Assembly: GCF_009834545.1 (NCBI RefSeq)
Contig: NZ_CP019427.1
Span: 4,904,001-4,968,000, forward strand
DNA length: 64,000 bases
Direction of reading: 5' to 3'
DNA from: Pseudomonas sp. S04
GTDB lineage: Bacteria > Pseudomonadota > Gammaproteobacteria > Pseudomonadales > Pseudomonadaceae
Positions 1 to 64,000 of the stretch are shown in pieces. Position numbers and translations under genes: made by a program. Below the pieces are notes generated by a model. The model saw only the letters and a program-made list of their open reading frames with translations. It was not told the DNA's origin and searched no databases. Each line of letters opens with the position of its first letter. Within the stretch, counting starts at the first letter, position 1.

Positions 1-130
1 GGACGCTGACGCGATCACCCTGGATATCGATGCCGCGCAGGCAACCGGCGCTGATCGGATCCTGGTTCAGGTAAGGGTCGGTGTACTGGCGAAGGACGGC
101 TTCCACCGCTGCGCGATTGACGGCGCTCAT
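1..130 (-). CDS. mrp: Mrp/ApbC family Fe-S cluster carrier ATPase, N-terminal part only
   Basis: This is the first 43 codons of a gene that runs off the left edge. It starts at an ATG (complement of 128-130) and stays open to base 1. The peptide opens MSAVNRAAVEAVLRQYTDPY and continues through LNQDPISAGC and GIDIQGDRVSV, which fits the DUF59-like N-terminal domain of Mrp/ApbC P-loop ATPases that load or carry Fe-S clusters. The Walker motifs lie outside the window. It is divergent from metG, the usual Pseudomonas arrangement, with a 167-bp shared promoter region. Confidence 0.85.
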   Translation of the reverse strand, partial: MSAVNRAAVEAVLRQYTDPYLNQDPISAGCLRGIDIQGDRVSV

Positions 131-297
131 GGGCAACTCCGATAACAAGTCTGGAAAAACAGGCGACTATCCTACCTGTTCTGATCTTTTCGCGGCCCCC
201 CTTATTCAATCATCGGAGGAAACAACCACACGGGGTGAAAATTCTGCGCCAGCGCTTTATAGTGGCCGACCTCCGTTTCATCAAGTAGCCGAGCCCC

Positions 298-2349
298 ATG
301 TCCGAGCCACGCAAGATCCTCGTCACCAGCGCCCTGCCCTATGCCAATGGTTCAATCCACCTTGGCCATATGCTTGAGTACATCCAGACCGATATGTGGG
401 TGCGCTTCCAGAAGCATCGCGGCAATCAATGCACTTACGTCTGCGCGGACGACGCCCACGGTTCGGCCATCATGCTGCGGGCAGAAAAAGAGGGGATCAC
501 CCCGGAACAACTGATCGCCAACGTCCAGGCCGAACACAGCGCCGACTTTGCCGAGTTCCTGGTGGACTTCGACAATTTCCACTCCACTCACGCCGAAGAA
601 AACCGTGAGCTGTCGAGCCAGATCTACCTCAAGCTGCGTGACGCCGGGCACATTGCCACGCGTTCGATCACCCAGTATTTCGACCCGCAAAAGCAAATGT
701 TCCTGGCCGATCGCTTCATCAAGGGCACCTGCCCGAAATGCGGCACCGAAGACCAGTACGGCGACAACTGCGAAAAATGCGGCGCCACCTATGCGCCCAC
801 CGACCTGAAGAATCCGAAGTCGGCGATCTCTGGCGCCACCCCGGTGCTCAAGGATTCCCAGCACTTCTTCTTCAAGCTGCCGGACTTCCAGCAGATGCTC
901 CAGACCTGGACCCGCAGCGGCACCCTGCAGGACGCTGTAGCGAACAAGATCGCCGAATGGCTGGATGTCGGCCTGCAACAGTGGGACATCTCCCGCGATG
1001 CGCCGTACTTCGGCTTCGAGATCCCAGACGAGCCAGGCAAGTACTTCTACGTCTGGCTGGATGCCCCCATCGGCTACATGGCGAGCTTCAAGAACCTGTG
1101 TGCCCGTCGTCCCGAGCTGGACTTCGACGCGTACTGGGCCAAGGACTCCACCGCCGAGCTGTACCATTTCATCGGCAAGGACATTGTCAATTTCCACGCC
1201 CTGTTCTGGCCAGCCATGCTCGAGGGCGCGGGCTACCGCAAGCCGACCGGGATCAACGTGCACGGCTACCTGACCGTCAACGGCCAGAAAATGTCGAAAT
1301 CGCGCGGCACCTTCATCAAGGCCCGCACCTACCTGGACCACCTGTCGCCGGAATACCTGCGTTACTACTACGCCTCCAAGCTGGGCCGTGGTGTCGACGA
1401 CCTGGACCTGAACCTGGAAGACTTCGTGCAGAAGGTCAATTCGGACCTGGTGGGCAAGGTCGTCAACATTGCCAGTCGCTGCGCCGGTTTCATCCACAAA
1501 GGCAATGCCGGCGTGCTGGTCGACAGCAACGCCGCGCCGGAGCTGACCGAGGCCTTCCTGGCCGCTGCACCGAGCATCGCCGACGCCTATGAAGCCCGCG
1601 ACTTCGCTCGCGCCATGCGCGAAATCATGGGCTTGGCCGACCGCGCCAACGCCTGGATCGCCGACAAGGCGCCGTGGTCGCTGAACAAACAGGAAGGCAA
1701 GCAGGAAGAAGTCCAGGCGATCTGCGCCACCGGCGTCAACCTGTTCCGCCAACTGGTGATCTTCCTCAAGCCGGTGCTGCCGTTGCTGGCCGCCGACGCC
1801 GAGGCGTTCCTCAACGTCGCGCCGCTGACCTGGAACGACCACGCGACCTTGCTCGCCAACCATCAGTTGAACGAGTTCAAGCCGCTGATGACCCGGATCG
1901 ACCCGGTCAAGGTCCAGGCCATGACCGACGCTTCGAAAGAAGACCTCGCGGCCAGCCAGACCGACACCGGCACCGCGGCCCCACAAGGCAACGGTGAGCT
2001 GGCCAAGGACCCACTGTCGGCCGAAATCGAGTTCGACGCCTTTGCCGCCGTCGACCTGCGTGTCGCCCTGATCCTCAAGGCCGAAGCTGTGGAAGGTGCG
2101 GACAAATTGTTGCGCCTGACCCTGGACATCGGTGATGAGCAACGCAACGTGTTCTCGGGCATCAAGAGTGCCTACCCGGACCCGGCCAAGCTCGAAGGTC
2201 GCCTGACCATGATGATCGCCAACCTCAAGCCACGTAAAATGCGCTTCGGTATCTCCGAAGGCATGGTCATGGCAGCCGGTCCTGGCGGCGCAGAGATCTA
2301 CCTGTTGAGCCCGGACAGCGGCGCCAAGCCGGGGCAGCGCATCAAGTAA
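298..2349 (+). CDS. metG: Methionyl-tRNA synthetase
   Basis: Charges tRNA-Met with methionine in the cytoplasm. The 683-aa length is right for the long bacterial form. The HLGH signature is at residues 21-24 and KMSKS at 331-335. A zinc-knuckle insert with two CxxC pairs lies near residues 144-160. The C-terminal 110 residues form the EMAP-II-like tRNA-binding and dimerisation domain ([11 protein letters not shown]). The ATG start matches family N-termini (PYANG just before the signature). It is divergent from mrp and is followed by a clear hairpin terminator. Nothing looks unusual. Confidence 0.98.
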
Positions 2350-2366
2350 TCCGCCTGGCTGGACCG

Positions 2367-2403
2367 ATCCCACCGTCACGCAACGCCGCGACGGTGGGAT
2401 TTT
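2367..2403 (+). terminator. Rho-independent terminator of metG
   Basis: An 11-bp perfect stem (ATCCCACCGTC / GACGGTGGGAT, 2367-2377 with 2390-2400) is followed by a short T run, 18 bp after the metG stop. It separates metG from the rnf operon, whose own promoter must lie between about 2400 and 2468. Confidence 0.8.
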
Positions 2404-2468
2404 CATATCTGCCCCGCCGGATACTGCCTAATCTTCATGTACAGGCCTTTCCCTCGACCCGGCACGCC

Positions 2469-3056
2469 ATGACCGACCTTCTGCTTACACTCATCAGCAC
2501 TGCCCTGATCAACAACTTTCTGTTGCAGTGGCCGCTGGGCGTCGATCCCTTGCTGCAAGCCGCTCGCGCCCCCCAGGCAGAACGGCGCCAGGTCCACGCC
2601 CTGGGCATCAGCACCACCTGCCTGATGTTGCTCAACGGCGTCCTGGGTTATGCCGCTTATCATTGGCTGCTGGTGCCGCTGGGCCTGACAGCCCTGTACC
2701 TGTTGCTGTTGTTGCCCTTGAGTGTGCTGCCCATTTCACTGCTGCTGCGGGGGCTGACGCGGGCCTTGCCGCAATTGCCATTTGCCGGACTCTGGCCGTT
2801 GCTGCTCGGCAATGCCGGCGTGCTGGGCTTGAGCCTGATGAGCATGCATAGCGACCAGGGCCTGACCTGGCACCTGGCCCTGAGCCTGGGCGCCGGATTG
2901 GGCTTCTGGCTGGTCTTGGGCCTGTTCAGCGACCTGCGCCAGCGCACCCTCAATAACGATGTGCCGATGGCCTTTCGTGGCTTGCCGATCGACCTGATCA
3001 GCGCCGGATTGATCGCCGTGGCATTTCTCGGATTCAGTGGACTGATCAAAACATGA
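2469..3056 (+). CDS. rnfA: Electron transport complex subunit RnfA-like
   Basis: Integral membrane protein of the RnfA/NqrE family, 195 aa with about six membrane segments. The ATG at 2469 is chosen because the family begins MTD/MTE followed by a helix ending in NNF; longer reading upstream runs through the metG terminator. The C-terminal [20 protein letters not shown] is typical of RnfA. Known family members carry two cysteines that ligate a membrane [2Fe-2S] cluster shared with RnfE, in LGxCPF and TNCAVLG. Here these read GVDPLL and GNAGVLG, so both cysteines are missing. It overlaps rnfB by 4 bp (ATGA). I infer a divergent or degenerate RnfA. Confidence 0.85.
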
Positions 3057-4267
3057 GTCTGATTCAACGCATCGACGCCCTCCTGCCCCAGACCCAATGC
3101 GGCAAGTGTGGTCACCCCGGGTGCAAGCCTTATGCCCAAGGCATTGCCAGCGGCGAGGCGATCAACAAGTGCCCGCCAGGCGGTGACGAGACCATCGCCG
3201 CACTCGCCGAACTGCTGAAGCTGCCGGTCATGCAACTGGACCACAGCCGGGGCTCGGCGCCGCCACAGGTTGCCTATATCCGGGAAGCCGAATGCATCGG
3301 CTGCACCAAGTGCATCCAGGCCTGCCCGATCGACGCGATTGTCGGCGCAGCCAAGCTGATGCACACCGTGATCATCGACGAATGCACCGGCTGTGACTTG
3401 TGCGTAGCCCCCTGTCCGGTGGACTGCATCGAAATGCACCCCCTGCCCTCGGCCCAGGTACTGCCGATCGTTGGCGGCCTGGCGTTCACTCCCGAGCAAT
3501 TTCAAGCGCGCAGCGTCAAACGCGAGCATGCCCGCCGGCGCTTCGAACAACGCAACGCCCGGCTGGAGCGCGAAGAACAGCAGCGGCTGGCCGAGCGCGC
3601 AGCACGCGCAGCCAAAGCCGCACAGCCGGCAGCCACTGGTGCCAATCCGGTGCAAGACGCCATCGCCCGCGTGCAAGCGCAAAAAGCCGCAGCGGCCGAT
3701 GCTGCCCTGAAAAAAGCCAAGATCGATGTGGCGATGAGCCGCGCGCAACTGCACAAATCCCTGAAAGCCTTCGGCCATCCGCCGACCAGCGAGCAACAAG
3801 CTCAACTGGTGGTGCTGCAACAGCAGTTCGAAGCCGCCGAACACGCCTTGGCGCAGCTCGAAAGCAGCGCCCCGGCCAATCCTCCGCAACCGCCCGCACC
3901 AGCCAATGACGCTGAACTCAAGCGGGCGAAAATCCACTTGGCGATGCGCCGCGCCGAACTGAGGAAAGCCCAGGACAACGCTGCGCCTGCCGAGCAACTG
4001 GCGGCCCTGAGCGCCGCGCTGGAACAGGCCGAACAAGCCTTGCACGCCGCCGAGGACGCCAGCGGCAAACCACCACCGCAATTACTGCGCCGGGAAAAAC
4101 GCCCGATCGACAGTCAACTGCGACAACTCAAGACTGAACTGGCCTATGCCCGCGCCGAGGTGAGCAAACTGCAGCGACAGGCCCAGACACCGGCAGAGCT
4201 CTTGAGCCAGGCACGCGCCAGGCTCGAGGAGGCCGAGCGCCAGGTGAGCGACTATGTCGCCCCTTGA
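3053..4267 (+). CDS. rnfB: RnfB-like ferredoxin subunit with long RnfC-type C-terminal tail
   Basis: 404 aa, about twice the usual RnfB length. Residues 1-60 hold the RnfB Fe-S motif (C16, C19, C24, C40) but no N-terminal membrane anchor, which Escherichia RsxB has. Residues about 82-130 hold two 4Fe-4S ferredoxin motifs ([12 protein letters not shown] and [12 protein letters not shown]). From about residue 155 a charged helical tail follows, with [15 protein letters not shown], then [12 protein letters not shown], then three related units ([48 protein letters not shown]). That tail resembles the C-terminal repeat tail of RnfC/RsxC, and no rnfC gene is present. It overlaps rnfA by 4 bp and rnfD by 14 bp. 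Confidence 0.88.
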
Positions 4268-5240
4268 ACCCGTCGACGATCGCCTGCAACAGGCGATGCA
4301 GCGTGTGCTGTTGGCCACCGTGCCGGGCATCCTGCTGTTGCTGTGGTTTAGCGGCTGGGGCGTGCTGTTCAATCTGCTGCTGGCGTGTACCAGTGCACTG
4401 GCAGTGGAAGCCGCGGTGCTGCGTCTGCGCGGTTACCCGCTCAAGCCGGCCCTGAGTGATAGCAGCGCCCTGGTCAGCGCCACCTTGCTGGCTCTGGCAC
4501 TGCCCGCCTACTGCCCCTGGTGGTTGACGGTGAGCGCGGCGGCCGGGGCGATGCTGTTCGGCAAACACCTGTATGGCGGCGTGGGTAGAAACCCGTTCAA
4601 CCCGGCCATGCTCGGCTTTGCCCTGGTGCTGGTGTGTTTCCCGCAACAGATGACCCACTGGCCCAGCCACGGACTGAGCCTGCAGGGAGGCCTGCAGCAG
4701 ATTTTCGGCTTCAGCGCAGCTGCGCAACCGGACGCCTGGGCCCAGGCCACCGCGCTGGACAGCCTGCGAATCAATAAAAGCCTGACCATCGACGAACTGT
4801 TCGCCGCCAACCCGGCATTTGGGCAGTTGGGTGGCAAGGGGATTGAATGGGTGAGCCTGGCATTTCTCGCCGGCGGCGCCTTTCTCTTGCAGCAACGAGT
4901 GTTCAGTTGGCACGCCCCGGTGGGGATGCTCGGCAGCCTGTTCGTCATCAGCCTGTTGTGCTGGAACGGCTCGGGGTCCGACTCCCACGGTTCGCCACTG
5001 TTTCACCTGTTGAGCGGTGCCACCATGCTCGGCGCGTTTTTTGTCGTCACCGAACCGGTGTCCGGGGCCAAGAGTCCCAAGGCACGCCTGCTGTTCGGTG
5101 TCGGCGTGGGCCTGTTGACCTACCTTATCCGAACCTGGGGCGGATACCCCGACGGAGTGGCGTTTGCAGTGCTGTTGATGAACCTCTGCGTGCCAGCCCT
5201 AGAGCGCCTCTGTGCAGCGCAACCGGAGCCGGCATCATGA
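4254..5240 (+). CDS. rnfD: Electron transport complex subunit RnfD
   Basis: 328-aa polytopic membrane protein of the RnfD/NqrB family. It keeps the flavin-attachment motif SGAT at residues 254-257, where Thr257 is the expected covalent FMN site, followed by [11 protein letters not shown]. The motif [18 protein letters not shown] near residue 115 is also typical. The start lies inside the end of rnfB (14-bp overlap), suggesting translational coupling, and the stop overlaps rnfG by 4 bp. It directly follows rnfB, where rnfC would be expected between them in P. aeruginosa-type clusters. Confidence 0.92.
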
Positions 5241-5842
5241 AACGCAGCCTCAGCGTCCTGAGCCTGGTGATCATTGCCGTCCTGTGTACTGGCGCCACTT
5301 ACCTGGTGCAACAGCTCTTGGCGCCGCGGATTGGCGCGCAACAGCGGTTGATCGAGAGCCGCAACCTGCTGGACATGCTGCCGGCGGGCAGCTACGACAA
5401 TCAGCCGCTGGACCAGCCACTGGCGATCAAGGGCGTGGTCCTGGCCAACAGCACACTGTTGGGTGGCTACCGGGCGAACCTCAATGGCAAGCCTGCGGCG
5501 ATCATTTTGCTGAGTCGGGTCACCGGCTATGAAGGCCCCATCGACCTGCTGCTGGTGATCGATAGCCAGGGCAGGCTGCTGGGCGTCAAAACCCTCAAGC
5601 AAGGGGAAACCCCGGGGCTGGGAGCCAGGATCGCCACACACCCCAACCCTTGGCTGGAGGGTTTTATCGGCAAGTCGCGGAGTGACCCGGGCGACAGCGG
5701 CTGGGCGCTGAAAAAGGACCAGGGCCAGTTCGATCAACTGGCCGGTGCGACCATCACCTCCCGTGCGGTGATCAGTGCGACCCACGATGCCTTGCGCTAT
5801 TTCGATGAACACCAACCACAACTGCTCGGCAGCGCGCCATGA
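5237..5842 (+). CDS. rnfG: Electron transport complex subunit RnfG
   Basis: 201-aa RnfG/NqrC family protein with one N-terminal membrane anchor (residues about 5-25) and a periplasmic FMN-binding domain. The flavin site reads AGATIT with Thr172 as the expected FMN-linked residue; the usual first residue Ser is Ala here. The motif KQGETPGLGARI (about 118-130) is typical. The ATG at 5237 overlaps the rnfD stop by 4 bp and fits the family N-terminus; the same frame is open further upstream but lies inside rnfD. It overlaps rnfE by 4 bp. Confidence 0.93.
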   Translation: MKRSLSVLSLVIIAVLCTGATYLVQQLLAPRIGAQQRLIESRNLLDMLPAGSYDNQPLDQPLAIKGVVLANSTLLGGYRANLNGKPAAIILLSRVTGYEGPIDLLLVIDSQGRLLGVKTLKQGETPGLGARIATHPNPWLEGFIGKSRSDPGDSGWALKKDQGQFDQLAGATITSRAVISATHDALRYFDEHQPQLLGSAP

Positions 5843-6390
5843 ACAAGACCTCGACCCTCCAGAACTCCTTGATGCTGGCGCCTCTGATCGGCGCCAGTGA
5901 CACGTTGCTGACGGCCTTGAGCCTGGCGCTGCTGTGCGTGCTGGTGATCGCTGTCTATGGGCTGAAAATGCGTCTGTTGCGAGCCTGGCTCAGCGAGCCC
6001 TTGCATCTGCCTGCCGGGATGCTGCTCGCCGCCACCTTGACCAGCCTGGCTGCGCTGGCGACTCAGGCCTGGGTGCTTGAGCTGCATCAGCACCTGGGCC
6101 TCTACATCGGCTTGATCGCCCTGCAATGCGTGGTGCTGGAGTGCAACGGCTTTTTCACCGAGACCCGCCTGCTTGACCGATTGCGTTTGTGTGCCCTGTT
6201 CGTCAGCCTGATGATTGGCCTGGGCTTGCTGCGCGAAGTGCTGGGGCATGGCTCGATCAGTTGGCATTTGCCATGGCTGGCTGCCGACGGCAGCGTACGA
6301 CTGGCCATCCTCGCCCCCGGTGGGTTTATCCTGTTGGGATTGCTGCTGGCAGCCAGGCAAGCCTGGCTCGGCCGCTCCCCGACACCCTGA
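5839..6390 (+). CDS. rnfE: Electron transport complex subunit RnfE-like
   Basis: 183-aa membrane protein of the RnfE/NqrD family, shorter than the usual 200-230 aa. The pattern YIGLIALQCVVLE matches the second cysteine motif of RnfE (IPLIVTNC), so that cysteine is kept. The first motif, normally GLCPLLA, reads LAPLIGA, so the first cysteine is lost. Together with RnfA, three of the four expected [2Fe-2S] ligand positions are not cysteine. The LREVLGHGS segment and the C-terminal APGGFILLGLLLA are as in the family. It ends 25 bp before nth. Confidence 0.85.
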   Translation: MNKTSTLQNSLMLAPLIGASDTLLTALSLALLCVLVIAVYGLKMRLLRAWLSEPLHLPAGMLLAATLTSLAALATQAWVLELHQHLGLYIGLIALQCVVLECNGFFTETRLLDRLRLCALFVSLMIGLGLLREVLGHGSISWHLPWLAADGSVRLAILAPGGFILLGLLLAARQAWLGRSPTP

Positions 6391-6415
6391 ACGCCTGCAA
6401 GGAATTGCTCTGCCC

Positions 6416-7054
6416 ATGAATGCCGCAAAACGCCTGGAAATTTTCCGCAGGTTCCACGAAGACAATCCAGAACCGAAAACCGAGCTGGCCTATTCATCGC
6501 CCTTCGAACTGTTGATCGCAGTGATCCTCTCTGCGCAATCTACCGATGTCGGCGTCAATAAAGCCACGGCCAAGCTGTTCCCGGTAGCCAACACCCCGGC
6601 AGCGATTCATGCGCTCGGCGTCGAGGGCTTGTCCGAGTACATCAAGACTATCGGGCTGTACAACAGCAAGGCGAAGAATGTCATCGAGACCTGCCGCATG
6701 CTGGTGGAGCTGCATGGCGGTGAGGTGCCGCAAACCCGGGAAGAGCTTGAGGCACTGCCAGGAGTCGGCAGAAAGACTGCAAATGTGGTGCTGAACACGG
6801 CGTTCCGACAGTTGACCATGGCCGTCGACACCCATATTTTCCGGGTCAGTAACCGAACCGGTATTGCCCCCGGGAAGAATGTCGTCGAAGTCGAACACAA
6901 GCTGATGAAGTTTGTGCCCAAGCAATTTCTCCTCGACTCCCACCACTGGCTGATCTTGCATGGCCGCTATGTGTGCCTGGCGCGTAAGCCCCGGTGTGGC
7001 AGTTGCAGGATCGAAGACCTGTGCGAATTCAAGCAAAAAACCTCCGACGATTGA
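6416..7054 (+). CDS. nth: Endonuclease III (DNA glycosylase/AP lyase)
   Basis: Removes oxidised pyrimidines from DNA by base excision. 212 aa, like E. coli Nth (211). The helix-hairpin-helix with catalytic lysine reads LPGVGRKTANVVLN and the catalytic aspartate lies in VDTHIFRVSNR. The C-terminal 4Fe-4S motif is C-x6-C-x2-C-x5-C (CLARKPRCGSCRIEDLC). The ATG at 6416 gives the standard N-terminus MNAAKRLEIFRR; longer readings cover rnfE sequence. Co-directional with rnf, as in other pseudomonads. Confidence 0.98.
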   Translation: MNAAKRLEIFRRFHEDNPEPKTELAYSSPFELLIAVILSAQSTDVGVNKATAKLFPVANTPAAIHALGVEGLSEYIKTIGLYNSKAKNVIETCRMLVELHGGEVPQTREELEALPGVGRKTANVVLNTAFRQLTMAVDTHIFRVSNRTGIAPGKNVVEVEHKLMKFVPKQFLLDSHHWLILHGRYVCLARKPRCGSCRIEDLCEFKQKTSDD

Positions 7055-7161
7055 GGCGCTATTGGTTTTATTGATTTATCGATTGAAAAAATCTTTTTTA
7101 CCCGCCAGGAGATTGTCGATATAAGGGGCGCCAATGGCTCTCTTAGCCTGGAGTTAACCTG

Positions 7162-7341
7162 ATGAGTACTGGCAAAGAACAACTGGACGTAGAAGACGAC
7201 TTCGCCCCTGTTGAGAGCGATGATGCAGAACCTATGGTGGAGGTCGCCAAGACCAACCTGAACAAGCGCCGCACCATCGATAATCTCCTGGAGGAGCGAC
7301 GTCTGCAAAAGCAGTTGGCCGATTACGACTTTGACCTCTGA
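7162..7341 (+). CDS. PA3496-family small protein (putative envelope integrity protein)
   Basis: A 59-codon gene: MSTGKEQLDVEDDFAPVESD, an acidic middle, then a basic helical end (NKRRTIDNLLEERRLQKQL) finishing DYDFDL. It resembles the small PA3496 family encoded just after nth in Pseudomonas; the position fits. No signal peptide or membrane segment is visible, so I cannot add to the family's putative function. It is followed by a good terminator, which marks the end of the transcription unit. The upstream 107 bp is AT-rich and may hold its own promoter. Confidence 0.85.
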   Translation: MSTGKEQLDVEDDFAPVESDDAEPMVEVAKTNLNKRRTIDNLLEERRLQKQLADYDFDL

Positions 7342-7347
7342 CCGCTG

Positions 7348-7372
7348 AAAGCCTCCCTCCGTGGAGGCTTTT
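7348..7372 (+). terminator. Rho-independent terminator after the PA3496-family gene
   Basis: Stem AAAGCCTCC / GGAGGCTTT (7348-7356 with 7363-7371), 6-nt loop, T run; 6 bp after the stop codon. Confidence 0.85.
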
Positions 7373-7447
7373 GTCATTTAGCGATCCGTGCCCCAAAAAG
7401 TACTTCGGTGACGAAGTGCCGGGCTAGCCGTCTTGTACCCTCGCACC

Positions 7448-8074
7448 TCAGACCAGCCCATTTCGCTGGGCCAGTTCAATCAGATCGACAAGCGAGCGAG
7501 CGTTCAGCTTGAGCAGAAGCCGAGTCTTGTAAGTACTGACGGTTTTATTACTGAGAAACATGCCATCGGCTATTTCCTTGTTGGTCTTGCCCCGGGCCAA
7601 CTGTTGCAACACCATCATCTCTCTTCCGGACAAGCGCTCTACCATATCCGACTCACTGGTATTACCCAGCGACGAGCGGACCGAGTGCAATGCCTGGTTC
7701 GGAAAATAGCTGTACCCAGACAATACCGCCTTGATAGCGCTGAGTAGCTCGGTGAGCTCCTGCTGTTTGCAGACATATCCAATTGCCCCCGCCTGCATGC
7801 AGCGCATCGAAAAATGCCCGGGCGTCTGTGAAGTCAGGACCAGTACTTTCACGGAAAAGCTCATCGAATTCAAACGCGCAATGACTTCCAGACCATCCAG
7901 CTTGGGAATGCCTATATCCAGTATGACGATATCCGGCATGTGTTCACGGGCAAGTTGCAATGCATCCACGCCATTGTCCGTTTCAGCAATAACTTCGTAG
8001 CCATGACGCTCCATTAGCATGCGTACAGCAAGTCGAATGACGGGGTGATCATCCACGATCAGCACTTTATTCAT
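7448..8074 (-). CDS. BvgA/LuxR-type (NarL family) response regulator
   Basis: 208-aa cytoplasmic regulator. The receiver domain has acidic residues D8, D9 and phospho-acceptor D53 (DIVILDIGIPKLDG). The C-terminal LuxR-type helix-turn-helix (LSGREMMVLQQLARGKTNKE then LSNKTVSTYKTRLLLKL) is complete. The ATG at 8074 (MNKVLIVDDHP) fits the family better than an upstream non-ATG start 12 bp earlier. No sensor kinase is adjacent, so it is an orphan here. It resembles the BvgA/EvgA group; targets are unknown. The next gene on the other strand begins 540 bp away beyond an AT-rich gap. Confidence 0.9.
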   Translation of the reverse strand: MNKVLIVDDHPVIRLAVRMLMERHGYEVIAETDNGVDALQLAREHMPDIVILDIGIPKLDGLEVIARLNSMSFSVKVLVLTSQTPGHFSMRCMQAGAIGYVCKQQELTELLSAIKAVLSGYSYFPNQALHSVRSSLGNTSESDMVERLSGREMMVLQQLARGKTNKEIADGMFLSNKTVSTYKTRLLLKLNARSLVDLIELAQRNGLV

Positions 8075-8086
8075 GGGCAAGTCCAA

Positions 8087-8613
8087 TTTTCGCTGTTCGA
8101 ATTTTTAGAGTCAGCACAATAGCCTAGTCGTTTCGACCTGGGGATCCCGCCCAAGGCAAGCACCCCCTGCGAGAGACAATCCCTACAAACATCAAGGATT
8201 ATTCCCACAGGAAATCACAAAAAACAATGTCGCTTAAAGTTTAAGACCCCCATCCCCCCTGCACCAATAACGAATTTTCGCCCATGACAAGGTGTGAAGA
8301 TCAAACTAAAATTTAGGATGCAACTGCGTCTTCCTTCGCTAAACTTCACCCCAACAACAATGAGTCGAGCCTAGCGAACAGCACTTGAAGAACCTTTAAT
8401 CTTGAACGGAACTCCGCCACTCCATATAAAATCCAGCTAACACTCAAACTAACCAACACCCAAAAAAATATCTAGAAACAATCCTGACAACCGAGAAACC
8501 AATTAAGTTTTATCGTAACAAGTTCCCCCTCATAGAGATTATGGCACCACGCAGGCTGGTTGCCCCTTAACATTGCCATCAAAGGTCATTCAAATATCAA
8601 GCGAGTAGCCAAA
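8087..8613. other. AT-rich intergenic region with two short palindromes
   Basis: No convincing gene. The sequence is clearly richer in A and T than its surroundings, particularly 8180-8560. It contains two similar perfect palindromes, CTTAAAGTTTAAG at 8233-8245 and CTAAAATTTAG at 8306-8316, 73 bp apart. These could be operators for a regulator such as the adjacent response regulator, but this is inference. The 5' end of the downstream unknown gene has no strong Shine-Dalgarno sequence. Confidence 0.4.
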
Positions 8614-9438
8614 ATGAACGTACTTCAGAAAAAAATCGCCAACCCCATGACAATCATTGCGATCTTCGCAGCACTGTCCGAAACTTCCGCCGCGGTGTCA
8701 TTGCCCTTCCTCGATGATGAGAACCGGGAAGTATATATATGGTTTTTAATCAGTTTCCCCTTCTACCTGCTATTCCTATTTTTCATCACCCTCAACTTCA
8801 ACTACAAATCCCTGTATGCACCTTCGGACTTCCAGAAGAGCAAGCAGTTTTTGAAGGTGATCGATGACGCCACCCGAGGCGAGAAAAAATCCGCTTCTGC
8901 CACGGCCCAAGCAAGCAAGGTCAACCCCGCACGCCCAGACCCGCGCAAGAGCCCTGGGGCGGTCAAAACCAAGCCCGACTACTTGCTTCCCAGCACGCAG
9001 GACCCGCCACCTGGCATCACCTTCTACACCCACCTGCGCCCTCAACAGCAGTTATCCATGCCCGCTTCGGTGCAATACATACGTATCGTCGATGCCCGGT
9101 GGATCCGCAAGAAAAAGGACACCTGTCAGTTGATGGAGAAACTCGACCAACCCCGGCCAAGCCAACCGAGACTGACAATGCTGCTGACTTGTCAGGAGTC
9201 GGAGCCAGTGATCAATGAAAAGTTGAAGAAGTCTGATGTAAAAGCACTCAATGCTCAGGATTCCGTGTGCCTGTTCTATAACGTGAGCACGCAGGCAATG
9301 ACTGTCGTTCGCAAGACTGATTCCCGTCTTGATGCAGTGACAGACCGGCAAGATGGTTTTTCATCGAGGCAGGAACAAAGGGAGGGGGAAGCTGGCGGTA
9401 TTGCGGATAACGGCGCTACTGCCCGGATGACAGATTAA
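8614..9438 (+). CDS. Unrecognised membrane protein with LYAPSDF motif
   Basis: 274 aa from the ATG at 8614; an in-frame TTG exists 54 bp upstream. Two hydrophobic stretches are visible (residues about 11-33 and 41-62, the latter with WFLISFPFYLLFLFFITLNF), followed by YKSLYAPSDF. A proline- and lysine-rich linker (about 90-135) leads to a C-terminal soluble part (about 140-245) with a possible beta-rich core, then a low-complexity tail. I recall similar WF..FP..TLNFN..LYAPSDF segments in other uncharacterised bacterial membrane proteins, but assign no function. It lies alone beyond the AT-rich gap and may have been acquired. Confidence 0.7.
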   Translation: MNVLQKKIANPMTIIAIFAALSETSAAVSLPFLDDENREVYIWFLISFPFYLLFLFFITLNFNYKSLYAPSDFQKSKQFLKVIDDATRGEKKSASATAQASKVNPARPDPRKSPGAVKTKPDYLLPSTQDPPPGITFYTHLRPQQQLSMPASVQYIRIVDARWIRKKKDTCQLMEKLDQPRPSQPRLTMLLTCQESEPVINEKLKKSDVKALNAQDSVCLFYNVSTQAMTVVRKTDSRLDAVTDRQDGFSSRQEQREGEAGGIADNGATARMTD

Positions 9439-9472
9439 CGCTTGGCCATCGAGGCCCACAGAATAGATCGCG

Positions 9473-9509
9473 ACCGTTGTGCCCCCGCTTCAAGCAGGCG
9501 CACAACGGT
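9473..9509. terminator. Possible weak terminator hairpin between the unknown gene and argG
   Basis: Inverted repeat ACCGTTGTGC / GCACAACGGT (9473-9482 with 9500-9509) with a 17-nt loop lies in the 88-bp gap between the converging genes. No T run follows on either strand, so intrinsic termination is doubtful. Confidence 0.35.
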
Positions 9510-9526
9510 TGATCAGCGCAACAGCA

Positions 9527-10744
9527 TCAGAACAACTTGCGGCCCTTGTTGGCAGCAATACGCATACGCAGGGCGTTGAGCTTGATGAAGCCAGCAGCAT
9601 CCGCCTGGTTGTAAGCGCCGCCATCTTCTTCGAAGGTGGCGATGTTGGCGTCGAACAACGACTCGTCGGACTTGCGACCGGTAACGATCACGTTGCCCTT
9701 GTACAGTTTCAGGCGAACCACGCCGTTCACGTGCACCTGGGAAGCGTCGATCATCTGTTGCAGCATCAGACGCTCAGGGCTCCACCAGTAGCCGGTGTAG
9801 ATCAGGCTGGCATACTTGGGCATCAGCTCGTCTTTGAGGTGAGCCACTTCACGGTCCAGGGTGATCGATTCGATCGCCCGGTGGGCGCGTAGCATGATGG
9901 TGCCGCCTGGGGTTTCGTAGCAGCCACGGGACTTCATGCCCACGTAACGGTTCTCGACGATGTCGAGACGACCGATACCGTGTTCGCCACCAATACGGTT
10001 GAGGGTCGCCAGCACGGTGGCCGGGGTCATTTCGACGCCGTCCAATGCAACGATGTCGCCGTTGCGGTAGGTCAGTTCCAGGTACTGCGGTTTATCTGGA
10101 GCGTTCTCCGGGGAGACGGTCCATTTCCACATGTCTTCTTCGTGCTCGGTCCAGGTATCTTCCAGCACGCCGCCTTCATAGGAGATGTGCAGCAGGTTGG
10201 CATCCATCGAGTACGGGGATTTCTTCTTGCCATGGCGCTCGATCGGGATCGCGTGCTTCTCGGCGTAGTCCATCAGCTTCTCGCGGGACAGCAGGTCCCA
10301 CTCACGCCATGGAGCAATGACTTTTACCCCTGGCTTGAGGGCATAGGCACCCAGCTCAAAACGAACCTGGTCGTTGCCTTTGCCGGTGGCACCGTGGGAA
10401 ATGGCGTCAGCACCGGTTTCATTGGCGATTTCGATGAGGCGTTTGGCGATCAACGGACGTGCGATGGAAGTACCCAGCAGGTACTCGCCTTCGTATACGG
10501 TGTTGGCACGGAACATCGGGAACACGAAATCACGCACGAATTCTTCGCGCAGATCGTCGATGTAGATTTCTTTGACGCCCATGGCTTGTGCCTTGGCGCG
10601 AGCCGGTTCGACCTCTTCGCCTTGACCCAGGTCAGCGGTGAATGTCACCACTTCACAGTTATAAGTATCCTGCAGCCACTTGAGGATCACCGAAGTGTCC
10701 AGGCCGCCGGAATACGCCAGAACGACCTTGTTTACGTCCGCCAT
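9527..10744 (-). CDS. argG: Argininosuccinate synthase
   Basis: Joins citrulline and aspartate with ATP to form argininosuccinate, the penultimate step of arginine synthesis. 405 aa, the usual length. The ATP-binding motif is [12 protein letters not shown] at residues 10-21. [20 protein letters not shown] (about 113-132) is the citrulline/aspartate-binding region. The ATG start gives [14 protein letters not shown]. Three 21-bp ArgR-type half-sites lie 55-117 bp upstream, so repression by ArgR with arginine is likely. Divergence from other arg genes is normal in Pseudomonas. Confidence 0.98.
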
Positions 10745-10798
10745 GCCATCACTCCACGGGGTTCTACGGAAAGCCGATAAGTCTAACGCTGCGAGCGG

Positions 10799-10861
10799 AT
10801 AAATTACAGAGGCGCGACAGCTTATGACGACGAAGCGACAGATTATGTCGAGCGGGCGACG
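10799..10861 (-). promoter_or_regulatory. Three tandem ArgR-type half-sites upstream of argG
   Basis: Read on the minus strand, three 21-bp units follow one another without gaps: they begin CGTCGC (10861), TGTCGC (10840) and TGTCGC (10819), and carry CA, CA and AA respectively 8 bp after the hexamer. This matches the Pseudomonas ArgR half-site TGTCGC-N8-AA-N5, which is 21 bp long. The array ends 55 bp before the argG ATG, a suitable place for an operator. Confidence 0.65.
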
Positions 10862-10873
10862 ATTTCGACGGGT

Positions 10874-11782
10874 TCAGGAGGTCGCTGCCGCGCCACCCGC
10901 AGAGCTGACTTGAGGGGCAGGATCGGCCGCAGGTTCGAGTCGTTCGAGCTGCACGCTGACCCGACGGTTTTTCGCCCGGTTGGCGGCACTGCTGTTGGGT
11001 GCCACTGGATACCGTTCGCCGTGAAAGCGCAGGGTCACCTGTGATTCCTGGATGCCGTTGGCCTTGAGGTAATCCATCACGGCCAGCGCCCTGCGTCGCG
11101 ACAGGTCACGGTTGGTCAGGCGATTGCCGCTGTTATCGGAATGGCCGTCAATTTGAATATGATTGACCGTCGGATCGGCCTTCATGAAGCTCAGCATGGC
11201 CTGCAAGCGGCTTTTCGCCTGTGCATCCAGTTCGATTCCGCCCCCTGGAAAACCTACCGCCGCCTGCTTCACCTGCTCGTAGTTCATCGGTAGCAATTTG
11301 GCTACGCAGCCCTGGTAATCGGCATAGGCCTTGCTGAAACTGACCGGCAGCAGGCGCACTTCCGACACTCGCCCGTCAGGCGCGGAATGCCGGATCAACG
11401 GACTGCGGCCCTCCATCAAACCACCGATCAGGCGACCGGCCTGCGCCTGCGAACTGTTGAACAGCACCTCGCCACTGCCCAGCCTGACCGAACCCAGGTT
11501 AATGTCCGCACGCCCTGGCTGCCAGGGTGCCGCCGCCGCCAGCAAGGTCGCCGAGCCACCACTGAGCATCGGGTTATAGGCTTTCAATCGAAAGGTGGCC
11601 TGCTCGCCCGCCCGCCGCACGAACTCGCCCGCACCAAAATCGGTGATCGGTTGGCTCAGGCGGCATTCGAACTTGTCGCCCTCGACCTTCCACTCAGTGC
11701 TCTCCAGGCGCGTCTGGAAAGTGAGTGCCATGGCAGGAAGGCTGGCGAACACACTGAGCAAGGCTAGATAACGCTGGCGCAC
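10874..11782 (-). CDS. motY: Flagellar motor-associated protein MotY (OmpA-like C-terminal domain)
   Basis: Periplasmic protein that helps anchor the flagellar stator to peptidoglycan. 302 aa from a GTG at 11782, chosen because GGAG lies 6 bp before it; another in-frame GTG occurs at 11821 with no good ribosome site. Signal peptide RQRYLALLSVFASLPAMA, then a MotY-type N-terminal beta domain (residues 20-150), then an OmpA/MotB peptidoglycan-binding domain (about 175-280) with IQIDGHSDNSGNRLTNRDLS and NRAKNRRVSVQLE. Position between argG and pyrC matches motY (PA3526) in P. aeruginosa. The last 20 residues are low-complexity. Confidence 0.88.
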   Translation of the reverse strand: MRQRYLALLSVFASLPAMALTFQTRLESTEWKVEGDKFECRLSQPITDFGAGEFVRRAGEQATFRLKAYNPMLSGGSATLLAAAAPWQPGRADINLGSVRLGSGEVLFNSSQAQAGRLIGGLMEGRSPLIRHSAPDGRVSEVRLLPVSFSKAYADYQGCVAKLLPMNYEQVKQAAVGFPGGGIELDAQAKSRLQAMLSFMKADPTVNHIQIDGHSDNSGNRLTNRDLSRRRALAVMDYLKANGIQESQVTLRFHGERYPVAPNSSAANRAKNRRVSVQLERLEPAADPAPQVSSAGGAAATS

Positions 11783-11938
11783 GGGAGGCTCCACTGACTT
11801 CTGCAACAAAAAGACCGACACACATGTTTACGGCATACCTTGGTGATATCGGTTACGTCCGACAAAACTTGATAGCGAGTGCCTGCAAGAGTCTTTTCCG
11901 GTAGCATTCCCATGAGTTTGACCCGCCTGGAATCCCCA

Positions 11939-12985
11939 ATGTCCGACCGCCTGACCCTGCTGCGTCCCGACGACTGGCATATTCATCTTCGCGATGGTGC
12001 TGCGTTGCCCAATACTGTCGCGGATGTCGCGCGCACCTTTGGTCGCGCCATCATCATGCCCAACCTGGTACCACCGGTGCGCAATGCCGCTGAAGCCGAC
12101 GCCTACCGCCAGCGCATTCTCGCTGCGCGCCCGGCCGGCAGCCGCTTTGAGCCGCTGATGGTGCTCTACCTGACCGACCGCACCACCGCGGACGAAATCC
12201 GCACCGCCAAGGCCAGCGGTTTCGTGCACGCCGCCAAGCTGTATCCGGCCGGTGCAACGACCAACTCGGACTCCGGTGTCACCAGCATCGACAAGATCTT
12301 CCCAGCGATCGAGGCCATGGCCGAAGTCGGGATGCCCTTGCTGATCCACGGTGAAATCACCCGCGGCGACGTCGACGTCTTCGATCGCGAGAAAATCTTC
12401 ATCGACGAGCACATGCGTCGGCTCGTCGAGCGTTTTCCAACGCTCAAGGTGGTGTTCGAACACATCACCACCGGCGATGCCGTGCAGTTCGTCAACGAGG
12501 CCTCGGCCAATGTCGGCGCCACCATCACCGCGCACCACTTGCTGTACAACCGCAATCACATGCTGGTTGGCGGGATTCGCCCGCACTTCTACTGCCTGCC
12601 GATCCTCAAGCGCAACACCCACCAGGTCGCCCTGCTGGATGCCGCTACCAGTGGCAGTGAAAAGTTCTTCCTCGGTACCGACTCGGCTCCCCATGCCCAG
12701 CACGCCAAGGAAGCCGCCTGTGGCTGTGCCGGCTGCTACACCGCCTATGCCGCGATCGAGCTGTACGCCGAGGCGTTTGAACAGCGTAACGCGCTGGACA
12801 AGCTCGAAGCCTTCGCCAGCCTCAACGGCCCGCGTTTCTACGGCCTGCCAGCGAACACCGATCGCATTACCCTGGTCCGCGAAGAATGGACCGCCCCAAC
12901 CAGCCTGCCCTTCGGCGAGCTGACTGTCATCCCGCTGCGCGCCGGTGAAAAACTGCGCTGGCGCCTGCTGGAGGAACACGCGTGA
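11939..12985 (+). CDS. pyrC: Dihydroorotase
   Basis: Cyclises carbamoyl aspartate to dihydroorotate in pyrimidine synthesis. 348 aa. Zinc ligands are visible: [10 protein letters not shown] (His-x-His), the carboxylated lysine in [26 protein letters not shown] and the aspartate of LGTDSAPHA. The start [12 protein letters not shown] is chosen from family N-termini; an upstream in-frame ATG at 11912 and a GTG at 11879 are possible but would add an unconserved extension. The stop overlaps the rnt start by 4 bp, so the two are probably co-translated. Confidence 0.97.
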
Positions 12986-13656
12986 GTGAAGACCATTACG
13001 ACGACGAACAGGAAGGTCAAGGTGGTGGCGGCTCACGTCACCCGATGGCAGCCAGGTTTCGGGGATATCTGCCAGTCGTCGTTGACGTTGAAACCGGTGG
13101 TTTCAACTGTGCCACTGACGCCCTGCTGGAAATCGCCGCGACAACCATCGCCATGGACGAAAAGGGTTTTGTGTTCCCGGACCACACCTACTTCTTCCGT
13201 GTAGAGCCGTTCGAAGGCGCCAACATCGAAGCTGCGGCGCTGGAGTTCACCGGCATCAAGCTCGATCATCCGCTGCGCATGGCCGTGAGTGAAGAGACGG
13301 CCCTGACCGATATCTTCCGCGGCGTGCGCAAGGCGTTGAAAGCCAATGGCTGCAAACGGGCAATCCTGGTCGGTCACAACAGCAGTTTCGACCTGGGCTT
13401 CCTCAATGCCGCCGTGGCGCGCCTGGACATGAAGCGCAACCCGTTCCACCCGTTCTCCAGCTTCGACACCGCGACACTGGCGGGCCTGGCCTACGGCCAA
13501 ACCGTGCTGGCCAAGGCCTGCCAGGCAGCAGACATCGACTTCGACGGTCGCGAGGCCCACTCGGCTCGCTACGACACCGAGAAGACCGCTGATCTGTTCT
13601 GCGGCATCGTCAACCGCTGGAAACAAATGGGCGGCTGGGAAGACTTCAACGACTGA
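12982..13656 (+). CDS. rnt: Ribonuclease T
   Basis: Trims 3' ends of tRNA and other stable RNAs. 224 aa DEDDh exonuclease: [10 protein letters not shown] holds the first Asp/Glu, [12 protein letters not shown] the second acidic motif, and [14 protein letters not shown] the His/Asp motif. It starts at GTG 12982, overlapping the pyrC stop, with GGAGG 10 bp upstream. It is followed by a strong bidirectional terminator shared with the converging peroxiredoxin gene. Confidence 0.97.
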
Positions 13657-13680
13657 TCGGTCGCAGGTTTTTCTCAACCC

Positions 13681-13715
13681 ACAAAAAAACCGGCCACTTG
13701 GGCCGGTTTTTTTGT
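13681..13715. terminator. Bidirectional terminator between rnt and the peroxiredoxin gene
   Basis: A perfect 15-bp stem (13681-13695 with 13701-13715) whose core is CCGGCC / GGCCGG flanked by A and T runs, with a 5-nt loop. It can terminate transcription in both directions. Confidence 0.93.
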
Positions 13716-13731
13716 GCCTGAGGCGCGTGGC

Positions 13732-14334
13732 TTACAGCTTGCCAGCGTTCTCGGACAGGTAAGCAGCAACGCCTTCTGGCGAAGCAGTCATACCTTTGTC
13801 GCCTTTTTTCCAGTTAGCCGGGCAAACTTCGCCGTGCTCTTCGTGGAATTGCAGCGCGTCGACCAGACGGATCAGCTCTTCCATGTTACGGCCCAGTGGC
13901 AGGTCGTTGACGATCTGCGAGCGGACAACACCTTTGTCGTCGATCAGGAACGCGCCACGGAAAGCTACGCCGCCTTCGGATTCAACGTCGTACGCCTTGG
14001 CGATGTCGTGCTTCATGTCAGCAGCCATGATGTACTGGACCTGACCGATGCCGCCGGCATTGATCGGGGTGTTGCGCCAGGCGTTGTGGGTGAAGTGCGA
14101 GTCGATCGACACCGCGATCACTTCCACGTTACGCGCCTTGAAGTCAGCCATGCGGTGGTCCAGAGCGATCAGCTCGGACGGGCAAACGAAGGTGAAGTCC
14201 AACGGGTAGAAGAACACCAGGCCGTATTTGCCTTTGATGGCCGAGGACAGGGTGAAGCTGTCGACGATTTCGCCATTGCCGAGTACGGCCGGTACGGTGA
14301 AGTCAGGGGCTTGTTTGCCTACGAGTACGCTCAT
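13732..14334 (-). CDS. Typical 2-Cys peroxiredoxin (AhpC/TSA family)
   Basis: Reduces hydrogen peroxide and organic peroxides. 200 aa with peroxidatic Cys51 in FVCPSE (preceded by YPLDFT) and resolving Cys171 in GEVCPANW, so it is a typical 2-Cys enzyme. The PxxxT/S-C motif and WRNTP are present. The ATG is preceded by AGGAG at good spacing. It stands alone, converging on rnt and divergent from bfd; this position corresponds to the PA3529 peroxiredoxin beside bfd/bfrB. Confidence 0.95.
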   Translation of the reverse strand: MSVLVGKQAPDFTVPAVLGNGEIVDSFTLSSAIKGKYGLVFFYPLDFTFVCPSELIALDHRMADFKARNVEVIAVSIDSHFTHNAWRNTPINAGGIGQVQYIMAADMKHDIAKAYDVESEGGVAFRGAFLIDDKGVVRSQIVNDLPLGRNMEELIRLVDALQFHEEHGEVCPANWKKGDKGMTASPEGVAAYLSENAGKL

Positions 14335-14518
14335 TGGATATCTCCTGGTGTAGTGCGTGAAGAAAGGTAGCGATCCAGTCTGCCGCCGGTAAACGACAGC
14401 TTCGTGAAACGGCTACCGTTCGCAAAGACCGACCATCATACACTGCGTTTTTGACCTGTCGCCATGTAGCCGTTCGTCAGGCAAGTGACGATCGATCACA
14501 ACAGGTACGGAAACCACT

Positions 14519-14547
14519 TTGACAATCATTCTCGTTAACATTAAGAT
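14519..14547 (+). promoter_or_regulatory. Sigma-70 promoter overlapped by a Fur-like box, upstream of bfd
   Basis: TTGACA (14519-14524) and TAAGAT (14542-14547) are 17 bp apart, an excellent sigma-70 promoter. The 19 bp 14521-14539 (GACAATCATTCTCGTTAAC) match the Fur consensus at about 13 of 19 positions and cover the spacer. Iron repression of bfd is the expected consequence and agrees with known iron control of bfd in Pseudomonas. Confidence 0.7.
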
Positions 14548-14588
14548 CCATCGCAATTGAGCCATAACCAGCGATGGGTTCTCACTCT

Positions 14589-14807
14589 ATGTATGTCTGC
14601 CTCTGCACTGGCGTCACCGACGGCAAGATCCGCGATGCAATCTACGAAGGTTGCTGTAGCTACCGTGAGGTGCGTGAAGCCACCGGCGTTGCTAGCCAAT
14701 GCGGCAAATGCGCCTGCCTTGCCAAGCAGGTGGTTCGCGAAACCCTTGCCGACCTGCAGATGAGCCAGGCGGCGATTCCCTTTCCCGTAGAATTTTCCGC
14801 CGCATAA
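14589..14807 (+). CDS. bfd: Bacterioferritin-associated ferredoxin
   Basis: 72-aa [2Fe-2S] protein that reduces the ferric core of bacterioferritin so that iron can leave. Cluster ligands C4, C6, C38 and C41 are visible (MYVCLC and SQCGKC). GCCSYREVREATG is a family signature. The ATG at 14589 matches Pseudomonas Bfd; an in-frame ATG 15 bp upstream is unlikely. It has its own iron-type promoter and its own terminator, so it is transcribed separately from bfr. Confidence 0.96.
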   Translation: MYVCLCTGVTDGKIRDAIYEGCCSYREVREATGVASQCGKCACLAKQVVRETLADLQMSQAAIPFPVEFSAA

Positions 14808-14823
14808 GTAACCAATTTCAGAG

Positions 14824-14849
14824 AACCGGACTTAGTGTCCGGTTTTTTT
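14824..14849 (+). terminator. Rho-independent terminator of bfd
   Basis: Stem AACCGGAC / GTCCGGTT (14824-14831 with 14837-14844), 5-nt loop, seven T in a row. Confidence 0.9.
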
Positions 14850-15006
14850 ATGTCTGTAATTCAATCGCTTAGCGTCAGGATGCGGAACACAAACATTCTT
14901 ATTCCGATTAATTTTCATATATTATTCAATAACTTAGGTTTGACACTAAGAAGTTGCAGGCTCAAACTCGGCCTTATATACCGCACTTAAGGACAGGACC
15001 CCCATC

Positions 15007-15477
15007 ATGAAAGGCGACGTAACAGTCATCCAGCATCTCAACAAGATCCTTGCCAATGAGCTGGTCGCAATCAATCAGTACTTCCTGCATGCCCGCATGT
15101 ATGAAGATTGGGGCCTGAACAAGCTGGGCAAGCACGAGTACAAAGAATCCATCGACGAGATGAAACACGCGGACAAGCTGATCAAGCGCATCCTGTTTCT
15201 CGAAGGCCTGCCGAACGTCCAGGACCTGGGCAAGCTGCACATCGGCGAGCACACCAAGGAAATGCTCGAGTGCGACCTGCGCATCGAGCGTACCGGTCAC
15301 GCCGACCTGAAAACCGCCATCGCCCACTGCGAGACCGTTGGCGACTTCGGCAGCCGTGAACTGCTCGAAGACATTCTCGAGTCCGAGGAAGAACATATCG
15401 ACTGGCTGGAAACCCAACTGGGCCTGATCGATAAAGTTGGAATCGAGAACTATCTGCAATCGCAGATGGGTGAATAA
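15007..15477 (+). CDS. bfr: Bacterioferritin (haem-containing iron store, BfrB type)
   Basis: 156-aa ferritin-like subunit that oxidises and stores iron in a 24-mer. The haem ligand Met52 is present ([11 protein letters not shown]). Ferroxidase residues E18, E51, H54 and the later Glu/His set ([11 protein letters not shown]) are visible. It follows bfd, its partner, but after a separate terminator and a 200-bp AT-rich region, so it probably has its own promoter. A TTGACA at 14940-14945 lacks a well-spaced -10 box. Confidence 0.97.
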
Positions 15478-15496
15478 CGCAAAGTTACCACCCATT

Positions 15497-15540
15497 AAAA
15501 AGCCCCGCCCTCTTATTTATAGAGAGGCGGGGCTTTTTTT
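15497..15540 (+). terminator. Rho-independent terminator of bfr
   Basis: GCCCCGCC / GGCGGGGC stem (15502-15509 with 15526-15533) flanked by an A run and T7. Confidence 0.92.
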
Positions 15541-15555
15541 GATCTGCTGCGAGGG

Positions 15556-15580
15556 TTCGCTGGCAAGCCAGCGCCTACAC
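15556..15580. repeat. Single REP-like element between bfr and grxD
   Basis: TTCGCTGGCAAGCCAGCGCC followed by TACAC, with GCTGGC/GCCAGC pairing. It looks like a single REP of a different subfamily from the CGCGAGCAAGCTCGC elements elsewhere in the window. Confidence 0.6.
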
Positions 15581-15583
15581 CAC

Positions 15584-15925
15584 TTAGGCTTCGGTCTTGC
15601 CAGCAGCAGCCTTTTCCACAGCAGCCTTGATGGTCGACTGCAGCGAACCGTCAGCGGCCATTTCGGTCATGATGTCGCTACCGCCAACCAATTCACCACC
15701 GACCCACAGCTGTGGGAAGGTTGGCCAGTTGGCGTACTTTGGCAGGTTGGCGCGGATTTCCGGGTTCTGCAGGATGTCCACGTAAGCGAACTTCTCACCA
15801 CAGCCCATGACGGCCTGCGCGGCTTTCGCGGAGAAGCCACATTGTGGGGCATTCGGCGAGCCTTTCATGTAAAGCAGAATGGTGTTGTTGGCAATCTGCT
15901 CTTTAATAGTTTCGATGATATCCAT
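15584..15925 (-). CDS. grxD: Monothiol glutaredoxin (Grx4 type)
   Basis: 113-aa Fe-S cluster carrier with the monothiol active site CGFS in APQCGFSAKA. The substrate-binding motifs WPTFPQLWVGGELVGGSDI are typical. The ATG start gives MDIIETIKEQI. It sits in the iron neighbourhood of bfd and bfr, consistent with a role in iron-sulfur handling. The last eight residues (AAGKTEA) are a variable tail. Confidence 0.96.
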   Translation of the reverse strand: MDIIETIKEQIANNTILLYMKGSPNAPQCGFSAKAAQAVMGCGEKFAYVDILQNPEIRANLPKYANWPTFPQLWVGGELVGGSDIMTEMAADGSLQSTIKAAVEKAAAGKTEA

Positions 15926-16023
15926 GGAGCACCTCGGCTGAACTTTTCCGACTCAGTTGTCGGCACGGTGGCGCATTGTAACGGAAAGACCGGCGCGATG
16001 CTCGGTCTCCCCGACAGACATAC

Positions 16024-18132
16024 CTAGGCCGCTGCCACCGTCACCGGCACACCATTGAGCGCTGCGTTTCCCGACAACTCATCAAGCTGACGCTCATCTG
16101 TCAGGTCGTTGGCGCTGGACCCCGGTTGCGCCGTGGCGATGCCCATCTGCACTCCAGGCCGGGCATGGCCCCAGCCGTGGGGCAGGCTGACCACGCCCCG
16201 CATCATCTCGGGACTGCCGAGCACCTCGACTTCGATCTCGCCGACCCGCGAACTGACCCGCACCCGCTGGCCGTCGCTGAGCCCGCGCTGAGCGAGGTCG
16301 TCCGGGTGCATCAACAACTGATGACGCGGCTTGCCTTTCACCAGGCGGTGGTAGTTGTGCATCCACGAATTGTTGCTGCGCACATGGCGTCGGCCAATCA
16401 TCAACAACTCATCCGCCGCCGGCGCTTGCAGGGCGGCAAAGCGCTGCAGGTCCGCGAGTATCGCCGCTGGCGCCGCTTGCACGTGCTGGTTGGGCGTTTT
16501 CAGGCGCGGCCCCAGGTTGGCCTTCAGCGCCCCCAGGTCGACGCCATGGGGATGATCGAACAGGCTGGTCACCGACAGCTTGTGCTCGGAGGCGTCACCG
16601 TAGCGACCGGCACGCAAGGCAAAGTCGATCATCTGTGCCGGTGGCAGCGTAGGCTTGAGTTCCTTGCCGGTCCTGGCCGCAAAGGCCTTGGCCAGGCCGA
16701 CGAAGATTTCCCAATCATGCAGCGCGCCCTCGGGCTTGGGCAGGATCGCCCGGTTGAAGCGGCTGACATTGCGCACCGCGAACATATTGAACGTGGTGTC
16801 GTAGTGATCGTTTTCCAACGCCGAGGTCGAAGGCAGGATCAGGTCGGCGTAACGCGTGGTTTCGTTGATGTACAGGTCGACGCTGACCATGAACTCCAGG
16901 CCGTCCAGCGCCTGCTCCAGTTGCCGGCCATTGGGCGTCGACAACACCGGATTGCCTGCAACCGTGATCAGTGCGCGAATCTGCCCCTCGCCGCCCGTGA
17001 GCATTTCTTCGGCCAGGGCCGATACCGGCAACTCACCCGCGTATTCCGGCCGCCCGGAGACCCGGCTTTGCCACAGATTGAAATGCCCGCCCGAGGTCGA
17101 CGCCACCAGGTCAACCGCCGGTTCAGTGCACAGTGCCCCGCCGACCCGGTCCAGGTTGCCGGTGACCAGGTTGATCAACTGCACCAGCCAATGACACAAG
17201 GTGCCAAAGGCCTGGGTCGAAACCCCCATGCGCCCATAACAGACCGCCGTCGGCGCGGCGGCAAAATCGCGCGCCAGTTGGCGGATCTGCTCGGCCGGCA
17301 CGGCACACAACGGGCTCATGGCCTCGGCATCGAATGGCGCAATCGCCTGGCGCACCTGATCCAGCCCATCCACCGGCAAATGACTGTCGCGACTCAGGCC
17401 TTCGCTGAACAAGGTATTGAGCACGCCAAACAGCAACGCCGCATCGCCCCCAGGCCGAACAAACACATGCTGGTCGGCCATCGCTGCGGTCTCGCTGCGC
17501 CGCGGGTCGACCACCACCACTTTGCCGCCACGCGCCTGGATCGCCTTCAAGCGTTTCTCCACATCCGGCACGGTCATGATGCTGCCGTTGGACGCCAGTG
17601 GATTAGCGCCCAGGATCAGCATGAAATCGGTGTGATCGATGTCTGGAATCGGCAGCAGCAACCCATGGCCATACATCAAGTGGCTGGTCAGGTGATGGGG
17701 CAACTGATCGACGGACGTCGCGGAGAAGCGATTGCGGCTCTTCAGTAACCCAAGAAAATAATTGCTGTGGGTCATCAGCCCGTAGTTATGCACGCTGGGG
17801 TTGCCCTGATACACCGCCACCGCGTTCTGCCCATGACGCTCCTGGATCGTCGCCAGGCGCTCGGCGACCAGCACAAAGGCCTCGTCCCAACCAATCGCCT
17901 GCCACTCGTTGCCGACGCGCTGCATGGGCTGGCGCAGGCGATCGGGATCGTTCTGGATATCTTGCAACGCCACCGCCTTGGGGCAGATGTGACCGCGACT
18001 GAAGCTATCCAGCGGGTCCCCCTTGATCGAAGTGATCTGCAGGTCCGCGTTGTCGCTGGCGGTGGTTTCGATGGTCAAGCCGCAGATGGCTTCACACAGG
18101 TGGCACGCACGGTGGTTAAGAGTCTTGGTCAT
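16024..18132 (-). CDS. Molybdopterin-dependent oxidoreductase, substrate unknown
   Basis: 702 aa from the ATG at 18132 (MTKTLNHRACHLCEAICG). The N-terminal 4Fe-4S cluster has C10, C13, C17 and C50. Bis-MGD-binding segments follow (LILGANPLASNG, VVVVDPRRSET, VAGNPVLSTPNG) and a C-terminal molydopterin-binding domain with LLMHPDDLAQRGLSDGQRV. At the place where formate dehydrogenases carry Cys/Sec (RVCH) this protein appears to read SVDQLPHH (residues 140-147), so the molybdenum ligand is not obvious. No partner subunits or twin-arginine signal are seen, suggesting a single-subunit cytoplasmic enzyme. Confidence 0.88.
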   Translation of the reverse strand: MTKTLNHRACHLCEAICGLTIETTASDNADLQITSIKGDPLDSFSRGHICPKAVALQDIQNDPDRLRQPMQRVGNEWQAIGWDEAFVLVAERLATIQERHGQNAVAVYQGNPSVHNYGLMTHSNYFLGLLKSRNRFSATSVDQLPHHLTSHLMYGHGLLLPIPDIDHTDFMLILGANPLASNGSIMTVPDVEKRLKAIQARGGKVVVVDPRRSETAAMADQHVFVRPGGDAALLFGVLNTLFSEGLSRDSHLPVDGLDQVRQAIAPFDAEAMSPLCAVPAEQIRQLARDFAAAPTAVCYGRMGVSTQAFGTLCHWLVQLINLVTGNLDRVGGALCTEPAVDLVASTSGGHFNLWQSRVSGRPEYAGELPVSALAEEMLTGGEGQIRALITVAGNPVLSTPNGRQLEQALDGLEFMVSVDLYINETTRYADLILPSTSALENDHYDTTFNMFAVRNVSRFNRAILPKPEGALHDWEIFVGLAKAFAARTGKELKPTLPPAQMIDFALRAGRYGDASEHKLSVTSLFDHPHGVDLGALKANLGPRLKTPNQHVQAAPAAILADLQRFAALQAPAADELLMIGRRHVRSNNSWMHNYHRLVKGKPRHQLLMHPDDLAQRGLSDGQRVRVSSRVGEIEVEVLGSPEMMRGVVSLPHGWGHARPGVQMGIATAQPGSSANDLTDERQLDELSGNAALNGVPVTVAAA

Positions 18133-18437
18133 GGCCAGTCTCTGTTTTATTCGGGGCAACCAGGGCGCGGTTGCGGGAGTAAAACTATGGGCCGAGTCCG
18201 ACCACTGCACCAGCGACGTTCGTCTTGTGAATCGGCGGCCATCAGGCCTGCCGATAGCTCCCCGCCAGTTGGCGACCGGCAGGGCAAAAACCGACTGGTA
18301 CGCCCGCTTGTGCGCTGCGCTCGATTGCCAAGGCGCGCGGGGGCAGTGTACAAAGGGCTTGCTGCTGTCAGGAAACAGGCTTCAAAAGCGCTACTGCGGT
18401 CACCCCGTAGCCCCTCTGAAATCCCCTAAACACCGTA

Positions 18438-18479
18438 GCCTATTGGTAAGGCGCGACATTTAATGTCAATATTGCGCCT
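18438..18479 (-). promoter_or_regulatory. ArgR-type half-sites in a nested palindrome upstream of argF
   Basis: On the minus strand, TGTCGC (18458-18453), 8 bp, then AA gives one good ArgR half-site. The preceding 21-bp unit starts AGGCGC and carries CA at the same place. The segment also forms nested inverted repeats: AAGGCGC/GCGCCTT outside and GACATTTAATGTC (18455-18467) inside. It lies about 106-147 bp before the argF ATG. ArgR control of argF is known in Pseudomonas; the site assignment is inference. Confidence 0.5.
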
Positions 18480-18584
18480 TCCCCTATTTCGTCGCCCCGT
18501 GCGGCTTACGCCGCAGGTCTCGCCCGTTTTTTTAATTAAACAAGGCCTTGAGTATCTGCGGTCCGTTGCAAAAGGTAGTCAATG

Positions 18585-19505
18585 ATGAGCGCAAGGCACT
18601 TTCTCTCCCTGATGGATTGCACGCCCGAAGAGCTGGTCAGCGTGATCCGTCGAGGCATTGAGCTCAAAGACCTGCGTAACCGCGGCGTACTGTTCGAGCC
18701 GTTGAAAAACCGCGTCCTGGGGATGATCTTCGAGAAGTCCTCGACCCGCACTCGCCTGTCGTTCGAAGCCGGCATGATCCAGCTCGGCGGCCAGGCCATC
18801 TTCCTCTCGCCGCGCGACACCCAACTGGGCCGTGGCGAACCGATTGGCGACTGCGCCATCGTCATGTCGCGCATGCTCGACGCCGTGATGATCCGCACCT
18901 TTGCCCACAGCACCCTGACCGAATTCGCCGCCAACTCCCGCGTGCCAGTGATCAACGGCCTGTCCGATGACCTGCACCCGTGCCAGTTGCTGGCCGACAT
19001 GCAAACCTTCCTTGAGCATCGCGGTTTGATCCAGGGCAAGACCGTGGCCTGGATCGGCGACGGCAACAACATGTGCAACAGCTATATAGAAGCGGCCATC
19101 CAGTTCGACTTCCAGTTGCGCATCGCCTGCCCCGAGGGCTACGAGCCGAACCCGCAATTCGTGGCGGCAGCCGGCGATCGCGTGACCATCGTCCGCGACC
19201 CCAAGGATGCCGTGCGTGGCGCACACCTGGTGAGCACCGATGTCTGGACCTCCATGGGCCAGGAAGAAGAAACCGCCAAGCGCCTCAAACTGTTTGCGCC
19301 CTACCAGGTCAACCGCGCCCTGCTCGACCTGGCGGCCGAGGATGTCCTGTTCATGCACTGCCTGCCGGCCCACCGCGGCGAAGAAATCAGCCTCGACCTG
19401 CTCGACGACGGCCGCTCGGTGGCCTGGGACCAGGCAGAAAACCGCCTGCACGCGCAAAAGGCCTTGCTCGAATTCCTCGTTCCCCCGGCGTACCACCACG
19501 CATGA
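18585..19505 (+). CDS. argF: Ornithine carbamoyltransferase, anabolic
   Basis: Makes citrulline from ornithine and carbamoyl phosphate. 306 aa. Carbamoyl phosphate motif SSTRTR, HPCQ in [11 protein letters not shown], ornithine-binding DVWTSMGQ and catalytic HCLPAHRG are all present. I prefer the second of two adjacent ATGs (18585, [11 protein letters not shown]), which fits Pseudomonas ArgF and gives better spacing from AAAGGT; 18582 adds one Met. The stop overlaps the next gene's start by 4 bp, coupling it to the ABC ATPase. Confidence 0.97.
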
Positions 19506-20611
19506 GTCATACATTACTGCTGAACCTGCGCAACCTGGCCTGCGGCTACCAGGACCAGCGCGTTGTCCAGAACCTCAACCTGCATCTCAATGCTGGCGAT
19601 ATCGGCTGCCTGCTTGGCTCCTCCGGTTGTGGCAAGACCACCACCCTGCGGGCCATCGCCGGTTTTGAACCGGTCCACGAAGGGGAAATCCAACTGGCGG
19701 GAGAAACCATCTCCAGTGCCGGTTTCACCCTCGCCCCGGAGAAACGCCGGATCGGCATGGTGTTCCAGGACTACGCACTGTTCCCGCACCTGAGCGTGGC
19801 TGACAACATCGCCTTCGGCATTCGCAAGCACCCGCACAAAGACCGGGTCACCGCCGAGATGCTCGAACTGGTGAACCTGAAGAACCTCGGCAAGCGCTTC
19901 CCCCACGAGCTTTCCGGCGGCCAGCAACAACGGGTGGCCCTGGCTCGCGCACTGGCCCCGGAGCCGCAACTGCTGCTGCTCGATGAACCCTTCTCCAACC
20001 TCGATGGCGAATTGCGCCGCAAGCTCAGCCACGAAGTCCGCGACATCCTCAAGAGCCGTGGCACCAGTGCGATTCTGGTGACCCACGACCAGGAAGAAGC
20101 CTTCGCGGTCAGCGATCAGGTCGGGGTGTTCAAGGAAGGTCGGCTGGAGCAGTGGGACACGCCCTACAACCTGTACCACGAGCCGCTGACACCTTTCGTC
20201 GCGAGCTTCATCGGCCAGGGTTACTTCATTCGTGGCCAGTTGCAGACCCCCGAGTCGGTGCAGACCGAACTTGGCGAGCTGCGTGGCAACCGCGCCTATA
20301 CCTGGCCGACCGGCGGCGCCGTGGACGTGCTGCTGCGTCCCGACGATATCGTCTACGCCCCGGATAGCCCGCTGAAAGCGCGGATCATCGGCAAAACCTT
20401 CCTTGGCGCCTCGACGTTGTACCGCCTGCAACTGCCCACCGGCAGCCAGCTGGAATCGATCTTCCCGAGCCACGCCGACCACCTGGTGGGTGCCGATGTC
20501 GGCATTCGCGTGGCCGCCGAACACCTGGTGCTGTTCCAGGCATCCGGCAGCACCGCGGCACAGATACCGGCCGTCGAATCCGGAGTCCGCCGGTACAGCA
20601 CCGCCAGTTGA
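19502..20611 (+). CDS. ABC transporter ATP-binding protein (ferric iron/FbpC type)
   Basis: 369 aa. Walker [10 protein letters not shown] (residues about 40-48), Q-loop [14 protein letters not shown], signature [15 protein letters not shown], Walker B LLLLDEPF, and the H-loop LVTHDQEEA are all present, so the ATPase looks active. The C-terminal 130 residues look like a regulatory TOBE/FbpC domain. No permease or binding protein is beside it, so the substrate cannot be read from context. The ATGA overlap with argF is conserved with PA3537-PA3538 in P. aeruginosa. The upstream open frame inside argF is ignored. Confidence 0.9.
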
Positions 20612-20651
20612 TCCACGCTCCTACACAGCCAGTCAGGCAGCGACGTCAGTG

Positions 20652-21434
20652 TCAGCCCAGCAGCAACGTCCCGCTGGCCACCAACGTCGCAGTCCCGCCA
20701 ATCTTCACTCGATCGCCTTCCAGGCGACAGAACAACTCCCCGCCCCGCGCCGAACACTGATAGGCCGTCAGACTGGTTTTATCCAGTTGCTGCGCCCAGT
20801 AAGGAATCAGCAGGCAATGGGTCGAACCGGTGACCGGGTCTTCGTTGATGCCGATGGCCGGGGCAAAATAGCGCGAGACAAAATCATGCTGCGTGCCACG
20901 CGCGGTGACGATTGCCCCCAGCCAGGGCAACTTCGCCAGGGCCGCCATGTCGGGTTGGCAATCGCGCACGGCCTGCTCCGATTCGAGCACCACAAACAAC
21001 TCATTGGAACCCAGCACCTCGATGGGCTGCACCCCCAGCGCTGCGGCTATCAGCGGATTGGCCGCCACCGCACGCGGTGCGATCCTCGGGAAATCCAGCC
21101 ATAGCTGCCCGCCTTCGCGGGTCACGCGCAACGGCCCGGATTTACTGATGAAGTCCAGGCTTTGCGACGGTTCCTCATACTGGTCGAACAACACATGGGC
21201 GCTGGCCAGGGTCGCGTGGCCGCACAACGGCACTTCCGTGGTCGGGGTGAACCAACGGATATGCCAACCCTGGGCCTCACGCACCACAAACGCGGTCTCG
21301 GCGAGGTTGTGCTCGGCGGCGATGTTTTGCATCAGTTCATCACTGAGCCAAGCCTCGAGCCGGTAGACCATCGCCGGGTTGCCACTGAACGGACGGTCGC
21401 TGAAGGCATCGACCTGATGAAACGCTAACTCCAT
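20652..21434 (-). CDS. PhzF-family isomerase-like protein
   Basis: 260 aa from the ATG at 21434, preceded by AGGAGAG. Typical PhzF landmarks: FSGNPAMVYRL near residue 16, the catalytic-type glutamate in NLAETAFV, RWFTPTTEVPLCGHATLASA, and the second-half GINEDPVTGSTHCLL. The family folds as two diaminopimelate-epimerase-like halves. No phenazine biosynthesis genes are nearby, so the substrate is unknown and phenazine production should not be inferred. The reading frame continues upstream without supporting signals. Confidence 0.93.
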   Translation of the reverse strand: MELAFHQVDAFSDRPFSGNPAMVYRLEAWLSDELMQNIAAEHNLAETAFVVREAQGWHIRWFTPTTEVPLCGHATLASAHVLFDQYEEPSQSLDFISKSGPLRVTREGGQLWLDFPRIAPRAVAANPLIAAALGVQPIEVLGSNELFVVLESEQAVRDCQPDMAALAKLPWLGAIVTARGTQHDFVSRYFAPAIGINEDPVTGSTHCLLIPYWAQQLDKTSLTAYQCSARGGELFCRLEGDRVKIGGTATLVASGTLLLG

Positions 21435-21532
21435 GAGTACTCTCCTTTTGTGTAGGCGAGCGCGAGCATGCAGCAGCGGTGGCTGGCTCACCAGTGACAG
21501 AGCCAGTGGATTTTCACCATACAGCGAACGGG

Positions 21533-22003
21533 TCAAGCCCGGCCGATGTCAGCGAACCTGGCCTGGGTATGTTCGGCCAGCACTGCAGCGGCCAATTCGA
21601 CTTCCAGGCCGCGTCGACCGGCACTGACATAAATAGTCGCAAAAGCTTGGGCACTGCTATCGATAAAGGTACGCAGCCGCTTCTTCTGCCCCAACGGGCT
21701 AATTCCCCCCAATAAGTACCCGGTTGCCCGCTGTGCGGCAGCGGGGTCGGCCATCTCGACTTTCTTGACCCCTGCCGCATGGGCCAGCGCCTTCAAGTCC
21801 AGACTTCCGACGACCGGCACCACAGCGACCAGCAACTCGGCTTTCTCACTAGCCGCAAGCAAGGTCTTGAACACCTGGGCCGGCTGCAACCCAAGCTTTT
21901 CCGCCGCCTCCAACCCGTATGAAGCGGCCTTGGGATCATGTTCATAACTGTGTACACGATGTTCGGCACGAACTTTTTTCAGCAGATCCAATGCGGGGGT
22001 CAT
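21533..22003 (-). CDS. ybaK: Cys-tRNA(Pro)/Cys-tRNA(Cys) deacylase YbaK
   Basis: 156 aa from the ATG at 22003 ([11 protein letters not shown]). Trans-editing enzyme that hydrolyses cysteine wrongly attached to tRNA-Pro. The conserved lysine in QVFKTLLAA, the glycine-rich [15 protein letters not shown] and the end motif [11 protein letters not shown] are typical of the YbaK/EbsC subgroup rather than ProX. Divergent from glpF across 370 bp. Confidence 0.93.
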
Positions 22004-22228
22004 GGCAGCTCCAAGCCAACGAAAGAACAACAAATGCTGCGCCGGATTCTAGGTCATCACGCAGCAAAAGGCTCTAAGACCGCCCCGCTATCCAGTCGTC
22101 GGCGCTGCCGGCCAGGTAAATCTGCAACGTTGCCACCCCCCTCAAGACGCGATCATTCAGCCGAACAATAGTTGATTTGTGACTGACGGTTCACTTTCGA
22201 CCTTTGACATCAGCGTTTCTTGTCTATA

Positions 22229-22248
22229 TTTTTTCGTTTCCGAATACC
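22229..22248 (+). promoter_or_regulatory. GlpR-like operator upstream of glpF
   Basis: TTCG and CGAA flank four bases (TTCGTTTCCGAA, 22233-22244), the core of the GlpR operator ATGTTCG-N4-CGAACAT. The outer bases match less well (about 13 of 20). It lies about 125 bp before the glpF ATG, in the 370-bp gap between ybaK and glpF. Confidence 0.45.
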
Positions 22249-22351
22249 ATGCGAATAATCCTACGCAGCACCCAGCAGTAAGCCGAGACCAGGATGGGGA
22301 TCCTGCCTTGGTGAAAATCGCGCCCGATCTCCTGTGGGACGAGCGCCCGAC

Positions 22352-22363
22352 AACAACAAAAAA
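22352..22363 (+). promoter_or_regulatory. Hfq/Crc CA motif beside the glpF ribosome-binding site
   Basis: AACAACAAAAAA repeats the AAN triplet four times and directly precedes the GAGG ribosome-binding sequence (22365-22368). Such motifs bind Hfq with Crc and block translation when preferred carbon sources are present. Confidence 0.6.
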
Positions 22364-22373
22364 CGAGGTTTTC

Positions 22374-23225
22374 ATGACCACTGCTTTACAACAACCACCG
22401 CTCTCGAGCCAATGCATGGCCGAGTTCCTGGGGACTGCACTGCTGATCTTTTTTGGCACTGGCTGCGTCGCCGCCCTCAAAGTCGCGGGTGCCAGCTTTG
22501 GCCTGTGGGAAATCAGCATCATCTGGGGCGTCGGCGTCAGTATGGCGATCTACCTGACCGCAGGCGTTTCCGGTGCCCACCTGAACCCGGCCGTCAGCAT
22601 CGCCCTAAGCATTTTCACCGACTTTGAAAAGCGCAAACTGCCCTTCTACATCTTGTCCCAGGTGGCGGGCGCCTTCTGTGGCGCGTTGTTGGTTTACACG
22701 CTTTACAGCAACCTGTTCTTCGATTTCGAACAAACCCAGCAGATGGTTCGCGGCAGCCAGGCCAGCCTGGAGTTGGCGTCGGTATTCTCCACCTTCCCCA
22801 ACCCGGCCCTGTCTACCGGCCAGGCGTTCCTGGTCGAGATGATCATCACCGCGATCCTGATGGGCGTGATCATGTCCCTGACCGACGATAACAACGGCCT
22901 GCCCAAGGGCCCGCTGGCACCGCTGCTGATTGGCCTGCTGATCGCCGTGATCGGCAGCTCGATGGGGCCGCTGACCGGCTTCGCGATGAACCCGGCACGG
23001 GATTTCGGTCCTAAACTGATGACTTTCTTCGCTGGCTGGGGTGAAATTTCCTTCACTGGCGGCCGGGATATTCCCTATTTCCTGATTCCGATTTTTGCTC
23101 CGATTGTCGGTGCCTGCCTCGGTGCTGCGGCCTATCGCGGGCTGATTGCCCGTCACCTGCCCGGCGCCGTACCTGCTACAACAAAGGCAGAACCGGCGAT
23201 GGATGGCAAAACCCGAATTTCCTGA
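22374..23225 (+). CDS. glpF: Glycerol uptake facilitator (aquaglyceroporin)
   Basis: 283-aa inner-membrane channel with six membrane segments. The two pore motifs are GAHLNPAVS (Asn71) and GFAMNPARDFGP (Asn206); the Asp after NPAR marks a glycerol facilitator rather than a water channel. The ATG at 22374 is preceded by GAGG and fits the family; longer readings cover the promoter region. First gene of glpF-glpK, probably repressed by GlpR and by Hfq/Crc. Confidence 0.97.
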   Translation: MTTALQQPPLSSQCMAEFLGTALLIFFGTGCVAALKVAGASFGLWEISIIWGVGVSMAIYLTAGVSGAHLNPAVSIALSIFTDFEKRKLPFYILSQVAGAFCGALLVYTLYSNLFFDFEQTQQMVRGSQASLELASVFSTFPNPALSTGQAFLVEMIITAILMGVIMSLTDDNNGLPKGPLAPLLIGLLIAVIGSSMGPLTGFAMNPARDFGPKLMTFFAGWGEISFTGGRDIPYFLIPIFAPIVGACLGAAAYRGLIARHLPGAVPATTKAEPAMDGKTRIS

Positions 23226-23257
23226 TAGCGGCGGCGCGTGATCCTGCCCACCATTGA

Positions 23258-24808
<1,551 letters not shown>

Positions 24809-24815
24809 GCCAAGG

Positions 24816-24832
24816 GCCGAACAGTGTTCGGC
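24816..24832. repeat. Short perfect palindrome between glpK and glpR
   Basis: GCCGAACAGTGTTCGGC, 7 bp after the glpK stop. It could be an RNA hairpin at the operon end or a protein-binding site; the TGTTCGG half resembles half a GlpR operator. No T run follows. Confidence 0.4.
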
Positions 24833-24903
24833 ATCTAACTGGTCGGGAGGGGATTGATGCGGCATCATGGGCAAATTTTGCACGGCAGCCCAAAGGACGC
24901 CCC

Positions 24904-25659
24904 ATGAATCTGCCTCCCCGTCAGCAGCAAATCCTCGAACTGGTCCGCGAACGCGGCTACGTCAGCATCGAGGAAATGGCCCAGTTGTTCGTTGTTACTC
25001 CGCAGACCATTCGCCGCGATATCAATCAGCTGGCCGAAGACAACCTGTTGCGCCGCTACCATGGCGGCGCAGCCTATGATTCCAGCGTGGAAAACACTGC
25101 GTACGCCATGCGTGCCGACCAGATGCGCGACGAGAAGCAGCGCATCGGCGAAGCTATTGCCCGGCAAATTCCCGACCACGCCTCGTTGTTCATCAATATC
25201 GGTACCACCACCGAGTCCATCGCCCGGGCGCTGCTCAACCACAACCACCTGAAAATCATCACCAACAACCTGCACGTGGCCTCGATGCTCAGTGCCAAGG
25301 ATGATTTCGACGTGCTGCTCACCGGTGGCACCGTGCGCCGCGACGGCGGGGTTGTCGGCCAGGCCAGTGTCGATTTCATCAACCAGTTCAAGGTCGACTA
25401 TGCCCTCGTGGGCATCAGTGGCATCGACGAAGATGGCAGCCTGCTGGACTTTGATTACCAGGAAGTGCGGGTATCCCAGGCGATCATCGCCAATGCCCGG
25501 CAAGTGATCCTGGCGGCCGACTCCAGCAAGTTCGGACGCAACGCCATGATTCGCCTCGGACCGATCACCCTGATCGATTGCCTGGTGACTGATCAGGAGC
25601 CCGTGCCCGCCCTCGCCCAGCTGCTGAGCCAGAACAAGATTCGCCTGGAAGTCGTTTAG
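24904..25659 (+). CDS. glpR: Glycerol regulon repressor GlpR (DeoR family)
   Basis: 251 aa. The N-terminal DeoR helix-turn-helix reads [20 protein letters not shown] with recognition helix [10 protein letters not shown]. The C-terminal sugar-phosphate sensor domain has [32 protein letters not shown] and AADSSKFGR. It is expected to release DNA on binding glycerol 3-phosphate. It lies between glpK and glpD, whose upstream regions carry GlpR-like sites. The gap to glpK is 95 bp. Confidence 0.96.
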
Positions 25660-25692
25660 TCGCCTCACCTCTTCATCGTCCCTCCAGACGCC

Positions 25693-25722
25693 ATCGCGAG
25701 CAGCGCAACCCTTGCTCGCGAT
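25693..25722. repeat. REP-like inverted repeat after glpR
   Basis: ATCGCGAGC / GCTCGCGAT (25693-25701 with 25714-25722), the core of the Pseudomonas REP family also seen near 31.1, 59.1 and 61.8 kb. It lies 34 bp after the glpR stop and may act as a 3' stem-loop. Confidence 0.6.
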
Positions 25723-25750
25723 AGCGCCTGCTCATGCCCCACCCGCATAA

Positions 25751-25873
25751 ATGTTCGAAATTTTTCCTTTTCTGCCCCTTCGATGAGTTTTTTCAATCGA
25801 AGCGGACTGGCTGTGGGCGACTTTATGGGCTACCATTTTCGAAAATGAACATTAATGTTCGTATTCCAATACA
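25751..25873 (+). promoter_or_regulatory. Cluster of GlpR-like operators upstream of glpD
   Basis: Three sites resemble ATGTTCG-N4-CGAACAT. 25751-25767 starts ATGTTCGAAAT but has a weak second half. 25835-25852 reads ATTTTCGAAAATGAACAT with two mismatches. 25854-25873 reads AATGTTCGTATTCCAATACA with about 15 of 20 matches. The last two adjoin and share the perfect palindrome GAACATTAATGTTC (25847-25860). They end 29 bp before the glpD ATG. A CTTCGAT/ATCGAAG hairpin lies between (25778-25802). Confidence 0.65.
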
Positions 25874-25901
25874 TAAAGCCAAAAATGCCCGAGGCCTGCC
25901 G

Positions 25902-27440
25902 ATGCCCACTTCCACCTTGCCGACACCCCCACTTGCCGAGATCTATGACGTCGCCGTGATTGGTGGCGGGATCAATGGCGTCGGGATTGCGGCGGATGCT
26001 GCCGGCCGTGGGCTTTCGGTGTTCCTTTGCGAAAAGGACGACCTGGCCAGCCACACCTCGTCCGCCAGCAGCAAGCTGATCCACGGCGGCCTGCGCTACC
26101 TGGAACACTATGAATTCCGCCTGGTGCGCGAAGCCCTGGCCGAACGCGAAGTGCTGCTGGCCAAGGCCCCGCATATCGTCAAGCAGATGCGCTTTGTCCT
26201 GCCGCACCGCCCGCACCTGCGCCCGGCCTGGATGATTCGCGCCGGCCTGTTCCTCTACGACAACCTGGGCAAGCGGGAAAAGCTCGCCGGTTCCAGAAGC
26301 CTGAAGTTCGGTGCCGACAGCGCCTTGAAAAGCGAAATCAGCAAGGGCTTCGAGTACTCCGACTGCTGGGTCGACGACGCCCGCCTGGTGGTACTCAATG
26401 CCATGGCCGCCCGTGAGAACGGCGCCCACGTGCACACCCAGACCCGCTGCGTCAGCGCCCGACGCAGCAAGGGTCTGTGGCACCTGCACCTGGAGCGCGC
26501 CGATGGCAGCCTGTTCTCGATCCGCGCCAAAGCGCTGGTGAACGCTGCCGGCCCCTGGGTTGCCAAGTTCATTCGCGATGACCTGAAGATGGAATCGCCC
26601 TACGGTATTCGCCTGATCCAGGGCAGCCACCTGATCGTGCCCAAGCTGTACGAAGGCGAGCACGCGCACATCCTGCAAAACGAAGATCAGCGCATCGTGT
26701 TCACCATTCCGTACCTCAATCACTTCACCCTGATTGGCACCACGGACCGCGAGTACACCGGTGACCCGGCCAAAGTGGCGATCACCGAGGGCGAAACCGA
26801 TTACCTGATCCAGGTAGTCAATGCGCACTTCAAGCAACAGGTCAGCCGTGACGACATCCTGCACACCTATTCCGGCGTGCGCCCGTTGTGCAACGACGAA
26901 TCCGACAACCCATCGGCCGTGACCCGCGACTACACCCTGGCCCTGTCCGGCAACGGTGAAGAGGCGCCCCTGCTGTCGGTGTTCGGCGGCAAGCTGACCA
27001 CCTACCGCAAGCTCGCCGAGTCGGCCATGGCCCAGTTGGCGCCCTACTTCAAGCAGATGAAACCGAGCTGGACTGCCCAGGCAACCCTGCCTGGCGGCGA
27101 AGACATGAGCACCCCGCAGGCCCTGAGCGCCTTGATTCGCGACAAGTTCGACTGGGTCCCCACGGAAATTGCCCGCCGCTGGGCCACCACTTACGGCAGC
27201 CGCACCTGGCGCATGCTCGAAGGCGTACAGGGCTTGAACGACATGGGCGAGCACCTGGGTGGCGGGCTCTACAGCCGTGAAGTCGATTACCTGTGCCAGC
27301 AGGAATGGGCCACCACCGCCCACGATATTCTCTGGCGGCGCACCAAGCTGGGCCTGTTCACCACGGCCGACGAACAGGCAAACGTGCAGCAGTACCTGCA
27401 CAAGCTCGAAGTCAACCGCAGCAAGATCGAAGCGGCCTGA
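25902..27440 (+). CDS. glpD: Aerobic glycerol-3-phosphate dehydrogenase
   Basis: 512-aa FAD enzyme at the inner membrane that oxidises glycerol 3-phosphate to dihydroxyacetone phosphate and passes electrons to quinone. The FAD motif is VAVIGGGINGVGIA (residues about 17-30), followed by the substrate-type SSASSKLIHGGLRYLEHYEF. VFGGKLTTYRKLAE is the second FAD-contact motif. The ATG at 25902 has GAGG upstream; earlier in-frame codons would translate the GlpR operators and are rejected. It has its own promoter and a strong terminator. Confidence 0.98.
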   Translation: MPTSTLPTPPLAEIYDVAVIGGGINGVGIAADAAGRGLSVFLCEKDDLASHTSSASSKLIHGGLRYLEHYEFRLVREALAEREVLLAKAPHIVKQMRFVLPHRPHLRPAWMIRAGLFLYDNLGKREKLAGSRSLKFGADSALKSEISKGFEYSDCWVDDARLVVLNAMAARENGAHVHTQTRCVSARRSKGLWHLHLERADGSLFSIRAKALVNAAGPWVAKFIRDDLKMESPYGIRLIQGSHLIVPKLYEGEHAHILQNEDQRIVFTIPYLNHFTLIGTTDREYTGDPAKVAITEGETDYLIQVVNAHFKQQVSRDDILHTYSGVRPLCNDESDNPSAVTRDYTLALSGNGEEAPLLSVFGGKLTTYRKLAESAMAQLAPYFKQMKPSWTAQATLPGGEDMSTPQALSALIRDKFDWVPTEIARRWATTYGSRTWRMLEGVQGLNDMGEHLGGGLYSREVDYLCQQEWATTAHDILWRRTKLGLFTTADEQANVQQYLHKLEVNRSKIEAA

Positions 27441-27456
27441 TCGACAGCCAATACAT

Positions 27457-27492
27457 AAAAAGCCCCTGGATTCCGCGATTCAGGGGCTTTTT
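27457..27492 (+). terminator. Rho-independent terminator of glpD
   Basis: AAAAAGCCCCTG / CAGGGGCTTTTT perfect 12-bp stem (27457-27468 with 27481-27492). Confidence 0.93.
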
Positions 27493-27527
27493 ATTTTCTA
27501 CATTGCGTTGAAGCCGCGAAAAATTCA

Positions 27528-27572
27528 TTCGGTTTTCCGAACGCGACCCGGCAGTCAATTCGGTTAACCGGA
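27528..27572 (+). promoter_or_regulatory. Two AauR-type binding sites upstream of the aat operon
   Basis: TTCGGTTTTCCGAA (27528-27541) is a perfect TTCGG-N4-CCGAA. TTCGGTTAACCGGA (27559-27572) has one mismatch. The motif is the reported recognition sequence of AauR, the regulator encoded 5 kb downstream. Centre spacing is 31 bp, about three helical turns, and the sites lie 77-121 bp before the -24 element. Confidence 0.8.
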
Positions 27573-27618
27573 TCAGGAGTAGGGACAAGTTCCGCCACAA
27601 ATATTTAATATCCTTATA

Positions 27619-27631
27619 AATCAATACTTTA
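27619..27631 (+). promoter_or_regulatory. IHF binding site between the AauR sites and the sigma-54 promoter
   Basis: AATCAATACTTTA matches the IHF consensus WATCAA-N4-TTR at every fixed position and lies in an AT-rich stretch, where DNA bending would bring bound AauR to the promoter. Confidence 0.65.
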
Positions 27632-27648
27632 ATCAATTTACTCTGGCC

Positions 27649-27663
27649 TGGCACGACTCATGC
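27649..27663 (+). promoter_or_regulatory. Sigma-54 (-24/-12) promoter of aatJ/gltI
   Basis: TGGCACGACTCATGC has GG and GC exactly 10 bp apart and matches TGGCAC-N5-TTGC except for one base. The distance to the ATG is about 120 bp. Confidence 0.78.
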
Positions 27664-27754
27664 TCTACACTCTTGGACGAACGCCTGAGGTGCCAACACT
27701 TCAGGAGCCCTCCAGGCGTTCAGCAGTACTAGAGAGCCGAAGAACTGGCTCCAT

Positions 27755-27765
27755 AAAAAAAACAA
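27755..27765 (+). promoter_or_regulatory. Hfq/Crc CA motif in the aatJ leader
   Basis: AAAAAAAACAA, repeats of the AAN pattern, ends 17 bp before the aatJ ATG and precedes the AGGA ribosome site. Probable catabolite repression target. Confidence 0.5.
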
Positions 27766-27781
27766 TGTCGAGGAAAATTTG

Positions 27782-28696
27782 ATGCGTATCGTTCCCCATA
27801 TCCTGAGCGCAGCCATCGCTGCCGCTCTGATCAGCACGCCAGTTTTCGCCGCCGAGCTCACCGGCACCCTGAAGAAGATCAAAGAGTCCGGCACCATCAC
27901 CCTGGGCCATCGCGACGCTTCCATTCCGTTTTCCTACATTGCAGACGCTTCTGGCAAACCAGTCGGCTACTCCCACGACATCCAGATGCAAGTCGTCGAA
28001 GCCCTGAAAAAAGACCTGGACCTGCCGAACCTGCAAGTCAAATACAACCTGGTCACCTCGCAAACCCGTATTCCGCTGGTGCAGAACGGCACCGTTGACC
28101 TCGAGTGCGGTTCCACCACCAATAACGTCGAGCGTCAGCAACAAGTTGACTTCTCGGTCGGCATCTTCGAAATCGGTACTCGCCTGCTGTCCAAGAAGGA
28201 CTCCAAGTACAAGGATTTCGACGATCTTAAAGGCAAGAACGTCGTGACCACCGCTGGCACCACGTCCGAGCGCATCCTCAAGTCGATGAACGCCGACAAG
28301 CAAATGGGCATGAACGTGATCTCCGCCAAGGACCACGGCGAATCCTTCCAGATGCTGGAATCGGGCCGCGCCGTTGCCTTCATGATGGACGACGCCCTGC
28401 TGGCCGGTGAAGCGGCCAAGGCCAAGAAAGCTTCCGACTGGGAAGTGACTGGCACGCCACAGTCCTATGAAATCTATGGCTGCATGGTGCGCAAAGGCGA
28501 CGAGCCGTTCAAGAAAGCGGTCGATGATGCCATCAAGGCCACCTACGCTTCGGGCAAGATCAACAAGATCTACGACACCTGGTTCCAGGCGCCAATCCCG
28601 CCTAAAGGCCTGAACCTGAACTTCCCGATGAGCGACGAGCTCAAGGCGCTGATCGCCAATCCGACCGACAAAGCGGCTGACGACAAGAAATCCTGA
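27782..28696 (+). CDS. aatJ: Acidic amino acid ABC transporter, periplasmic binding protein
   Basis: Glutamate/aspartate-binding protein (also called gltI). 304 aa with signal peptide RIVPHILSAAIAAALISTPVFAA. The family 3 solute-binding signature GHRDASIPFSYIADASGKPVGYS is cut here to its core GHRDASIPFSY; LVTSQTRIPLVQNGTVDLECG is the ligand-contact region. The ATG at 27782 is preceded by AGGA; a TTG codon directly before it is not needed. It sits behind an AauR/sigma-54 promoter. A stem-loop after it probably keeps its expression above that of the membrane genes. Confidence 0.96.
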   Translation: MRIVPHILSAAIAAALISTPVFAAELTGTLKKIKESGTITLGHRDASIPFSYIADASGKPVGYSHDIQMQVVEALKKDLDLPNLQVKYNLVTSQTRIPLVQNGTVDLECGSTTNNVERQQQVDFSVGIFEIGTRLLSKKDSKYKDFDDLKGKNVVTTAGTTSERILKSMNADKQMGMNVISAKDHGESFQMLESGRAVAFMMDDALLAGEAAKAKKASDWEVTGTPQSYEIYGCMVRKGDEPFKKAVDDAIKATYASGKINKIYDTWFQAPIPPKGLNLNFPMSDELKALIANPTDKAADDKKS

Positions 28697-28711
28697 TTTC
28701 TGACTAGTCTT

Positions 28712-28745
28712 ACCTCCTGAGAGGGCCAATGCCCTTTCGGGAGGT
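28712..28745 (+). terminator. Stem-loop after aatJ, likely partial terminator or RNA stabiliser
   Basis: Interrupted hairpin ACCTCC..AGGGC / GCCCT..GGAGGT (28712-28717 with 28740-28745; 28722-28726 with 28731-28735). No T run, so it is more likely an attenuating or 3'-protecting hairpin that favours the binding protein mRNA. Confidence 0.6.
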
Positions 28746-28889
28746 TGTCACTACCTGCTGGCATTTTTGGAAACACTCGAACCGGTGGTTGTCGAGCCGA
28801 CCGCGTGTGCCCGACCGTCAACGTCGGGTGGGAACGGAGTTCCCCCAGGCAGGTGCTTGAACATCGATTGAATCCGAGGGGAGACCCTA

Positions 28890-29636
28890 ATGAATTACAA
28901 CTGGGATTGGGGCGTGTTCTTCAAGTCCACCGGCGTGGGCAGCGAGACCTATCTCGACTGGTTCATTTCCGGGCTGGGCTGGACCATCGCTATCGCCATC
29001 GTGGCCTGGATCATTGCATTGCTGCTGGGCTCGGTACTGGGCGTAATGCGCACCGTACCGAACCGCATCGTGTCAGGCATCGCGACCTGCTACGTAGAAC
29101 TGTTCCGTAACGTGCCGCTGCTGGTTCAGCTGTTCATCTGGTACTTCCTGGTGCCCGACCTGCTGCCACAAGACCTGCAGGACTGGTACAAACAGGACCT
29201 CAACCCGACCACCTCGGCCTACCTGAGTGTTGTCGTGTGCCTGGGCCTGTTCACCGCCGCCCGGGTCTGCGAACAAGTGCGCACCGGTATCCAGGCGCTG
29301 CCCCGCGGCCAGGAATCGGCTGCTCGCGCCATGGGCTTCAAGCTGCCGCAGATCTACTGGAACGTGCTGCTGCCCCAGGCCTATCGCATCATCATTCCAC
29401 CGCTCACCTCGGAATTCCTCAACGTCTTCAAGAACTCGTCCGTGGCCTCGCTGATCGGCCTGATGGAGCTGCTCGCGCAGACCAAGCAGACCGCCGAGTT
29501 CTCCGCCAACCTGTTCGAAGCCTTCACCCTGGCGACCCTGATCTACTTCACCCTGAACATGAGCCTGATGTTGCTGATGCGCGTGGTCGAGAAGAAAGTT
29601 GCAGTGCCGGGCCTGATTTCCGTAGGGGGTAAATGA
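28890..29636 (+). CDS. aatQ: Acidic amino acid ABC transporter permease
   Basis: 248-aa inner-membrane permease (gltJ). About five membrane segments; the EAA loop ESAARAMGFKLPQIYWNVLLPQA is present at about residues 145-168. The N-terminus MNYNWDWGVFF is typical for this subfamily. Separated from aatJ by 193 bp holding the stem-loop. Its stop overlaps the start region of aatM. Confidence 0.95.
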   Translation: MNYNWDWGVFFKSTGVGSETYLDWFISGLGWTIAIAIVAWIIALLLGSVLGVMRTVPNRIVSGIATCYVELFRNVPLLVQLFIWYFLVPDLLPQDLQDWYKQDLNPTTSAYLSVVVCLGLFTAARVCEQVRTGIQALPRGQESAARAMGFKLPQIYWNVLLPQAYRIIIPPLTSEFLNVFKNSSVASLIGLMELLAQTKQTAEFSANLFEAFTLATLIYFTLNMSLMLLMRVVEKKVAVPGLISVGGK

Positions 29637-30307
29637 TGGAATTCGACTTCTCGGGCATCATCCCGTCCCTGCCGGGCCTGTGGAACGGCATGGTGATGAC
29701 CCTGCAATTGATGGCGCTGGGCGTCGTCGGCGGGATCATCCTCGGTACCATCCTGGCGTTGATGCGCTTGTCCCACAACAAGTTGCTGTCGAACCTTGCC
29801 GGTGCCTACGTCAACTACTTCCGTTCGATCCCGCTGCTGCTGGTGATCACCTGGTTCTACCTGGCGGTGCCGTTCGTGCTGCGCTGGATCACCGGCGAAG
29901 ACACCCCGATCGGCGCGTTTGCCTCCTGCATCGTGGCCTTCATGATGTTCGAAGCAGCGTACTTCTGCGAAATCGTCCGTGCCGGTGTGCAATCGATTCC
30001 CAAGGGCCAGATGGGCGCCGCCCAGGCCCTGGGCATGACCTATGGCCAGATGATGCGTTTAATCATCCTGCCCCAGGCATTCCGCAAGATGACACCGCTG
30101 TTGCTGCAACAGAGCATCATCCTGTTCCAGGACACCTCGCTGGTCTACGCCGTCGGCCTGGTGGACTTCCTCAACGCTTCGCGGGCCAGTGGCGACATCA
30201 TTGGCCGTTCCAATGAGTTCCTGGTATTCGCCGGTCTCGTGTACTTCATCATCAGCTTTGCCGCCTCGCAGCTGGTCAAGCGTCTGCAAAAAAGGTTCGC
30301 CGTATGA
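29636..30307 (+). CDS. aatM: Acidic amino acid ABC transporter permease
   Basis: 223-aa second permease (gltK), paralogous to aatQ. The EAA loop is [23 protein letters not shown]. Two ATGs are adjacent (29633 and 29636). I choose the second because AGGGGG (29624-29629) is then 6 bp away. The end overlaps aatP by 4 bp. AatQ and AatM should form the heterodimeric channel. Confidence 0.95.
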
Positions 30308-31038
30308 TCTCTATCAAGAATATCAACAAGTGGTATGGGGACTTCCAGGTGCTGACTGATTGCAGCACCGACGTCAAGAAAGGTGAGGTGATCGTGGTGT
30401 GCGGGCCGTCCGGCTCCGGCAAGTCGACCCTGATCAAGTGCGTCAATGCCCTGGAACCGTTCCAGAAAGGCGACATCGTGGTCGACGGCACTTCGATTGC
30501 CGACCCCAAGACCAACCTGCCAAAACTGCGCTCGCGCGTTGGCATGGTGTTCCAGCACTTCGAACTGTTCCCGCACCTGACCATCACCGAAAACCTGACC
30601 ATCGCGCAGATCAAGGTGTTGGGCCGCAGCAAGGAAGAAGCCACCAAGAAAGGCCTGCAACTGCTCGAGCGCGTCGGCCTCTCGGCCCACGCCCACAAGC
30701 ATCCGGGCCAGCTCTCCGGTGGTCAGCAGCAGCGTGTGGCGATCGCCCGCGCACTGGCCATGGACCCGATCGTCATGCTGTTCGACGAACCGACCTCGGC
30801 GCTGGACCCGGAAATGGTTAACGAAGTGCTGGACGTCATGGTGCAACTGGCCCACGAAGGCATGACCATGATGTGCGTGACCCACGAAATGGGCTTCGCC
30901 CGCAAAGTGGCGGACCGGGTGATCTTCATGGACGCCGGCAAGATCATCGAAGACTGCCCTAAGGAAGAGTTCTTCGGCGACATCAACGCTCGCGCCGAAC
31001 GTACACAGCACTTCCTGAACAAGATCCTGCAGCACTAA
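30304..31038 (+). CDS. aatP: Acidic amino acid ABC transporter ATP-binding protein
   Basis: 244 aa (gltL). Walker [10 protein letters not shown], signature [15 protein letters not shown], Walker [14 protein letters not shown] and the H-loop [15 protein letters not shown] are intact. It powers the AatQM channel. Followed by a REPIN rather than a classical terminator. Confidence 0.96.
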
Positions 31039-31061
31039 GCAGCACACCGCTCCTCGCCCCC

Positions 31062-31146
31062 GTGTAGGAGCGAGCTTGCTCGCGATGGTGGGTCAGCTAC
31101 ATCACTGTTGACTGACACTCCATCGCGAGCAAGCTCGCTCCTACAC
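31062..31146. repeat. REPIN: two perfect 27-bp inverted REP elements
   Basis: 31062-31088 and 31120-31146 are exact reverse complements over 27 bp (start GTGTAGGAGCGAGCTTGCTC). The 31-bp centre is unrelated. It lies between aatP and aauS and can fold as a long hairpin at the end of the aat mRNA. Confidence 0.95.
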
Positions 31147-31199
31147 AGGGACTGCGCGGATTTGTAGATTTGTGTTGTGGTTGACCCAAGGCATCTGTG

Positions 31200-33097
31200 A
31201 TGAAATGCGACCCCACTCTTTATCGCGCCGCACCGCCATCACTCGCCGTGAAACCTCGTCTGATCCGCCACCTGTTCCTGCCGCCGCTGATCATCCTGCT
31301 GATGCTCGCACTGGGGCTGCTCGGCTTCTGGATCAGTGAGCACTACGGCATTCGCAGCCTCGGCGAAAACGGTCAACGCCAGCTGGAACTGCACGCCCGT
31401 GCGGTGGAAAGCGAGATCAGCAAATACACCTACCTGCCTAGCCTGCTGGAACTCGAATCGAGTGTTTCGCAGTTGCTGGCCGAGCCGTCGCCGGAACACC
31501 GGCAAGCGGTCAATAATTACCTTGAAGGCCTGAACCGGCGCAGCCGCAGTCGGGCCATCTACGTGATGGACACCACCGGCCGAGTCCTGGCCACCAGCAA
31601 CTGGCGCGACGTCGACAGCTACCTGGGCGAAGACCTGTCCTTCCGTGCCTATTTCCAGAACGCAGTACGCGGCCAGCCCGGGCGCTTCTACGGGATCGGC
31701 AGCACCAACGGCGAACCCGGCTACTACCTGGCCCACGGCCTCGAGGAGCAAGGCAAGATCATCGGCGTCGCGGTGGTCAAGGTGCGCCTGGAAGCCCTGG
31801 AAGAACGCTGGCAGCGCGCCCGCCTGGAAGCCTTCGTCAGCGATGAGAACGGCATCATCATTCTCTCCAGCGACCCGGCGCGACGGCTCAAGGCCGTGCG
31901 TCCACTGAGCGACGACACCAAGGAGCGCCTGGCCCGCAGCCTGCAATACTACTGGTTCCCGCTCAATGAGCTGGAGCCGCTGGCCCGCGAACGCCTGGCC
32001 GAAGGCGTGGAGAAACTGACCTTCCCGGCCAACGCCGAAGTGGTCTCCGACGACGAGGCCATCAGCTACCTGTCGCAGACCCGCCCCCTGAGCGACACGC
32101 CGTGGAATTTCACCCTGCTGACACCGCTCCAGGACCTGCGGCGCGAGGCGATCAACCAGGGCATTCTGGTGGCAGTGGCCTTCGCCCTGGTGGCGTTCCT
32201 GCTGATCGCCTGGAACGAGCGCCGCAAGGTCATCGCCACCCGCCTCGCGGCCCGGGAAGCCCTGCAGGAAGCCAACAATCAACTGGAGCGACGGATTACC
32301 GAACGCACCACTGACCTGCGAGCTAGCAACGAACGCCTCAAGGGCCAGATTCGCGAACGGCGCCTGGCCGAGGAAACCCTGCGCCATGCCCAGGATGAAT
32401 TGGTACAGGCCGGTAAACTGGCGGCCATCGGCCAAATGTCCACCAGCATTGCCCATGAACTGAACCAGCCCCTGGCGGCGTTGCGCACCCTGTCCGGCAA
32501 CACCGTACGGTTTCTCGAACGTGGCCAACTGGACACCGCCAGTGCCAACCTGAAAACCATCAATGAACTGATCGATCGCATGGGCCGCATCACGGCCAGC
32601 CTGCGCTCCTTTGCCCGGCGCGGCGACGACAAGGGCCAGGCCAGCCTGGGCAAAGCGGTCGATGCGGCCCTGCAACTGCTGGGCGCGCGCCTGGAACACA
32701 GCGGCCTGCAGTTGCACCGCGCGTTCACTGACGAACAAGTGTCGATCGACCAGACCCGTCTGGAGCAGATCCTGGTCAACCTGATCGGCAATGCCCTGGA
32801 TGCCATGCAGGCGCAAGCTGCGCCCCAATTGTGGCTCGAGGGTGAGGCAGTGGACGGCAAGTACCGGCTGCACGTACGCGACAACGGCCACGGCATTGAC
32901 GCCGAGGCGCGCAAGCATCTGTTCGAACCCTTCTTTACCACCAAGCCTGGCGAACAGGGCCTGGGCCTCGGCCTGACCCTGTCGGCAAGCCTGGCCGCCG
33001 CGACCGGCGGCAGCCTGGGTGTCGAACACCCGGCCAGCGGTGGTACCGCATTTGTCCTCAGCTTACCCTTGGTAAGCCCCCTGCCCGTCGAGCCGAT

Positions 33098-33101
<4 letters not shown>
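31200..33101 (+). CDS. aauS: Sensor histidine kinase AauS (DctB type)
   Basis: 633 aa from the ATG at 31200; the GTG codon just before is in frame but less likely. An N-terminal membrane segment (about 25-45), a periplasmic double-Cache-type sensor (about 50-300), a second membrane segment (about 320-337), a coiled coil (about 345-400), then HisKA with phospho-His in TSIAHELNQPLAAL and the ATPase domain (NLIGNALDAM, DNGHGI, GLGLGLTLS). It overlaps aauR by 4 bp. It senses acidic amino acids by analogy with known AauS, and the adjacent transporter supports that. Confidence 0.92.
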
Positions 33102-34426
<1,325 letters not shown>

Positions 34427-34442
34427 CCCAGCGAGAACAGTC

Positions 34443-34781
34443 GTGGATCTATTGTTGAAAGCGGCCCTTGGCGCGGCGGTGGTGGTGATAATCGCCGCCC
34501 TGGCCAAGACCAAAAACTACTACATCGCCGGCCTGGTGCCGCTGTTTCCGACCTTCGCCCTGATTGCCCACTACATCGTCGGCAAGGGCCGCTCGCTGGA
34601 CGACCTGAAGACCACCATCGTATTTGGCATGTGGTCGATCATTCCGTACTTCGTGTATCTGGCGACCCTGTACCTGATGGTCGACCGGCTGCGCCTGGAA
34701 GCCTCGCTGGCGGTGGCCGCCGTGGCCTGGCTGATGGCCGCCACCGTGCTGGTCAGCGTCTGGGTCCGCCTGCACGCCTGA
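34443..34781 (+). CDS. glpM: GlpM family membrane protein
   Basis: 112 aa, four membrane helices. [20 protein letters not shown] and [19 protein letters not shown] are hallmark GlpM segments. It starts at GTG 34443 ([12 protein letters not shown]); no ATG fits. In P. aeruginosa glpM lies beside glpD and affects alginate production, but the molecular role is unknown. Here aat-aau genes separate it from glpD. It is 16 bp after aauR and may be co-transcribed. Confidence 0.88.
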
Positions 34782-34794
34782 GTCGGCGCAGCGT

Positions 34795-35829
34795 TCAAAG
34801 CAGATTCATCCCCCGCACTGGCTCGATTTGCGCCCAATGCGAGGTGTCTTCGCGGTGCTGCTGCAGGTAGGGCAATACCGCCGCCAGCAACGGCGCCTTG
34901 AATGCCTCCTGGAATCGATGGGCCAGCCCTGGAATCAGCTTGAGCTGGCTGCCCTGGATGTGCGCCGCCAGGTGAATGCCATGCATCACTGGCAGCAACG
35001 GATCGGCCGTGCCGTGCACCACCAGGGTCGGTACCCGCAACTGGTTGAGCAACGCCACCCGGCTTGGCTCGGCGAGGATCGCCATGATCTGGCGCTTGAC
35101 CCCTTCTGGATTGAACGCCCGGTCATAGGACTGCGCTGCCTGCTGCAGCAGCGCCTGGCGATCATCGGTGACCTGCGGACTGCCCAGGGCGGCCAGTAGA
35201 TCGGCCTGTTGCTCCAGGGCCACTTCGCGGTTCGGCGCACTGCGCCGGGCGAGCAATTGCACCAGCGCCGCGTTGGGCGCCGGCAGGCCCGCCGCGCCGG
35301 AACTGCTCATGATCAGCGTCAGGCTCTCGACCCGCTGCGGCGCCATGGCCGCCATGTGCTGGGCGATCATCCCGCCCATGCTCGCCCCCAGCACATGGAA
35401 TTGCTTCACGTGCAGGGCGTCCATCAAGCCCAGGCCATCGTCCGCCATATCGCTCAGGGTGTAGGGCGCCGACACCGGCAGGCCGAGCTTATAGCGCAAG
35501 GCCTCGAAGGTCAGGTTGGCGCTGGCAGGAGCCTGGCGCCAGGTCGACAGGCCGACGTCGCGATTGTCGTAGCGAATCACCCGAAAACCTTGCTCACAGA
35601 GGGCCACCACCACCTCGTCCGGCCAGTGGATCAACTGCCCACCCAAGCCCATCACCAGCAGCAGCGCCGGATCCGAGGCGCGGCCGATGCTCTGGTAGGC
35701 CAGGCTCACTTGCGCCAGGTCGGCATGTTGGGTCACCACGTTGACATCGCAGCGCGGCGCCGCCCAGGACGCCGGGCCAAAACACAGCGCGGCCAGGAAG
35801 ATGGCCGCGGATAAACACAAGACACGCAT
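34795..35829 (-). CDS. Exported alpha/beta hydrolase
   Basis: 344 aa from the ATG at 35829, with signal peptide [22 protein letters not shown]. The nucleophile elbow GASMGG, oxyanion region [13 protein letters not shown], acid Asp near [10 protein letters not shown] and catalytic His in GLAHRF are present. The substrate is unknown. It converges on glpM with only 13 bp between stops. Residues upstream of the chosen Met in the same frame are unsupported. Confidence 0.9.
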
Positions 35830-36171
35830 GAAAAACACCGAAACGCAGAACCCCAGTAGAGCGCGAGTCTGATGAACTTTGTTGAAGCGCGCTGCCACAG
35901 TTGCGTGACAGTTTGATGAATCTCGCCGAGCGGTCGGCGGAGCCATTCAAGACGTTGGATGTCAAGGCAGTCCTCAAAACGCCGGCTACAGAACTGAAGA
36001 TTGCCGGCCAGCGCATCTACACCGAACAACTGAGCCTCAGGCGCAGTGATCCCACGATCAGTTAAGCGCTGACAGCAACCTGTAGCAGCTGCCGAGCTGG
36101 CTAGGCTACGCTCGACTGCTGCAAGGACTGGGCAAATTGCTTGACTACGCCCGCTCTCATCCGGCGATGCG
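35830..36171. other. Intergenic gap with a 49-codon open frame of doubtful meaning
   Basis: Between the hydrolase start and the metE stop, 342 bp hold no clear gene. An ATG at 35916 opens 49 codons (MNLAERSAEPFKTLDVKAVL, ending DPTIS, stop 36063-36065). I do not recognise it; it has no clear Shine-Dalgarno sequence and may be a gene remnant. Around 36081-36125 imperfect copies of GTAGC and GCTGC in both directions suggest a decayed repeat element. Confidence 0.35.
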
Positions 36172-38484
36172 TCAAGCCAACTGACTGCGCAACTGGCGAG
36201 CCGCCGCCACCATGTTGACCAACGCGGCTTCAGTCTCCGGCCAGGCCCGGGTCTTGAGGCCGCAGTCCGGGTTGACCCACAGGCGCTCGGCCGGGATGCG
36301 TTGCACCGCCTTGCTCAGCAACTTGACCATCTCCTGGGTGTCGGGCACTCGCGGCGAGTGGATGTCGTACACGCCCGGGCCGATATCGTTCGGGTAGTCG
36401 AAGGCCTTGAAGGCTTCGAGCAACTGCATGTCCGAACGCGAGGTTTCGATGGTGATCACGTCGGCGTCCATCGCCGCAATCGACTTGATCACATCGTTGA
36501 ACTCGCTGTAGCACATGTGGGTGTGGATCTGGGTTTCATCGCGCACTCCAGACGCACTCAAGCGAAACGCCTGCACTGCCCAATCCAGGTACTCCTGCCA
36601 CTGCGCCTGGCGCAAGGGCAGGCCTTCGCGGAACGCCGCTTCATCGATCTGGATAATCTTGATCCCGGCCCGTTCGAGGTCCAGCACTTCATCGCGCAGG
36701 GCCAGCGCCAACTGCTGTGCCTGGACTTTGCGTGACACATCTTCCCGGGGGAAGGACCACATCAGCATGGTCACGGGACCGGTGAGCATGCCTTTCATGA
36801 CCTTGTCGGTCAGGCTCTGGGCGTAGGTGATCCAGTCCACGGTCATGGCTTTCGGACGACTGAGGTCGCCGTAGATGATCGCCGGTTTCACACAGCGCGA
36901 ACCGTAGCTCTGCACCCAGCCAAAACGGCTGAACAGATAACCGTCCAATTGCTCGGCAAAGTACTCGACCATGTCGTTGCGCTCAGCCTCACCGTGCACC
37001 AGCACATCGAGCCCCAGGCGTTCCTGAATCTGCACGGCGTGGCGGATTTCACTGTGCATGGCATCGGTGTAGTCGTTGGCCGACAACTTGCCCTGCTTGA
37101 ACGCCTGGCGGGCCAGGCGGATCGCCCCGGTCTGGGGGAACGAGCCGATGGTGGTGGTCGGGAAGACCGGCAACTGCAAGCGTGCGCGTTGCTGCTCGAT
37201 GCGCTGGGCAAACCCCGACTGGCGCTGGCTGTCACTGTCGCGAATGGCCTCGACACGGGCCTGCACCTGGGCCTTGTGAATCCGTGGCGACTGGGCGCGA
37301 CTGGCCTGGATCGCGCGACTTTGCGCCAGTGCGGCTTGCACCTTGGGCGACTGCGGATCGTTCAGGGCGTCACGCAGCACGGCAATCTCGCCACACTTCT
37401 GCACGGCAAAAGCCAGCCAGCTTTTCAGTTCAGGATCGAGCTGGTCCTCGCGTTCCAGGTCCACCGGGCTGTGCAGCAACGAACATGAACTGCTGACCCA
37501 CAGGTTGTCGCCAAAGCGCTCCTGGGCTACTTGCAGTTGCGCCAGGACCGGCTCCAGTTCACAACGCCAGACGTTGCGACCGTTGACCAGGCCCACCGAG
37601 AGAACCTTGTAGGTCGGCAGCCGATCGAGCACGTGCAGCAGTTGGTCGGGCGCACGTACCGCATCGATGTGCAGGCCCTGGACCGGCAGGCCGACCGCCA
37701 GCCCGAGGTTGTCTTGCAGGCCGCTGAAGTAGGTCGCCACCAGCTTTTTCAGCGGCGAGTACTGGAGGATGTGATAGGCCCGTTCGAAGGCGCTCTTCCA
37801 TGCCTGTGGCAGGTCGAGGGTCAGGATCGGCTCATCGATTTGCACCCACTCCACGCCTTGGGCAGCCAGGCGGCCGAGGATTTCGTTGTACACCGGCAGC
37901 AGGCGTTCCAGCAGGTCGAGCTTGTCGAAGTCGTTGCCTTTGGCCTTGCCCAGCCACAGGTAGGTCAGCGGGCCGATGATCACCGGCTTGACGTTGTGAC
38001 CGAGGGCGCGAGCTTCGTCGACTTCATCGAACAGTTGTTCCCAGCTCAGCTTGAACTGCTGGTCGACGCTGAACTCCGGGACCAGATAGTGGTAGTTGGT
38101 GTCGAACCACTTGGTCAATTCCTGGGCATATTGCGCCTGGGCATGCTCACCGCCGCAGCAGGTCGCGGTGGCACCACGGGCCATGGCGAACAGGCTGTCG
38201 AGGGTCGGTTGGCCCCGGTCATCACGGGTGCTGTCGAAGCGTTGGGGAATCACCCCGAAGGTCAGCGAATGGCTCAGGACCTGGTCGTACCAGGCAAAGT
38301 CACCCACCGGCAGCAGGTCGATCCCGGCCTCTTTCTGCAACTGCCAGTGCCTGGCGCGCAGATCGCGGCCGACCGCTTGCAGGGCCGCTTGATCGAGGTC
38401 GCCCTTCCAATAGGCTTCGAGGGCTTTTTTCAGTTCGCGATCAGCGCCGATGCGGGGAAAACCGAGGGTGTGGGCCAAGGCCAT
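36172..38484 (-). CDS. metE: Cobalamin-independent methionine synthase
   Basis: Transfers a methyl group from methyltetrahydropteroyl-glutamate to homocysteine. 770 aa. Two-barrel enzyme: [18 protein letters not shown] at the N-terminus and the C-terminal catalytic barrel with zinc ligands His and Cys in [10 protein letters not shown] and Cys in NPDCGLKTR. The ATG at 38484 fits the family; upstream codons in frame are unsupported. It is divergent from metR, as in enterobacteria, and is expected to be activated by MetR. Confidence 0.98.
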
Positions 38485-38537
38485 GGCGTTTAACTCCTGA
38501 ATAAATAATGGGCCTATTGTCGACAGCCAGGCCATCA

Positions 38538-38550
38538 TGAGACAAACTCA
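38538..38550. promoter_or_regulatory. Possible MetR-type palindrome in the metE-metR region
   Basis: TGAGACAAACTCA is a TGAG-N5-CTCA palindrome resembling the MetR consensus TGAA-N5-TTCA with one change per half. It lies 54 bp from the metE start and 43 bp from the metR start. Confidence 0.35.
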
Positions 38551-38592
38551 ACCTTTTCGTGTTCATCACAAAATTTATTCATGGAGGCCACG

Positions 38593-39510
38593 GTGCTCGA
38601 AATCCGTCACCTGAAGACCCTGCACGCCCTGCGTGAAGCCGACAGCCTGGTCGACGCCGCCGAACGCCTGCACCTGACCCAGTCGGCCCTGTCCCACCAG
38701 TTCAAGGAACTGGAAGAGCGCATGGGCATGCCGTTGTTCGTGCGCAAGACCAAGCCGGTGCGTTTCACCAGTGCCGGCCTGCGCCTGCTGCAACTGGCCG
38801 ACGCCACCCTGCCGCTGTTGCGCGGAGCCGAGCGCGACATCGCCCGGCTGGCCGGCGGCACGGCCGGACGCCTGCACATGGCGATCGAATGCCACAGCTG
38901 CTTTCAATGGTTGATGCCGACCATCGACCAGTTCCGCGATGCCTGGCCGGAAGTCGAACTGGACCTGGCCTCGGGTTTTTCCTTCGCTCCGCTGCCGGCC
39001 CTGGCCCGTGGCGACCTCGACCTGGTGGTGACCTCCGACCCGCTGGAGCTGGCCGGGATCACCTACGTGCCGCTGTTTACCTATGAAGCGATGCTTGCCG
39101 TAGCCAATCAGCATCGCCTGGCCAGCAAGCCCTACATCGTGCCCGAGGACCTGCTCAGCGAAACCCTGATCACCTACCCGGTGGAACGGGATCGGCTGGA
39201 CATCTTCACCCGCTTCCTCGAGCCGGCCGACATCGAGCCGGCCCAGGTGCGGACCTCGGAGCTGACGGTGATGATGATGCAATTGGTCGCCAGCGGTCGC
39301 GGTGTCTGCGGCATGCCCCACTGGGCCCTGCATGAGTACAGCTCACGGGGTTATGTGAAGGCCAAGCGGCTGGGGGAGAAAGGCCTGTTCGCCACGCTGT
39401 ACGCCGGCATCCGCGCCGACATGCTGGATGCGCCGTACATGCGTGACTTCCTGCTGACCGCCAAGGACACCTCGTTCTCCACCCTGGACGGGGTCAGCGT
39501 GGTCCGGTGA
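38593..39510 (+). CDS. metR: LysR-type regulator MetR
   Basis: 305 aa. I choose GTG 38593, giving (V/M)LEIRHLKTLHALRE, which aligns with MIEVKHLKTLQAL of E. coli MetR and has GGAGG 5 bp upstream. The ATG at 38581 would place that ribosome site inside the gene. The helix-turn-helix is SLVDAAERLHLTQSALSHQF. The effector domain follows. It activates metE with homocysteine as co-effector in known systems. Converges on lysE with a 13-bp gap. Confidence 0.93.
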   Translation: MLEIRHLKTLHALREADSLVDAAERLHLTQSALSHQFKELEERMGMPLFVRKTKPVRFTSAGLRLLQLADATLPLLRGAERDIARLAGGTAGRLHMAIECHSCFQWLMPTIDQFRDAWPEVELDLASGFSFAPLPALARGDLDLVVTSDPLELAGITYVPLFTYEAMLAVANQHRLASKPYIVPEDLLSETLITYPVERDRLDIFTRFLEPADIEPAQVRTSELTVMMMQLVASGRGVCGMPHWALHEYSSRGYVKAKRLGEKGLFATLYAGIRADMLDAPYMRDFLLTAKDTSFSTLDGVSVVR

Positions 39511-39523
39511 GAGGCCGCTGCCC

Positions 39524-40162
39524 CTATACCATCCTTTTCGGTTCAGACAGCAGGCGTACGGCCAGGGCCGCCAGGACGAAGCCCATGAAATAGCGCTGCA
39601 CCGCCAGCCAGCTCGGGTTGTTGACGAACCAACTGGCGATGCCTGCGGCGAACAGGGCGATCAGCAGATTGACGGTAAAGCTGACGGTGATCTGGGTCAG
39701 GCCCAGGGCGATACTCTGGAAGAAGATCGAGCCGTGCTCAGGGTTGATGAACTGCGGAAACACCGAGAGATAGAACACCGCGATCTTCGGGTTCAGCGCG
39801 CTGGTGAGAAAACCCATCATCATCAGTTTGCGCGAAGAGTCCGGTGCCAGTTGCTGCGCCTCGAACGGCGAGCGAGCGCCGGGCTTGACCGCCTGCCAGG
39901 CCATCCACAACAAGTACAAGGCCCCTGCCCACTTCAGCGCCTCATAGGCCATCGGCACCGCCAGGAACACCGCCGTCAAGCCAGCCGCCGCCGCGAACAG
40001 GTGCACAAAAAAACCCGCCACCACGCCCACCAGCGAAATTACTCCGGCCTTACGCCCCTGGCAGATCGAGCGAGAGATCAGGTAGATCATGTTCGGCCCC
40101 GGGGTCAGTACCAGGAGCAGGGACGCCGCGGCAAAAATCAGCAGGTCGTGGGCAGTAATCAT
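39524..40162 (-). CDS. LysE/RhtB family amino acid exporter
   Basis: 212 aa, about six membrane helices. The N-terminal motif LVLTPGPNMIYLISRSI and the LTSALNPKIAVFYLSVFPQF motif identify the family. The exported substrate cannot be predicted. 24 bp behind the NUDIX gene on the same strand, so the two may be co-transcribed. Confidence 0.93.
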   Translation of the reverse strand: MITAHDLLIFAAASLLLVLTPGPNMIYLISRSICQGRKAGVISLVGVVAGFFVHLFAAAAGLTAVFLAVPMAYEALKWAGALYLLWMAWQAVKPGARSPFEAQQLAPDSSRKLMMMGFLTSALNPKIAVFYLSVFPQFINPEHGSIFFQSIALGLTQITVSFTVNLLIALFAAGIASWFVNNPSWLAVQRYFMGFVLAALAVRLLSEPKRMV

Positions 40163-40186
40163 CAGGCAGTCCTTGTCAGTGATCGG

Positions 40187-40621
40187 TCAGGCCGGAGCCT
40201 TCAGTGAACGACGATAAAACGGCAGGATCAGGTCCCGTGTCAATGGCGCCAGCAGCACATCCGGTTCAACCTGCGGATCGACCCACACCACCTCCTCGAT
40301 CTCGGCGGCCGGGCACACGGTTTGGTAGATCTGCAGCAGGAAGATTTCGGCCTCGACCACAAACCCTGGCTCATTCGCCGCCGGTGCGCAGAACGGGCCC
40401 AGGTAACGGGCCTGGGCAGTATCGATGCGCAACCCCAACTCTTCTTCCAGCTCGCGGGCCAGGGCCTGCACCGGTTGTTCGTGGGCTTCGATCTTGCCGC
40501 CCGGCTGCATGAACGCAGTGGTGCCACGCTTGCGGACCAGCAGGGTGCGGCCGTCGGGACCGATCAACAGCGCGGCAGCAATGCGGATAATACGGGGCTC
40601 AACACAAACGGAATCGGTCAT
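40187..40621 (-). CDS. NUDIX hydrolase
   Basis: 144 aa from the ATG at 40621. The Nudix box is GGKIEAHEQPVQALARELEE followed by ELGL, with all the conserved Gly, Glu, Arg and Glu positions of GX5EX7REUXEEXGU. It should hydrolyse a nucleoside diphosphate linked to another moiety; the substrate is unknown. Divergent from the LuxR regulator across 141 bp. Confidence 0.93.
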   Translation of the reverse strand: MTDSVCVEPRIIRIAAALLIGPDGRTLLVRKRGTTAFMQPGGKIEAHEQPVQALARELEEELGLRIDTAQARYLGPFCAPAANEPGFVVEAEIFLLQIYQTVCPAAEIEEVVWVDPQVEPDVLLAPLTRDLILPFYRRSLKAPA

Positions 40622-40762
40622 GGACAATCAGCGGCCTTGGTTCAAAGAAACCAAGGATCCCACGGCCGCCGGGGCTGCGTCACCCTCCATGGATTGCCCC
40701 TGCCGCCTGTCTGGGCCAGTATGTTCGGCAACTTCAGGCCGTGAGCCGACCGGGAACGCTGA

Positions 40763-41572
40763 ATGAATCACTCGCGGCAGGATATCGCCTGGCACCGCTC
40801 CATCGGGCAGTTGATCGATGCCCTCGACAAACCCAACTTCTGGACCCAACTGGTGCGCCTGCTGGACCAGTACCTGAGCTTCGACAGTTGGGTGGTGGTG
40901 CTCTTCGACGGGGATCAGCGGCCCCTGGTGTTCGGCGAATGCCCGAGTGCAGACGGTAGCCCCGACCCATTGTTCCAGGATTACCTGATGGGCCTGTTCC
41001 TGCTGGACCCGTTCTACATCGCCAGCCGCGAGCAGGCGCGCACTGGGCTCTATCGCCTGTCCGAGGTAGCGCCCGAGCACTTCGAGCTGACCGAGTACTA
41101 CCAGCGCTACTTTCGCCTGAACGTGGTGGCCGATGAAATCCAGTTCAATTGCCAGCTCGAGGGCGAGCGCACCCTGTGCCTGTCGCTGGGCAGCCAGCAA
41201 CGGTTCAGCAGCGAACAGATCGCCCTGCTGTCGCTGATCCAGCCGTGGGTCCTGAGCCTGCTGCGCCAACGCCTGCCCTATGAAAACGAGGTACCAGCCA
41301 CACCTGAGCCGCCGGCCCAGCACACTGACTGGCGCAGCCGCCTGGAAGCTTCATTGCAACAGATCAAGGGCGCGCAACTGACTGCCCGCGAACTGGATGT
41401 CGGGCGCTGGATGCTCAGCGGTTGCTCCAGCAAGGAAATCGCCCGTAAGCTGGAAATCTCTGCCGAAACCGTGAAAGTCCATAAGAAACACATCTACAGC
41501 AAGCTGGGGATCAAATCCCAGTCCGAGCTGTTTTCGATATTTTTGCAGGCACAAGCAAATCCCGACCTGTAG
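40763..41572 (+). CDS. LuxR-family transcriptional regulator
   Basis: 269 aa. The C-terminal LuxR helix-turn-helix (LTARELDVGRWMLSGCSSKE then ISAETVKVHKKHIYSKLGIK) is complete. The N-terminal 190 residues are a sensor-like domain with no receiver Asp and without a clear acyl-homoserine-lactone-binding pattern. It is co-directional with and 43 bp before the FMN glutamate-synthase-like gene, so local control of that gene is plausible. No luxI-type gene is in the window. Confidence 0.88.
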   Translation: MNHSRQDIAWHRSIGQLIDALDKPNFWTQLVRLLDQYLSFDSWVVVLFDGDQRPLVFGECPSADGSPDPLFQDYLMGLFLLDPFYIASREQARTGLYRLSEVAPEHFELTEYYQRYFRLNVVADEIQFNCQLEGERTLCLSLGSQQRFSSEQIALLSLIQPWVLSLLRQRLPYENEVPATPEPPAQHTDWRSRLEASLQQIKGAQLTARELDVGRWMLSGCSSKEIARKLEISAETVKVHKKHIYSKLGIKSQSELFSIFLQAQANPDL

Positions 41573-41615
41573 AAAATCGTGCCGAATTTGATGAGTCCGA
41601 ACCCAAGGAACCCGT

Positions 41616-43232
41616 ATGAGCCTGTCACTCCTGAGCCGCTACGCCTTCTTTGCCGCCTGTGTGATCTTTACCCTCGCCAGCCTGCCGTTTCTGCACCATG
41701 AGTGGGTCTGGCCGCTGACCATCATCACCGGCCTGCTGAGCCTGCTGGGTATCTTCGACCTGCTGCAAAGCCCCCATGCGGTGCGCCGCAACTACCCGAT
41801 CCTGGGCAATATCCGTTACCTGGTGGAAGGCATCCGCCCGGAGATCCGCCAGTACCTGCTGGAATCCGACAGCGACGCCCTGCCCTTTTCCCGGGCCCAA
41901 CGCTCACTGGTCTATTCGCGCGCCAAGAATGAAAGTGCCGACAAACCCTTCGGCACTCTGATCGATGTCTACCAGTCAGGGTTCGAATTCATCGGCCACT
42001 CGATGCGCCCGGCCCCGGTGACCGATCCCAGCAGCTTCCGGGTGATCGTCGGCGGCCCGCAGTGCAGCCAGCCGTACTCGGCCTCGGTGTTCAACATCTC
42101 GGCCATGAGCTTTGGCTCCCTCAGCGCCAACGCCATCCGGGCGTTGAACCAGGGCGCGAAACTCGGCAACTTCGCCCACGACACCGGCGAGGGCAGCATC
42201 AGCCCCTATCACCGTGAACACGGCGGCGACCTGACCTGGGAACTGGGCAGCGGTTACTTCGGCTGCCGCACGACCGATGGCCGCTTCGACCCGGAACGCT
42301 TCGCCACCCAGGCCCAGAACCCGCAAGTGCGGATGATCGAAATCAAGATGAGCCAGGGCGCCAAGCCGGGCCACGGCGGGATCCTGCCCAAGCACAAGGT
42401 GACCCGGGAAATCGCCGACACCCGCGGCGTACCCATGGGCGAAGACTGCGTCTCGCCGTCGCGCCACAGTGCGTTTTCCACGCCGATTGAAATGATGCAC
42501 TTCATCCAGCAATTGCGTGAGTTGTCCGGCGGCAAACCGGTGGGCTTCAAGTTCTGCCTGGGTCACCCCTGGGAATTCATGGGCATCGCCAAGGCCATGC
42601 TGGAAACCGGAATCCTCCCGGACTTCATCGTGGTCGACGGCAAGGAAGGTGGCACCGGTGCCGCGCCCGTGGAGTTCACCGACCACATTGGCGTGCCAAT
42701 GCGCGAGGGCCTTCTGTTCGTACACAACACCCTGGTGGGCCTGAACCTGCGGGACAAGATCAAGCTGGGCGCCAGCGGCAAGATCGTCAGCGCGTTCGAT
42801 ATCGCCAGCGTACTGGCCATCGGTGCCGACTGGGCCAACTCGGCGCGCGGCTTCATGTTCGCCATCGGCTGTATCCAGTCGCAGTCGTGCCACACCAATA
42901 AATGCCCGACCGGCGTCGCCACCCAGGACACCTTGCGCCAGCGCGCCCTGGTGGTACCGGACAAGGCCCAGCGGGTGTTCAACTTCCACCGCAGCACCCT
43001 CAAGGCCCTGGCGGAAATGCTCGCCGCCGCCGGCCTCGAACACCCCTCGCAGTTGTCAGCCAAACACCTGGTGCGGCGCATGTCAGCCACCGAGATCAAA
43101 CTGTTCTCCCAACTGCATGTGTTCCTCAAGCCCGGTGAACTGCTGACCGGTGAAGTCAGCGGCGAGTTCTATTCGCGGATGTGGCAAATGGCTCGGGCCG
43201 ACAGCTTCGAAGCCAATGACGTGGCGGCCTGA
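41616..43232 (+). CDS. Membrane-anchored FMN-binding glutamate synthase family protein
   Basis: 538 aa. Two N-terminal hydrophobic segments (about 8-25 and 31-50) anchor a GltB-like central/FMN domain. AMSFGSLSANAIRALNQGA, DTGEGSISPYHREHGGDLTW, KMSQGAKPGHGG and VVDGKEGGTGAAPVEF are FMN-site motifs; CIQSQSCHTNKCPTG looks like the 3Fe-4S motif. The glutaminase domain of true glutamate synthase is absent, so the reaction is unknown. It is followed 25 bp later by a small monooxygenase-like gene. Confidence 0.92.
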   Translation: MSLSLLSRYAFFAACVIFTLASLPFLHHEWVWPLTIITGLLSLLGIFDLLQSPHAVRRNYPILGNIRYLVEGIRPEIRQYLLESDSDALPFSRAQRSLVYSRAKNESADKPFGTLIDVYQSGFEFIGHSMRPAPVTDPSSFRVIVGGPQCSQPYSASVFNISAMSFGSLSANAIRALNQGAKLGNFAHDTGEGSISPYHREHGGDLTWELGSGYFGCRTTDGRFDPERFATQAQNPQVRMIEIKMSQGAKPGHGGILPKHKVTREIADTRGVPMGEDCVSPSRHSAFSTPIEMMHFIQQLRELSGGKPVGFKFCLGHPWEFMGIAKAMLETGILPDFIVVDGKEGGTGAAPVEFTDHIGVPMREGLLFVHNTLVGLNLRDKIKLGASGKIVSAFDIASVLAIGADWANSARGFMFAIGCIQSQSCHTNKCPTGVATQDTLRQRALVVPDKAQRVFNFHRSTLKALAEMLAAAGLEHPSQLSAKHLVRRMSATEIKLFSQLHVFLKPGELLTGEVSGEFYSRMWQMARADSFEANDVAA

Positions 43233-43257
43233 TACCGCGCACCCCAAGGAAGAACCC

Positions 43258-43557
43258 ATGCTCAAAGTGATTGCCCAGGACTTCATCCAGCCCGAACACA
43301 TCGACACCGTGCGCCCGTGGTACGCCGAACTGGTGGAGAAAACCCGCCTGGAACCCGACTGCATTGCCTACGACCTGTTCGTCGACCAGCACGATCCGGG
43401 ACATTTTGTCTTCGTCGAACAATGGCCGAACCAGGCCGCGCTGGACGCCCATTGCCAATCCGAGCACTTCCGCCGGTTGGTGCCGCAGATCAACCAGTAC
43501 CAGGCCCGAGAGTGCGAGGTATTGCTGATGGACGCGTTCTTGCCGAAGTCGGGATAA
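43258..43557 (+). CDS. Antibiotic biosynthesis monooxygenase-like (ABM) small protein
   Basis: 99 aa; a single dimeric ferredoxin-like ABM domain (LKVIAQDFIQPEHIDTVRPW, then PDCIAYDLFVD, then FVFVEQWPNQAALDAH). The ATG at 43258 is preceded by AAGGA. Members include quinol monooxygenases and haem-degrading enzymes; the role here is unknown. Probably one transcript with the upstream FMN protein; a terminator follows. Confidence 0.92.
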   Translation: MLKVIAQDFIQPEHIDTVRPWYAELVEKTRLEPDCIAYDLFVDQHDPGHFVFVEQWPNQAALDAHCQSEHFRRLVPQINQYQARECEVLLMDAFLPKSG

Positions 43558-43574
43558 ACAAACAGCGCACAAAT

Positions 43575-43606
43575 AAAAAGCCCCGGTCAATCAACCGGGG
43601 CTTTTT
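43575..43606. terminator. Bidirectional terminator between the ABM gene and the permease
   Basis: Perfect 13-bp stem AAAAAGCCCCGGT / ACCGGGGCTTTTT (43575-43587 with 43594-43606), 6-nt loop. Confidence 0.93.
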
Positions 43607-43625
43607 GGTACAGCGCATCAGGCCA

Positions 43626-45047
43626 TCAAGACGCCTGGCTGACCGCACCTTGTGTGGCATTGGTCGGTTGCAGCTTGAACGCATAGAACAGCACGGTCAG
43701 CAGCACCAGGAACGCCGGGCCGACATACAGGGCGATGCGGGTTTCCGGGAAGTAGGCCATCAGGCCGACCACCAGCACCAGGAACGCCAGCGCCAGGTAG
43801 GAGCTGATCGGGTACAGCCACATGCGGTACTTCAGGGCCGCACGCTCGGAAACGCTCAGGCCGCGGCGGAACTTGAGTTGCGCCAGCAGGATCATCACCC
43901 AGGTCCAGATGGCGCCGAAGGTGGCGATCGCGGTCACCCAGACGAAGACTTTTTCCGGAACCATGTAGTTCAGCAACACGCCCAGCAACAGCACGAAGAT
44001 CGACAGCAGCAAAGCGCGACGCGGTACGCCGTTGCTCGAGGTGGTGGCGAAACCGGCAGGTGCCTGGCCGTTCTGCGCCAGGCTGTAGAGCATGCGCCCG
44101 GTGCTGAAGATGCCACCGTTGCAGGACGACAGCGCTGCGGTGATCACCACGAAGTTGATGATGCCAGCGGCGGTCTTGATGCCCAGACGCTCGAAGGTCA
44201 TCACGAACGGGCTACCCTGGGTACCGATTTCGTTCCATGGGTAGATCGACAGGATCACGAACAAGGCACCCACGTAGAACAGCAGAATGCGCCAGAACAC
44301 CGAGCCGATGGCATTGGGGATGGTCTTCTGCGGGTTCTTCGCTTCACCAGCGGTCAGGCCGATCATCTCAACGCCCAGGTAGGCGAACATCACCATCTGC
44401 AGGGACATCAGCACGCCCTGCACGCCGTTGGGCATGAAGCCGCCATGGGTCCACAGGTTGGAAATACCCAGGGCCACGCCATCGTTGCCGAAGCCGAAGG
44501 CAATCACACCGATGCCGCCGACTACCATCGCGATGATGGTGACGATCTTGATCAGGGCGAACCAGAACTCGAACTCACCGAATGCCTTGACCGCGATCAG
44601 GTTGATCGAGCCCATGCTGATCAGTGCGGCCAGCGCCCAGATCCAGCGTGGCACGTCCGGGAACCAGACGCCCATGTACACCGCCACCGCGGTAATTTCC
44701 GCAACACAGGTCACCAGCCACAGGAACCAGTAGTTCCAGCCGGTGAGAAAACCTGCCAACGGGCCCAGGTAGTCTTGCGCGTAGCGGCTGAACGAGCCCG
44801 CCACCGGGTTGTGCACGGCCATCTCTCCGAGGGCGCGCATGATCACCAGGATCGCCAGACCGCCGATGATGTAGGACAGCATGATTGCCGGGCCGGCCAT
44901 TTCGATGGCCTTGGCTGAACCCAGGAACAGACCGACACCGATACAGGCGCCGAGCGCCATCAAGCGAATATGCCGTTCGCCGAGTTCGCGTTTGAGCGGG
45001 CCGCCTTGAGCGGTCTCGCCGTGGTGCTGGTGATTGCCGACTGGCAT
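43626..45047 (-). CDS. APC-family amino acid permease (ProY/HutT-like)
   Basis: 473 aa, 12 predicted membrane helices. ALGACIGVGLFLGSAKAIEMAGP and FAYLGVEMIGLTAGEAKNPQKTIP are amino acid transporter signatures; the conserved glutamate before AKNP is present. The exact substrate cannot be read from sequence; histidine, proline and aromatic amino acids are possibilities. A CA motif lies before its ribosome site and an NtrC-like palindrome 282 bp upstream, both pointing to carbon/nitrogen control. Confidence 0.92.
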   Translation of the reverse strand: MPVGNHQHHGETAQGGPLKRELGERHIRLMALGACIGVGLFLGSAKAIEMAGPAIMLSYIIGGLAILVIMRALGEMAVHNPVAGSFSRYAQDYLGPLAGFLTGWNYWFLWLVTCVAEITAVAVYMGVWFPDVPRWIWALAALISMGSINLIAVKAFGEFEFWFALIKIVTIIAMVVGGIGVIAFGFGNDGVALGISNLWTHGGFMPNGVQGVLMSLQMVMFAYLGVEMIGLTAGEAKNPQKTIPNAIGSVFWRILLFYVGALFVILSIYPWNEIGTQGSPFVMTFERLGIKTAAGIINFVVITAALSSCNGGIFSTGRMLYSLAQNGQAPAGFATTSSNGVPRRALLLSIFVLLLGVLLNYMVPEKVFVWVTAIATFGAIWTWVMILLAQLKFRRGLSVSERAALKYRMWLYPISSYLALAFLVLVVGLMAYFPETRIALYVGPAFLVLLTVLFYAFKLQPTNATQGAVSQAS

Positions 45048-45063
45048 AGGGGTACAACCTCGT

Positions 45064-45072
45064 CTTGTTATT
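45064..45072 (-). promoter_or_regulatory. Hfq/Crc CA-like motif before the permease start
   Basis: On the minus strand AATAACAAG (three AAN triplets) precedes ACGAGG, the presumed ribosome site of the permease. Short compared with the glpF motif. Confidence 0.4.
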
Positions 45073-45328
45073 GGATATGACCACCGAGTGTCGAAGCACC
45101 GACCGATAGGCCGACACTTCCTGAAACCGGATCCACTTCGTGGGTGAATCCGTCCTGTAGGACAAAACCTGCAGGATCAGCGGGACGCGCAGTATAAAAA
45201 GCTTATCGCAGTTACTTTCACTCTATAAACGACAAAATTCAGAAGGAACTCTCGACAAAAGCCCCATCTGCAGAGGTGTATCACCTGCATTTCGCACATT
45301 TACTGAGCTGCGAAGCGGCGCGGAGTAT

Positions 45329-45345
45329 TGCACAGCAATGGTGCA
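45329..45345. promoter_or_regulatory. NtrC-like palindrome in the permease-PBP divergent region
   Basis: TGCACAGCAATGGTGCA fits the 17-bp NtrC pattern TGCAC-N7-GTGCA exactly; the flanking T and A extend the arms (45328-45346). It lies in a 476-bp gap otherwise without genes (45048-45523). No matching -24/-12 element was found between it and the permease start. The gap also has a CTCTAGAG/CTAGAG partial repeat at about 45389-45411. Confidence 0.45.
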
Positions 45346-45523
45346 ACGTCATGCCCCTACCTAGGCCGTATTTACCGGTTTGAAGGCTCTAGAGCGCCTC
45401 TTCTAGAGGTTCGCCGACGACCGGTAGGCGCACCGCACCACGCGCTGCGATTGTGCTCATACAAATTTTTCACCCCGCGCCACCAGCGTCTAAGCTTCAG
45501 ACAAGTCCGATCAATCTGCGTGA

Positions 45524-48500
45524 ATGGATCAGTCGACTATGGGCGCTTTGTGGCAAACCGATTCGAGTAAACCTGTGGTGCCAACTGACAGCGTGGAAGA
45601 AGCGCCTTTACCGAAAAAAAGCCGTCGCCGCTATGCTTGGCGCTCGTTCTGGCTATTGCTGGTGATCATCCTGATCGTGCTTGGCTTTGCCATTGAAAAA
45701 GAGGTCCGGACCTCACGTTTCCAGGCACGGGAGTTCAGCCGGTTCGCGGCGTCCTTGAGCTACTCGATGCACCCAGGGCCCAGCGATTCGATTTTCTACC
45801 CGGGCGCCGGGCCTTTCGATAAACGCCTGGGCTATAGCGCGCTGGGGGACTTTTTGCCACGCCTGCTCAAGCGCGATTATGTGATCGCCGCGCAAACCCG
45901 CTTTTCACCCAAGCTGCTCGAGTACAGCAAGAACGGCTTTTTTGTGCCCTACGCCGAGAAAATCCAGGCCGGCCTGTCGATCACCGATTGCACCACCGCC
46001 GCGCTCTATCAATTCAAATACCCACAGCAGCTGTATTCGAGCTTCGCCTCGATTCCGCCACTGGTCACCCATAGCCTGCTGTTCATCGAAAACCGTGACC
46101 TGCTGGACCCCAAGCAACCCAAGGCCAACCCTGCCGTCGATTGGCCGCGTTTCGCCAAGGCCGCCTGGTCACAAGTGGCCAAGATGCTCCACCTGCCCGG
46201 CCAGACTGCCGGCGGCAGCACCCTCGCCACCCAACTGGAGAAGTACCGCCACTCGCCGGACGGCCTGACCGTTTCAGGTGGCGAGAAGATTCGCCAGATG
46301 ATTTCCGCCAGCGTGCGTGCCTATCAGGACGGCCCGCAGACCCTCGAGGCCCGGCAGAATATCGTGCGTGACTACCTCAACAGCGTGCCGCTGTCGGCAG
46401 TCCCCGGCCATGGCGAAGTGCATGGCATGGCCGAGGGGTTGCGCGTGTGGTACGGCGCCGACTTCAACCAGGTCAACCAGGCCCTGGCCAGCGAGGCCAG
46501 CGATCCGCAAAGCCTGGCGCAACGCGGCCTGGCCTTGCGCCAGGTGCTCTCGTTGATGATTGCCCAGCGCCGGCCCTCGTATTACCTGACCAAGGGCCAG
46601 GCAGACCTGGCGAACCTCACCGACAGCCATATCCGCCTGCTGGCGCAGAACGCCGTGCTCGACCCGGCATTGACCAGCGCGGCACTCGCCAGCAAGGTCA
46701 CCTACCGTGACTGGGTGCAACAACCGACCATCCAGCCGATTGAAACCAACAAAGGCATCAGCGTCGCGCGCAGTCGCCTGGCCTCCATGCTCAACCGCCC
46801 GCTGTATGACCTGGACCGTCTTGACCTGTCCGCCACCAGCACCTTGCAGGGCGACCTGCAGACCCAAGCCAGCGACTACCTCAAGCGCCTCGCCGACCCG
46901 GTGTTTGCCGCCGAAATCGGCCTGCTTGGCGAGCGCCTGCTGACAGCCACCAGCACCGCGCAAGTGCGCTACAGCTTCACCTTGCTCGAGCTGACCCCCG
47001 ACGGCTCGCGCGTGCGGGTGCAAACCGACAGCACCGACCAACCGTTCGACATCAACGAAGGCAGCAAACTGGAGCTGGGCTCCACCGCCAAGTTGCGGGT
47101 GCTGACCACCTACCTGCAAATCATCGCGCAGCTGCACGACCGTTACGTCGCCCAGACCCCGGCCGAACTGAAAAAAGTCGAAGTCGCCGACCAGGACCGA
47201 CTGACCCGCTGGGCCGTCGACTACCTGATCCAGAACAGCGACCGCAGCCTGGCGAAAATGCTCGGCGCCGCCCTGGACCGCAAATACTCGGCGAGCCCCG
47301 GCGAAGCCTTTTTCACCGGCGGCGGCCTGCACACCTTCCACAACTTTCGCAAAGAGGACAACGGCCGCCTGCCGACCTTGCGCGATTCCCTGCGCGAGTC
47401 GATCAACCTGCCGTTCATTCGCCTGATGCGCGACCTCGTGCGCTACACCACCTATTCCGGGCCGGACAACAGTGGCCAGTTGCTCAAGGATGACGTCAAC
47501 CCGCGACGCCAGGAATACCTGGCCCAGTTCGCCGACCGCGAAGGCACTTCGTTCCTGCTGAAGTTCTGGAAGAAGTACCAGAAAAAGGACACCCAGGCGC
47601 GTCTCGACACCTTCCTTGACAGCATGCACCCCACGGCGATTCGCCTGGCCGCGGTGCACCGCTATCTGCTGCCCGAAGCTTCCCAGGAGAGCTTCAACAG
47701 CTTTGTGCGCTCGCACCTGAAAACCCTCAAGACCAAGGAAAAACTCACCGACGAGCGCCTGGAGCGCCTCTACGCCAGCTACGGCCCCGGTGCCTATGAC
47801 CTTCCCGACCAGGGCTTCATTGCCAAGGTCCACCCGCTGGACCTGTGGCTGATCGGCTACCTGCTCAATAACCCGGACGCCAAGTTCAGCCAGATCGTCA
47901 AGGCCAGCCAGTTCGAGCGTCAGGAGGTCTACAGCTGGCTGTTCAAGAGCAAGCACAAGAGCGCCCGCGACAGCCGCATCCGCACCATGCTGGAGATCGA
48001 AGCCTTCCTCGACATTCACCAGCGCTGGCAAAAAGTCGGTTACCCCTTCGACCACCTGGTGCCGTCGCTGGCCACCGCCATCGGCAGTTCCGGCGACCGC
48101 CCTGCCGCCCTGGCGGAGCTGGTCGGCACCATCCTCAACGACGGTGTGCGCATGCCGACCCTGCGCATCGACAGCCTGCATTTCGCCGCCGACACTCCCT
48201 ACGAGACTCGCCTGACCAACGACCCCGACGCCGGCAAGCGGGTCATGCCGGTGGAAGTGGCCACGGCCCTGCGTGAAGCACTGTCACAGGTGGTCGACGC
48301 CGGTACCGCAAAACGTGTGGCTGGCAGCTTCAAACTGGCCGATGGCACGCCACTGGCGATGGGCGGCAAGACCGGCACCGGCGACAACCGCATCGAAGCC
48401 GTCGGTTCGGGCGGGCGCATTCTCAGCTCCAAGGCGATCAACCGCACCGCGACTTTCGTGTTCTACATTGGCGATCATCACTTCGGCACCCTGACTGCCT

Positions 48501-48649
48501 TCGTGCCGGGAGCCTCCGCCCAAGGCTTCAAGTTCACCTCGGCCTTGCCGGTGCAAGTGCTCAAGGGCATGGCGCCGATCCTCACGCCTTACCTGCAACC
48601 GGGCACCCATACGATGTGCCAGCCAACTGTGGCAACGGCCAAACGTTAA
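45524..48649 (+). CDS. Non-canonical class A penicillin-binding protein / transglycosylase
   Basis: 1041 aa. A basic cytoplasmic start (KKSRRR), one membrane helix (about 41-58), then a GT51 glycosyltransferase domain with Glu189 in FIENRD (usual EDxxF, here EN) and GGSTLATQLEK. The transpeptidase domain has Ser520 in GSTAK, Ser626-x-Asn628 and KTGTG at Lys949. The spacing between SxN and KTG is about 320 residues against about 120 in E. coli PBP1b, so about 200 residues are inserted. It probably polymerises and cross-links peptidoglycan, but in a specialised setting. Divergent from the permease; ends 28 bp from the fimbrial locus. Confidence 0.88.
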   Translation: MDQSTMGALWQTDSSKPVVPTDSVEEAPLPKKSRRRYAWRSFWLLLVIILIVLGFAIEKEVRTSRFQAREFSRFAASLSYSMHPGPSDSIFYPGAGPFDKRLGYSALGDFLPRLLKRDYVIAAQTRFSPKLLEYSKNGFFVPYAEKIQAGLSITDCTTAALYQFKYPQQLYSSFASIPPLVTHSLLFIENRDLLDPKQPKANPAVDWPRFAKAAWSQVAKMLHLPGQTAGGSTLATQLEKYRHSPDGLTVSGGEKIRQMISASVRAYQDGPQTLEARQNIVRDYLNSVPLSAVPGHGEVHGMAEGLRVWYGADFNQVNQALASEASDPQSLAQRGLALRQVLSLMIAQRRPSYYLTKGQADLANLTDSHIRLLAQNAVLDPALTSAALASKVTYRDWVQQPTIQPIETNKGISVARSRLASMLNRPLYDLDRLDLSATSTLQGDLQTQASDYLKRLADPVFAAEIGLLGERLLTATSTAQVRYSFTLLELTPDGSRVRVQTDSTDQPFDINEGSKLELGSTAKLRVLTTYLQIIAQLHDRYVAQTPAELKKVEVADQDRLTRWAVDYLIQNSDRSLAKMLGAALDRKYSASPGEAFFTGGGLHTFHNFRKEDNGRLPTLRDSLRESINLPFIRLMRDLVRYTTYSGPDNSGQLLKDDVNPRRQEYLAQFADREGTSFLLKFWKKYQKKDTQARLDTFLDSMHPTAIRLAAVHRYLLPEASQESFNSFVRSHLKTLKTKEKLTDERLERLYASYGPGAYDLPDQGFIAKVHPLDLWLIGYLLNNPDAKFSQIVKASQFERQEVYSWLFKSKHKSARDSRIRTMLEIEAFLDIHQRWQKVGYPFDHLVPSLATAIGSSGDRPAALAELVGTILNDGVRMPTLRIDSLHFAADTPYETRLTNDPDAGKRVMPVEVATALREALSQVVDAGTAKRVAGSFKLADGTPLAMGGKTGTGDNRIEAVGSGGRILSSKAINRTATFVFYIGDHHFGTLTAFVPGASAQGFKFTSALPVQVLKGMAPILTPYLQPGTHTMCQPTVATAKR

Positions 48650-48677
48650 GCGTGGGGGCGCTTTGAAGGGGCGGTCG

Positions 48678-49937
48678 TTACCCTATTTCCGAATCCCAGA
48701 TCACGGTGACATCCCCTCTATAGGTTTTGCCAACACCCAACTCCAACATCTGTTCGACGTATTCCCTGGTGATTTCAAAGTGCAGGGTTCCAGGCTTGCG
48801 TTCGACATAAAAGCCCGGCTGAAACAACTCGGTGCCACTGCCGTCGAGTCGCAGGGGCCGATGCTGCACCGGCAGTCCCGAGGCATCTGTCAGGCCGCTG
48901 GGCAAGGTCACGCTCGTGTTCAGGGGCACAAGATCGGCCGATGCCGTATCACGTAGTGCGCAGGTATTGCCAATGGCGTACTGGCACTCCAGCTGCATCT
49001 TGAAACGCGACGAGGCCGAGACGTTGAAGGTCTGATCGCGAAACAAGCGTGTTGGCTTGCGCCCTTGATTCAACCAGGCTTGCCAACCGCCCTGGGGCAT
49101 CAGCTCGATCCGGTTGCCGCCCGGCGGGATGTCTACCTTCAGCGAATGCATGACATCCAGGGTGAAATCGAGGGTGATTGCCGTGTCGTTTGGCAGCATG
49201 ACATCACCCATGTCGAAGTCACCACCAGGACCTGTAGTGTAGGTCAATGAACCTCGATACTGCCCCGACGACATACTCAGAGGGTTGGGGGTCTTGAGTT
49301 CATAGACGTATTCGACTGAGCTGTGCTGGAACCAGGGAATATCGATATAGGGCAATATGCTGCAGGCCCCCGCTCCCTCGGGAAAGAGCCAAAAGAAAAA
49401 AGCAAAATTGACGCCGGCGAGGTTTATGTCGAGACCGGTACAGGGGGCGGCTGGGCGTGTCCATGGCGCGCGCCAACGGCCTCCCGGCGTCGTCGCCCAG
49501 GCACTAACTCCCGGTGGCCTCGCGATATTCCAGGTTCCACCAATTCCGGCGACACGCATCTCAACAGTTTCTCGCTCACCTGTGCGACTGTGCACGACCT
49601 CTAGTGGGCGCCAGCTCGACGGCACACTGAAGGTCGCCCCCTGCCGAGGGTCGGTATGCCCGGCAGGAATGGGCTGTGTAGAGCGAAAATTCAAGCCAGG
49701 CACCCGCAGACTGAAAATACCTAATCGCGCGCAAGTGCCAGCAACATAGTTTGGGCAAACACCACTTTGCGGCGTAGTGTTTACAAATTTGTTGACCAAG
49801 GGATTTGCCGGATCAGGCACAAACTTCGCGGTTATTTCCTGTACCACTGCGCCGACAGATGGGACATGCGACCCCGCCAGCAAGCCTACCGCAAGCGGGA
49901 TCGCAGCTATTGTTCTTGACGAAAAAAACAATCTCAT
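48678..49937 (-). CDS. CS1-type (alternate chaperone-usher) fimbrial tip protein, copy 2
   Basis: 419 aa from the ATG at 49937 (MRLFFSSRTIAAIPLAVG signal peptide); an upstream start would overlap the pilin gene. Paralogue of the gene at 51357-52625, sharing the N-terminal pattern NPL.NKF.NTTP..G.C and a strongly conserved C-terminal half (IELMPQGGWQAWLNQGRKPT, FKMQLECQYAIGNTCALR, FQPGFYVERKPGTLHFEI, GDVTVIWDSE). The first half is variable and would hold the adhesive domain. It is the last gene of the fimbrial cluster. Confidence 0.87.
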   Translation of the reverse strand: MRLFFSSRTIAAIPLAVGLLAGSHVPSVGAVVQEITAKFVPDPANPLVNKFVNTTPQSGVCPNYVAGTCARLGIFSLRVPGLNFRSTQPIPAGHTDPRQGATFSVPSSWRPLEVVHSRTGERETVEMRVAGIGGTWNIARPPGVSAWATTPGGRWRAPWTRPAAPCTGLDINLAGVNFAFFFWLFPEGAGACSILPYIDIPWFQHSSVEYVYELKTPNPLSMSSGQYRGSLTYTTGPGGDFDMGDVMLPNDTAITLDFTLDVMHSLKVDIPPGGNRIELMPQGGWQAWLNQGRKPTRLFRDQTFNVSASSRFKMQLECQYAIGNTCALRDTASADLVPLNTSVTLPSGLTDASGLPVQHRPLRLDGSGTELFQPGFYVERKPGTLHFEITREYVEQMLELGVGKTYRGDVTVIWDSEIG

Positions 49938-49998
49938 TATGAATTGACCTGAAACTCCAACGTAATGGAACCACCCGCCACTTATTGCCCCTAACAAA

Positions 49999-50487
49999 TC
50001 AAGGAGCAAGGGCCTCGAAAATCATGTGCACACTGCCGTAGTACTCACCGGGCTTGTAACCGTCATCCGGTTTGATTGCTGCGATCAGTAACTCCACACG
50101 CTTGCCGGTTTTGCCATCCATCTCCGAAATCACGGGCGCATCCTCTACCGTGAGTTTTACTCGGTTGAACTGAACGTCCAGAGCGATGTTGTCGACCTCT
50201 CGGCCATTGCTCAAATAAGGTACTTCACTTAATCGTGCGGTGATCTGACCATTGCTGTTTTTTACATCGAATTGTTTGCGCAGCGGGCTTAGTTCCTGCG
50301 CAGTCAAATTCCAAGCCAGTTTCTGCTCCCGTCCAATCCAGTTCGGATCAGCCGGCAACACATAAAAATCCGCCGTCGGAATGGTCACCGAAACTTCAAA
50401 AGTTTCTCGCTCCATCACGGCATACGCACAAACGCTGCCCAGCGTCAGCGCCACCATCGAAATGAGGGTCATTAATTTTTTAAACAT
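49999..50487 (-). CDS. CS1-type fimbrial pilin, copy 2
   Basis: 162 aa. Signal peptide KKLMTLISMVALTLGSVCAYA, then a CS1-family pilin body: FEVSVTIPTADFYVLPADPN near the N-terminus (donor strand) and ELLIAAIKPDDGYKPGEYYG near the end. AGGTGATG precedes the ATG. Paralogue of the pilin at 55289-55780. Its neighbours suggest a minor or alternative subunit paired with tip copy 2. Confidence 0.87.
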   Translation of the reverse strand: MFKKLMTLISMVALTLGSVCAYAVMERETFEVSVTIPTADFYVLPADPNWIGREQKLAWNLTAQELSPLRKQFDVKNSNGQITARLSEVPYLSNGREVDNIALDVQFNRVKLTVEDAPVISEMDGKTGKRVELLIAAIKPDDGYKPGEYYGSVHMIFEALAP

Positions 50488-50563
50488 GTGTCATCACCTG
50501 TTTGCACTGCACGCAATTAAAAAGGCTGAAAGCCGTAACACAACTTCCGCCCAATGCTCAGCG

Positions 50564-51304
50564 TTATCCCTTTACGTCCAGCTTCGTGGCTTTGGATCCT
50601 TCAACCATGGTGAAACGGTATTCACGGCCTGCCTGCTTATCGAACTTGAATGTTCGACCGGCCAGAATGTGGTGCTTGGTAGCGGGCTGGCATTCCTGTT
50701 CGTTCTTGACTGAACAGTCCTTGAACTCATCGATCACCACCACGGTGTTGCCGTTATTACGGATTCGGTACTGGCTGACGTCGTTCTCGATCACACTGTC
50801 GTAACGAGTATCTTTTGGACGTACGAAAAATACAGTGCCGTACCCGGCCAGTACGTTGACCCCTGCCGACAGGCTCTTTTTGTAGTCTTCACGCTCTTCG
50901 ACGGACACAGCAAACTCATCTTCCTTCTCCGGCACCACAGGCACGTAGCGCACGCGGAAGTAACGTTCTTTTTCACGCTCCCCCATGTACAACAACCGCG
51001 AACCCTGCATGCCGTTGGCCGGCACGATCAAGCGCGCGGGGCTGGCCATCAAGCCATTGCGGGAAGTGCCATCTGCCTGGTTCTCCAGTGGAATTTCCCG
51101 GGCCTTGCCATCGACGTCATAGATAATCTCGAGGATGTTGATCTTGACGAAAGCGGTGCTGTCACCACCGTTGAAAACACGTTTCAAGTAAGTACTTTTA
51201 TCGCCATCCAGATAGTCGTAAACAACTCCGACATTGATTTGCGGCCCAGCCAGGGCTGCATGGGAAAACACAGAAAAACCAAAGAGTACCAACAGACGTT
51301 TCAT
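50564..51304 (-). CDS. Periplasmic fimbrial chaperone, CS1/CooB type
   Basis: 246 aa from the ATG at 51304 (KRLLVLFGFSVFSHAALA signal; GAGGT upstream). It is divergent from classical PapD chaperones but has the fold order expected: NVGVVYDYLDGDKSTYLKRV, then LMASPARLIVPANGMQGSRL with the donor/anchor Arg-type region, then YFRVRYVPV. Holds pilins before assembly. Only chaperone in the cluster, so it must serve both pilins and both tip proteins. Confidence 0.85.
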   Translation of the reverse strand: MKRLLVLFGFSVFSHAALAGPQINVGVVYDYLDGDKSTYLKRVFNGGDSTAFVKINILEIIYDVDGKAREIPLENQADGTSRNGLMASPARLIVPANGMQGSRLLYMGEREKERYFRVRYVPVVPEKEDEFAVSVEEREDYKKSLSAGVNVLAGYGTVFFVRPKDTRYDSVIENDVSQYRIRNNGNTVVVIDEFKDCSVKNEQECQPATKHHILAGRTFKFDKQAGREYRFTMVEGSKATKLDVKG

Positions 51305-51356
51305 GACATACCACCTCAATAAATTAACCCCCCGAATCGGATCCACCGACATGGGT

Positions 51357-52625
51357 TTAAACTTCCGAATCCCAGATCACCGTGACATCACCCGAGTATG
51401 TTTTTCTAACGCCCTCACTCAGCATCGACTCGACGTGTTCACGGGCAATTTCAAAGTGCAGGGTTCCCGGCTTACGATCGAGATAAAAACCGGGTTGAAA
51501 AAGCTCCGAGCCACTGCCATCGAGTCGAAGGGGAAGACGATTGACTGATTGCCCTGAGGCATCTGTCAGGCCGTTGGGCAGGCTTACGCCCATTTGCAAT
51601 GGCACAAGATCAGCAGATTTCGCCTCACGTAACGCGCAGGTGTTGCCGACGATGTATTGGCATTCAAGCCGCATCTTGAAGCGGCTGGATGTCGAGATAG
51701 TGAAGGTCTGATCACGGAACAAACGGACAGGTTTACGTCCCTGGTTCAACCAGCCTTGCCAACCTCCCTGGGGGACCAACTCGATTTGATTGCCTCCGGG
51801 TGGAACATCAACCTTCAGGGCGTGTTCCACGGTCAGGGTAAAATCGAGTTGGATAATTGAATCCGTGGGAGCGACTATGTCGCCAAGGTCAAAATCGCCC
51901 CCAGGCATGATCGTGTATACCTGCGTACCTTCATAGATCCCCGTCGACATTTTCAGCGGGTCCGGCGTACGCAGTTGATAGGTGAAGTCCAGGTAGCGGT
52001 GGCCAAAACCTGGAATGGGGAATTTGGCCTGTTTGCTACAAACCTGTTCTTCAGGCGTCAGCCAAAAAAAAGCGAAGCCGGTATAACCATAATAGGCATT
52101 GGGGCCGATACTTACACAGGGACTCGGTGCAGTTGCCCAATTGCTGCCCCATAACACCCTATGCGCTACCCTGTAATCAGTGGTACCTGTGAGTTCCAAC
52201 ACGCTATGGCTCAGGTCGTAAACACCGCCCATCCCGGCAATACGGACTTCTAACATGACCTCTTCGCCAGTTTCGCGGTGCCTCACTGACAAGTTGCGCC
52301 AGGCTGCAGGGGTCTTGATCATTGCCCCCGCGCGTATGTCAGCGTGATTGGCCTCGATAGGACCATTAAGTGGCACACCCCCCACGTGAGAGCGCAGGCT
52401 GAATATATTGTGAGCCCTGCAGATGTCCGGATAGTGCCTGCAGAACCCTTGATTGGGAGTTGTGTTCTTGAATTCGTTTTTCAGCGGGTTGCCCGGCTCA
52501 GGATTGAAGGTGGCCGTAATCGGCAGGACGATTGCTCCAGCCTTCATTGCCGAAACAGATAACCAGCAGCCGATCAAAATCGTCCTTGTCCTGAGCAATT
52601 GAAAGGCTGTCCAAAGATTTATCAT
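51357..52625 (-). CDS. CS1-type fimbrial tip protein, copy 1
   Basis: 422 aa with N-terminal signal (LRTRTILIGCWLSVSAMKAGA). Paralogue of 48678-49937. The N-terminal half (about 30-220) carries several cysteines and aromatic residues and would form the adhesin. The C-terminal half, conserved between the copies, is the pilin-like domain that caps the fibre (IELVPQGGWQGWLNQGRKPV, GDVTVIWDSEV). It follows the usher directly (30 bp), as expected for the tip gene of CS1-type operons. Confidence 0.87.
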   Translation of the reverse strand: MINLWTAFQLLRTRTILIGCWLSVSAMKAGAIVLPITATFNPEPGNPLKNEFKNTTPNQGFCRHYPDICRAHNIFSLRSHVGGVPLNGPIEANHADIRAGAMIKTPAAWRNLSVRHRETGEEVMLEVRIAGMGGVYDLSHSVLELTGTTDYRVAHRVLWGSNWATAPSPCVSIGPNAYYGYTGFAFFWLTPEEQVCSKQAKFPIPGFGHRYLDFTYQLRTPDPLKMSTGIYEGTQVYTIMPGGDFDLGDIVAPTDSIIQLDFTLTVEHALKVDVPPGGNQIELVPQGGWQGWLNQGRKPVRLFRDQTFTISTSSRFKMRLECQYIVGNTCALREAKSADLVPLQMGVSLPNGLTDASGQSVNRLPLRLDGSGSELFQPGFYLDRKPGTLHFEIAREHVESMLSEGVRKTYSGDVTVIWDSEV

Positions 52626-52655
52626 TTTGCGATTCCAGATAGTCAGCAGTGTTTA

Positions 52656-55178
52656 TTAACCGGCGTTTTGCACGGCTTCGGTGATATCCGCCAAGGTATC
52701 CGGCGTACAGTGCAAATCACCGATCATCAGCACATCGTTTTCACGTCGGGCGTTGTTCGGGTCGAGACGGAATTGGCAAAGCAACTGATTACCGGAACGC
52801 ACTTCCAGCGTGGGTGAACCTGCATTCATTTCCATGGAGAAAAAGCCATCGACTTCGCTGACGCCACGACTGGCGTGGTTGATGATGTGATGGCCCTTGA
52901 GCGGCTTGCCCTGAGGGTCGACCAAGCGGCCGAGCACGGTGACGGTTTTGCTGACAGTGATCTTGCGGTACTCCACGCCGCCCTTGTTCAGGTGATAGCT
53001 GGAACGGGCCGGCTGGATACTCGCCGCGGGCACATGATTGCCCTCGAAATCGAAGCTCACGGAACTGCTTTTGTAGGCGGTGATCGGCACAAAGTTGCGC
53101 CCCGGCTTGAGTAACGCACTGCCGCCGCTCAAATCATCGGCGCGTAGCGCGATATCTTCGATGTCCGACTCCACATCGATGATCATGCCAGCACCGTCGC
53201 GGTGATACTGGCTGGTAATGACCATCTTGCTCGCGCCGACGGCCACGGTGCTGTCCAGGTTCAAGCCACCGGTGAGGTCGTTGTTGAAAGAGGAGCGCTG
53301 TATGAATCCGTCTCCATTGACCAGGTCCGATTGCATGTTCGCCATGGCATTCAAACCGACGCCGTAGGTATCGGTAATGGCCGTGGCCGAGACACTTTGC
53401 AACAGGTGATCCTGAAGGTCTTTGCGATAGGTAATCGACGCGTTGTTATCCCGGCCACCTTCGCGGGCAGTGCGGGTACCGATACTGCCGGAGATCTGCT
53501 CACCCGGGCCGCCAAGGGCGATGTTGACGCTCAGGTCGATGCCGCGATTCCTGTCATCACCCGAACTGAAACTTCCCGGCCTGTCGAACAACGACAACCG
53601 CCAGTTGGCATCGCTGCCAAACAGACGGGTACGCTGGGTCCATCCGAGATCCACCCCTGTGCCTTCGGTGTTGCCTTCACTGTGGGAGACTCGGGCATTG
53701 ATCGAGCTTTTGCTGGTCAGACGATGATTCACCGACAGCGATGAGTTACTTGTCTGACCAACAAAGACATTGCGCTGCCGCACTCGCGTACCGTCCGGTA
53801 ACGTGTCGTAGAGCCGGGTCGTGTCGAGCCAACTGCGGTTGTGGCTGGCGACGATGCTGCCGCTGCCATAGGAATAGAGCCCCTGAACATCAAGTCCGGT
53901 GCCGTAATCCTCGGTTTGGTAGACGCTGGCATAAAGACTGGCACTGTTGACGATCGCCCAATCGAGCGAGGTTCCATACTGCAATGTGTCCCGCACTTGT
54001 CGCCCGCTCAAACCAAGAATGACTCGTGGATGCAGCAGAAAATTGAATGCAGCACCGGCAGTCATGTCGCCGTCGTCCTGCTCATCCCAGTTGCTCAGCA
54101 CTTTGGATTCACGGCCGGCGAACAGGTTGTAGCGCCAGCGCTCGTCGTGATTGCGCCAATTGCTGGGCTTGTAGACCAGTTCCTGGGTGCTGGAGGTAAT
54201 CTGACCGTCTTCGATCAGGCGTACTTCCACTTCATAGATCCCTCCCGGCAACGGCCGGGTATCGAGGGTCTGCAACCCGGCGGGCACTGCCTGGGTGTTG
54301 ATTAACAAACCATCACGGTAGATTTCCACCGAGCCTTGGCGATTGGCGGTGACGTAAATCGGATAGACCGCCGGTTTCAGATTATTGATGGCCAGACTGT
54401 CGGAGCTGCCGTACATGACGCCTAGCGCAGTGTCCGGACTGGTGCCAAAGGTACGCGGCTGTCGGGTCAACCCCTCGGACGAGGGTGTGAAAAGGCCAAG
54501 GCGCAGGAAGCTGCCCTCCAGTTCGCGCTGAGTGTAAAGCTCATTCACCGAGTGATAGAGCGTGTTGTCCATGCCGCCCAGTCGGGACAATTGCATATTG
54601 ATCGCCTGAGTCCAGTTGCCCAGGCTGCTACTGGCCTCAAGACCATAACGCCCACCCAGATCCTGATTCTGGCCACCGTTGAGGTTCAGTTGATTGCGCA
54701 CGATCAACCCGGTGCTGCCGCCTTCAGGCAGTGTGTAGTAACGCTGCGCCTGGTCGTCTCGCTCGGCATTTTCCGTGAGGATCGACACCAGCGAGTTTTC
54801 AAGGCTGTAGTGCACCGCCAACAGTTGCTCCGGGCACTTGGCCTGGCAGCCGCCCAGCGCTACCCCTTGTTTCAGATAGTTCGACCAGGTGTCGCGTTCA
54901 CTGGCCTTGATCGTGCTGTCGCCGACATCGGCGAAGTCAACGAGGGTGATACGATCGTCGCGGGTTAGCACCACCATCGCCTCACCGAGAAATTGCTGGT
55001 CAAGTTCCACGCGCACCGCCAACGGCACATCAAAGAAGTGCTCTTCGAACTCGGTCGGCAGCCCCTTGGCCTGTGCCAGCAAACTTCGAGGGGTATGGCG
55101 GTTTTCCGCTGGCGCGGCCAGTGCATTTGCGCAAAAAAGCAAGGCAAGCGCCGTCGCGATGGGAGTCATCGGGAACAT
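52656..55178 (-). CDS. Outer-membrane fimbrial usher, CS1/TcfC type
   Basis: 840 aa. Signal peptide PMTPIATALALLFCANALA. An N-terminal periplasmic domain holds a cysteine pair (GGCQAKCPEQ), then a large beta-barrel rich in alternating aromatic/hydrophobic strands, and a C-terminal carboxypeptidase-like region (VLGRLVDPQGKPLKGHHIIN). The PVYPIYV-like plug region reads LKPAVYPIYVTANRQGSVEIY. It exports and assembles pilins. Separated from pilin copy 1 by 110 bp with two hairpins. Confidence 0.9.
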   Translation of the reverse strand: MFPMTPIATALALLFCANALAAPAENRHTPRSLLAQAKGLPTEFEEHFFDVPLAVRVELDQQFLGEAMVVLTRDDRITLVDFADVGDSTIKASERDTWSNYLKQGVALGGCQAKCPEQLLAVHYSLENSLVSILTENAERDDQAQRYYTLPEGGSTGLIVRNQLNLNGGQNQDLGGRYGLEASSSLGNWTQAINMQLSRLGGMDNTLYHSVNELYTQRELEGSFLRLGLFTPSSEGLTRQPRTFGTSPDTALGVMYGSSDSLAINNLKPAVYPIYVTANRQGSVEIYRDGLLINTQAVPAGLQTLDTRPLPGGIYEVEVRLIEDGQITSSTQELVYKPSNWRNHDERWRYNLFAGRESKVLSNWDEQDDGDMTAGAAFNFLLHPRVILGLSGRQVRDTLQYGTSLDWAIVNSASLYASVYQTEDYGTGLDVQGLYSYGSGSIVASHNRSWLDTTRLYDTLPDGTRVRQRNVFVGQTSNSSLSVNHRLTSKSSINARVSHSEGNTEGTGVDLGWTQRTRLFGSDANWRLSLFDRPGSFSSGDDRNRGIDLSVNIALGGPGEQISGSIGTRTAREGGRDNNASITYRKDLQDHLLQSVSATAITDTYGVGLNAMANMQSDLVNGDGFIQRSSFNNDLTGGLNLDSTVAVGASKMVITSQYHRDGAGMIIDVESDIEDIALRADDLSGGSALLKPGRNFVPITAYKSSSVSFDFEGNHVPAASIQPARSSYHLNKGGVEYRKITVSKTVTVLGRLVDPQGKPLKGHHIINHASRGVSEVDGFFSMEMNAGSPTLEVRSGNQLLCQFRLDPNNARRENDVLMIGDLHCTPDTLADITEAVQNAG

Positions 55179-55211
55179 GAACGAAATACTCTGAAGATCA
55201 GTGCGTTAAAT

Positions 55212-55277
55212 CCCGATCGACAGGTAGTGATTACCCATCGACCGGGAAGAATTACCAAATAAGGAAAGACCTTATTT
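55212..55277 (-). terminator. Two stem-loops between pilin copy 1 and the usher
   Basis: AAATAAGG / CCTTATTT (55257-55264 with 55270-55277, 5-nt loop) and CCCGATCGA / TCGACCGGG (55212-55220 with 55238-55246, one mismatch). On the minus strand they follow the pilin stop. They could stop part of the transcription or protect the pilin mRNA, giving more pilin than usher. Confidence 0.55.
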
Positions 55278-55288
55278 CATAACCGTAC

Positions 55289-55780
55289 TTACGGAGTGAC
55301 GCGAGGAATTGCATCGAAAATCACAACCGGATTGGCCGTATAAAGACCTGTCTGAGTGGCTGTTGGCTTGGCTGCGGCAATCACCAGATCAGCCCGCATG
55401 CCCCCGTTGGACTCGGCATCGCCTACCACTTCTTCAGACGCGCCGGTCAAGGTTACGCCATTGAAGGTGTAGGTCAGCGCGATGTTGTTGGCACCGTTGA
55501 ACAGAGGTTGCGGACCACCTTCTACATAAGCGTTAACCGAACCGTTGGTGTGCCGAACGTCGTAAGTTGCACGCAACGGGCTCAAGGTGCCGTCGACCAG
55601 ATTGTAGGCCATCGTTTCATCTTTACCGAAGTCAGGATTCACTGGTTGAGCGTGAAAAACCTTGCTTGGAATGGTGGCACTGATGTTGATTGAGCTACGA
55701 ATTTCGTCTGCAGCAAACGCCATCGAAGAACTCAGAGCCAGAACAGCCAGGGGAGCAGCGAACGCGATTTTCTTGAACAT
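55289..55780 (-). CDS. CS1-type major fimbrial pilin, copy 1
   Basis: 163 aa from the ATG at 55780. Signal peptide KKIAFAAPLAVLALSSSMAFA. The mature start DEIRSSINISATIPSKVFHA and the end GLYTANPVVIFDAIPRV are typical of CS1/CblA pilins. As first gene, with a long AT-rich promoter and hairpins after it, it is probably the most abundant subunit. Pilin copy 2 shares its layout. Confidence 0.88.
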   Translation of the reverse strand: MFKKIAFAAPLAVLALSSSMAFAADEIRSSINISATIPSKVFHAQPVNPDFGKDETMAYNLVDGTLSPLRATYDVRHTNGSVNAYVEGGPQPLFNGANNIALTYTFNGVTLTGASEEVVGDAESNGGMRADLVIAAAKPTATQTGLYTANPVVIFDAIPRVTP

Positions 55781-56335
55781 CTTCAGTACCTGTCTTTTAA
55801 AAGGGTCGATGCAGTAAAAGCGACAACTGGCTGGTGACCAGCCAAACGCCGAGATGGCGTTTTGTCTCAACTTTCAAAGCCAGCAAATCATCGAACATTT
55901 ATTTTTAAAAGTAAGCAGGCAAGTTCCGTCTTTGGCGTAGCTGGAGTGCTACCCAAGCGGAAAGAAAAAACAATAAAAATCAAACACTCAGCTCAACAGC
56001 CGTCAGACTGAAACCACATACAGATTCTCTGGAAATCCCATACAGGGAGAATCCTCAGTACAACTTCCGTAAGACTAATAGCACTGCCTTAATAAATAAA
56101 GGGGGAAACTAGTTAATTAGAGAGTTAGCACTAAAAACACCCGCTAGTGCAATAAGGAAATTGCCGCCTGCGCAGGATCGAGTCGTCACCAGGCGAGCAC
56201 ACGGCGAGCCCGGCAGATTCGCAGGGGGGGTCGATCAGGGGGGTTGTATACAACCGGCACCGCTGGTCCGGGGTGCTTGCTTTTTCTCAAAGATATATCT
56301 TAAGTTATGTCTAAACACGACGAGAGAAAGCAAAA
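55781..56335. other. Divergent regulatory region between the fimbrial locus and nfeR
   Basis: No gene is supported here; an open frame from 56161 runs out of frame into nfeR and is not used. Near the pilin, two hairpin-forming palindromes lie in the mRNA leader: GGCTGGTGACCAGCC (55829-55843) and AAACGCC/GGCGTTT (55844-55850 with 55856-55862). 55870-56160 is AT-rich and probably holds the pilin promoter. Near nfeR lies AAGATATATCTT (56290-56301). Confidence 0.5.
56290..56301 (+). promoter_or_regulatory. Palindrome before nfeR, possible autoregulatory site
   Basis: AAGATATATCTT, perfect 12-bp palindrome, 34 bp before the nfeR ATG, followed by TAAGTTATGTCT which resembles another half. PadR/NfeR proteins bind AT-rich inverted repeats at their own promoters. 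Confidence 0.5.
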
Positions 56336-56911
56336 ATGAGAGACCATCATTCCCACCGCGAACACTCCGACGGCCGCGACGGCTTCGAAAAACGCCCGGG
56401 GCCGGGCCGCGAACGCGGTGGCCGCGGGCCTCGGGTATTTGCCCCTGGCGACCTGAAGCTGCTGTTGCTGGCGTTGATCGCCGAACAGCCCTGCCACGGC
56501 TATGACCTGATCCGCCAGATCGAAAGCATGTTCGATGGCGCCTATAGCCCCAGCCCCGGGGTGATCTACCCGACCCTGACCTTCCTGGAAGAAAGCGAAC
56601 TGATCCTGGGCGACGCCGACGGCGGCAAAAAACGCTACGCCATCACCGACGCCGGCCGCCAGTCACTGGGCGAACAAGCGATTGCCCTGGACGGCGTGCG
56701 GATGCGCATTGAAGTCAGCAAGCGCTCGCTGCGCGGCCACGACCGCCCCGCCGAGATCCACGAGGCAGTGCACAACCTGCGCCATGCCCTGCAGATGCAC
56801 CACGGTCGCTGGAGCCCGGAAGAAATCCTGCGGGTCCGCGACCTGCTCAACAATACCGCCAAGGCCATAGTCGATGGCCCGCAAGCACAATCGGTTCAGG
56901 AGAACGCGTAA
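56336..56911 (+). CDS. nfeR: PadR-family regulator, NfeR/YqjI type
   Basis: 191 aa. The first 30 residues are rich in His, Gly and Arg (RDHHSHREHSDGRDG), like the metal-binding N-terminus of E. coli YqjI/NfeR. A PadR winged helix follows: PGDLKLLLLALIAEQPCHGYDLIRQIE and SPSPGVIYPTLTFLEE. The E. coli protein represses a ferric reductase gene and is relieved by nickel or iron imbalance; the same partner follows here with a 1-bp overlap. Metal binding is inferred. Confidence 0.87.
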   Translation: MRDHHSHREHSDGRDGFEKRPGPGRERGGRGPRVFAPGDLKLLLLALIAEQPCHGYDLIRQIESMFDGAYSPSPGVIYPTLTFLEESELILGDADGGKKRYAITDAGRQSLGEQAIALDGVRMRIEVSKRSLRGHDRPAEIHEAVHNLRHALQMHHGRWSPEEILRVRDLLNNTAKAIVDGPQAQSVQENA

Positions 56912-57693
56912 TGACTGAAGTGATCACCCAGACCATCCACCGCGTCATGCACCAAATCAAACGCCGCCGCCTGCAGGTACTGCGGGTAATCGACCTGACG
57001 CCGCGCATGCGCCGGATCACTGTTGGCGGGCCGGAACTGGCCGGGTTCATCAGCCTGGGCACGGATGACCACGTGAAACTGCTGTTCCCGCAAAATGCCG
57101 AGGAACAGGCGGCCCTGGAAACGCTCGAACTGGGGGCCAATAACGATCAGGGGCCAAAGCCGGCGATGCGCGACTACACCCCGCGCCGCTATGACCTGGA
57201 CACCCTGGAGCTGGACATTGATTTCGTCCTGCACGGCGACGGCCCTGCATCGACCTGGGCGGCACAGGCGCAACCCGGCCAATTCCTGCACATTGCCGGG
57301 CCGCGCGGCTCGATGGTGGTGCCGGATATCTTCGACAGTTACCTGCTGATCGGCGACGAAACCGCCCTGCCCGCCATTGCTCGCCGCCTGGAAGGATTGG
57401 CCGCCAATCGCCGGGCACTGGTGGTGGTGGAAATCGAGAATGGCGCCGAGCAGCAAGAGCTCGACAGCCCGGCCGAGGTCGAGGTGATCTGGGTCTTGCG
57501 TGAAGGTGGCAAGGATCACCTGCTGGCCACCGTGCAGCAGCTGTCCCTGCCCGAGGGCCAGCTCTACGCCTGGATCGCCACCGAAGCCAAGGCGTCACGC
57601 CAGATCCGCCGGGTGCTACTGGATGACAAGGGCCTGGATCAGCAATTCGTCAAAGCCGTGGGCTACTGGCAACTCGACGACAACGAACAGTAA
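56911..57693 (+). CDS. nfeF: Siderophore-interacting FAD/NAD(P)H ferric reductase, NfeF/YqjH type
   Basis: 260 aa. FAD-binding motif RDYTPRRYDL (residues about 87-96), GPRGSMVVPD, and LLIGDETALPAIARRLEG for NAD(P)H. It reduces ferric siderophore or ferric citrate iron in the cytoplasm in known homologues. The start shares one base with the nfeR stop (TAATG), so the pair is translationally coupled. In E. coli the two genes are divergent, so the operon form is a different layout. Confidence 0.9.
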   Translation: MTEVITQTIHRVMHQIKRRRLQVLRVIDLTPRMRRITVGGPELAGFISLGTDDHVKLLFPQNAEEQAALETLELGANNDQGPKPAMRDYTPRRYDLDTLELDIDFVLHGDGPASTWAAQAQPGQFLHIAGPRGSMVVPDIFDSYLLIGDETALPAIARRLEGLAANRRALVVVEIENGAEQQELDSPAEVEVIWVLREGGKDHLLATVQQLSLPEGQLYAWIATEAKASRQIRRVLLDDKGLDQQFVKAVGYWQLDDNEQ

Positions 57694-57694
57694 C

Positions 57695-57711
57695 GTCGCG
57701 AGCAAGCCCGC
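57695..57711. repeat. Degenerate REP remnant left of the insertion sequence
   Basis: GTCGCGAGCAAGCCCGC matches the REP core TCGCGAGCAAGCTCGC with one change. It begins just after the nfeF stop, 15 bp from the left inverted repeat of the insertion sequence. Confidence 0.6.
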
Positions 57712-57795
57712 ATCACACTAATGAAATGGTTACCCCCGCCGCCCCCAGTGATAGCCCACTAAGCTTTCACTGGGGGCTCACCGGAGACCATTCTC

Positions 57796-58824
57796 ATGAA
57801 CAAAGTAGCTATCGCCGCCATCGACCTGGGTAAAAACTCCTTTCATCTTCACGCCCAAGATGAACGAGGTCATGAGCTTTACCGCAAAAAATTCACTCGC
57901 GTAGCACTTGTCCAACATTTGGCCAATCTCGAGCCCTGCACAGTTGTGATGGAAGCCTGTGGCGGCGCTCACTTCATGGCGCAGCAGGCTGCAAAGTTTG
58001 GACACACGGCAAAGCTGATTGCGCCGCACCTTGTGCGCCCTTATGTCAAAAGCAACAAAAACGACTTCGCCGATGCCGAGGCGATTTGCGAGGCGGCAAC
58101 CCGTCCAACGATGCGTTTTGTTCCTGCCAAAACACAGGCTCAACAGGCGCTGGCCATGCTCAATTCAACGCGTGATTCGTTCATCAAAGACCGTACCGCG
58201 ACCGTCAATCGGATTCACGCAGCACTCCTGGAAGTCGGGATCAGCTTGGCTCCGGGGTTCAAGTCGATCAACGAGCTCACGGCGCTGCTTGAGGCGAGTT
58301 CACTTCCCGATCCGATCAAAAAGCTGCTGATACGGATGCATGACCACTTTGATTACTTGCACGAACAGATCAAATCCTTGGACAAAGAACTGGAATGCCA
58401 AGCCGCTGAAGATGATCTGGCTGCTCGTTTGATGACAATCCCGTGCGTCGGCCCGATCACCTCCAGCGCCTTGGCTGCCGAGTTGGGTGATGGCAAGCAG
58501 TTCAAATGTGGCCGAGGCTATTCAGCCTCGATCGGCCTGGTCCCCAAACAGCATTCAACGGGCGGGAAAACTGTACTTTTAGGTATCAGCAAACGTGGAG
58601 ACAGAAACCAGAGACGGCTGCTGATCCAGTGCGCCCGAGTTTACTTGATGCATCTGGATCGACAGAAAGGCGTGCTGGCGGAGTGGGTCCGCCATTTGAT
58701 AGCGACCCACCATCACTCCAACCACGTGGTCTGCGCGCTAGCCAACAAGTTGGCGAGGATCGCTTGGGCAATTGCGGCACACCACACTGTATTCGATGCG
58801 GGGCCAAGCGCGATGAACGCCTGA
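57796..58824 (+). CDS. tnp: IS110-family (DEDD) transposase
   Basis: 342 aa, apparently complete. RuvC-like catalytic residues Asp10 (AAIDLGKNSFH), Glu53 (VVMEACGG), Asp90 and Asp93 (NKNDFADAEA). The C-terminal Tnp_20 domain has IPCVGPITSSALAAELGD and YSASIGLVPKQHSTGGK, with Ser in the expected nucleophile region, then GISKRGDRNQRRLL. CGGAGA precedes the ATG. The recombinase of this family works with an element-encoded guide RNA. Confidence 0.95.
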   Translation: MNKVAIAAIDLGKNSFHLHAQDERGHELYRKKFTRVALVQHLANLEPCTVVMEACGGAHFMAQQAAKFGHTAKLIAPHLVRPYVKSNKNDFADAEAICEAATRPTMRFVPAKTQAQQALAMLNSTRDSFIKDRTATVNRIHAALLEVGISLAPGFKSINELTALLEASSLPDPIKKLLIRMHDHFDYLHEQIKSLDKELECQAAEDDLAARLMTIPCVGPITSSALAAELGDGKQFKCGRGYSASIGLVPKQHSTGGKTVLLGISKRGDRNQRRLLIQCARVYLMHLDRQKGVLAEWVRHLIATHHHSNHVVCALANKLARIAWAIAAHHTVFDAGPSAMNA

Positions 58825-59058
58825 CCCCGCTGTCACCCGAGCACCAACCCACCTGGTTTTGCGATGCTGGATAACTGATGACGTGAACGGCCAACCGGCC
58901 TGACGACAACCCTGGGCTCCCACACGGCTGAAAGGCCGTTTCACTAATCAGGATCGTTGGGCATCGATTCTCATCGAGGCGCGGGGTAGCACCCCCACTC
59001 AGACGCCGGATAGATGAAAGCAAGCCAAACACGACATCAAAAACAGTATTGCAGAAAA
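58825..59058 (+). ncRNA. Predicted guide (bridge/seek) RNA region of the IS1111-type element
   Basis: 234 non-coding bases lie between the transposase stop and the right inverted repeat. They contain several stems, for example GGCC-AA-CCGGCC around 58890, ACGGC..GGCCGT around 58925-58940 and TCGAT..ATCGA near 58967-58980. IS1111-group elements are reported to carry their guide RNA at this side. Exact RNA ends and loops are not determined. Confidence 0.5.
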
Positions 59059-59074
59059 GGGGGTAACCATAGAT

Positions 59075-59174
59075 GTGGGAGCGAGCTTGCTCGCGATGGG
59101 CGTCAACGATAACGCGCGCTCCCTGATTCCCCACGGCGGGCTCAGTTTTTTCGCGAGCAGGCTCGCGCCTACAC
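59075..59174. repeat. REPIN next to the insertion sequence
   Basis: Left arm 59075-59099 (GTGGGAGCGAGCTTGCTCGC then GATGG), right arm 59151-59174 (TCGCGAGCAGGCTCGCGCCT then ACAC), inverted, with some differences. The right arm overlaps the last codons of the next gene. Confidence 0.85.
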
Positions 59175-59834
59175 ACGTGATCCCCGTCGTGCGCGCCAGC
59201 GATCCAGCCCCAGCACCACCAACGCCACCACGACAAACCCGAGCAGGATCCCCGAGGCGTTGAGAAACACCTGGGGATAACCGAGCTTTTCCACATCGAC
59301 AAAGGGATAAGGGTAAATCCCCAGCGAGCGCCCCCGCAGCAGGACATAGGCAAAGTACAGCAGCGGGTAGATCACCCACAGGCCGATATGCCCCAGGCGC
59401 AAGTGGCCCTTGGGCACACAGCGCCACCAATAGAGCACAAACAGCAGCGGCATCACGTCGTGCAGCAACTCATCAGCGATCAATTGCCAACCCTGCGGGT
59501 GCCACAGGTGGCGCAGCAACAGGCTGTAGGCCAGGCCGACTACGCTGATGCTGACCGCGATGCCGCTGCTGACCCACGACTGCAACAGAAACGTCCGTCC
59601 GCGAGACTGCTGGCTCGTGGCTGCACTGGTCAGCACTGCGGCCACCAGGGTATTGGTCAGTACCGTGAAATAACTGAAGTAGCTCACCAGGCCGCCGAGC
59701 AAACTGGCCTCGACACTCCAGCGTCCATAAAACACCAGGTACAGCTGGATGCTCAGGCCCAGCCAACCGAGTACGGCAGCCAGGCGAATGCACTGGCGTT
59801 CGACGGGCGAACCTCGCGTCAGCTCGACAGCCAT
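59169..59834 (-). CDS. Pr6Pr-family membrane protein
   Basis: 221 aa from the ATG at 59834, which has AAGGA at good spacing; another ATG two codons upstream overlaps that site. Six membrane helices. VSYFSYFTVLTNTLVAAVL, DELLHDVMPLLFVLYWW and GIYPYPFVDVEKLGYPQVFLN are family landmarks. Function unknown. The stop codon TAG comes from the end of a REP element (GTGTAGG), so the C-terminus (RARRGSRV) may have been set by the repeat insertion. Confidence 0.9.
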   Translation of the reverse strand: MAVELTRGSPVERQCIRLAAVLGWLGLSIQLYLVFYGRWSVEASLLGGLVSYFSYFTVLTNTLVAAVLTSAATSQQSRGRTFLLQSWVSSGIAVSISVVGLAYSLLLRHLWHPQGWQLIADELLHDVMPLLFVLYWWRCVPKGHLRLGHIGLWVIYPLLYFAYVLLRGRSLGIYPYPFVDVEKLGYPQVFLNASGILLGFVVVALVVLGLDRWRARRGSRV

Positions 59835-59843
59835 GGACATTCC

Positions 59844-60074
59844 TTAGAGCGGGCGTTTGGTGCGCATCAGCTTCACATAGAGCTTTTCGACCTTCTCGCG
59901 GGCCCAGGGGGTCTTGCGCAGGAAAGTCAGGCTCGACTTGATGCTCGGGTCGCTCTTGAAGCAGCGAATGTCGATACGCTCGGCCAGCCCCGACCATTCG
60001 TAGTGTTGAACCAGCGCATTGAGGATCTGTTCAAGCGTCACGCCATGCAGCGGGTCAGTGGTGTGTTCGGTCAT
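59844..60074 (-). CDS. VF530 family DNA-binding protein
   Basis: 76 aa. [40 protein letters not shown] and [14 protein letters not shown] are the VF530/DUF2132 signature. It is a small helical protein thought to bind DNA. 10 bp upstream of the Pr6Pr gene on the same strand, so the two probably form a transcript. Confidence 0.92.
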
Positions 60075-60353
60075 GCCGGGCCTTTGAACCTAATCAGGAT
60101 GGGAAGGCGCGCACCTTAGCCGAGGGGGACAGCGGGTGGAAGGATTCTGTGCGCTCTGGGGTAAATGTAGGTCACCTGACCGGCTGCGTACGACTGTTAC
60201 CGAATCCGAAAGGAAGCATGTCGAGAAAAGCCCTTTCTCTATTTGTAACAGATCATTATCCTTACGCCCTTAAGCTGAAACGCTTCCGCTGCCGGCCGCA
60301 GCTCTTACCCGCGCAGCTCACTCCCTTAGAAAAAGACCCAGAATTTCTTCTTT
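60075..60353. other. Promoter region of oprB
   Basis: 279 bp without a supported gene; an 87-codon frame from 60149 overlaps oprB out of frame and has no family resemblance. The half nearer oprB is richer in A and T. I see no clear operator. Confidence 0.4.
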
Positions 60354-61736
60354 ATGCCTTACTTGCAGATCTCCAGAGACAGCGCTGTCTCAACACCGGC
60401 TGCGCGCCGTAAAACCCTGAACCTGATCGGCGGCTTCACCGCCCTGGGTCTTGCCAACTGCGTTCAGGCCGCCCCGGCGTTCGATAGCCAATCGCCGTGG
60501 ATGCTCGGCGATTGGAACGGCACGCGCACTGAACTCGCGCAACAAGGCTACGACTTCAAGCTCGACTACACCGGCGAAATGGGCAGCAACCTGCACGGCG
60601 GCTACGACCACGATCGCACTGCGCGCTACAGCGACCAGTTCGGCCTGGGCACCCACCTGGACCTGCAAAAGATCCTCGGCTGGGACGACGCCGAGTTTCA
60701 ACTGACCATCACCAAGCGCAGCGGCAACAACATCAGCAACGACCGGATCAACGATCCACGGGTCGGCGGCTTCACCTCGGCCCAGGAAGTCTGGGGCCGG
60801 GGCCAGACCACACGCCTGACGCAGATGTGGTACCAGCAGAAATTCCTCGACCAGAAACTCGATATCAAGGCCGGCCGGTTCGGCGAAGGCGAGGACTTCA
60901 ACAGCTTCCCCTGCGACTTCCAGAACCTGGCGTTCTGCGGCTCTCAGGTCGGCAACTGGGCTGGCGGCATCTGGTACAACTGGCCGGTCAGCCAGTGGGC
61001 ACTGCGGGTCAAGTACCACCTGAGCCCGGAGGTCTACGCGCAGATCGGCGCCTATGAGCAGAACCCGTCCAACCTGGACAAGGACAATGGCTTCAAGCTC
61101 AGCGGCAGTGGCACCCAGGGCACCGTGGTCCCGGTGGAACTGGTGTGGACCCCGAAATTCAATGGCCTGCCGGGTGAATACCGCGCCGGTTACTACTACA
61201 GCAGCGCCAAGGCCAGCGATGTCTACAAGGACAGCAATGGCCAGCCCGCCGCCCTGAGTGGCGAGGCTTATCGCAGCTCGTCGAGCAAGCATGGGGTGTG
61301 GCTGGGTATCCAGCAGCAAGTGAGCAGCGTGGCCAGCGACAACTCGCGCGGCCTGAGCCTGTTCGCCAACGGCACGATGCACGACAAGAAGACCAACGCG
61401 ATCGACAACTACGTGCAGGCCGGCCTGGTCTACAAAGGCCTGTTCGATGCCCGCGCCAAGGATGACATCGGCTTTGCCATGGCCCGCGTCCACGTCAACC
61501 CGGCCTATCGCAAGAATGCCGAGGCCAGCAACCAGGCCCGCGCGATGTTCGATTACGACAACCCGGCCTACCTGCCGCCGCAAGACACCGAATACAGCGC
61601 CGAACTCTATTACGGCGTGCACCTGACCAACTGGCTGACGGTACGTCCGAACCTGCAGTACATCCGCCATCCCGGTGGCGTGAACGATGTGGATGACGCG
61701 CTGATTGGCGGCATCAAGGTGCAGTCGTCGTTCTGA
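60354..61736 (+). CDS. oprB: Carbohydrate-selective porin OprB
   Basis: 460 aa. An unusual long N-terminal region (MPYLQISRDSAVSTPAARRK) precedes the hydrophobic signal segment LNLIGGFTALGLANCVQA and the mature start APAFDSQSPWMLGDWNGTRT. The barrel ends in phenylalanine (KVQSSF). Residues about 185-197 have two cysteines (FPCDFQNLAFCG). Imports glucose and other sugars across the outer membrane. It precedes gcd, so both serve glucose use. No strong Shine-Dalgarno sequence is seen before the ATG, but the N-terminus fits family members. Confidence 0.93.
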   Translation: MPYLQISRDSAVSTPAARRKTLNLIGGFTALGLANCVQAAPAFDSQSPWMLGDWNGTRTELAQQGYDFKLDYTGEMGSNLHGGYDHDRTARYSDQFGLGTHLDLQKILGWDDAEFQLTITKRSGNNISNDRINDPRVGGFTSAQEVWGRGQTTRLTQMWYQQKFLDQKLDIKAGRFGEGEDFNSFPCDFQNLAFCGSQVGNWAGGIWYNWPVSQWALRVKYHLSPEVYAQIGAYEQNPSNLDKDNGFKLSGSGTQGTVVPVELVWTPKFNGLPGEYRAGYYYSSAKASDVYKDSNGQPAALSGEAYRSSSSKHGVWLGIQQQVSSVASDNSRGLSLFANGTMHDKKTNAIDNYVQAGLVYKGLFDARAKDDIGFAMARVHVNPAYRKNAEASNQARAMFDYDNPAYLPPQDTEYSAELYYGVHLTNWLTVRPNLQYIRHPGGVNDVDDALIGGIKVQSSF

Positions 61737-61750
61737 CCCGAGCTACAAAC

Positions 61751-61868
61751 CCTGTAGGAGCGAGTGCCCGCTTGCGGCCCGCTCGCGATGGATCCGAAAG
61801 CTACGCGGGGTGTCAGGCACCCACCGTCATCGTTCACGCCCATCGCGAGCAGGCTCGCTCCTACAGGG
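61751..61868. repeat. REPIN with an enlarged left arm between oprB and gcd
   Basis: The right arm (61840-61867) is a normal REP, CCATCGCGAGCAGGCTCGCT then CCTACAGG. The left arm (61751-61791) starts CCTGTAGGAGCGAG and ends GCTCGCGATGG, but extra bases (TGCCCGCTTGCGGCCC region) interrupt its centre. Confidence 0.85.
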
Positions 61869-61960
61869 ATCACCGTTTTTATCTGAACCACGCCCGCGCA
61901 CGATCGTCATCTACAGTGAACTTGCGCAAGGCTACTTAAAACGTCACGGAGAATCGCACT

Positions 61961-64000
61961 ATGAGCACTGAAGGTGCTTCAAGTCCAAGCCGCCTGATGC
62001 CGAGCCTGCTCGGTATCCTGCTGCTGCTAATGGGCCTGGCCTTGTTGGCCGGGGGGATCAAGCTGAGCATGCTTGGCGGCTCGTTGTACTACCTGCTGGC
62101 CGGTATCGGCCTGGTGCTGACCGGCATTCTGCTGCTGGCCGGCCGTCGTGCAGCCTTGGGCCTGTATGCACTGGTGCTGCTGGCCAGTACTGCGTGGTCG
62201 TTGTGGGAAGTTGGCCTGGACTGGTGGCAACTGGTGCCGCGGCTGTCGCTGTGGTTCGCCCTCGGCATCGTCCTGCTGCTGCCGTGGTTCCGCCGTCCGC
62301 TGCTGCGCCAGGGCCCTGCGCCGCTGGGCACCGCCGCCTTGAGCGTGGCCGTGGTCCTGGCCGGCGCCGCTGCTGTGGGCAGCCAGTTCACCAACCCGGG
62401 CGAAGTGCTCGGTGAGCTGGGGCGCGACAGTGCCGACACCACCAACACCGCACCGACCATGCCTGACGGCGACTGGCAGGCCTATGGCCGCACCGAGTTC
62501 GGTGACCGCTACTCGCCGCTCAAGCAGATCACCCCGGACAACGTCGGCCAGTTGCAGGAAGCCTGGCGCATCCGCACCGGCGACCTGCCAACCGCCGGCG
62601 ACCCGGTGGAGCTGACCAACGAAAACACCCCGCTCAAGGTCAACGGCATGCTCTATGCCTGCACCGCCCACAGCAAGGTGTTGGCGCTGGACCCGGACAC
62701 CGGCAAGGAAATCTGGCGCTTCGACCCGCAGATCAAGAGCCCGGTAGGCTTCAAGGGCTTCGCCCACATGACCTGCCGTGGCGTTTCCTACTATGACGAG
62801 AACGCCTACGCAGCCGCTGGCGCTTCTGCGACCGTGATCTCCGACGCCGGCAAGGCCGTGGCCCAGGCTTGCCCGCGCCGCCTGTACCTGCCGACCGCCG
62901 ACGCCCGCTTGATTGCCCTGAACGCCGACACCGGCAAAGTCTGCGAAGGCTTCGGCAACCAGGGCGTGGTCGACCTGACCACCGGTATCGGCCCGTTCAC
63001 CCCGGGCGGCTACTACGCCACCTCGCCAGCAGCCATCACCCGTGACCTGGTGATCATGGGCGGCCACGTTACCGACAACGAGTCGACCAACGAGCCGTCC
63101 GGCGTGATCCGTGCTTTCGACGTCCACGACGGTCATCTGGTGTGGAACTGGGACAGCAACAACCCGGACGCCACCGAGCCATTGCCGGCGGGCGAACACT
63201 ACAGCCGCAACTCGGCGAACATGTGGTCGCTGGCCAGCGTCGATGAAAAACTCGGCATGGTCTACCTGCCACTGGGCAACCAGACTCCAGACCAATGGGG
63301 CGCCGACCGCACCCCGGGCGCCGAGAAATACAGCGCCGGCCTGGTGGCCCTGGACCTGGCCACCGGCAAGGTGCGCTGGAACTACCAGTTCACCCACCAC
63401 GACCTGTGGGACATGGACGTTGGCAGCCAGCCAACCCTGCTGGACATGAAAACCGCCGACGGTATCAAGCCGGCACTGATCGCGCCAACGAAGCAGGGCA
63501 GCCTGTACGTGCTGGACCGTCGCGACGGTACGCCGATCGTGCCGATTCGTGAGATCCCTGTGCCGCAAGGCGCGGTCCCGGGCGATCGCACCGCACCGAC
63601 CCAGGCCCGTTCGGACCTCAACCTGCTGGCCCCGGAACTGACCGAAAAAGCCATGTGGGGCGCCAGTCCGTTCGACCAGATGCTGTGCCGCATCCAGTTC
63701 AAGGAACTGCGCTACGAAGGCCAATACACCCCGCCGTCGGAACAGGGCAGCCTGATCTACCCGGGTAACGTAGGTGTGTTCAACTGGGGCGGCGTGTCGG
63801 TCGATCCAGTGCGCCAGATGCTGTTCACCAGCCCGAACTACATGGCCTTCGTCTCGAAAATGGTGCCCCGCGCCCAAGTGGCGGCCGGCAGCAAGCGCGA
63901 GAGCGAAACCGCCGGGGTGCAACCGAACACCGGCGCACCTTACGCGGTGATCATGCACCCGTTCATGTCGCCGTTCGGCGTACCCTGCCAGGCTCCGGCC
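61961..64000 (+). CDS. gcd: Membrane-bound PQQ-dependent glucose dehydrogenase, C-terminus outside the window
   Basis: 680 codons stay open to the right edge, out of about 800 expected. Oxidises glucose to gluconate in the periplasm and feeds electrons to ubiquinone. The N-terminus has about five membrane helices (residues 12-150, e.g. LGILLLLMGLALLAGGIKLS). The PQQ propeller begins DGDWQAYGRTEFGDRYSPLK. Catalytic-type Asp in HHDLWDMD and Lys in APTKQGSLYVLD are present, with GNQTPDQWGADRTPGAEKY just before. The ATG at 61961 has GGAGAAT upstream. Start of the direct oxidative glucose pathway with OprB. Confidence 0.96.
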   Translation, partial: MSTEGASSPSRLMPSLLGILLLLMGLALLAGGIKLSMLGGSLYYLLAGIGLVLTGILLLAGRRAALGLYALVLLASTAWSLWEVGLDWWQLVPRLSLWFALGIVLLLPWFRRPLLRQGPAPLGTAALSVAVVLAGAAAVGSQFTNPGEVLGELGRDSADTTNTAPTMPDGDWQAYGRTEFGDRYSPLKQITPDNVGQLQEAWRIRTGDLPTAGDPVELTNENTPLKVNGMLYACTAHSKVLALDPDTGKEIWRFDPQIKSPVGFKGFAHMTCRGVSYYDENAYAAAGASATVISDAGKAVAQACPRRLYLPTADARLIALNADTGKVCEGFGNQGVVDLTTGIGPFTPGGYYATSPAAITRDLVIMGGHVTDNESTNEPSGVIRAFDVHDGHLVWNWDSNNPDATEPLPAGEHYSRNSANMWSLASVDEKLGMVYLPLGNQTPDQWGADRTPGAEKYSAGLVALDLATGKVRWNYQFTHHDLWDMDVGSQPTLLDMKTADGIKPALIAPTKQGSLYVLDRRDGTPIVPIREIPVPQGAVPGDRTAPTQARSDLNLLAPELTEKAMWGASPFDQMLCRIQFKELRYEGQYTPPSEQGSLIYPGNVGVFNWGGVSVDPVRQMLFTSPNYMAFVSKMVPRAQVAAGSKRESETAGVQPNTGAPYAVIMHPFMSPFGVPCQAPA

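What the first reader, a model, noticed from the sequence alone, without database searches (positions are those of the whole stretch)
2469..6390. Rnf-like operon without rnfC, in which RnfB carries an RnfC-type tail
The tight operon rnfA-B-D-G-E lacks rnfC, the subunit that holds the NADH/FMN entry site in known Rnf complexes. RnfB is 404 aa and its last 250 residues look like the repeat tail normally at the end of RnfC/RsxC ([15 protein letters not shown] then [12 protein letters not shown], compare ARFEARQARLERE and AIAAALARVKE in RsxC, from memory). RnfB also lacks the usual N-terminal membrane anchor. A simple reading is an ancestral deletion that fused the end of rnfC to rnfB, leaving a complex that takes electrons from a donor other than NADH.
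Basis: partly seen in the sequence, partly recalled or inferred. Interest (0 to 1): 0.72.

Follow-up and report, generated by a model that had tools for sequence, protein, structure and literature searches.

The report
Half-dismantled Rnf electron complex in Pseudomonas
Many Pseudomonas carry a cut-down version of the Rnf membrane electron-transfer machine that has lost its NADH-binding subunit and most of the residues that hold its membrane metal cluster, yet keeps its flavin-bearing half, which suggests the old machine was rebuilt for a different, still unknown, job.

Summary
The window has metG-rnfA-B-D-G-E-nth, the complete genome has no rnfC, and the RnfB tail is homologous and colinear with the C-terminal region of canonical Pseudomonas RnfC. 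Canonical loci are metG-rnfABCDGE-nth, so rnfC was lost in place.

In rnfC-less Pseudomonas loci both RnfA cysteines that bind the membrane [2Fe-2S] cluster are gone (0 of 86 keep either), and so is the first RnfE ligand (0 of 87). The flavin sites of RnfD and RnfG are kept. Constraint is relaxed far more in RnfA/RnfE than in RnfD/RnfG. ApbE, which attaches those flavins, is in 89 of 89 rnfC-less genomes but 7 of 39 with neither Rnf nor Nqr. RnfB has lost its anchor and is separable: 33 of 149 genomes keep RnfB alone, 11 keep only ADGE. A second gammaproteobacterial lineage lost the RnfA cysteines and rnfC independently.

Best reading: not an Rnf pump but its flavin arm (RnfD-RnfG on an A/E scaffold), probably passing electrons one way to the cell envelope. 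Whether RnfC-tailed RnfB is its donor is unproven. New variant of a known kind; function inferred.

The parts
2469..3056 (+). rnfA, 195 aa; Rnf-Nqr fold, both cluster cysteines lost
   Evidence: PF02508; TIGR01943 102.5 bits against a cut-off of 229.3; predicted fold matches solved RnfA/NqrE
2544..2546 (+). RnfA codon 26 (Asp), where canonical RnfA has the first [2Fe-2S] cysteine
   Evidence: C in 19 of 19 canonical loci, 0 of 86 rnfC-less loci (D in 70)
2814..2816 (+). RnfA codon 116 (Ala), where canonical RnfA has the second cysteine
   Evidence: C in 19 of 19, 0 of 86 (A in 71)
3053..4267 (+). rnfB*, 404 aa: Fe-S domains of RnfB without the membrane anchor, plus an RnfC-derived tail
3053..3457 (+). 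RnfB Fe-S core (FeS PF04060 and 4Fe-4S dicluster PF14697), residues 1-135
   Evidence: median dN/dS 0.080
3473..4264 (+). RnfC-derived tail of RnfB*, residues 141-404, predicted as long helices
   Evidence: hhalign E 9e-53 to canonical RnfC C-terminal regions; helices from residue 147 (model with low mean confidence)
4254..5240 (+). rnfD, 328 aa, flavin-carrying membrane subunit, well conserved
   Evidence: TIGR01946 360 bits
4599..4601 (+). RnfD Asn116, aligned to the riboflavin ligand N123 of A. woodii RnfD
   Evidence: N in 87 of 87 rnfC-less loci
4749..4751 (+). RnfD Thr166, covalent FMN site (by alignment)
   Evidence: T in 86, S in 1 of 87 rnfC-less loci; T in 19 of 19 canonical
5052..5054 (+). 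RnfD Glu267, aligned to the riboflavin ligand D249 of A. woodii RnfD
   Evidence: E in 87 of 87 rnfC-less, D in 19 of 19 canonical
5237..5842 (+). rnfG, 201 aa, FMN subunit
   Evidence: TIGR01947, PF04205
5750..5752 (+). RnfG Thr172, covalent FMN site in the AGAT motif (by alignment)
   Evidence: T in 84, S in 3 of 87; T in 19 of 19 canonical
5839..6390 (+). rnfE, 183 aa, diverged; first cluster cysteine lost, second kept
   Evidence: TIGR01948 85 bits against a cut-off of 213.4
5878..5880 (+). RnfE codon 14 (Ala), where canonical RnfE has its first cluster cysteine
   Evidence: C in 19 of 19, 0 of 87; same alignment to C. tetanomorphum RnfE
6127..6129 (+). RnfE Cys97, the one cluster ligand kept
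   Evidence: C in 85 of 87
298..2349 (+). metG, upstream neighbour in rnfC-less and canonical loci alike
   Evidence: synteny
6416..7054 (+). nth (endonuclease III), downstream neighbour; start inferred from the reading frame
   Evidence: PF00730, synteny

Best explanation
This is a 'half-Rnf'. Shown by sequence: rnfC was lost in place from an ancestral metG-rnfABCDGE-nth operon, leaving its C-terminal region on an rnfB that also lost its membrane anchor; RnfA and RnfE lost three of four ligands of the intramembrane [2Fe-2S] cluster; RnfD and RnfG kept their flavin-attachment residues, and the genome kept the flavin transferase ApbE. Inferred: the arm of Rnf that carries electrons from RnfB through the A/E cluster to RnfG is dead, while the flavin arm (riboflavin and FMN of RnfD, FMN of RnfG) still works, now one way, passing electrons from the cytoplasm or membrane to an acceptor in the periplasm, with RnfA/E as scaffold. 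Inferred more weakly: where RnfB* is present, its RnfC-derived tail lets this soluble ferredoxin dock where RnfC used to sit, so that its clusters feed the riboflavin of RnfD.
For: Cysteines: RnfA 0 of 86 at both positions, RnfE 0 of 87 at the first, against 19 of 19 canonical. Flavin-attachment residues are Thr or Ser in 87 of 87. Median dN/dS, rnfC-less against canonical: RnfA 0.319/0.052, RnfE 0.393/0.125, RnfD 0.177/0.176, RnfG 0.253/0.227: relaxation is concentrated in the cluster half. ApbE in 89 of 89 rnfC-less genomes against 7 of 39 with neither Rnf nor Nqr; 69 of the 89, this genome included, have a single FMN_bind match. A, D, G and E are open frames in 86 of 87 loci (the other ends at a contig edge), also in 11 loci that lost rnfB. 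Convergence: in family f120 the RnfA cysteines are lost even where rnfC is still present, and the FMN sites are kept. Fusion intermediates L284 and L312. In A. woodii, mutating the cluster cysteines abolished Fd-dependent NAD+ reduction, and the closest RnfC and RnfB clusters are over 30 A apart, with electrons going through the membrane subunits (PMC11889175, passages). The long C-terminal helix of A. vinelandii RnfC contacts RnfB and RnfH (PMC12174285, passages).
Against: RnfB* and RnfADGE occur without each other (33 and 11 of 149 genomes), so RnfB* cannot be the obligatory donor. The tail is kept in the 19 RnfB-only loci read, which argues against docking to RnfD as its sole purpose. No donor or acceptor was found; beyond metG and nth the wider neighbourhood was not examined. 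Measured against Nth (0.047 and 0.087), RnfD and RnfG also evolve about twice as fast in the rnfC-less set, so they are not wholly unaffected. Six rnfC-less genomes carry an rnfC in another Rnf cluster. The ApbE link is not corrected for phylogeny. Nothing was measured biochemically.
Confidence: 0.5

Rival explanations
1. Two unrelated survivors. RnfB* is an independent soluble ferredoxin that only shares the operon; RnfADGE is a separate membrane flavoprotein fed by quinol or another membrane donor.
For: 33 of 149 genomes keep RnfB alone (19 of these loci read, all between metG and nth) and 11 keep ADGE alone. The RnfB core is the most constrained of the Rnf proteins of the rnfC-less group (dN/dS 0.080). 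Anchor-free RnfB with RnfC-like tails occur in other families of the class in genomes without rnfD.
Against: 78 of 89 rnfC-less genomes still have RnfB, and in the loci read it lies in the same operon. The far end of the tail (found by a regular expression) is commoner with ADGE (29 of 77) than without (2 of 19), p 0.03, not corrected for kinship.
Confidence: 0.3
2. A relic on its way to loss, without present function.
For: Repeated loss: ADGE is absent from 41 of 149 genomes and rnfB was lost from the locus at least three times. RnfA and RnfE are relaxed, and relative to Nth so, mildly, are RnfD and RnfG.
Against: All five genes have median dN/dS well under 1; flavin residues are near invariant; ApbE is kept in 89 of 89; A, D, G and E are open in 86 of 87 loci; the RnfD Glu267 change is fixed (87 of 87).
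Confidence: 0.12
3. A working Rnf-type pump with a different electron donor or a differently bound cluster.
For: RnfA, D, E and G are still recognisable homologues. One RnfE ligand cysteine is kept (85 of 87), Asp often replaces the first RnfA cysteine (70 of 86), a His stands at RnfA position 43 in 74 of 86, and a non-ligand RnfE cysteine at position 70 is kept in 77 of 87, though not in the window.
Against: Only one of four ligands is left; no new Cys or His reaches the 93% conservation line; RnfA and RnfE are relaxed.
Confidence: 0.08

Closest known systems
RnfABCDGE of Azotobacter vinelandii (Rnf1, 8ahx) and Acetobacterium woodii (9eri)
   Same: A, B, D, G, E homologous by sequence to solved chains; FMN threonines of D and G kept
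   Different: No RnfC, no RnfB anchor, three of four A/E cluster cysteines missing, RnfC-derived tail on RnfB
Canonical Pseudomonas rnfABCDGE (for example L162)
   Same: Same place between metG and nth; sister clade in the RnfD tree
   Different: Has rnfC of about 750-960 aa, anchored RnfB without a tail, all four cysteines
NQR/RNF-like two-subunit systems (PMC8238504, PMC10979944; passages read)
   Same: Partial Rnf proposed to run one way from the cytosol to an extracytosolic FMN
   Different: Those fuse RnfD to an NqrF-type NAD domain and have only two subunits; in them the RnfD flavinylation site is reported as not conserved, here it is kept
Stand-alone RsxB/RnfB (NF005415 PRK06991 model)
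   Same: Anchor-free RnfB with a short RnfC-like tail
   Different: The Pseudomonas form has a longer tail with Pseudomonas RnfC repeats and usually sits with ADGE
Na+-NQR
   Same: Its ancestor is proposed to have lost rnfB and changed donors (PMC4014512, passages read)
   Different: NQR has the D/E cluster and an RnfC homologue, NqrA (PMC12174285, passages)

Membership tests
Rnf complex (ferredoxin:NAD+ oxidoreductase) | RnfC with NADH/FMN site | tested here: not met
   No rnfC in the complete genome
Rnf complex (ferredoxin:NAD+ oxidoreductase) | Four cysteines of RnfA/RnfE binding the membrane [2Fe-2S] cluster | tested here: not met
   Three of four absent in the window and across the rnfC-less set
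Rnf complex (ferredoxin:NAD+ oxidoreductase) | Membrane-anchored RnfB | tested here: not met
   Match starts at model position 29 in the genome search and 35 in hmmscan; no hydrophobic N-terminus
Rnf complex (ferredoxin:NAD+ oxidoreductase) | Covalent FMN sites on RnfD and RnfG | tested here: met
   T166 and T172 present and conserved; attachment itself not measured
Rnf complex (ferredoxin:NAD+ oxidoreductase) | Ion pumping and Fd:NAD+ activity | not testable with these tools
   Needs biochemistry
ApbE-flavinylated extracytosolic electron transfer system | FMN_bind protein plus ApbE in the genome | tested here: met
   One PF04205 match (at rnfG) and one PF02424 match in G000
NQR/RNF-like system of PMC8238504 | RnfD/NqrB domain fused to a cytosolic NAD-binding domain (PF00175) | tested here: not met
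   RnfD, 328 aa, has only PF03116 over its cut-off
RnfC (as source of the tail) | Colinear homology with the RnfC C-terminal region | tested here: met

The most novel reading that the evidence does not exclude
Rnf can be cut in half by evolution: in Pseudomonas and again in an independent gammaproteobacterial lineage the cluster arm dies and the flavin arm becomes a one-way exporter of electrons to the periplasm. In Pseudomonas the RnfB ferredoxin has taken over the RnfC docking place by wearing the RnfC tail, and the Cys-to-Asp change in RnfA, common to both lineages, turns the redox-gated A/E dimer into a redox-silent, possibly ion-binding, scaffold.
Probability: 0.25. Interest if true: 0.88.

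Novelty: new variant of a known kind. Interest (0 to 1): 0.7.

Why it matters
Operons annotated as Rnf/Rsx in many Pseudomonas cannot do the Rnf reaction as it is understood, so metabolic models and annotations that assign them ferredoxin:NAD+ oxidoreductase are probably wrong. The natural series (full complex, B-C fusion, rnfC-less, ADGE only, RnfB only) makes the two arms of Rnf testable apart, and asks what the flavin arm does alone.

Tried and rejected
Generic coiled coil for the tail: rejected. rnfC elsewhere in the genome: rejected; the hits are NuoF-like and a biotinyl-carrier protein. Single ancestral origin of all anchor-free tailed RnfB: not supported; the RnfB tree forces at least three label changes, but it has few columns and an unsettled bootstrap. 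RnfE lost in f120: not so; each of the 17 f120 genomes searched has a second PF02508 match away from the rnf locus, probably RnfE, not read further. AlphaFold of RnfB*: the Fe-S core came out under pLDDT 50, so only the helical nature of the tail is used, with caution. RnfA model: mean pLDDT 76, low at residues 1-30 and at the C-terminus, so the position of Asp26 is not read from it. Promoter scan: nothing beyond chance. Paper searches for rnfABDGE, rnfADGE, rsxABDGE, 'rnfC-less', 'lacks rnfC', 'without RnfC': 0 papers; RnfB with P. putida, nth, metG: 0; RsxB, Burkholderia, RsxC, SoxR: 0. Searches gave listings in which I saw no description of this; of the papers listed I read passages of five only. 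Most subscription papers are not held.

Rows dropped or missing: L126 has no rnfA (contig end), so RnfA counts are of 86; L193 (G034, frameshifted copy) is left out of the 87-locus counts but is one of the 89 rnfC-less genomes, as is the window's own genome; RnfB-core counts use the 77 rnfC-less rows that passed a 90-bit cut; the RnfB tree uses 29 of those 77; the RnfD tree uses 90 chosen rows (30 rnfC-less with rnfB and 11 ADGE-only). dN/dS drew up to 250 pairs and dropped saturated ones. The f120 loci are the best 25 of 32 matches in 53 genomes to a cysteine-less RnfA, plus two more fetched later, so they lean towards such RnfA. The FMN_bind count (E up to 1e-5) can miss diverged proteins: some genomes with a second Rnf cluster show one match only. 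Contig ends leave G283 and G301 undecided for rnfC.
Full report
WHAT IS THERE. The window lies at 4904001-4968000 of a complete 6.10 Mb genome. The finding's stretch holds rnfA, rnfB, rnfD, rnfG and rnfE in overlapping order between metG and nth. RnfD and RnfG score over their TIGR subfamily cut-offs; RnfA (102.5 bits against 229.3) and RnfE (85.2 against 213.4) are far below theirs. No rnfC was found in the genome. The named relatives of RnfB in the best 120 are Pseudomonas proteins, apart from metagenome entries. Loci with a related RnfA were fetched from named species such as P. tehranensis, P. thivervalensis, P. kilonensis and P. brassicacearum.

HOW COMMON. Of 149 genomes of the genus, 110 have a TIGR01946 match at E up to 1e-10. 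Two of those (G001, G147) have only an NqrB-type match, leaving 108 with Rnf: 19 canonical and 89 without rnfC at the locus, the latter including this genome and one frameshifted copy. rnfC is found in 25 of 149: the 19 canonical genomes, and six rnfC-less ones (G021, G022, G057, G072, G093, G103) whose rnfC lies beside another rnfD. I fetched 87 rnfC-less and 19 canonical loci. Both kinds lie between metG and nth, save a few cut by a contig or stretch end. In an RnfD tree the rnfC-less Pseudomonas form one clade (100/100), next to canonical Pseudomonas (the two together 100/100). Outside the genus it is rare: of 185 genomes of the class 110 have rnfD and 108 rnfC, and only four have rnfD without rnfC (this genome, G241, and G283 and G301, whose contigs end there).

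THE TAIL. Canonical Pseudomonas RnfC ends in a long repetitive region after its second 4Fe-4S motif. The RnfB tail aligns to it from the linker just after that motif through to the non-repetitive end; the tail of L131 also keeps the first RnfC repeat (read by eye). Of 29 anchored RnfB rows outside the canonical Pseudomonas set (anchoring judged by a hydrophobicity rule), 27 end without such a tail; the other two, L284 and L312, carry the 4Fe-4S domain of RnfC plus its tail behind an anchored RnfB. L284 keeps all A/E cysteines and an A-B::C-D-G-E operon; L312/L358 has lost RnfA Cys1 and shows no rnfD, G or E in the stretch seen. They show that loss of the NADH part by fusion into rnfB has happened elsewhere.

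THE CLUSTER. The four cysteines that hold the intramembrane [2Fe-2S] cluster are known from structures, and in A. woodii their mutation abolished activity and growth (PMC11889175, passages). In the rnfC-less Pseudomonas set RnfA keeps neither (0 of 86 at each place; Asp at the first in 70, Ala at the second in 71). RnfE lacks the first (0 of 87) and keeps the second (85 of 87). All are present in 19 of 19 canonical loci. No new Cys or His passes the 93% line used there, though a His stands at RnfA 43 in 74 of 86 (Ile in canonical). The first-reader finding did not mention the cluster, and its loss is the strongest sign that this is no longer an Rnf.

THE FLAVINS. RnfD Thr166 (86 T, 1 S of 87) and RnfG Thr172 (84 T, 3 S) are kept, and RnfD Asn116, aligned to riboflavin ligand N123 of A. 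woodii, is invariant. The residue aligned to riboflavin ligand D249 is Glu in 87 of 87 and Asp in 19 of 19 canonical. Median dN/dS (NG86, up to 250 pairs with Nth identity 86-97%): rnfC-less RnfA 0.319, RnfE 0.393, RnfD 0.177, RnfG 0.253, RnfB core 0.080, tail 0.146, Nth 0.047; canonical RnfA 0.052, RnfE 0.125, RnfD 0.176, RnfG 0.227, Nth 0.087. In plain values only A and E are relaxed. Measured against Nth, D and G also rise about twofold, but A about elevenfold and E about sixfold. ApbE is found in 89 of 89 rnfC-less genomes and in 7 of 39 that have neither Rnf nor Nqr (Fisher p 1e-23, not corrected for kinship). In 69 of the 89 there is a single FMN_bind match; in this genome it is RnfG.

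SEPARABLE HALVES. RnfB (TIGR01944, E up to 1e-20) is in 130 of 149. Of the 89 rnfC-less genomes 78 have it and 11 do not; of the 41 without Rnf membrane genes 33 keep RnfB and 8 have neither. Nineteen RnfB-only loci were read and all lie between metG and nth. RnfB-only Pseudomonas are nested several times within the rnfC-less ones in the RnfB tree, in a clade (99/99) that also takes in one RnfB from another family of the order (L292). ADGE-only loci arose at least three times in the RnfD tree. So each half can be kept without the other.

CONVERGENCE. Family f120 (named records are Thiotrichaceae, Gammaproteobacteria or Proteobacteria MAGs) was searched with a cysteine-less RnfA: 32 of 53 genomes matched and the best 25 loci were read. 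All 25 lack the first RnfA cysteine and 23 the second. Fourteen have rnfD straight after rnfB, ten have rnfC there, and in one neither was found in the 0.9 kb seen. Two further loci with rnfC (L356, L357) lack the first cysteine and keep the second. Asp stands at the first cysteine in all 14 rnfC-less and in 4 of the other 11. In the 20 f120 loci read further the FMN residue of RnfD is T (18) or S (2) and that of RnfG T (20). Their rnfB was not seen to carry an RnfC tail (frames of 169-282 aa), and that of L293 is anchored. The two rnfC losses are far apart in the RnfD tree. Since f120 members with rnfC lack the first cysteine too, the cysteine probably went first and rnfC later.

MECHANISM. 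Structures show a U-shaped path: RnfB, A/E cluster, RnfG FMN, RnfD FMN, RnfD riboflavin, RnfC, NAD+ (PMC12174285 and PMC11889175, passages). With the cluster gone the first limb is closed. What remains could work only as the second limb, between the cytoplasmic side of RnfD and the periplasmic RnfG. In f120 members with rnfC the donor could be NADH. In Pseudomonas, RnfB* with the RnfC tail could stand in for the RnfC ferredoxin domain; in ADGE-only strains the donor is unknown. This is inference. Méheust et al. proposed one-way electron flow for other partial NQR/RNF systems (PMC8238504, passages).

VERDICT. Known kind, new variant; no description found in the searches named in Tried and rejected.

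Noticed in passing
L195, L198, L211, L217, L292, L294-L311, L313: Anchor-free RnfB in many other families of the class, in genomes without an rnfD match, mostly carry a short RnfC-like tail (RFxxRxxRL then AAxxRxKAKK, by eye); in the RnfB tree they fall in several places. The pairing of anchor loss with an RnfC-like tail looks recurrent.
   Followed up: partly
L284:4250-5221: G241: anchored RnfB fused to the 4Fe-4S domain and tail of RnfC, A/E cysteines intact, no NADH part: a different kind of truncated Rnf.
   Followed up: partly
L358:8466-10075: G258: rnfA (Cys1 to His) and an rnfB::rnfC fusion, with no rnfD, G or E found in the fetched stretch.
   Followed up: no
L147 and G022: One Pseudomonas genome has both an rnfC-less operon and a second, distant Rnf cluster with rnfC and an ApbE match about 10 kb away on the same contig.
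   Followed up: no
window 2595-2597 (RnfA residue 43): A His stands here in 74 of 86 rnfC-less RnfA where canonical RnfA has Ile; role unknown.
   Followed up: no
window 6046-6048 (RnfE residue 70): A non-ligand cysteine at this column is kept in 19 of 19 canonical and 77 of 87 rnfC-less RnfE, but is Leu here.
   Followed up: no
L193: G034 carries the same operon broken into several frames in metG, rnfB, rnfD and nth alike, more like sequencing error than decay.
   Followed up: no
G006, G051, G056, G065, G066, G086, G094: Seven genomes keep ApbE without Rnf or Nqr and without a PF04205 match at E up to 1e-5, so another flavinylation target is likely.
   Followed up: no
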